Below are positions 1 through 21,926 of a stretch of DNA of 21,926 nt, piece after piece; position 1 is the stretch's first letter; every line of letters starts with the position of its first letter. Both the position numbers and the translations under genes were made by a program. The notes beneath the pieces are model-generated. The model was not told where the DNA came from and did not search any database. It saw only the letters and a program-made list of their open reading frames with translations. Source of the stretch: a virus; IMG/VR virus record IMGVR_UViG_3300042486_000362, positions 1 through 21,926 of that record. The stretch is one strand, 5' to 3'.

Positions 1-991
1 ATACTGAACGAATCAAGTTAGCAGTGAATTCTCCACGGTTGTATTGTACTAAGTTACCATTGTTACGCATACGGTGGTAAACACCAGCAGATGTACGCTT
101 TAATTCTTGCTTAGAACCGTTAGTCTTCACAGTACCAGGCTTAGCCCAGATCATACGCTTAACTTTCAATTCTAACATAGACTTACGCATCCAGAACTCA
201 ACAAACGGTTCCCACTTAACATCATTACGAGTTAAAGGTAATTGGTTACGACGTTGTGGAGCATATACTAAGATGTCTAACGCTTTACCTGAAGCATCAA
301 CCATCATCTTATCATCAGCCCATTCAGTGATCTTGTGCTCATAACCATATGCAGAACCTAATGATTCAAACATTGTGATTTGCTCACCTAAACGAGGAAG
401 ACCTAATAAGTCTTGATCGAATTCACCGATAGCAGCATCAACTAATTCTAATTCAACACCAACTTGTAAGAAGATAGAAGAAACGAAATCTACAGTTGGG
501 TTATCAGTTACTAAAGTAACAGTGTACAAATAACCCATGTTCCATGGTTGTGGATCTTTGATCACATAGAAACGAGGACCATACTGACGAGTACCTACAG
601 AAACGATAGCGTTCTTAGAGAATTCGTTAGTATCCAAAATGATTTGGAATTCCTGACCATCGATACCTGGCTTCTCTAATTGAAGAGTAGTAGCAGGAAC
701 ATCGATAATTTTAGGGAATTTGTAAGGAACTTGTACTTGCCACTTCCAAGCATCACTATTGTTGTCAATGTAGTACGGAGTTGACTTGTTGATCATGTCC
801 AAGAAGTCATTGCTGTACAATGAGCTCTGAGTGTACAGAGAGATAATCTTCTTATCGTAGTCTGCTGGCTCAGTTGAGTGAAAGCTTTCCAAGTGGTTTG
901 AATCAGTTAACTTACCAACTGCACGCTTGTCCATTGACGCAACGCGAGCATAAGTAAAACCAGTTAAACCTGGGATTGTTTGAATTGCCAT
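1..991 (-). CDS. Major capsid protein, crAss-like (3' part outside window)
   Basis: This would form the icosahedral shell of the phage head. Reading leftward from the ATG at 991, 330 codons are visible without a stop; crAss-like capsid proteins are roughly 500 residues, so about the last third is missing. The protein begins MAIQTIPGLTGFTYARVASM and continues as a mixed alpha/beta sequence with no membrane segment. Codon use is strongly biased to GGT, CGT and AAC, as in heavily expressed phage genes. It is the last visible gene of the packaging series TerL, portal, scaffold candidate, capsid, which is the standard tailed-phage order. The capsid call rests on this synteny, the biased codons and general resemblance to crAss-like capsid proteins; no search was run. 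A different abundant virion protein is the main alternative. Confidence 0.82.
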   Translation of the reverse strand, partial: MAIQTIPGLTGFTYARVASMDKRAVGKLTDSNHLESFHSTEPADYDKKIISLYTQSSLYSNDFLDMINKSTPYYIDNNSDAWKWQVQVPYKFPKIIDVPATTLQLEKPGIDGQEFQIILDTNEFSKNAIVSVGTRQYGPRFYVIKDPQPWNMGYLYTVTLVTDNPTVDFVSSIFLQVGVELELVDAAIGEFDQDLLGLPRLGEQITMFESLGSAYGYEHKITEWADDKMMVDASGKALDILVYAPQRRNQLPLTRNDVKWEPFVEFWMRKSMLELKVKRMIWAKPGTVKTNGSKQELKRTSAGVYHRMRNNGNLVQYNRGEFTANLIRSV

Positions 992-1027
992 TTTTGTTTA
1001 TGTTTAATTTACTAATTTATTATTGTT

Positions 1028-2281
1028 TTATGCAAACCAAGATGTAGGGCTAGTACTAGATCCTTTAGATTTTACTGAGCTCTTGGATGCTTGTCTAGCA
1101 ACTTCACCAAATAACTCATTTGACTTCTTAGAGATTCCTGACTTTTGAATGGTTGATAATGTAGGATCTTTTTCAAGAATCTTCAATAGAAGACCAACCT
1201 TCACCTTCAACGCATGGTTTTCAGGACGCTTTAAGTCAAGAATGGTACGATCAAAATCTGTCAATGTTTCTCCAGATGGTGTCTTCCACTTCTCAGCCAA
1301 AAGAAAATCTTGTAGTTCTGTAGCTAGTTTAGGATTAAGAGGGATGCCATCAAACTCTTTCGCTTTAACCTTTTCTTGTAACACAGTGGCAACATTATGT
1401 TGATACTGTTGTTTGATTGCAGCTTGTTGTTGTAACTGGGTAGCTCTCTCTTGCTCCAATTTCTGAAGCTTTGTAGCTTCTTTCTTTATTAACACTTTAT
1501 GATGTTTAGCAGCAACGCTTTCTAAGTCACCATAGTTCTTCAGTCTTTCAACCTCAGAGGTTATATCTTCAGGATCAAAACCTTGATCTGCTAAAGCTTG
1601 TTTAAGGACTGCTATTTGATTTGTCTCATCAGATAAATCCATATCAGAGAAATTCTCAATAGCATTATATGTGCTGAAATAATCTTTAGGATTAACCCCA
1701 TTAACAAAGATTGCTTGGAATGCATTTTGGTAGTCTTCACCAAACTGTCCAATGAAGTTGTTTACAACATCAATAGCACCTTTTTTCTTCTCTGCCTCGA
1801 AACGTTCTAAGAACTCTTCTGGTGTTGAGATGTTAATCTCTTCTTCTTCATCATCCTTAGTGAATACACCAAGTTTAAACAAGTCGTTAGATAGAGCAGC
1901 AAACTGAGTTGAAGCAGGAGCATCTTCCTCATTATCTTCTTCAGTTGCATCAGCTTTTGGAGCTGCGGCAGCTGGAGTTTCTTCTTCCTCTTCCTCTGTG
2001 TCATCATCATATAAGAAGTCAGTGATAGATTTTTTCTCATCTACCTTTTTATCTTCTTGATCGTCAGTGTCTTCATCAGAAGCAGCAGGTTTTGCTTTCT
2101 TCTTAGGAGCTGCAGCAGCAGGTTCAGGATCTGGAGTATTGATATCCTGGATATCATCAGGGTTAGCTGTAGATGTGTCAGGGCCCAATAAGTCATTTAA
2201 TAACTCTTGACTACCCATTCCTTCCACTGTACTCTGAATACTAAAGTTCCCAAAATCTGGGGTTTCTAAATTATCAGCCAT
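1028..2281 (-). CDS. Acidic low-complexity protein, scaffolding candidate
   Basis: A 417-aa protein between portal and capsid, the slot where tailed phages usually keep the scaffold or head protease. Residues 1 to about 150 are disordered-looking, rich in Asp, Glu, Ala and Pro, with runs such as DDDTEEEEEE. Residues about 150-250 are mixed. A long Gln/Lys/Glu-rich helical or coiled-coil stretch follows (about 255-320), and the C-terminus is basic and Ser-rich, ending SPTSWFA. I see no Ser or Cys protease signature. An elongated acidic coiled-coil protein with a basic tail fits an internal scaffold that binds capsid by its C-terminus, but this is inference from composition and position. The gap to the capsid gene is only 36 bases, so the two are probably co-transcribed. 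Confidence 0.65.
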   Translation of the reverse strand: MADNLETPDFGNFSIQSTVEGMGSQELLNDLLGPDTSTANPDDIQDINTPDPEPAAAAPKKKAKPAASDEDTDDQEDKKVDEKKSITDFLYDDDTEEEEEETPAAAAPKADATEEDNEEDAPASTQFAALSNDLFKLGVFTKDDEEEEINISTPEEFLERFEAEKKKGAIDVVNNFIGQFGEDYQNAFQAIFVNGVNPKDYFSTYNAIENFSDMDLSDETNQIAVLKQALADQGFDPEDITSEVERLKNYGDLESVAAKHHKVLIKKEATKLQKLEQERATQLQQQAAIKQQYQHNVATVLQEKVKAKEFDGIPLNPKLATELQDFLLAEKWKTPSGETLTDFDRTILDLKRPENHALKVKVGLLLKILEKDPTLSTIQKSGISKKSNELFGEVARQASKSSVKSKGSSTSPTSWFA

Positions 2282-2341
2282 ATGTAGTTAAACTTTTTTA
2301 ATTGGTTTTCGATATAAAAATATGTTGTATTAAATTAATAA

Positions 2342-2415
2342 CAAATAGATTAGAGTCTATAATGCTGATTATTGTTGATAATATAGCATTAATAGATTTT
2401 ACTCTAACCTATTTG
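2342..2415 (-). promoter_or_regulatory. Nested hairpin between portal and scaffold genes
   Basis: Seen directly: arms 2342-2348/2409-2415 (7 bp), 2350-2356/2401-2407 (7 bp), 2357-2366/2385-2395 (10 bp with one bulged A) and 2368-2372/2378-2382 (5 bp, loop TGTTG). The whole element folds as one extended stem with small interruptions. On the transcribed strand it starts 7 bases after the portal stop codon and is followed by an AU-rich stretch. It could be an attenuator, an RNase processing site or a 3'-end stabiliser that sets expression of the downstream scaffold and capsid genes apart from portal and terminase. I found no TAnnTTTG promoter between it and the scaffold start. Confidence 0.6.
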
Positions 2416-2422
2416 ATTAGAA

Positions 2423-5005
2423 TTACTTACTCTTTGATGCTCTGTTCTTAGCATTCAACTTAGCAATCTCTAGGTCATTGTCCTGATTTCTAAGTTCAGC
2501 ATCTATCTTTCTGTTCTCTAAAGCCATCTTATCTGAATGAGCTTTATTATCTTTTTGAATCTCTGATAGCTTAAGTGCATAGTCAGATGCTGCTCTAGAC
2601 TCTTCAGACTGTAACTTAGAGATCTCTAATACATCAGGAACACCTGACGCATCTGCATCTGTCAAAGGACCAGCTTTAGATTCAGCCGCAATAAGAGCAA
2701 TTTCTTTCTTATTGATACGATCAAGTTCAGCATTGTAGTTATCATTAGCCATCTTCTCTTGTTGAGCTTGGGCAGTTTGTTGCATCTGAGCTTGAGCAAT
2801 TTGTTGTTGTTGTTCAAGTTGCTGCTGTTGCATCTGCATTTGTTGATCTTGCATTTGCTCTTGACGATCTTTCAATGTCTTGAACACCTTCTTCATCTCT
2901 CTCATAGAGTTAGTTGAATATAGCTCAATAACATCGTGTAATGATCCACCATTCTGTAGAACAGCTTGAGATAAGCTACGAATCTCACCAAACATTTGCT
3001 TATCCTCTGGACGATTAGTCAAGAACACTTTAAGATCACGGAACTTAAGATCAGATCCATTCACCTGTACAAATGCTGACTCACCCTCATTAGTAATGTA
3101 TGATAGAGTAGATTGTGGCTTAGCACTTTCTATATATAATGATGCATCAATGATTGCTTGGTATAACTGACCTAATACATACTCGTGTGCCACAAATAAT
3201 GGCTCAGTTTGTGAGTATGATTGTGTGATGGCAGCATTAGTACCTGTAGCAGATTCAGAAGCTGCAACAGAACCTAAACGTTGCTTAGACATACCAATTA
3301 GTTCCCAACATTCTTGCTTCAACTGCATAGCTAAGTTGTAACGAGATTGGATCTCCTGTGTACGCGTAAGGTCAATATCACGGAACTGGTTAAATGATGA
3401 TGGAGACTTTAAGTTCTCTGGGCTATCATCAATAAACATTACACCACGGTTACGTGCTTCCATTTCCCAAATGTCAAGAGCATCTTGTGCATCTCCATCT
3501 TTAGGAATAGGTATATGTCTGATTGATGTTAAGTACACCTTACCAACCTCTTTCTCTAACAACTTGTATAATTGATTCATACAAACGTTATAAAGAACTT
3601 GGAACGGCTTCATTAAGTCTACTAAAGACTTAGCCTCTGTATTCTTCACCTCATGCACCAAACCAATGATAGGGCAGTAGTTTAATAACTTGTAAGGTTT
3701 AATGTGGTAGATATCTGGTCCCACTTTGATTCCTTGATACCACTGGTTAATCCATCCCCACTCTAATGATTGTTGCGTAGGAATAGTACCTGACTTATAT
3801 GTCTCATCTACTAGCATAGATTGCTCATTGCCCATATCATCTAAGTAGATAAGCTTACCAATCTTCTTCTTAGAGATCCAATAACAACGAACAACTACAT
3901 ACTTGTATCCAAATGAAGACACATTTGATGTAAGTCCTAAGAAGTCCTTTAATCCATCATTGTTCTCCTTCATCTCTGATTCAATGATCATACGTGTCTG
4001 TAACACAAGAGGATCATATGTATCATACTGCACTGAGTCTTGACCTGGTGTAGCATCTGGATTACCTAGATTAGATTCACGAACGTTAATCAAACCATAG
4101 TCTTGTAGAGATGAACGTAAGTGGTCAATCTCTTCTTTAGTTAAGTCAGGAATAGATTCGATAATCTCAGACAATTCCATAACTTGCACAGTACCAGCAG
4201 CATACGCACCTTGAGCACGTCCTGTAGGATCTGATACATACTTACGATCTGGTGTTGTTAAGAACCAAGTGTTCTTAGGGTTAGCCACCTCAATGTTAAA
4301 TCCAAGCTTAGAGTTATCCTCATAGATGTGATAATACTCACGAGCAGAGATTAACATATCACGGAATGCATCTTCTGATTTCTCTTTAAGAACAAAGTCA
4401 GCTTTGTTAGCTGTCAATACATGGTTAGCCCATTTCTCTGCTACAGATGTATATGAATCAAGCTCATCTTGAACTTGCTCCATTGTCAGTTGCTGTAAGT
4501 CTTCATCTTGTAGTTCTTCTCCTGCTAGTGCAGCTTTCTCTAAAATCTTCTGCTTAGCAGTGGAGATAACATACTCCTGAAGAATACCTGTCTTATATTC
4601 TAACTCTTCAGCTTTACTATCATCATCAAATGCCTTAACACGGAATGCATCAGGTCTCTTTGAAATCTCACCAACAAGCTCATTAAGCGGTGTAGTGATA
4701 ATTGAATACATCTTTACATAAGATGGTAAAGCCAAATCAGCTGTAAGCATATCTGTAAAGCTTCTTACCTCTGGCTCTTGGTAGAAATCCTCAGGACGTA
4801 AGATACCCTTCACTAAGTCATAGTTCTTAACAAACGTATCACGGTTCTTTACATACTCAGCATAAGCCTTGTTTGCAAAGTAGTCCATAGTATTCTTGAT
4901 CCAACTCTCATCTTGCTTTTCCTTCTCAGTCTTAAACTGATCAGGGAAGATGTTTAGATACGCATATCTAATCGTTGCATCTTTTGTATATCTAATAATT
5001 GCCAT
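2423..5005 (-). CDS. Portal protein, crAss-like
   Basis: An 860-aa protein directly after TerL; its ATG shares one base with the TerL stop (TAATG). Portal proteins form the dodecameric ring at one capsid vertex through which DNA is packaged. The size and gene order (TerL, portal, scaffold, capsid) fit large crAss-like portals, and residues about 60-700 form the mixed-fold body. Residues 713-752 are an extreme Gln-rich run (QDQQMQMQQQQ type), followed by a long charged helical tail to residue 860. Such a tail could line the barrel inside the head or contact internal proteins. The CAG/CAA repeats are a possible site of length change. The call relies on position and overall character, not on a short catalytic motif. 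Confidence 0.85.
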   Translation of the reverse strand: MAIIRYTKDATIRYAYLNIFPDQFKTEKEKQDESWIKNTMDYFANKAYAEYVKNRDTFVKNYDLVKGILRPEDFYQEPEVRSFTDMLTADLALPSYVKMYSIITTPLNELVGEISKRPDAFRVKAFDDDSKAEELEYKTGILQEYVISTAKQKILEKAALAGEELQDEDLQQLTMEQVQDELDSYTSVAEKWANHVLTANKADFVLKEKSEDAFRDMLISAREYYHIYEDNSKLGFNIEVANPKNTWFLTTPDRKYVSDPTGRAQGAYAAGTVQVMELSEIIESIPDLTKEEIDHLRSSLQDYGLINVRESNLGNPDATPGQDSVQYDTYDPLVLQTRMIIESEMKENNDGLKDFLGLTSNVSSFGYKYVVVRCYWISKKKIGKLIYLDDMGNEQSMLVDETYKSGTIPTQQSLEWGWINQWYQGIKVGPDIYHIKPYKLLNYCPIIGLVHEVKNTEAKSLVDLMKPFQVLYNVCMNQLYKLLEKEVGKVYLTSIRHIPIPKDGDAQDALDIWEMEARNRGVMFIDDSPENLKSPSSFNQFRDIDLTRTQEIQSRYNLAMQLKQECWELIGMSKQRLGSVAASESATGTNAAITQSYSQTEPLFVAHEYVLGQLYQAIIDASLYIESAKPQSTLSYITNEGESAFVQVNGSDLKFRDLKVFLTNRPEDKQMFGEIRSLSQAVLQNGGSLHDVIELYSTNSMREMKKVFKTLKDRQEQMQDQQMQMQQQQLEQQQQIAQAQMQQTAQAQQEKMANDNYNAELDRINKKEIALIAAESKAGPLTDADASGVPDVLEISKLQSEESRAASDYALKLSEIQKDNKAHSDKMALENRKIDAELRNQDNDLEIAKLNAKNRASKSK

Positions 5006-7038
5006 TATGTAAACAGTTTACGTTTATACTTTCCTCCACCAGAATTAAACACACTGGAAGATTCTGTAAATAATTTATTGTTTTTGTTTCTTTTCTGCAT
5101 TGACATCACCCTTGCATCACCTGTACCACCAATTTTTCCCATAATAGGATCCATCTTCATGGCCATAGCTACAGCTAGTTCTGCTGCAATGATACGGTCA
5201 AAGTTACCCTCCTCATTATACTGTATCATTTCTTCTAACAATACAGGATCAAATATCTTAACCATCCCTTTAGTCTCAGAGATTATGTTACCATCATCAT
5301 CTCTTTCTGTAACAAGAGTTTCCTCTGTATACTTCTTCAAACAACCATGTAAGAAGTCTCTAATCTTCTCAGATGATCTATGTATACCATAGTCACGTCT
5401 TACAGTGGTATTAGGTACAATCTCTTTCAACCAATCTGGTTGTCTCTCTAGATAGTGTGCATCATTCTTAGAGATCATGTAATCAATGAATGAAATCTCA
5501 TCATTCTCGCACAATGTTCTAGCATTGTAATATTTGATAAGAAGTCGTGCTTGCTCCTCCCACGTTTCTTTCTTATCAGGACGTGCACAGTACGAAGCTA
5601 CGAACATATCTTGATATTTCTCGCCTGTTAACTCATGCATCCTTTTATATATGTATACAGAACCTAATGAACTTGAGTAGGATGATTTACCTTGGCGGTA
5701 TGGATCGACTCCTGCTACATACAGTCCATAAGGAGGTGTATCAATAGGAAACTCATATATCACTACAGGAGCATCCTTTAAATCTGAATTCTTAAGAGGG
5801 AAGTTGGAGATGGGCAGCTTGTCTGTGAATTCATGCTTAACACCTTCTCCATCATCATATAGCACGACTGGTATGCCTGTACGCTCTTGTTGTAAGAGTC
5901 TAGCCTTTTGTCGTTTTGCTCCCTCTATATCGAATATATTGGTATCTTCATTCAAGAAAATATCATCCACTTCTTGTGGATAGTACATCTTCTCCTTTAG
6001 ATAGGCAACCCTATCACCAGCTTTCTTAAGCCTCTCTAAATTGTCGTTGGTTATTTTTGTGGCAAGCTCTTCATTGGATACTAACATCTTAATGTTATGA
6101 AGATCATTACCCTCTGGTAAGTCTAGATATGCACCAAGAGTTGATTCCTCTTTAGCTTCCATTCTAAACTTATGTGAAATGAATAGCCCGTGTACACGAG
6201 TTTCATCTTTGGCATTGTTGTATTCTAAGAAATTGTAGTTACCTACATCAAACATCAAGGACTTAGCGTCCATGAATTTCTTCATATCCCCACCAGTTCC
6301 AGTAAGAATCGGTGCACAACCCCAGCCAAAGGGTGTTGTGAAACCTGGAACAGCAGCTTGGAAGCCTCGTAGGAAAGATCCCTTACCAATTTCATCTATA
6401 ATTAGTCTTCTAGGCTTTGTACCTGCAATAGCCTCCTCGTTATTACCTTCGTCAAGGTTACGTATTAATATCTGTGAGAAGGGGATACGTTGTCCACCTC
6501 TTGTCTTTACACCTAATGTTACCTGATTCTTCCAGTTATCCTCAACTCTCTGCCACTGCCAAGCAGCTGGTAAGTGGTTAAGTCCTTTGTCAATCTTGTC
6601 TGTAATCAGCTTAATATCGGCTGCATTCAGACCAGCAATAATGTTCTGTGAGTTCTCATCAAATGTAGCACCATGTGACACATAAGAAGCCTCTAGAACA
6701 GACTTAGCAAAACGTCTGATTCCTAGAATAACTAGGCCCTTACGTTCTTGTTGTGCTCTGTCAATCTCTGTAGATACTACCCACTCATTATCTCTTAGTG
6801 ATGGGTTAGCATATTTCTGTGCGATACGTCCATAATCATCTATAACGTCCACCTCTGTATGCCATGCATTTAGATGCCAATATAGGAATGGATTAATGTA
6901 TGTATCTCCCATCATAGCTCCGTTCTTACAGAGCTCCTCATGGAATGCAAAGAAAGCATCATATTCCTCAGACTCCTTGTCTGGAAGACGCTTCTGGCAC
7001 ATTAACCAATCCTTATAATCTATCTTAAGCAGTTCCAC
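5005..7038 (-). CDS. terL: Terminase large subunit (ATPase and nuclease)
   Basis: The 677-aa packaging motor that translocates DNA into the prohead and cuts the concatemer. The N-terminal ATPase has a terminase-type Walker A, GIRRFAKS (residues 106-113), and Walker B RLIIDE (211-216) with the catalytic Glu at 216. The C-terminal RNase H-like nuclease shows the expected acidic triad: D445 in VAGVDPYRQG, E511 in the ENDE segment and D615 in NFDRIIAAE. The length is normal for a full subunit and both domains look intact. The start overlaps the upstream small gene by 14 bases and the end overlaps the portal start by one, so translation is probably coupled through the set. This is the most secure functional call of the late block. 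Confidence 0.95.
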   Translation of the reverse strand: MELLKIDYKDWLMCQKRLPDKESEEYDAFFAFHEELCKNGAMMGDTYINPFLYWHLNAWHTEVDVIDDYGRIAQKYANPSLRDNEWVVSTEIDRAQQERKGLVILGIRRFAKSVLEASYVSHGATFDENSQNIIAGLNAADIKLITDKIDKGLNHLPAAWQWQRVEDNWKNQVTLGVKTRGGQRIPFSQILIRNLDEGNNEEAIAGTKPRRLIIDEIGKGSFLRGFQAAVPGFTTPFGWGCAPILTGTGGDMKKFMDAKSLMFDVGNYNFLEYNNAKDETRVHGLFISHKFRMEAKEESTLGAYLDLPEGNDLHNIKMLVSNEELATKITNDNLERLKKAGDRVAYLKEKMYYPQEVDDIFLNEDTNIFDIEGAKRQKARLLQQERTGIPVVLYDDGEGVKHEFTDKLPISNFPLKNSDLKDAPVVIYEFPIDTPPYGLYVAGVDPYRQGKSSYSSSLGSVYIYKRMHELTGEKYQDMFVASYCARPDKKETWEEQARLLIKYYNARTLCENDEISFIDYMISKNDAHYLERQPDWLKEIVPNTTVRRDYGIHRSSEKIRDFLHGCLKKYTEETLVTERDDDGNIISETKGMVKIFDPVLLEEMIQYNEEGNFDRIIAAELAVAMAMKMDPIMGKIGGTGDARVMSMQKRNKNNKLFTESSSVFNSGGGKYKRKLFT

Positions 7039-7363
7039 TACGTTCCTTTAAAAACTTATCAGCTTTAGATCCTAGAGATGAACCACCTCTAACCTCAACC
7101 TTTGCCTCTTCTTTCTCTCTCAACTTATCCACCACCTCTAATAGAGCTAGATAGTTCTTCATTGTCTCTTGAATGAACTTACCCTGAGCTTCAATAGATG
7201 CAATCACCATAGGTAACATGCCTCCTTTGCTTGTAGGTTTCCATTCAATCCTGTCCTTTAACTCGTGCATTGGGTTAGCATCAACGTATTGCTTCCAAGA
7301 AGCTAATTGTTGCTCTGCCCATTCGAGCTCAGTGTTAATGTATGTAGTTTTCTTTAATGCCAT
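7025..7363 (-). CDS. Small terminase subunit candidate
   Basis: A 112-aa, mostly helical protein immediately upstream of TerL, overlapping its start by 14 bases. This is the usual place for the small terminase subunit, which recognises phage DNA and feeds it to TerL. The N-terminal half carries Trp and charged residues (EWAEQQLASWKQYVDANP), a central segment is Gly/Met-containing, and residues about 60-90 form an amphipathic helix that could support oligomer formation. The C-terminus is basic (KADKFLKERSGTA). I do not see a clear helix-turn-helix, so the assignment is by position, size and helix content only. It could instead be an unrelated conserved late protein. Confidence 0.5.
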   Translation of the reverse strand: MALKKTTYINTELEWAEQQLASWKQYVDANPMHELKDRIEWKPTSKGGMLPMVIASIEAQGKFIQETMKNYLALLEVVDKLREKEEAKVEVRGGSSLGSKADKFLKERSGTA

Positions 7364-7368
7364 GTAGC

Positions 7369-7650
7369 TTATTCGTCTATATCCTCTTCATCCTCTTGTA
7401 ATATAGTGTGAAGATTCATACCTTCTTTCACTATCTTATCTATCTCTGAATCGTCAGGATGAGGAACGTCAAGGGTGAGCTGTGATTTGTATCTATTGAG
7501 AGCATATAGCATCTCTTTATCTGTCATTCCCCATGTGTCTTTGTATTCACTAAGGGCTGTATCTAAATGTCTACCTAGATTGTAACTAGGGAACGCTTCT
7601 TTCAGTTCAACTAGAACAGAAAGGATTTGTTCATACGCTGTGGGTTTCAT
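7369..7650 (-). CDS. Hypothetical helical late protein
   Basis: A 93-aa protein not recognised. It is predominantly helical, with a patch containing WGMTDKEMLYALNRYKSQL (about residues 40-58) and a strongly acidic C-terminus (QEDEEDIDE). It has no membrane segment and no cysteines. It lies five bases upstream of the small-terminase candidate, and its start overlaps the end of the next gene upstream by four bases (ATGA type), so it is translated as part of the packaging series. A packaging or head-assembly accessory role is possible from context alone. Confidence 0.7.
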   Translation of the reverse strand: MKPTAYEQILSVLVELKEAFPSYNLGRHLDTALSEYKDTWGMTDKEMLYALNRYKSQLTLDVPHPDDSEIDKIVKEGMNLHTILQEDEEDIDE

Positions 7651-7922
7651 AGCAATTGGTTTAAATCATCATCAGATAACTTGTTGGCCGTTATCTTAAT
7701 ATCTAATATATCCTCCTCATCATCTGCTAGTTCATTCTCACTCAAGCTATCCAATGCCTCCTCAGACATGTACTCTTTTGTAAACGTTATTGTCATCCTA
7801 TCATCTTCTGTGGGATCCTCAGGAGCTAACAAGTCAATATAGTCCACACCCCTATTATATAGGTCTGTAAGAATCTCTATTAAATCGTCCAGAGGAACCT
7901 TCTTTATGATAGGTCTATTCAT
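7647..7922 (-). CDS. Hypothetical acidic late protein
   Basis: A 91-aa, very acidic protein (many Asp and Glu, few Lys), not recognised. A basic N-terminus (MNRPIIKKVPLDDLIEILTD) is followed by an acidic body with DDEEDILDIKI. It has no cysteines and no membrane segment. It overlaps both neighbours by four bases, so it is tightly built into the late operon. Small acidic proteins next to DNA-binding genes sometimes act as DNA mimics or chaperones, but nothing in the sequence proves that here. Confidence 0.7.
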   Translation of the reverse strand: MNRPIIKKVPLDDLIEILTDLYNRGVDYIDLLAPEDPTEDDRMTITFTKEYMSEEALDSLSENELADDEEDILDIKITANKLSDDDLNQLL

Positions 7923-8197
7923 AGCTTACTTAATTCTTCGTTTTCTTCGTTTGTCACATGTGCCTTCCAATAACTTCTTGGACAATCACATGACATACAC
8001 TTCGTCTTTGCTGACAATGGACATCCACAATCTGTGCAATGCTCATCTATACGTATAGAAGCATGCTTACTAGAATGGAATGGGCAATCTCTGCAAATTG
8101 CTAATCTATCTTTAGAGACCTGTAATATCGTCTCCTTCATTTGTGCTGGCGGAATCAACTTGTTCCTCCAACCCTCGTAAATCTGTGAGAAATTCAT
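7919..8197 (-). CDS. Cys-rich zinc-binding protein
   Basis: A 92-aa protein with a dense cysteine array: C35-x2-C38, H41, C54-x2-C57-x-C59, C67-x2-C70-x-C72. This pattern can hold one or two zinc ions in a ribbon or rubredoxin-like knuckle. The N-terminus MNFSQIYEGWRNKLIPPAQ resembles the GW-N-L-P lead-in of small Cys-rich proteins I associate with Bacteroidetes phages, which argues for the ATG at 8197 over the internal Met20 at 8140. That start puts the first 86 bases inside the HU/IHF-like gene in another frame. The role is unknown; binding of nucleic acid or of a partner protein is plausible. Confidence 0.75.
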   Translation of the reverse strand: MNFSQIYEGWRNKLIPPAQMKETILQVSKDRLAICRDCPFHSSKHASIRIDEHCTDCGCPLSAKTKCMSCDCPRSYWKAHVTNEENEELSKL

Positions 8198-8534
8198 CGC
8201 TTATGTTTGGTTTAAGTAAAGCTATGTGATCGACCATGTCATTGTAAATGACTGTAGCCTTTCTTATTTGTTCTGCTGTTGCCTCTGGATGCGTAATAAT
8301 AGAATGCATATCATGCTTCTTTATCAAATACGTCTTTAATCTCCTGGCAGCTTTCTTCTCATTGAACATGAATTTACCAAATCCACTGATCTCGACACTC
8401 TTGTTAGTGTCCATGGCTTGGTTTGCAGAAATGAACTGGTGATTAATAACAGCCTCAATAGTCTTCTCACTCACTAACAGCTTACTAGCTATAGTTCTAA
8501 TGAGAAACTCCTTATCTGTCATTGGTCTAGCCAT
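8112..8534 (-). CDS. HU/IHF-family DNA-binding protein
   Basis: A 140-aa protein with the HU/IHF fold signature. An N-terminal helical pair (residues about 7-40) is followed by the strand-turn VEISGFGKFMF (47-57), matching the family's GFG-F motif, then a basic beta-arm-like segment with KKAARRLKTYL. A C-terminal extension of about 55 residues beyond a standard 90-aa HU is present. HU/IHF proteins bend DNA, and crAss-like phages are known to carry IHF-like subunits near their structural genes. It overlaps the upstream regulator by 8 bases and the downstream zinc protein by 86 bases. A role in genome condensation, packaging or late regulation is inferred. Confidence 0.85.
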   Translation of the reverse strand: MARPMTDKEFLIRTIASKLLVSEKTIEAVINHQFISANQAMDTNKSVEISGFGKFMFNEKKAARRLKTYLIKKHDMHSIITHPEATAEQIRKATVIYNDMVDHIALLKPNISDEFLTDLRGLEEQVDSASTNEGDDITGL

Positions 8535-8889
8535 TGTGTTCCATCTTTAACTCCAACGTAATGTTCTCTGTAAACGGAAGAAGAATCACTGGATTCACCT
8601 TTATCTTCGTTCCATCCTTTACAAACACTCCTATACGCTTTAACTTGCTTATGATGTTATTAATCGTAGGACTCGTGGAATTGTACTTGTTGCAGAAATC
8701 TTCTCTAATATTAGAATAAGAAATGTTTCCTCTTATAGCTGTAAATGCTACCAATTGTACCTCTCTCTGTGTCAACTTTAAATCATTAATCGTAGAGAGC
8801 ATACTGTAATATTTCTCAGCCATAGCATAATCATCCTCCACTTTACGTAAGAACTTCTGGACAATTATCTTCTTGCTACTAGTTTCCAT
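8527..8889 (-). CDS. Winged-helix DNA-binding regulator
   Basis: A 120-aa first gene of the leftward block. The core shows helix (LKLTQREVQLVAFTAIRGN, about residues 37-55), helix (SYSNIREDFCNKYN), then a recognition-like helix STSPTINNIISKLKRIGVF followed by a basic beta-wing (KDGTKIKVNP). This is a typical winged helix-turn-helix. The N-terminal 36 residues form a charged helix that could mediate dimers. It sits directly behind the divergent control region, where an inverted repeat overlaps its promoter candidate, so autoregulation or control of the early/late switch is an economical guess. Its stop codon is TAG, inside the HU/IHF-like gene. No family name is claimed. Confidence 0.75.
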   Translation of the reverse strand: METSSKKIIVQKFLRKVEDDYAMAEKYYSMLSTINDLKLTQREVQLVAFTAIRGNISYSNIREDFCNKYNSTSPTINNIISKLKRIGVFVKDGTKIKVNPVILLPFTENITLELKMEHNG

Positions 8890-8902
8890 ATTTAGTTTGT
8901 GG

Positions 8903-8933
8903 CAAATATATGTATAATGTTTGGAATATCAAT
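8903..8933 (-). promoter_or_regulatory. Bacteroidetes-type promoter candidate for late block
   Basis: On the minus strand, TATATTTG (8903-8910) matches the Bacteroidetes -7 consensus TAnnTTTG exactly. An upstream ATTG (8930-8933) lies 19 bases away, near the known TTTG spacing. It points at the ATG at 8889 and would leave a leader of only about 8 bases. It would let host RNA polymerase transcribe the leftward block. Confidence 0.5.
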
Positions 8934-8952
8934 GTCATAGTAAATATTCCAA
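8921..8952. promoter_or_regulatory. Operator-like inverted repeat
   Basis: A perfect 9-bp inverted repeat: TTGGAATAT at 8921-8929 and ATATTCCAA at 8944-8952, with a 14-base spacer. It encloses the -33 element of the leftward promoter candidate. Half-sites about two helical turns apart suit a dimeric regulator, and the winged-helix gene begins 32 bases away. That the repeat exists is certain; its binding protein is inference. Confidence 0.55.
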
Positions 8953-9126
8953 TGCTATATTATGCATTTATTTTTGTATATACAAGACAAACGTTAAATA
9001 ATAACAGATCAACTGTCAACTCCCTAATGATATAGTTAGAAAGATGTCTTGCCTTATACCTTATCCCTATACCAAAGTTCTTAGGGGATGATAGTTGTAA
9101 TAGTATCATATATAATGGATTTAGAT

Positions 9127-9147
9127 GGGCCCCCCCTTATCCCCCCC
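9127..9147 (-). other. G-quadruplex-capable tract (G7-ATAA-G7)
   Basis: The plus strand reads GGG, seven C, TTAT, seven C; the minus strand therefore carries G7-ATAA-G7. Each G7 can give two G3 runs, so the motif GGG-N1-GGG-N4-GGG-N1-GGG is satisfied. This stands out in an AT-rich genome and lies in the divergent control region. Confidence 0.55.
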
Positions 9148-9327
9148 AAATATCGAGAGAAATTTATTACTATCCAAATGTAAGAGTGGGGAGAAAATAA
9201 AATTTTTTTCCTAGGGCCCACCCCTATCGTGTGCATGAGAGGGAAGTCCACTTCCAACCAAGACCCCTCCCATAACTTGGCAGGTTGGGGTAGTCCCCCT
9301 GCTTTAACATTTAAACAATCAAAAACA

Positions 9328-9756
9328 ATGGCACTTAATTGGAAAAAATTAGAAGAGGTTCAAGGCAACATCAACTCAATCGGAACTTTGCAAGAACTAG
9401 CAGGACCAGGAGCAACTCTTCGTCTTAACAAAAACAGCTTGGAGAACAAAGCAACAGACGCTCCACGTCTTGTTGTTACAGTTATTAACAAGCAAGGTAT
9501 GGCTGATAGAGTATTGTGCTCTCCAGCAGTTAGTCGTGGCTTACGCGCTAAGACTATCAAGGTTGGTCAGTTGTTAGCTTTCCCTATCACTGAGCAAGTA
9601 ACTCGCACTGTTGATGAAGAGACAGGAGCTTACGTTACAATCAACGTTATCACGATGCCAGCATCAGAATCAATTGACATCAATGTTGATAACATTGTTG
9701 TTGAGGAGTTCAAAACACAAGGTGCTCTTAATCCTGAGGAGTTCTTAGTATTCTAA
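9328..9756 (+). CDS. Orphan protein, probably abundant; function unknown
   Basis: A 142-aa first gene of the rightward block. I start it at 9328 because the ATG follows an A/C-rich leader (AACAATCAAAAACA) and the protein then begins MALNWKKLEEVQGN; an in-frame ATG at 9229 would add 33 residues that read as translated leader. The sequence is strand-rich, with no cysteine cluster or membrane segment, and ends acidic (LNPEEFLVF). Codon choice (CGT, GGT, AAC) resembles the capsid gene, and it is flanked by GC-rich structured leader and hairpin sequences. This suggests a separately controlled, strongly expressed product. An OB-fold single-strand DNA-binding protein is one possibility, not demonstrated. 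Confidence 0.75.
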   Translation: MALNWKKLEEVQGNINSIGTLQELAGPGATLRLNKNSLENKATDAPRLVVTVINKQGMADRVLCSPAVSRGLRAKTIKVGQLLAFPITEQVTRTVDEETGAYVTINVITMPASESIDINVDNIVVEEFKTQGALNPEEFLVF

Positions 9757-9758
9757 TA

Positions 9759-9790
9759 GTAGTGTAGGGCCCTTCGGGGCTCTACATTAT
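9759..9790 (+). terminator. UUCG-loop hairpin after 142-aa gene
   Basis: A 14-bp stem (9759-9772 with 9777-9790, a few G-U pairs) closes on a TTCG loop flanked by CCC and GGG, giving the very stable cUUCGg tetraloop. It begins two bases after the stop codon. The downstream sequence is AT-rich but not a T run, so it may act as a terminator or as an mRNA 3'-end protector. Confidence 0.7.
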
Positions 9791-9795
9791 ATATA

Positions 9796-9823
9796 GGGTG
9801 GGAAAGAGTTTCATCAGGGTGGG
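9796..9823 (+). repeat. Paired GGGTGGG repeats
   Basis: AGGGTGGG occurs twice (9795-9802 and 9816-9823), separated by 13 bases. The four G3 tracts make a long-loop quadruplex motif on the plus strand. The rest of 9824-10032 is AT-rich, with only a weak TGATGC/GCATCA pairing (9852-9857 with 9906-9911) and no supported ORF. Confidence 0.5.
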
Positions 9824-10032
9824 TAGTCAAAAAGGAGCACATATACAAAAATGATGCAATATTAACATTGTCCCTTAGAGAGAAATAAACTTTTGGGATA
9901 AAATAGCATCAGAATATATATTATTTGTGTATGAAAGAGGTTACGTGGAGACAGTAATGGGTAATCTATGGTGTTTTAATAGGTGGTAGAATACAGTATT
10001 GAATAGAAATATATAGCAATAACATAAACAAT

Positions 10033-10221
10033 ATGACTAGAGAGTATATACAGAAACGTATTGATAAGATTAGTAAGAGATTACCTAAGCTTAAGGATAA
10101 CTATGATACATTATATTCTTCTCAATATAAACTAGAGAAAAATAGAAGAGCTCGTGTTGATCTTGTTATTAGTAGACATGAGAAGATGTTAGCTTATTAT
10201 GAATCTTTACTTATTGACTAA
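10033..10221 (+). CDS. Small basic coiled-coil-like protein
   Basis: A 62-aa protein, MTREYIQKRIDKISKRLPKL onward, not recognised. It is very rich in Lys, Arg and Tyr, with regularly spaced hydrophobics suggesting two helices or a short coiled coil, and no membrane segment. The ATG follows an A/C-rich leader (CAATAACATAAACAAT). It stands alone between two structured non-coding stretches. A basic helical protein of this size may bind nucleic acid or a host protein, but that is speculation. Confidence 0.65.
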   Translation: MTREYIQKRIDKISKRLPKLKDNYDTLYSSQYKLEKNRRARVDLVISRHEKMLAYYESLLID

Positions 10222-10249
10222 TGCATCATTCTATCTTCCCAAGGGATAG

Positions 10250-10357
10250 CAGATGAGTATGTTTGAGAGTTATAGAGAATGCATACATTGACTGGTGTTA
10301 GGTCATATAATGTATGTAGAACTTTATAAACTCTAAACGCACCCTCATACTCATCTG
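10250..10357. ncRNA. Candidate structured RNA: 108-base nested stem-loop
   Basis: Seen directly: a perfect 12-bp outer arm (CAGATGAGTATG 10250-10261 with CATACTCATCTG 10346-10357). Inside it lie AGAGTT/AACTCT, then CATACATT/AATGTATG (10282-10289 with 10309-10316), then TGAC/GTCA near the 9-base apex (10289-10292 with 10302-10305). The arms are correctly nested, so the element can form one long interrupted hairpin in RNA of either strand or a cruciform in DNA. No ORF with a convincing leader fits. It may be a regulatory RNA, a riboregulator leader or a processing site. Confidence 0.55.
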
Positions 10358-10537
10358 AATGCAGAGGGGATAATATCATAGAGTAAGAGGTTTTCCTCTT
10401 ATGATAGCATAGCATAAGTGCTGATGAAACAATGCTGGTTATGAGTTAACAACTAAACTCACACAACACATTGAGGTGTTGATCATTGTGCTCAGTTGAT
10501 AGATCTGGCTTATTAAAACTATCTATTTTTACATATC

Positions 10538-10559
10538 ATTCACACAATCAATTAAAGAC
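10538..10559 (+). promoter_or_regulatory. ATTCACA leader motif
   Basis: ATTCACA (10538-10544) lies 22 bases before the ATG, followed by an A/C-rich stretch without Shine-Dalgarno sequence. The same word occurs 22-26 bases before the starts at 11259, 14955 and 19490 (the 14955 copy is inside the preceding coding sequence). It may mark a phage promoter/transcription start or a translation-leader feature. Confidence 0.4.
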
Positions 10560-10754
10560 ATGGAGAATACATTTTTAACAGAAGAACAACAGCAAAGGCT
10601 ACTTGATCTTAATTGGTCAGTATTTCCTAATGGTGCATACATTATACTATACAATGATGAGATTTCTAATCGTGCATGGTATCTATTATGTAAACAATTA
10701 GGAGTATCGACTGAAGTAGAGTCAATTACAGTGCTATGTGCTGGAGTTCAATAA
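10560..10754 (+). CDS. Small hypothetical protein
   Basis: A 64-aa soluble protein, MENTFLTEEQQQRLLDLNWS onward, not recognised. It reads as an N-terminal helix, then a beta pair (NGAYIILYND) and a second helix with RAWYLLCKQLG, a compact alpha/beta layout. The leader is A/C-rich. The next gene's ATG is 19 bases downstream, so the two are probably co-transcribed. Confidence 0.65.
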   Translation: MENTFLTEEQQQRLLDLNWSVFPNGAYIILYNDEISNRAWYLLCKQLGVSTEVESITVLCAGVQ

Positions 10755-10773
10755 CAATTTAAACACACACATT

Positions 10774-11001
10774 ATGAGAAGCATGAAAGGTATTATTCCT
10801 ACAGAAGCTGAGAAGCGTGATAGGAAGTTATTGGTTGGAAGCTATATAATTATAATAGTTTCTATGGCTGTACAGATATTCTGTATAACTAGTTGGTACA
10901 CGGATCCTCAACACACTGAGGCATACTGTGCTGTATTTGTATTTGCATCTCTTACAGGTGCATTTGGTGTATTATCTTACGATAGTCATAAGAACAAATA
11001 A
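10774..11001 (+). CDS. Two-helix membrane protein
   Basis: A 75-aa protein with two predicted membrane spans, residues about 19-40 (VGSYIIIIVSMAVQIFCI) and 50-68 (AYCAVFVFASLTGAFGVL), joined by a short polar loop. The N-terminus is basic (EAEKRDRKLL). The start at 10774 is preferred to an in-frame ATG at 10738 because it follows the leader AATTTAAACACACACATT, and the upstream ATG lies inside the previous gene. Likely an inner-membrane microprotein; superinfection exclusion or host takeover are possible roles. Confidence 0.65.
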   Translation: MRSMKGIIPTEAEKRDRKLLVGSYIIIIVSMAVQIFCITSWYTDPQHTEAYCAVFVFASLTGAFGVLSYDSHKNK

Positions 11002-11010
11002 TATAGCATT

Positions 11011-11169
11011 ATGAGAAATATTGAGTTGTTTACATGGAGATTATTGTGTGTGATGATGATAGCAAACTTTACATGGATGGCCTACATCGGTCATTCATGG
11101 AGTGCTATTATATCAGGCATATTGGCATTAGTATTCGCTAGAATAGTTGTGCTTACAGATAAGGGTTAG
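11011..11169 (+). CDS. Two-helix membrane microprotein
   Basis: A 52-aa ORF beginning MRNIELFTWRLLCVMMIANF and ending at a TAG stop. It has two hydrophobic segments (about residues 9-27 and 31-49) with a Gly-His-Ser turn between them. It starts nine bases after the preceding membrane-protein gene, so the two may work together or be diverged duplicates in architecture. Not recognised. Same orientation and leader style as its neighbours. Confidence 0.55.
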   Translation: MRNIELFTWRLLCVMMIANFTWMAYIGHSWSAIISGILALVFARIVVLTDKG

Positions 11170-11190
11170 AAGTTAGAACAGAGGTGTTAC

Positions 11191-11258
11191 ATAAAGGGCT
11201 AGACTTATAGACTAGCTCTTTATCTTAATCTATTTATTCACACTTAAATAACACAATC
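11191..11258 (+). promoter_or_regulatory. Hairpin plus ATTCACA leader
   Basis: A 12-bp stem with one G-U pair (11191-11202 with 11212-11223, nine-base loop) is followed by TATTTATTCACA (11231-11242) and an A/C-rich leader ending at the ATG at 11259. The hairpin could end transcription from upstream and the motif could start it again; the same arrangement recurs before 19490. Confidence 0.5.
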
Positions 11259-11399
11259 ATGAAAAAGGTTAAGTTACTACCAACACAGTACTATGAGTTC
11301 GTGCAGATAGCGAAGTTCACATTCACCACATTAGGTGTAACACGTGGCTTCATTATTGTTGAGGCTAACATAGAGCTGTTGAAACAAATCGGTTACTAA
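11259..11399 (+). CDS. Small hypothetical protein
   Basis: A 46-aa ORF, MKKVKLLPTQYYEFVQIAKF onward, with a well-formed A/C leader and a stop that shares a base with the next start (TAATG). Basic N-terminus, mixed hydrophobic middle, no clear membrane span. Not recognised; reality is supported by the leader and the coupling. Confidence 0.55.
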   Translation: MKKVKLLPTQYYEFVQIAKFTFTTLGVTRGFIIVEANIELLKQIGY

Positions 11400-11647
11400 T
11401 GGAAACAGAACGTGAAGTAATGAAGTATTTCATTATGGCAATTGCAGCAGCTCTACTAATAGGTGGGGCTGTTGTAAAAGCTATTAATGAGATAGATAGT
11501 GACATGAAGTACACTATCAAGACAGAGCATGGGACTTATCACACTAATCAGTTTAGAATATGTGGTAGGGGCATCGCCTTTGATACCAAAGGTGAAAAAG
11601 TAATAGTATTAGGTAATTTTAACATCATATCAAACTTAGACAAATGA
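11399..11647 (+). CDS. Membrane-anchored small protein
   Basis: An 82-aa protein with one N-terminal hydrophobic segment (about residues 9-28, YFIMAIAAALLIGGAVVKAI) followed by a polar, strand-rich domain of about 50 residues (YTIKTEHGTYHTNQFRICGR). The charge pattern (acidic before, basic after) leaves topology open; an uncleaved anchor or signal sequence is possible. There is no lipobox. Its start overlaps the preceding stop and its end overlaps the next start by four bases. Not recognised. Confidence 0.65.
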   Translation: METEREVMKYFIMAIAAALLIGGAVVKAINEIDSDMKYTIKTEHGTYHTNQFRICGRGIAFDTKGEKVIVLGNFNIISNLDK

Positions 11648-11850
11648 CAAAGAGAGCATTTCATAGGACTCGATATTGCACAGTGTTATCAGAGAAACAA
11701 TTAGAAGAGGCTAAAAAGTCTTATTCTAATGGTAATGATACACAAATTACTGTTGTATTTCAACAGAATATCAATGATCAAAAGACAAAACCATTCTATA
11801 AGACTCTAAGTACATGGAATGTTTATTATTCAGAGTTAAATTTCGTATAA
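11644..11850 (+). CDS. Small basic hypothetical protein
   Basis: A 68-aa soluble, basic protein (MTKRAFHRTRYCTVLSEKQL onward) with an apparent helix (EEAKKSYSNGND) between strand-like segments. The ATGA overlap with the upstream membrane gene suggests coupled translation. Not recognised. Confidence 0.65.
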   Translation: MTKRAFHRTRYCTVLSEKQLEEAKKSYSNGNDTQITVVFQQNINDQKTKPFYKTLSTWNVYYSELNFV

Positions 11851-11851
11851 C

Positions 11852-12238
11852 ATGAGAACACAAGCACAAGAGCTAGTAAAACTAGCAAAAGCATTAAAAG
11901 TAGAAATACAAAAGCAAGAGTATTTCGACAGTAGAGTACAAATCAATGATCATGTAGACGTATATGCTAATGATGTAAAGGATTATATTCATGTACAGTT
12001 TAATAGACATGGTAAACCAGTTGACATTACTATTCATGATTATAATGAAGTACATTATACTGAGTCGTTAAGTATTGATTTATCAATCATTGATCATGAG
12101 CTAGATAAGATTGTTCAACGTAGCAAGACTGTTGTTGATGAGTTCATTGACATCTTTGCTAATAGAAGTGAAGAGATCAAACAGCAAAAGATTAGAGACC
12201 TAGAAGCAGAGATAGCTAAACTTAGAGGAGATATATAA
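11852..12238 (+). CDS. Hypothetical protein with C-terminal coiled coil
   Basis: A 128-aa soluble protein, not recognised. An N-terminal helix (AQELVKLAKALKVEIQKQEY) leads into a beta-rich centre (residues about 28-75, with VDVYANDVKDYIHVQFNRHG), then a long helical tail, of which residues about 100-126 look like a short coiled coil (IKQQKIRDLEAEIAKLRGDI). Such a layout suggests an oligomer. The TAATG junction couples it to the next gene. Confidence 0.7.
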   Translation: MRTQAQELVKLAKALKVEIQKQEYFDSRVQINDHVDVYANDVKDYIHVQFNRHGKPVDITIHDYNEVHYTESLSIDLSIIDHELDKIVQRSKTVVDEFIDIFANRSEEIKQQKIRDLEAEIAKLRGDI

Positions 12239-12720
12239 TGTATCAATTAGCCAAATTAGTTTTAATTAACTACCAGCCCAAGGAATTGGAAGAAGATATG
12301 ATGTTCGCCATGGATGTGCAATTACGCACATTCGATGGTGATTATTCATACTTGCATGTACACACGCTTGACAAAGTGCCACATGATCAGGATAAATACA
12401 TTCGTGAGAATGGTTTTCCTGTACACATGTACATCATTGCTCAAGAACAGACTAATCCAGATATGCCAGAAAGAATACTAGCAGCACATGACCAAATTGG
12501 TTTTTGGGATTATGGTGTTGATGATGAGCTTTTACACATGATGGACATTAATCATATCAATGACATCCTAATGAATGATGGATATGTTATGATAGATGCT
12601 GATGAAGATGGTGATCCTATTCTTGAAGAAGGTTATGTAACACTTTGTGCACACATGGGTGAAGATGATGAAGAATGGGTTCAAACTTGGGGAGAAAACT
12701 TAGAGCCATGGGAAGATTAA
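12238..12720 (+). CDS. Acidic hypothetical protein
   Basis: A 160-aa, strongly acidic, soluble protein, not recognised. It is rich in Asp, Glu, His, Met and Trp, with a repeated-looking DDELLHMMDINHINDI segment and a very acidic C-terminal third (DADEDGDPILEEGYV, MGEDDEEWVQTWGENLEPWED). High negative charge is compatible with a DNA-mimic or an inhibitor of a DNA-binding host protein, but that is conjecture. It overlaps the next gene by 13 bases. Confidence 0.7.
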   Translation: MYQLAKLVLINYQPKELEEDMMFAMDVQLRTFDGDYSYLHVHTLDKVPHDQDKYIRENGFPVHMYIIAQEQTNPDMPERILAAHDQIGFWDYGVDDELLHMMDINHINDILMNDGYVMIDADEDGDPILEEGYVTLCAHMGEDDEEWVQTWGENLEPWED

Positions 12721-13250
12721 AGAAAACATATCTAGATGCTACTAACAAGCATGTTGTGTTAGACTTCTTATTAGAGAAGTACAAGTTTGAGAATATTGTA
12801 GGACTAGCTGGTCCTGACATCAATGAATATCTAGAAAAGAGAATGTCACACGGATACAAGAACTTTCAGATATTCGAGAACGATGCAACAACAGCAGTCA
12901 CACAATTACTCACACTTAAGAAAGTACCTATTAACTTAGTCTATGGTGATATACTAGAAGCTGATGCTGATAAACCTAATACATTGTATGATCTTGACTT
13001 TTGTGCGTCTGTTAGATATTTAACAGACCACATAGCCAAGTTTAAGAACAATTTCATTATGACATTCAGCACCAGAGTTGGTGTACAAGAGACTATTGAC
13101 ACATTCTTTGAAGCAAGGAATGAAACTATTGTGCGGACGAAGGAGTTTGCTGATCCTATTGAGCACACTATATTTACAACAAAAAAAGGAAAGTATTTAT
13201 TCACAAAGTATTTCGACACATCAGCAATGTGTTGTTTTGCAAAAATCTAA
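12708..13250 (+). CDS. Rossmann-like, possible class I methyltransferase
   Basis: A 180-aa protein whose motif spacing resembles a class I SAM-dependent methyltransferase: NIVGLAGPDINEYLE (about 29-43) as motif I, QIFENDA (54-60) as the acidic end of strand 2, NLVYGDIL (76-83) as motif III, YDLDFCAS (94-101) in the motif IV position and NFIMTFSTR (115-123) as strand 5. The usual GxGxG and (D/N)PPY are altered, so activity is uncertain. The start at 12708 gives a 13-base overlap with the upstream gene; an ATG at 12675 would add 11 residues. Possible roles are modification of nucleic acid or of nucleotides, or a non-catalytic relic of the fold. Confidence 0.55.
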   Translation: MGRLKKTYLDATNKHVVLDFLLEKYKFENIVGLAGPDINEYLEKRMSHGYKNFQIFENDATTAVTQLLTLKKVPINLVYGDILEADADKPNTLYDLDFCASVRYLTDHIAKFKNNFIMTFSTRVGVQETIDTFFEARNETIVRTKEFADPIEHTIFTTKKGKYLFTKYFDTSAMCCFAKI

Positions 13251-13256
13251 CAAATC

Positions 13257-13589
13257 ATGAAAAAGACAAAATCAGTTGAGTTTTACACACCAGAACAATT
13301 AGATACACTAACAACTGCTATCAAGAATAAGCAGTATGGTACACTTGCTGCGTTATCACGCTATTACGCAAAGCTATGGAATAGAACTCCAAAGGCTATT
13401 GCTCAAAAGATATACGCTATCTCTGTTGTATTAAAGGGTAAAGAGCCTGTGAAATATAAGGCTAAAACTAAACCAGCAGCTATTGCTGTACAACCAGAGG
13501 TTGGAGTAGAATTACCAAAGGGAATGACATTTGAGGGAACACCTAAGAAAGTGATATTGTACAAAGATCACTTCCGTGTCTATTTGTAG
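13257..13589 (+). CDS. Possible Myb/HTH-like DNA-binding protein
   Basis: A 110-aa, strongly basic protein. Residues about 9-62 (from TPEQLDTLTTAIKN to KAIAQKIYAISVVLKGK) read as three helices, with the last in the position of a recognition helix (NRTPKAIAQKIYAI). This resembles Myb/SANT-like or trihelix folds that appear in small phage proteins. A Lys/Ala/Pro linker (65-85) and a strand-rich tail follow. Leader ATCTAACAAATC is A/C-rich and the stop is TAG. DNA binding is inferred from charge and helix layout only. Confidence 0.55.
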   Translation: MKKTKSVEFYTPEQLDTLTTAIKNKQYGTLAALSRYYAKLWNRTPKAIAQKIYAISVVLKGKEPVKYKAKTKPAAIAVQPEVGVELPKGMTFEGTPKKVILYKDHFRVYL

Positions 13590-13591
13590 AA

Positions 13592-13888
13592 ATGGCTAGG
13601 ACAGTAAGATCTGCAATAGTAAAGTATCTCAAAGAGGAAAAGATTCCCTTTAGAACAGTAAATGATAAGAACATCCTAGTGATGAGAGCCAACTCTAGAT
13701 ACCACTATTGTGTAGTGGAATTCTTTGATATGCCTCAAGATTGGTACAGTAGACAACAGTATTTCAAGTTCAAACGTATCTATCCAGGACAAACTGGCAA
13801 GAGTATTATAATTAAACTAAATGAATATTTGTATGAAAACACGTGTAGGGAAGTTGATCAGAGTGGAGAATCCACGTCAGTTGAGTAA
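13592..13888 (+). CDS. Hypothetical basic protein
   Basis: A 98-aa protein starting two bases after the preceding TAG stop. The sequence alternates helix and strand (RSAIVKYLKEEKIPFRTVND, then HYCVVEFFDMP), with an aromatic, basic centre containing YFKFKRIYPGQTGKSIIIKL. GQTGKS recalls a phosphate-binding loop, but the context is short and lacks a Walker B, so I do not call an ATPase. The last 56 bases overlap the next gene in another frame. Not recognised. Confidence 0.65.
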   Translation: MARTVRSAIVKYLKEEKIPFRTVNDKNILVMRANSRYHYCVVEFFDMPQDWYSRQQYFKFKRIYPGQTGKSIIIKLNEYLYENTCREVDQSGESTSVE

Positions 13889-14045
13889 TAAGAACCATGA
13901 GTATCGTGGTGTTATTCTGAAAGAGAATGGTATTGCATTACCTTATGTATTCACGGACACAGAGCTAGAAGTAGCCTATGCTCGTTATAATAAGTTTATG
14001 GACACTATTCTAAAGCAGAGTTTAATATCTAAAATTGTAGACTAA
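13833..14045 (+). CDS. Small hypothetical phage protein
   Basis: A 70-aa protein (MKTRVGKLIRVENPRQLSNK onward) with NHEYRGVILKENG then a pattern of the form FTDTELEVAYARYNKF, a beta-hairpin plus helix layout common among small uncharacterised phage proteins. Because the N-terminal part looks as coherent as the rest, I accept the overlap of 56 bases with the upstream gene; an in-frame ATG at 13821 would add four residues. The TAATG junction couples it to the membrane gene downstream. Confidence 0.6.
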   Translation: MKTRVGKLIRVENPRQLSNKNHEYRGVILKENGIALPYVFTDTELEVAYARYNKFMDTILKQSLISKIVD

Positions 14046-14200
14046 TGAACAGAGGTGACAAAGAGCTCGCAAAGCTTATATCTGTTATTATATCAGGGTT
14101 ACTGCTTATGGCGGTAATCCTGTTTATAAGTTTTAGCACATACATGTATGTTAAACATCCTGAAGTGGGTAAAAATGTACAGTTTAAAATAGGAAAATAA
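14045..14200 (+). CDS. Single-span membrane microprotein
   Basis: A 51-aa ORF (MNRGDKELAKLISVIISGLL onward) with a basic, charged N-terminus, one long hydrophobic helix (about residues 11-35) and a basic C-terminal tail. Both its start and its stop share bases with neighbouring genes (TAATG on each side), good support for a real coding sequence. The layout resembles phage holin-like or exclusion microproteins, but one span alone does not identify it. Confidence 0.6.
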   Translation: MNRGDKELAKLISVIISGLLLMAVILFISFSTYMYVKHPEVGKNVQFKIGK

Positions 14201-14301
14201 TGGATAAAAGAGAAAAGACAATAGTATACACAGCCATTGGAATATGGTCACTGTGGGTAGTAGGTTTAGTATTATTGGCACATTATGTATTACATGTATA
14301 A
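14200..14301 (+). CDS. 33-aa membrane micropeptide
   Basis: A 33-aa ORF, basic N-terminus (MDKREK) and one hydrophobic span (about residues 8-31, IVYTAIGIWSLWVVGLVLLA). It is joined to the preceding membrane gene by a TAATG overlap and the next gene starts two bases after its stop. Tandem placement with another single-span protein suggests a joint complex. Very short, so moderate confidence. Confidence 0.5.
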   Translation: MDKREKTIVYTAIGIWSLWVVGLVLLAHYVLHV

Positions 14302-14303
14302 TT

Positions 14304-14570
14304 ATGGCAACAACAAAAGGAAGTAGTTATGTAGATTGTTATCATCCTGATAATGATGATTTATGGTGTCAACTAGAAGTGTTCTGGGAACATCATTATG
14401 AACCAGCAGTTATGTATTACAGCGATGGATCAGGTTATCCTGGTGATGATTCATTTGAGATAACAGGATCAAAGATGATCACATATTGTGGTGAACCAGT
14501 ACAACAAATGGTAGAACCACATTGGATTGATTGGGATAAAGTACAAGAAGATTTAGACACAGAATTATGA
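14304..14570 (+). CDS. Small acidic aromatic protein
   Basis: An 88-aa protein beginning MATTKGSSYVDCYHPDNDDL, rich in Asp, Glu, Trp, Tyr and His, with a central DGSGYPGDDSFEITGSKMIT. Four cysteines are scattered rather than paired. I use the ATG at 14304, two bases after the previous stop; an in-frame ATG at 14244 would add 20 residues overlapping the micropeptide gene. The end overlaps the next start by four bases. Not recognised. Confidence 0.65.
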   Translation: MATTKGSSYVDCYHPDNDDLWCQLEVFWEHHYEPAVMYYSDGSGYPGDDSFEITGSKMITYCGEPVQQMVEPHWIDWDKVQEDLDTEL

Positions 14571-14950
14571 CAAAGTCAACTAAAGTTAGAAAAAAAGCAG
14601 AACATCGTATCGTTAGAACTAATCCTATCGAGCAGCATTACACAGATTGTTTATCATGTGGTCACGTTCACAATGTAGAGACATTAATGAAATACTACAA
14701 GCGACAAGGAGCACATTCAATGCATTATTTGTGTGATAAATGCAATCATAGGATGAGGTTGGCGATTACTAAGTTTGATTATTTAGTGTTTCACAAACAA
14801 TCAGTAAACAGTTATGGTAAGAAACAATGGGATGATATATTTCAGGTGGCTGAGATTGAAATTCCACAAGAGGTTAAAAACTGGCTCGTTAGAAGCTATC
14901 AGCCACCAAGAAAAAGAACAGAAGACGAAGTATTCACAATTAAACAATAA
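14567..14950 (+). CDS. Zinc-ribbon protein
   Basis: A 127-aa basic protein with two CxxC knuckles, C28-x2-C31 (DCLSCGH) and C56-x2-C59 (LCDKCNH), 24 residues apart, the classical zinc-ribbon arrangement. The N-terminus is basic (TKVRKKAEHRIVR). The C-terminal half (about 70-127) is helical and charged, ending KRTEDEVFTIKQ. Zinc ribbons often bind nucleic acid or RNA polymerase. ATGA overlap with the upstream gene. No family name is claimed. Confidence 0.7.
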   Translation: MTKSTKVRKKAEHRIVRTNPIEQHYTDCLSCGHVHNVETLMKYYKRQGAHSMHYLCDKCNHRMRLAITKFDYLVFHKQSVNSYGKKQWDDIFQVAEIEIPQEVKNWLVRSYQPPRKRTEDEVFTIKQ

Positions 14951-14954
14951 CAAG

Positions 14955-15296
14955 ATGAAATTATTAAACTTTGATTTAGAGAAATACAATACAGGTAACT
15001 TTGATGTAGTATTAGGTAATGGTGAGAAGGTAAAGATTGCTGCAATCAACCCAGAAGAGAAGTATGCTATCCTAGGATGGGCAGCAGGTGCTAGTTATGC
15101 ATGGGAGATTGATGGTAGCTATGGTGTGTTAGGTAATAATACATTCCGTTTATACATGTCACCTAAGAAAACAACTGTACATATCACTGTTACTCGTAAC
15201 AAGAATGGTAAAATCAATGTATATGGTACAACAGATAGATTACCAGCAGTGTATAACAATGCAGAGTTATTGAAGCGTTTAACTGTAGAAGTATAA
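14955..15296 (+). CDS. Beta-rich hypothetical protein
   Basis: A 113-aa protein from the ATG at 14955, four bases after the previous stop, with ATTCACA 23 bases upstream and an A/C-rich leader AATTAAACAATAACAAG. It is strand-rich, with glycine turns (LGNGEKVKIAAINPEEKYA, AGASYAWEIDGSYGVLG) and a basic beta segment TTVHITVTRNKNGKINVYG, suggesting a small beta-barrel or sandwich. The final helix contains NAELLKRLTVEV. Not recognised; its regular GGT/CGT codons hint at good expression. Confidence 0.7.
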   Translation: MKLLNFDLEKYNTGNFDVVLGNGEKVKIAAINPEEKYAILGWAAGASYAWEIDGSYGVLGNNTFRLYMSPKKTTVHITVTRNKNGKINVYGTTDRLPAVYNNAELLKRLTVEV

Positions 15297-15448
15297 TGAA
15301 AACAGCAACTATCAGCGTACAATCAGCATTTGAGCATATTGACAAAGAGCTGAAAAAGGAGTATCTTCGTGATAAACAACGGTGGATGGAGAAATGGAAT
15401 GTTAGAGAAATCAAAACATACAGACCAAAGACTGCATTAGAGCGATGA
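15296..15448 (+). CDS. Small basic helical protein
   Basis: A 50-aa ORF (MKTATISVQSAFEHIDKELK onward) joined to the previous gene by TAATG. It is a charged helix with Trp residues (KQRWMEKWNVREIK), ends in TGA, and has no membrane segment. Not recognised. Confidence 0.55.
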   Translation: MKTATISVQSAFEHIDKELKKEYLRDKQRWMEKWNVREIKTYRPKTALER

Positions 15449-15451
15449 TAT

Positions 15452-15685
15452 ATGTCTAGAAGTACTAAGAAGCCAATCATTAAGGATGCACCTCGTAATG
15501 CCAAGAAATCAGCCCTCTATTGGAGAGCTGTACGTAAGGGAATGAAGAGAGCTGTAAACAGATTAGCACGTGGTGAGGAGGTAGAGATACCTTCTCATCA
15601 TAGCTTAGTTAATGATTATGATTATAGTGACTTTACATTACATCCTTATGACGAGGAATCACAAAAAAAGTTTAAACGTAAATAA
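15452..15685 (+). CDS. Strongly basic small protein
   Basis: A 77-aa protein. Residues 1-45 are packed with Lys and Arg (KNAKKS-type clusters, RAVRKGMKRAVNRLARGE), followed by an acidic His/Tyr/Asp stretch (HHSLVNDYDYSDFTLHPYDE) and a basic end (KKFKRK). The bipartite charge could suit an RNA- or ribosome-binding protein. It begins three bases after the previous stop. Not recognised. Confidence 0.6.
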   Translation: MSRSTKKPIIKDAPRNAKKSALYWRAVRKGMKRAVNRLARGEEVEIPSHHSLVNDYDYSDFTLHPYDEESQKKFKRK

Positions 15686-15686
15686 G

Positions 15687-15887
15687 ATGAAAAATGAATC
15701 AATAATTAATGTTAAGCTCTCAGACGAGGTTAGTGAGTTTTTACGTATGAATTCTACTATGGTAGAAATCGATGGATCGAGATATTACCAACCAGCTCAA
15801 TTTTGGTACACACAAGCTTTTCTAGGAAATGAAAACATATTTCGGGTACATACAAAACTACCAACTTATCAACAAGACAATGAGTGA
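15687..15887 (+). CDS. Small hypothetical protein
   Basis: A 66-aa protein starting one base after the preceding stop (MKNESIINVKLSDEVSEFLR onward). An in-frame ATG at 15612 lies wholly inside the upstream gene and is rejected. The layout is strand, helix, strand (TMVEIDGSRYYQPAQFWYTQ), with no cysteines or membrane spans. It overlaps the next gene by eight bases. Not recognised. Confidence 0.6.
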   Translation: MKNESIINVKLSDEVSEFLRMNSTMVEIDGSRYYQPAQFWYTQAFLGNENIFRVHTKLPTYQQDNE

Positions 15888-16071
15888 TATAGCATTTAAA
15901 AGAGGAGATAAAGTTTATGACGAAAGATATGGTAATGGAATAATAGATTATTCAGAGAACCATTTAATAGTAGAATTTAGAATGGGACAATATATAACCT
16001 ATGATTTAAAAGGTTATAGACATTTTCCCGAACAAAAACAACCAGCTTTATTTAGACAACAAAAATCATGA
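15880..16071 (+). CDS. SH3/Tudor-like small beta-barrel protein
   Basis: A 63-aa protein with KRGDKVYDERYGNGIIDYS near the N-terminus, then HLIVEFRMGQYITYDLKGYR and a Pro-rich tail KQPALFRQQKS. The GDKVYD-YG-G pattern followed by a V-F strand is typical of small SH3- or Tudor-like barrels seen in many Bacteroidetes and phage proteins. Binding partner unknown. The start at 15880 (overlapping 8 bases) is chosen because the barrel motif begins right after it; an ATG at 15829 would add an unrelated N-terminus. Confidence 0.65.
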   Translation: MSDIAFKRGDKVYDERYGNGIIDYSENHLIVEFRMGQYITYDLKGYRHFPEQKQPALFRQQKS

Positions 16072-16256
16072 AAAAGTTAAACAAGTTTGAGAGATACGTA
16101 TTAGAGCAGGGATTAACTATGTGGCAAGAAGAAATGCAAAACCACATTGCTAGTGCTGATAATCAAGGTAGGAGATCAGTATTTGCTAAGGAATATCCAC
16201 CTATGGTAGTTCAAGATATTAAGAATAAGTTAGATAGTTTAACAAGTAAAAGATAA
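16068..16256 (+). CDS. Small helical protein
   Basis: A 62-aa, mainly helical, basic protein (MKKLNKFERYVLEQGLTMWQ onward), with a break at AKEYPPMVVQDIKNKLDSL. Four-base overlap with the upstream gene and a TAATG junction downstream. Not recognised. Confidence 0.6.
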   Translation: MKKLNKFERYVLEQGLTMWQEEMQNHIASADNQGRRSVFAKEYPPMVVQDIKNKLDSLTSKR

Positions 16257-16459
16257 TGCCAGATATAGCAATGTGTGCAGGGACTGAGTGTCCACGCAAG
16301 AATAACTGTCATAGACATACAGCTAAGGCTAGTGACTATCAATCTTATTTCATGACACCACCTATCAAAGAGGATGGTAGCTGTGAGTATTTCTGGGATA
16401 ACAAAGACTATCCAGCAGAAGGAGCATTCCATAACAAACTAGATAATGGTGAAAAATAA
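16256..16459 (+). CDS. Cys/His-rich small metal-binding candidate
   Basis: A 67-aa protein with C7, C12, C18, H19, H21 and C43 (MCAGTECPRKNNCHRHTAKA, then GSCEYFW). The spacing fits a metal site, zinc or iron-sulfur, rather than random cysteines, and similar short C-x4-C-P-x4-C proteins occur in Bacteroidetes phages in my recollection. The C-terminus is acidic. It overlaps the next gene by 14 bases if that gene starts at 16446. Function unknown. Confidence 0.65.
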   Translation: MPDIAMCAGTECPRKNNCHRHTAKASDYQSYFMTPPIKEDGSCEYFWDNKDYPAEGAFHNKLDNGEK

Positions 16460-16652
16460 AACAGCAATGCAAGAACTATTGGAATGGGTTAGAAAAACAT
16501 TACCAATGGACTTGGACACACCAAGAATGATTGAAGATAAGATTGAATCACTATTACCTAAGGAGAAAGAACAAGAGCTATTAGCTAGAAAAGAAAGTTA
16601 TGATGAGGGGTGGTTAGAAGCTACTCAATACATTATGAAACGTATAAAATAA
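16446..16652 (+). CDS. Small helical protein before the polymerase
   Basis: A 68-aa helical, charged protein (from MVKNKTAMQELLEWVRKTLP to EATQYIMKRIK) with heptad-like hydrophobics. A second start at 16467 (MQELLEWVRK) would avoid the overlap with the upstream gene and leaves 61 residues; both are plausible. The polymerase starts seven bases downstream, so the two are co-expressed. Not recognised. Confidence 0.6.
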   Translation: MVKNKTAMQELLEWVRKTLPMDLDTPRMIEDKIESLLPKEKEQELLARKESYDEGWLEATQYIMKRIK

Positions 16653-16659
16653 TAGAATC

Positions 16660-18609
16660 ATGAAAGTATTTATTTATGACATTGAAACGATGCAAGAGCT
16701 GTTTCTCATACATGTCTACGATCCACAAGAAGACAAGGGATATGATTTCTTAATCAGTCAATGGCATAATAACTTTGATGGTTTTATCAAACTTCTACAC
16801 GACAACCCTGAGCACTATTGGGTAGGTTATAACAATCTACGCTTTGATGCACAGGTTGTTGAGTGGGTGTTACGTAGTTATGAGGAGTGGCATGAAGCTA
16901 GTGGTCTTGAGATTACAGCTAAGATTGCACAGAAAGCAGCAGACGTTATCCATGATGCTAACTTTGAGGTATTCCCTGAGTTCAGAGAAGACCAGCTATC
17001 ATTCAAACAGATAGACTTATTCAAGGTGAATCACTATGATAACAAGAATCGAATGGTGAGCCTTAAAAGGCTAGAGTTCGAGATGGATCTAGAGAACATC
17101 GAGGAGATGCCTATACATCACACAAAGACAAACATGACCAAGGAAGAGATTGCTCTCACTATGGACTATTGTCGTAATGATGTGCATGCAACCTATGAGT
17201 TCTACAAGATTACTACAGGGAACTGTGATCATCCATTATACAAGGGTAACAATCAGATAGAATTGCGACAAGATATCGAAGAAGAATTTGGTATACCATG
17301 TCTAAACTATTCTGATAGTAAGATTGGTGATGAGATGATTAAGAAGTATTATTGTGAACAGAAAGGTATTAAACTAACAGAGCTCCCTAAGAAAGGATTC
17401 TTTCGTAAGGAGATTAGAGTGAAGAACTGTATTGCAGATTATGTTGAGTTCAAGACACCACAGCTAAAACTCTTCCTAAAGAAGATGAAAGGCACAGTGC
17501 TTGGACTACAGGATGATTTCAAAGAGCACATTACATTCTATGATAATGTGTATTCATTCATGAAAGGTGGTTTACATACAGAAAACAAACCAGAAATATT
17601 TGAAGCTGATGAGAATTATGAGATCATTGATTGGGATGTGTCTAGCTATTATCCTGCTATTATCATTAATAATAAGCGTTATCCCTCTCATCTTGGTAAA
17701 GAGTTCCTTTTGGGTTATAAACAAATGTTTGACCGCAGATTGGAGCTCAAGCCCCAGGCAAAGAAGGACAAACGCATCAAAGGTATTGTTGGTGCTCTCA
17801 AGCTTGCTGTTAATAGTGTGTATGGCAAGTCTAGCGATATGCAAAACTGGATTTATGACAGGCAGCTTACTATGTTTACAACTATTACTGGCGAGCTCTC
17901 TCTATTTATGCTTATTGAAGCTTACGAACTAGAGGGCATACATGTAATATCAGCTAACACTGATGGTGTTACTATTAGAATCAAGAAGACAGACATATAC
18001 AAGATGCATGAGATTAATGCATGGTGGTCAAAACTAACACAATATGAACTCGAAAGAACAGATTACAGTAAAATCATTTTCTCGACTGTTAACGATTACC
18101 TTGCGATTAAAACAGATGGAGAAGTTAAGAAGAAAGGTGATTTTCTCACTGACTTTGAACTGCATAAAAATAAGTCTGGCAGGGTTGTGCCTATCGCTCT
18201 TGAACAGTACTTCATTAATGGTATTCCTGTGGCTGACACCATTCGGTCTCATAGAAATATATATGATTTTGCTATGCGTCAGAGGGCTACAAAGGATTTC
18301 CACTTTGAGGGCAAATCTGATAGAGGAACAACAGTCTATAACAAGCTTATTAGATACTATGTATCCATCACTGGGGAAAAACTACTCAAAGTTAAGAATG
18401 AAGAGTGTGATTCAAGAGCAGCAGCTATATCACAAGTAGAAGCAGGAGATTGGTTGATGACAGTATGTAATCACCTATCACCAAAGCATCCACTAGATAA
18501 CATTAATCATTCTTATTATATCGAGAAGGCAGAACGTATTATTAACAAGATTAATTATCAGGGCAAGAAAGTACCTGTGATTGATCCTAATCAACTAAGT
18601 TTATTTTAA
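16660..18609 (+). CDS. B-family DNA polymerase with clamp-binding C-terminus
   Basis: A 649-aa replicative DNA polymerase. The 3'-5' exonuclease motifs are present: Exo I YDIET (D7, E9), Exo II NNLRFD (D63) and Exo III YCRND (Y170, D174). Polymerase motif A is WDVSSYYP (D326), motif B KLAVNSVYG (381-389), motif C ANTDG (D435) and the KKKG segment is 490-493. All catalytic residues look intact. The short length and TDG variant of motif C fit the phage PolB group found in part of the crAss-like phages. The last five residues are QLSLF, the canonical bacterial sliding-clamp-binding pentapeptide, as also found at the C-terminus of E. coli Pol II (QLGLF). I infer recruitment of the host beta clamp. 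No terminal-protein gene is obvious, and the palm region uses codons unlike its flanks. Confidence 0.95.
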   Translation: MKVFIYDIETMQELFLIHVYDPQEDKGYDFLISQWHNNFDGFIKLLHDNPEHYWVGYNNLRFDAQVVEWVLRSYEEWHEASGLEITAKIAQKAADVIHDANFEVFPEFREDQLSFKQIDLFKVNHYDNKNRMVSLKRLEFEMDLENIEEMPIHHTKTNMTKEEIALTMDYCRNDVHATYEFYKITTGNCDHPLYKGNNQIELRQDIEEEFGIPCLNYSDSKIGDEMIKKYYCEQKGIKLTELPKKGFFRKEIRVKNCIADYVEFKTPQLKLFLKKMKGTVLGLQDDFKEHITFYDNVYSFMKGGLHTENKPEIFEADENYEIIDWDVSSYYPAIIINNKRYPSHLGKEFLLGYKQMFDRRLELKPQAKKDKRIKGIVGALKLAVNSVYGKSSDMQNWIYDRQLTMFTTITGELSLFMLIEAYELEGIHVISANTDGVTIRIKKTDIYKMHEINAWWSKLTQYELERTDYSKIIFSTVNDYLAIKTDGEVKKKGDFLTDFELHKNKSGRVVPIALEQYFINGIPVADTIRSHRNIYDFAMRQRATKDFHFEGKSDRGTTVYNKLIRYYVSITGEKLLKVKNEECDSRAAAISQVEAGDWLMTVCNHLSPKHPLDNINHSYYIEKAERIINKINYQGKKVPVIDPNQLSLF

Positions 18610-18917
18610 TGGCAGGAACACAAAAACAACGTGATCAATTGATCAAGAACCTAATCACACTACAGATGGAGTGTATTGGGAAGAAGTATGTAGATTGGAT
18701 TGAAGTAGATAATCCAAGAGAGCTCTATAGTATTACAGAAGAACAATATAGAGAGTTTGATAAGAAAGCTATCTATCTAATCAAGAAGACAAAGAAATGT
18801 AATAGTGGTATAGCACGTAAGACTCTTAATGAGTTCAATGATAAGATTGGATTAGAAATCCATGTACCCATTTTTACAGTCTGGGATAGACTTAGAAAGT
18901 TCTTTGTTGGTTACTAG
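18609..18917 (+). CDS. Hypothetical basic protein after polymerase
   Basis: A 102-aa, helical, basic protein coupled to the polymerase by a TAATG overlap. It has aromatic and charged helices (LQMECIGKKYVDWIEVDNPR, QYREFDKKAIYLIKKTKKC) and ends IFTVWDRLRKFFVGY. No motif recognised. The tight coupling suggests a replication accessory, for instance a polymerase partner, but this is inference. The stop is TAG and a strong hairpin follows at once. Confidence 0.65.
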   Translation: MAGTQKQRDQLIKNLITLQMECIGKKYVDWIEVDNPRELYSITEEQYREFDKKAIYLIKKTKKCNSGIARKTLNEFNDKIGLEIHVPIFTVWDRLRKFFVGY

Positions 18918-18950
18918 CATCATTAACCCATGTTTTGGGCTATAATGATG
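18918..18950 (+). terminator. Hairpin after polymerase operon
   Basis: CATCATTA (18918-18925) pairs with TAATGATG (18943-18950), and CCCA with TGGG inside. It starts one base after the stop codon at 18917. No T run follows, so it may stabilise or process the mRNA end rather than terminate strictly. Confidence 0.5.
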
Positions 18951-18973
18951 GATAATTACCACAATATGTAAAC

Positions 18974-19055
18974 TATATTATACTAAAAGGCATATAATTA
19001 GCCTAATGTATAATATATTATACGTAATCACGTATAAATTTAGTAGTAATACTAC
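18974..19055. repeat. Cluster of perfect inverted repeats (AT-rich)
   Basis: Three consecutive elements: TATATTATAC (18974-18983) with GTATAATATA (19008-19017), enclosing AGGC/GCCT; TTATACGT-AATC-ACGTATAA (19018-19037); and GTAGT-AAT-ACTAC (19043-19055). They abut in very AT-rich DNA between the polymerase and helicase blocks. The remaining bases of 18918-19200 contain the direct repeat and AACTTGT/ACAAGTT (19169-19175 with 19184-19190), and no supported gene. Candidate origin or multi-site control region. Confidence 0.5.
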
Positions 19056-19069
19056 GGATAATAACAAAA

Positions 19070-19115
19070 ATCCAAACCAATATGGCATGGTAAATGATAA
19101 TTATCCAAACCAATA
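19070..19115. repeat. 13-bp direct repeat, two copies
   Basis: ATCCAAACCAATA occurs exactly at 19070-19082 and 19103-19115, 33 bases apart, about three helical turns. Same-face spacing of two identical sites suits an iteron or a regulator pair, though only two copies exist. Confidence 0.5.
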
Positions 19116-19200
19116 GTTTGCATTACTAATATACAAAAGTATATACTGGTAGTATACACTATTGACGAAACTTGTAACTTTTGACAAGTTCTGATAATAA

Positions 19201-19232
19201 GAAAGCCTCAGAGAGATCTGGGGCTTTTCTTT
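19201..19232. terminator. Strong terminator, GAGA loop, probably bidirectional
   Basis: AAAGCCTCAGA (19202-19212) pairs with TCTGGGGCTTT (19217-19227), 11 bp with one G-U pair and a GAGA tetraloop; T-rich tracts follow on the plus strand (TCTTTT) and on the minus strand (TTTCTTATT). On the minus strand it begins four bases after the stop of the 44-aa ORF, so it may serve that unit; it also separates the polymerase operon from the downstream block. Confidence 0.8.
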
Positions 19233-19366
19233 TACACTTCCTTATCAAGCACTAGTGGTTTGATATGTTTTCTCTCTGAACGAATGATTGTTGACTTAGA
19301 GAACTTAGAGAGTGTAGCTCCTAATGAAGAGCAGATTAGCATTACAGCAAGGATTAAATGTAGCAT
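19232..19366 (-). CDS. 44-aa membrane microprotein on the opposite strand
   Basis: A small leftward ORF inside a rightward block: MLHLILAVMLICSSLGATLS, then a Lys/Arg-rich polar tail (RSERKHIKPLVLDKEV). The N-terminal 19 residues are a membrane helix or uncleaved signal; there is a Cys but the -1 residue is Ile, so no regular lipobox. A TAnnTTTG promoter-like box lies 22 bases upstream and a strong terminator directly downstream, giving a complete small transcription unit. Its orientation is unlike every gene around it, as expected for an independently expressed insertion. No homologue is recalled, and the short length keeps confidence moderate. Confidence 0.5.
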   Translation of the reverse strand: MLHLILAVMLICSSLGATLSKFSKSTIIRSERKHIKPLVLDKEV

Positions 19367-19387
19367 AGTATTATTGGATTATTCTTA

Positions 19388-19395
19388 CAAAGATA
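19388..19395 (-). promoter_or_regulatory. Promoter-like box for the 44-aa ORF
   Basis: On the minus strand TATCTTTG matches TAnnTTTG and points at the ATG at 19366, leaving a leader of about 15 bases. The upstream -33 element is weak (TTTA 16 bases away). An 8-base match of this degeneracy is expected by chance several times in a window this long and AT-rich, so the support comes mainly from position. Confidence 0.4.
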
Positions 19396-19437
19396 ATACA
19401 TAGAATAGTACTAAACTACTGAGAATTGCATTTTACC

Positions 19438-19489
19438 AAGAACTTGATAAAAGTTCTTTATTTATTCACATTTTAACACAAACACAATT
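19438..19489 (+). promoter_or_regulatory. Hairpin plus ATTCACA leader before the 183-aa gene
   Basis: AAGAACTT (19438-19445) pairs with AAGTTCTT (19451-19458), loop GATAA, then TATTTATTCACA (19459-19470) and an A/C-rich leader (TTTTAACACAAACACAATT) to the ATG at 19490. The 12-base word is identical to that at 11231-11242, which also follows a hairpin. Confidence 0.5.
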
Positions 19490-20041
19490 ATGGCAGGACA
19501 AGAATTTATCACAAGACAAAGAGGTAGAAACGAACAAGTAGCATTTGATCAAGCAGTAGAGAATGCTATCGAAGAGTATGGCAATGATCCATACAATGGT
19601 ACAATCAGCACATGTACAAGTTATCAAGATGTTACAGACGAGTTCAAACGTTCTAAGATGGACAAGATGACTTTCATTAATAAGAAGCTAGAAGATTGTG
19701 GTAATCGTTATTGCTTCTGTATTGTTGAACAAGAACCAGTGGTTAACACTAATAAGATTAAGAGTGTTGTTGATCATGTAGTTGTTAAAGGTACTAGTAA
19801 ATGGGAACTTAGATACAATGTGTATGCAGGATGGGATGACAGACAAGTAGACTCTGCTAAAACAAAGGCTGAAGCTGTTGCTATTGCTCGTAACTACACT
19901 GAGAAAACAAAGACCACTACATTCGTAAGAATGGAGAAGAAGCTGGTTAATCAGAATCCTAATGTAGCATCTATTAGATACAAAGAATCATCTACAGAAC
20001 GTGAAGGAAGTTACATATTCTTTGGTTGGGGGGCTTATTAA
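19490..20041 (+). CDS. Conserved-looking hypothetical protein
   Basis: A 183-aa protein, first of the helicase-side block. The N-terminus MAGQEFITRQRGRNEQVAFD followed by NPYNGTIS-like DPYNGTISTC resembles a recurrent uncharacterised protein of Bacteroidetes phages, in my recollection. It has an N-terminal helical part (to about 75), cysteine pair CFC in RYCFCIVEQE, then a beta-rich half with WELRYNVYAGWDD and an aromatic glycine-rich end (YIFFGWGAY). Codons are of the well-expressed type and it has its own hairpin and leader. Function unknown. Confidence 0.75.
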   Translation: MAGQEFITRQRGRNEQVAFDQAVENAIEEYGNDPYNGTISTCTSYQDVTDEFKRSKMDKMTFINKKLEDCGNRYCFCIVEQEPVVNTNKIKSVVDHVVVKGTSKWELRYNVYAGWDDRQVDSAKTKAEAVAIARNYTEKTKTTTFVRMEKKLVNQNPNVASIRYKESSTEREGSYIFFGWGAY

Positions 20042-20042
20042 T

Positions 20043-20237
20043 ATGATACACATGGAAGATTATGAGAGGGAACATCTCAAAGATTTAGTATATTTACAAG
20101 AGGATATTGAGCTGATGAGAAACGAAGTGCAAACGGAAGTAAACAAGAGACAACCAGCTAAGATCCAAGTGATTGACATAGACAAAATGTTACAAAAACA
20201 ACGAGATGAATCTAAAATTAACACTTTACCATTTTAA
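20043..20237 (+). CDS. Small acidic helical protein
   Basis: A 64-aa charged helical protein (MIHMEDYEREHLKDLVYLQE onward), probably a short coiled coil. The start at 20043 follows the previous stop by one base. The last 32 bases overlap the next gene in another frame. Not recognised. Confidence 0.6.
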   Translation: MIHMEDYEREHLKDLVYLQEDIELMRNEVQTEVNKRQPAKIQVIDIDKMLQKQRDESKINTLPF

Positions 20238-20832
20238 AGAATTACAAAAATCTGGATTCACCTTAGACATGATTTTCCTTCTCAAACTAGGGGAGGAAGG
20301 TCATGATCTTAAAGCTCTTTGTACCAATGATCCTAAGATGGAAATCATCTATCAAGGTATTCGTAGGAAAGGACTGATATCAGAGAATGATAAGATCACA
20401 CTCACAGGTAACAATGTATTGAAGTTCCTCAAAGAGGAAGCACCAAAGGATAAGATTATCAAGAAGAAACCAGCTAACGAAGAGTTTGATAGATGGTGGA
20501 AAGCTTTTCCTGGTACAGATACATTCAAGCATGCAGGTAAGACATTCTCAGGTACTAGAGCTTTACGTAGGTCAATTGATGATTGTAGAACCAAGTTCAA
20601 CTCTATTCTATCAGAGGGTGAGTATACAGCAGATGATTTGATATCAGCATTGGAGTTTGATGTATTACAGAAGAAAGAGAACTCAGTAAAGAACAATGAT
20701 AACAAACTACGTTATATGCAGAACTCTCTCACCTATCTAACACAGAGAAGCTTTGAGCCTTTCATTGAGTTAGTTAGAGAAGGAATGGTAGTTAAAGCAG
20801 CAGTTAAAACAACAGGAGGTACAGACATATGA
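20206..20832 (+). CDS. Winged-helix primosome/helicase-loader candidate
   Basis: A 208-aa protein with an N-terminal winged-helix-like region (about residues 8-75: helices around DMIFLLKLGEEGHDLKAL and YQGIRRKGLISE, then wing-like KITLTGNNVL), a basic linker (81-90), and a C-terminal helical domain starting EFDRWWKAFPGTD with FSGTRALRRSIDDCRTKF and ending in a helix. DNA-binding head plus FxxWWxxFP-type helical tail recalls replisome organisers and DnaD/DnaT-like loaders. It lies just before the DnaB-like helicase, which supports this. No loader ATPase motif is seen, so the mechanism would be ATP-independent. Inference, moderately sure. Confidence 0.6.
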   Translation: MNLKLTLYHFKELQKSGFTLDMIFLLKLGEEGHDLKALCTNDPKMEIIYQGIRRKGLISENDKITLTGNNVLKFLKEEAPKDKIIKKKPANEEFDRWWKAFPGTDTFKHAGKTFSGTRALRRSIDDCRTKFNSILSEGEYTADDLISALEFDVLQKKENSVKNNDNKLRYMQNSLTYLTQRSFEPFIELVREGMVVKAAVKTTGGTDI

Positions 20833-21041
20833 AAAAACTATTTAGATGGTTATTCCCAAAATATGAAGTCAGGCATCTTGAATTTCATACAGGTACAAAT
20901 GGAATGGAAAGGCATGATAAATTTATTGAGGCCGTTAATAAACAAAATGTTCAAATTATCAATTCATACATTATGTATCATAGATATTCAGATAGCCATA
21001 AACCTGAATCAATTCATTACGTAATTAAAGTAAAAAAATAA
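20829..21041 (+). CDS. Small basic hypothetical protein
   Basis: A 70-aa basic, His- and Tyr-rich protein (MKKLFRWLFPKYEVRHLEFH onward), with an amphipathic N-terminus and strand-helix-strand layout (KFIEAVNKQNVQIINSYIMY). ATGA overlap with the loader candidate; the helicase begins five bases after its stop. AT-rich codons differ from those of its two neighbours, which may mean recent entry. Not recognised. Confidence 0.65.
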   Translation: MKKLFRWLFPKYEVRHLEFHTGTNGMERHDKFIEAVNKQNVQIINSYIMYHRYSDSHKPESIHYVIKVKK

Positions 21042-21046
21042 TTTTA

Positions 21047-21926
21047 TGAGTTTTCAGGATTTGAGTAAAGCAGTCCAGGATGGACTAGATGGTAGAAACA
21101 ATGGAATCCCTATGGGATTTGATAGACTGAACAGATACATCGGTATCCGTAAGTCTATGTACACATTGGTGGGTGGCTTAACTGGTTCAGGTAAGACTTC
21201 ATTCATTGATGATGCATACGTACTTAATCCATTTGATTGGTATATCAACGGAGATACTAATGGTATCAAGTTGAAAATCATATATCGATCAATGGAGAGG
21301 AGTAGAACGTATAAACTAGCAAAGTGGGTAAGTAGAAAGATATTCCTAGACAGTGGATTTCTTATACCTGTATCTAGATTGCTAGGATGGACTGAGAGAA
21401 TGACCAAAGATGAGCATGATTTGTTTCTAATGCAGGAAGAGTATATCGGCATGATGAAAGAAGTTATCACAATCGTTGATGGTAATGAGAACCCAGTGGG
21501 TATTGCAAAAGATCTAAAGAAGCATGCTGTAGCTAATGGTGAGATTGTAGAGATTGATGAGTATACTAAGAAGTATATACCAAATAATGAGAATGAGGTA
21601 ACTATTGTAGTTATCGATCATATTGGTTTACTTAAACTTACAAAGGATCAACCTACCAAGAAGCAAGCAATTGATAAGATGAGTGATGAACTGAGATATG
21701 CCAGAGATTTCTATGGCTATTCACCAGTTGTTGTGAGTCAGTTCAATCGTGACATCTCTAATCCTTCTCGTTTGAAGAATGGTGATGTAGAGCCACAGTT
21801 AGAGGATTTTGCAGACAGTTCAAGCACACAGAACGATGCTGATGTTGTATTAGCACTATTTGATCCTATGAGATACAAGGTTGAAGATCCTAGTGGTTAT
21901 CAACTAGAAAAGCTCAAGGATGATTA
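21047..21926 (+). CDS. DnaB-like replicative helicase (3' end outside window)
   Basis: 293 codons visible of a superfamily 4 RecA-fold helicase that would unwind the phage fork. Walker A is GGLTGSGKTS (residues 43-52, K50), Walker B IVVIDH (D191), and the gamma-phosphate-sensing segment is VVVSQFNRD (Q232), followed by the ADSSSTQNDADVVLAL segment typical of DnaB (about 256-271). The ORF begins almost directly at the RecA domain, so the N-terminal primase/loader-interaction domain of bacterial DnaB is absent. An insertion of 60 to 80 residues relative to short RecA cores lies between Walker A and B. The 3' end lies beyond the window. Best paired with the upstream loader candidate. Confidence 0.93.

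Follow-up and report, generated by a model that had tools for sequence, protein, structure and literature searches.

The family B DNA polymerase (PolB) of the crAss-like phage studied here ends in the pentapeptide QLSLF, which is probably a working beta-clamp-binding motif. Judged from the sequences compared, it would tether the replicase to the host clamp DnaN and provide processivity without a phage clamp, and this strategy is probably common to PolB and to PolA, the alternative polymerase of these phages. What we observed directly is the box itself, how well it is conserved, its place on a variable tail and the parallel box in PolA, and that neither a phage clamp nor a loader for one is detectable. 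The crAss-like phages rank with the most abundant human gut viruses and also occur widely elsewhere. In the open-access papers searched, we found no description of the processivity mechanism of crAss-like replicases and no statement of a box in their PolB or PolA, with an earlier mention in a 2011 survey of viral replicases (10.1093/nar/gkr564) being possible. A lone clamp box on a phage PolB is of a known kind; what is new is that the box is widely conserved across the crAss-like PolBs and is paralleled in the unrelated PolA.

The phage and its polymerase

The stretch of DNA that was analyzed (the window, 21,926 nucleotides) is an entire public record, a 22-kb fragment. The following features were recognized in it.

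2423..5005, minus strand: portal protein (phrog_6547 / P22_portal; phrog_6547 E about 1e-97)
5005..7038, minus strand: terminase large subunit (TerL), with TerL matches to crAss-like phages
8112..8534, minus strand: IHF/HU-like DNA-binding protein, with Pfam and PHROGs matches
16660..18609, plus strand: crAss-like PolB, 649 aa, with intact catalytic motifs and a PHROG 1252 match
18508..18555, plus strand: final core helix of the polymerase, residues 617-632, from the alignment and the AlphaFold2 model
18556..18591, plus strand: variable, apparently flexible linker between the core helix and the box, residues 633-644, from the alignment and the AlphaFold2 model
18592..18606, plus strand: C-terminal beta-clamp-binding box QLSLF, residues 645-649, from sequence reading and conservation in relatives

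The portal and TerL matches place this phage among the crAss-like phages, as the earlier note had proposed. The TerL matched those of Crassvirales, Cellulophaga phi17:2 and Lbo-JY46, and an IHF/HU-like protein is reported as a usual member of the structural block in crAss-like phages (PMC7886860). The closest named TerL, at about 39-40% identity, is that of the Leptolyngbya phage Lbo-JY46, which infects a cyanobacterial host, and it would therefore be unsafe to presume that our phage infects Bacteroides. A search of sequenced cellular genomes for relatives, as a clue to the host, gave no match. The host range known for the group would become wider with a crAss-like phage that infects cyanobacteria. 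Several crAss-like relatives showed many in-frame TAG/TGA codons or very short standard-code ORFs (the portals of G022 and G036, the TerL of G019 and the PolBs of L096 and L098), a pattern consistent with the stop-codon reassignment described for the group.

The ORF at 16660..18609 was assigned to PHROG 1252 'DNA polymerase' in a PHROGs profile search (E=1.4e-139), while Pfam gave no match for the 649-aa protein. All exonuclease and polymerase motifs of the B family are present (DIE at residue 7, NNLRFD at 58, YCRND at 170, DVSSYYP at 326, KLAVNSVYG at 381 and NTDG at 433), the last of these being a divergent motif C. A Crassvirales PolB matches the protein over its full length at ~29% identity. 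With intact motifs, a divergent motif C and this full-length match, the enzyme fits the crAss-like, EpsilonN-like clade.

The earlier note had also suggested protein priming. A phi29-like, protein-primed PolB would owe its processivity to the enzyme itself, and the tail would then be incidental. This explanation is next to impossible in the light of the matches obtained, and we found no direct evidence in its favor. The nearest solved folds, by profile and by model, are the archaeal family B polymerases and Pol alpha, which are nucleic-acid-primed enzymes, and no protein-primed PolB family was matched in Pfam or PHROGs. The crAss-like PolBs have been placed in the EpsilonN-like group, which requires a nucleic-acid primer (PMC7544198), and a primase of the DnaG type is encoded by most crAss-like phages (PMC7544198, PMC7886860). 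In the earlier interpretation, the clamp box, the crAss-like identity and the lack of a detectable clamp have stood, and protein priming has been given up.

The C-terminal box of PolB

The codons at 18592-18609 (CAA CTA AGT TTA TTT TAA) read Q-L-S-L-F-stop, which confirmed the five terminal residues named in the earlier note, and the protein ends in ...VIDPNQLSLF. The peptide is an exact match to the beta-clamp consensus QL[S/D]LF and fits the Q-x-x-L-F pattern at its three fixed positions (1, 4 and 5). The probability that a protein ends in a clamp box by chance, calculated from composition, is ~2e-5, and the box at the end of PolB is more than a chance occurrence.

A scan of IMG/VR for close relatives of PolB yielded 80 loci with 61 distinct full-length proteins of 74-100% identity. 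The box, in the form Q[LMI][SNT]L[FW], was kept at the C-terminus in all 61, several of which share recent ancestry, so that they do not represent 61 independent events. The Q at position 1 and the L at position 4 were invariant, whereas position 2 was L, M or I, position 3 was S, N or T, and position 5 was F or W. The clamp motif has an alternative form of six residues, and the QLSLGF of one near relative agrees with it; in a few others, one additional residue followed the box. The linker in front of the box was about twice as variable as the box itself in these near relatives (entropies of 1.13 and 0.57 bits, respectively), and many synonymous changes were seen in the box codons. These two features together indicate that purifying selection acts on the peptide. 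The motif was also specific to the polymerase: the 80 related loci contained 538 distinct ORFs of at least 100 aa, and the 61 of these that ended in a clamp box were without exception PolB or pieces of PolB.

The conservation extends to distant homologs. The PolBs of gut Crassvirales, at about 29-31% identity, still carry the box, often moved 1-5 residues inward (QLSLWDFS, QLSLWD, QMSLWD, QLSLFDDQTC, QLELF, QLTLF, QLTIFDD and QLNLFNFDEY). The columns of Q645 and L648 were invariant across 38 PolB sequences, down to 29% identity. The polymerases of the Bacteroidota phage Panino and its relatives end in QTSLF, QTKLF or QGELF. The Crevaviridae phage cr127_1 is an exception, as its PolB (L207:2576-3700) has only the non-canonical QLDFDLF, followed by a long tail. 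We also observed that this extra tail, which lies downstream of QLDFDLF, ends in DDSDDLPFN and resembles the acidic tip of SSB proteins. The PolBs of Kharn and cr127_1, used as queries to widen the PolB survey, gave no matches. The C-terminus of PolB can therefore be read as a canonical beta-clamp box conserved to ~30% identity, which agreed with the consensus box recognized in the earlier note. Free variation of these five residues among homologs, which would have spoken against that reading, was not seen.

It could be argued that the box is a chance or vestigial C-terminus that is inherited without function, as it is missing in some relatives of the same polymerase family. This is strongly disfavored and very improbable, since all 61 near relatives kept the box despite synonymous codon changes and a variable linker, the Q and L remained invariant at 29-31% identity, other ORFs lacked the box, and PolA shows a parallel box.

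The AlphaFold2 model of PolB, built with 38 sequences, had a mean pLDDT of 79.5 and placed the last core helix at residues 617-632. The pLDDT was about 50-70 over the last 20 residues and fell to ~50 at the end. Burial of the tail in the polymerase core, which would have spoken against the earlier interpretation, was not seen in the model. The low pLDDT after the last core helix and the variable linker suggest that the box lies in a flexible, exposed tail. The box-less PolB relatives of TaPaz and Sasha end soon after the equivalent of this helix, which suggests that the tail is an appendage.

The clamp box of E. coli Pol II is C-terminal. Pol II and the bacterial PolB group G3 (EpsilonN-like) are likewise family B enzymes with a beta-clamp box (PMC12926913), but they are cellular, whereas the crAss-like PolB, whose motif C reads NTDG, belongs to a divergent branch of the EpsilonN-like enzymes and is not matched by Pfam. 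The identical pentapeptide QLSLF is found at the extreme C-terminus of another replicase, the bacterial Pol III PolC, where it binds DnaN and appears to be essential in B. subtilis (PMC12309361). In that species, the C-terminal QLSLF of PolC binds DnaN with micromolar affinity, and a truncation was not recoverable (PMC12309361). PolC is a cellular enzyme of family C, while the crAss-like enzyme is viral, of family B, and a predicted client of DnaN.

Search for a phage clamp

Searches of the 22-kb fragment with the profiles PF02767, phrog_947 and PF02916 revealed no clamp, in agreement with the earlier note, and PF02767 found none in 15 larger relatives. The profile phrog_947, which represents a divergent family of phage clamps, was used as the main test because PF02767 detects phage clamps weakly. 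As a control, it detected DnaN or PCNA in 14/14 control genomes, including archaea (PCNA). It gave no match in any crAss-like record searched, among them 11 named Crassvirales genomes, Lbo-JY46 and six relatives of the phage larger than 100 kb, or in 24 PolA-bearing contigs. The T4-type clamp profile PF02916 had no match above the cut-off and one subthreshold match, and a search of the crAss-like records for the clamp loader DnaX found none above the cut-off. The absence of a clamp means here that none is detectable, as a very divergent clamp could escape the profiles and IMG/VR records may be incomplete.

The same search found phrog_947 clamps in the siphophages CAjan, Kharn and Kmi2C, in each of which the clamp gene is immediately followed by a PolB that also belongs to the phrog_1252 family. 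The clamp genes are located at L119:2859-3812 (CAjan), L105:1-681 (Kharn) and L106:1-855 (Kmi2C). These three phages encode their own clamp, whereas none is detectable in the crAss-like phages. The PolBs of Kharn and Kmi2C have box-like C-termini (QVDMF-A and QIMFF, respectively), and the PolB of CAjan is without a C-terminal box in spite of the adjacent clamp gene.

These siphophages give some weight to the explanation that the PolB box binds a phage-encoded clamp that is too divergent to be recognized or lies outside the sequenced part. They carry a divergent clamp beside a related PolB, and Pfam barely detects or misses these clamps, PF02767 scoring only 22 bits on that of CAjan. We consider this explanation unlikely, because phrog_947, which succeeded in every control genome, found nothing in complete Crassvirales genomes or in the relatives larger than 100 kb, the PolB box fits the generic bacterial consensus, and the family searches gave no adjacent candidate gene. 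Docking on the host DnaN is the reading that we prefer and, as far as sequence comparison can tell, it is well supported.

The PolB relatives of TaPaz, Nitrincola 1M3-16, Sasha, Barba30A, RHph_Y52 and Fpv3 have neither a box nor a detectable clamp. It suggests that this polymerase family can function without either and that tethering is not universal. A correlation in which the lack of a clamp gene predicts the box was considered and is not clean, as several of these non-crAss PolB relatives lack both, and it was not used as proof.

The box in PolA and a shared docking strategy

Yutin et al. reported in 2021 that the polymerase of a crAss-like phage is either PolA or PolB, with no apparent case of both together, and that the phages switch between the two, often in situ, which they called enigmatic (PMC7886860). 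Our cross-searches with PolA and PolB likewise found one polymerase type per genome. The PolAs also carry a box. In gut crAss-like phages, it reads QGDLF, QQDLF, QGNLF or QGDLW, and in Lbo-JY46 it reads QLNLF. Counted by eye on extracted segments, the pattern Q-x-x-[LMIF]-[FW] was present at this site in 37 of 44 distinct crAss-type loci, and its last two residues were kept in six more. Distant crAss-like PolAs (~26% identity) have QLDMF, QTDMF or QLSLF. In an alignment of 30 PolAs, the Q, D, L and F of the box had entropies of 0.6-0.9 bits, compared with 2-3.3 bits at most neighboring positions of the loop. The motif Q-x-[DSN]-L-F thus appears as a conserved island in a variable thumb-loop insertion. 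When the PolA of crAss001 was used as a single-sequence query, it matched only itself.

A crAss-type portal was found in most of the PolA contigs tested, and three portal-negative contigs had a PolA without the box. The 'KQxLLF' of these portal-negative PolAs was considered as a candidate box but is probably the ordinary thumb motif INSxxKQxxLLF, and they were counted as box-less. The closest relatives of our TerL outside the PolB clade of the phage (G032, G029, G030 and Lbo-JY46, at about 40-42%) all carry a PolA, with QLDIF, QTNLF, QTDLF or QLNLF. The PolA of Lbo-JY46 (L090:36976-39939) is interrupted by an insertion that encodes a LAGLIDADG endonuclease and divides it into two pieces.

The AlphaFold2 model of PolA (mean pLDDT 92.7) placed the box in a lower-confidence loop, residues 241-264, between two thumb helices. 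When the sequences are aligned, E. coli Pol I lacks an insertion here, whereas T7 polymerase has a large one, known as its thioredoxin-binding domain. Through this domain, T7 polymerase borrows the host thioredoxin as a processivity factor. It is likewise a phage polymerase that uses a host processivity protein, and its insertion aligns with that of the crAss-like PolA, but it binds thioredoxin via a domain of roughly 70 residues, while the clamp box of the crAss-like PolA is carried on a short loop. The gene that directly follows PolA in cr108_1 (L107:3431-3700) is annotated as thioredoxin. This is of note, since the thumb site where this PolA has its box is the one at which thioredoxin is bound in T7 polymerase. 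The actinobacterial PolA2 (APEX), which also belongs to family A, has a loop that bears a beta-clamp box; this box is in the vestigial exonuclease domain, whereas that of the viral crAss-like PolA is in the thumb (PMC12926913). The first bacterial A-family clamp box was reported only in 2026, at a site different from that of the crAss-like PolA (PMC12926913).

We propose that the flexible C-terminal tail of PolB would dock on the host DnaN ring, with QLSLF entering its hydrophobic pocket, and that the host clamp loader would place this ring on DNA. The tethered phage replicase would then gain processivity without a clamp of its own. The same docking may be used by two unrelated polymerases, by PolB via its C-terminus and by PolA via its thumb-loop insertion. 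For the PolB box, we infer physical binding to DnaN, a gain in processivity and a need for the box during infection. Other proteins that use the DnaN pocket would face competition from a strong box, and the PolB tail could in principle bind DnaN mainly to interfere with the host, in competition with DnaE or repair proteins, and not for phage processivity. This is improbable, as it is the phage's own polymerase that carries the box, and the alternative PolA has one too, and tethering of the replicase fits this placement better than a separate inhibitor does.

The presence of a conserved clamp box on both alternative polymerases, together with no clamp gene, makes the dependence on the host DnaN directly testable. 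It also suggests that clamp docking may be a shared feature that permits the exchange of polymerases. We are inclined, with some reserve, to regard docking on the host DnaN as a fixed feature of the crAss-like replisome that makes PolA and PolB interchangeable and enables their switching. If true, it offers a mechanism for the mutual replacement of PolA and PolB that has been called enigmatic (PMC7886860), and the pocket of the host clamp would be a candidate vulnerability of crAss-like replication.
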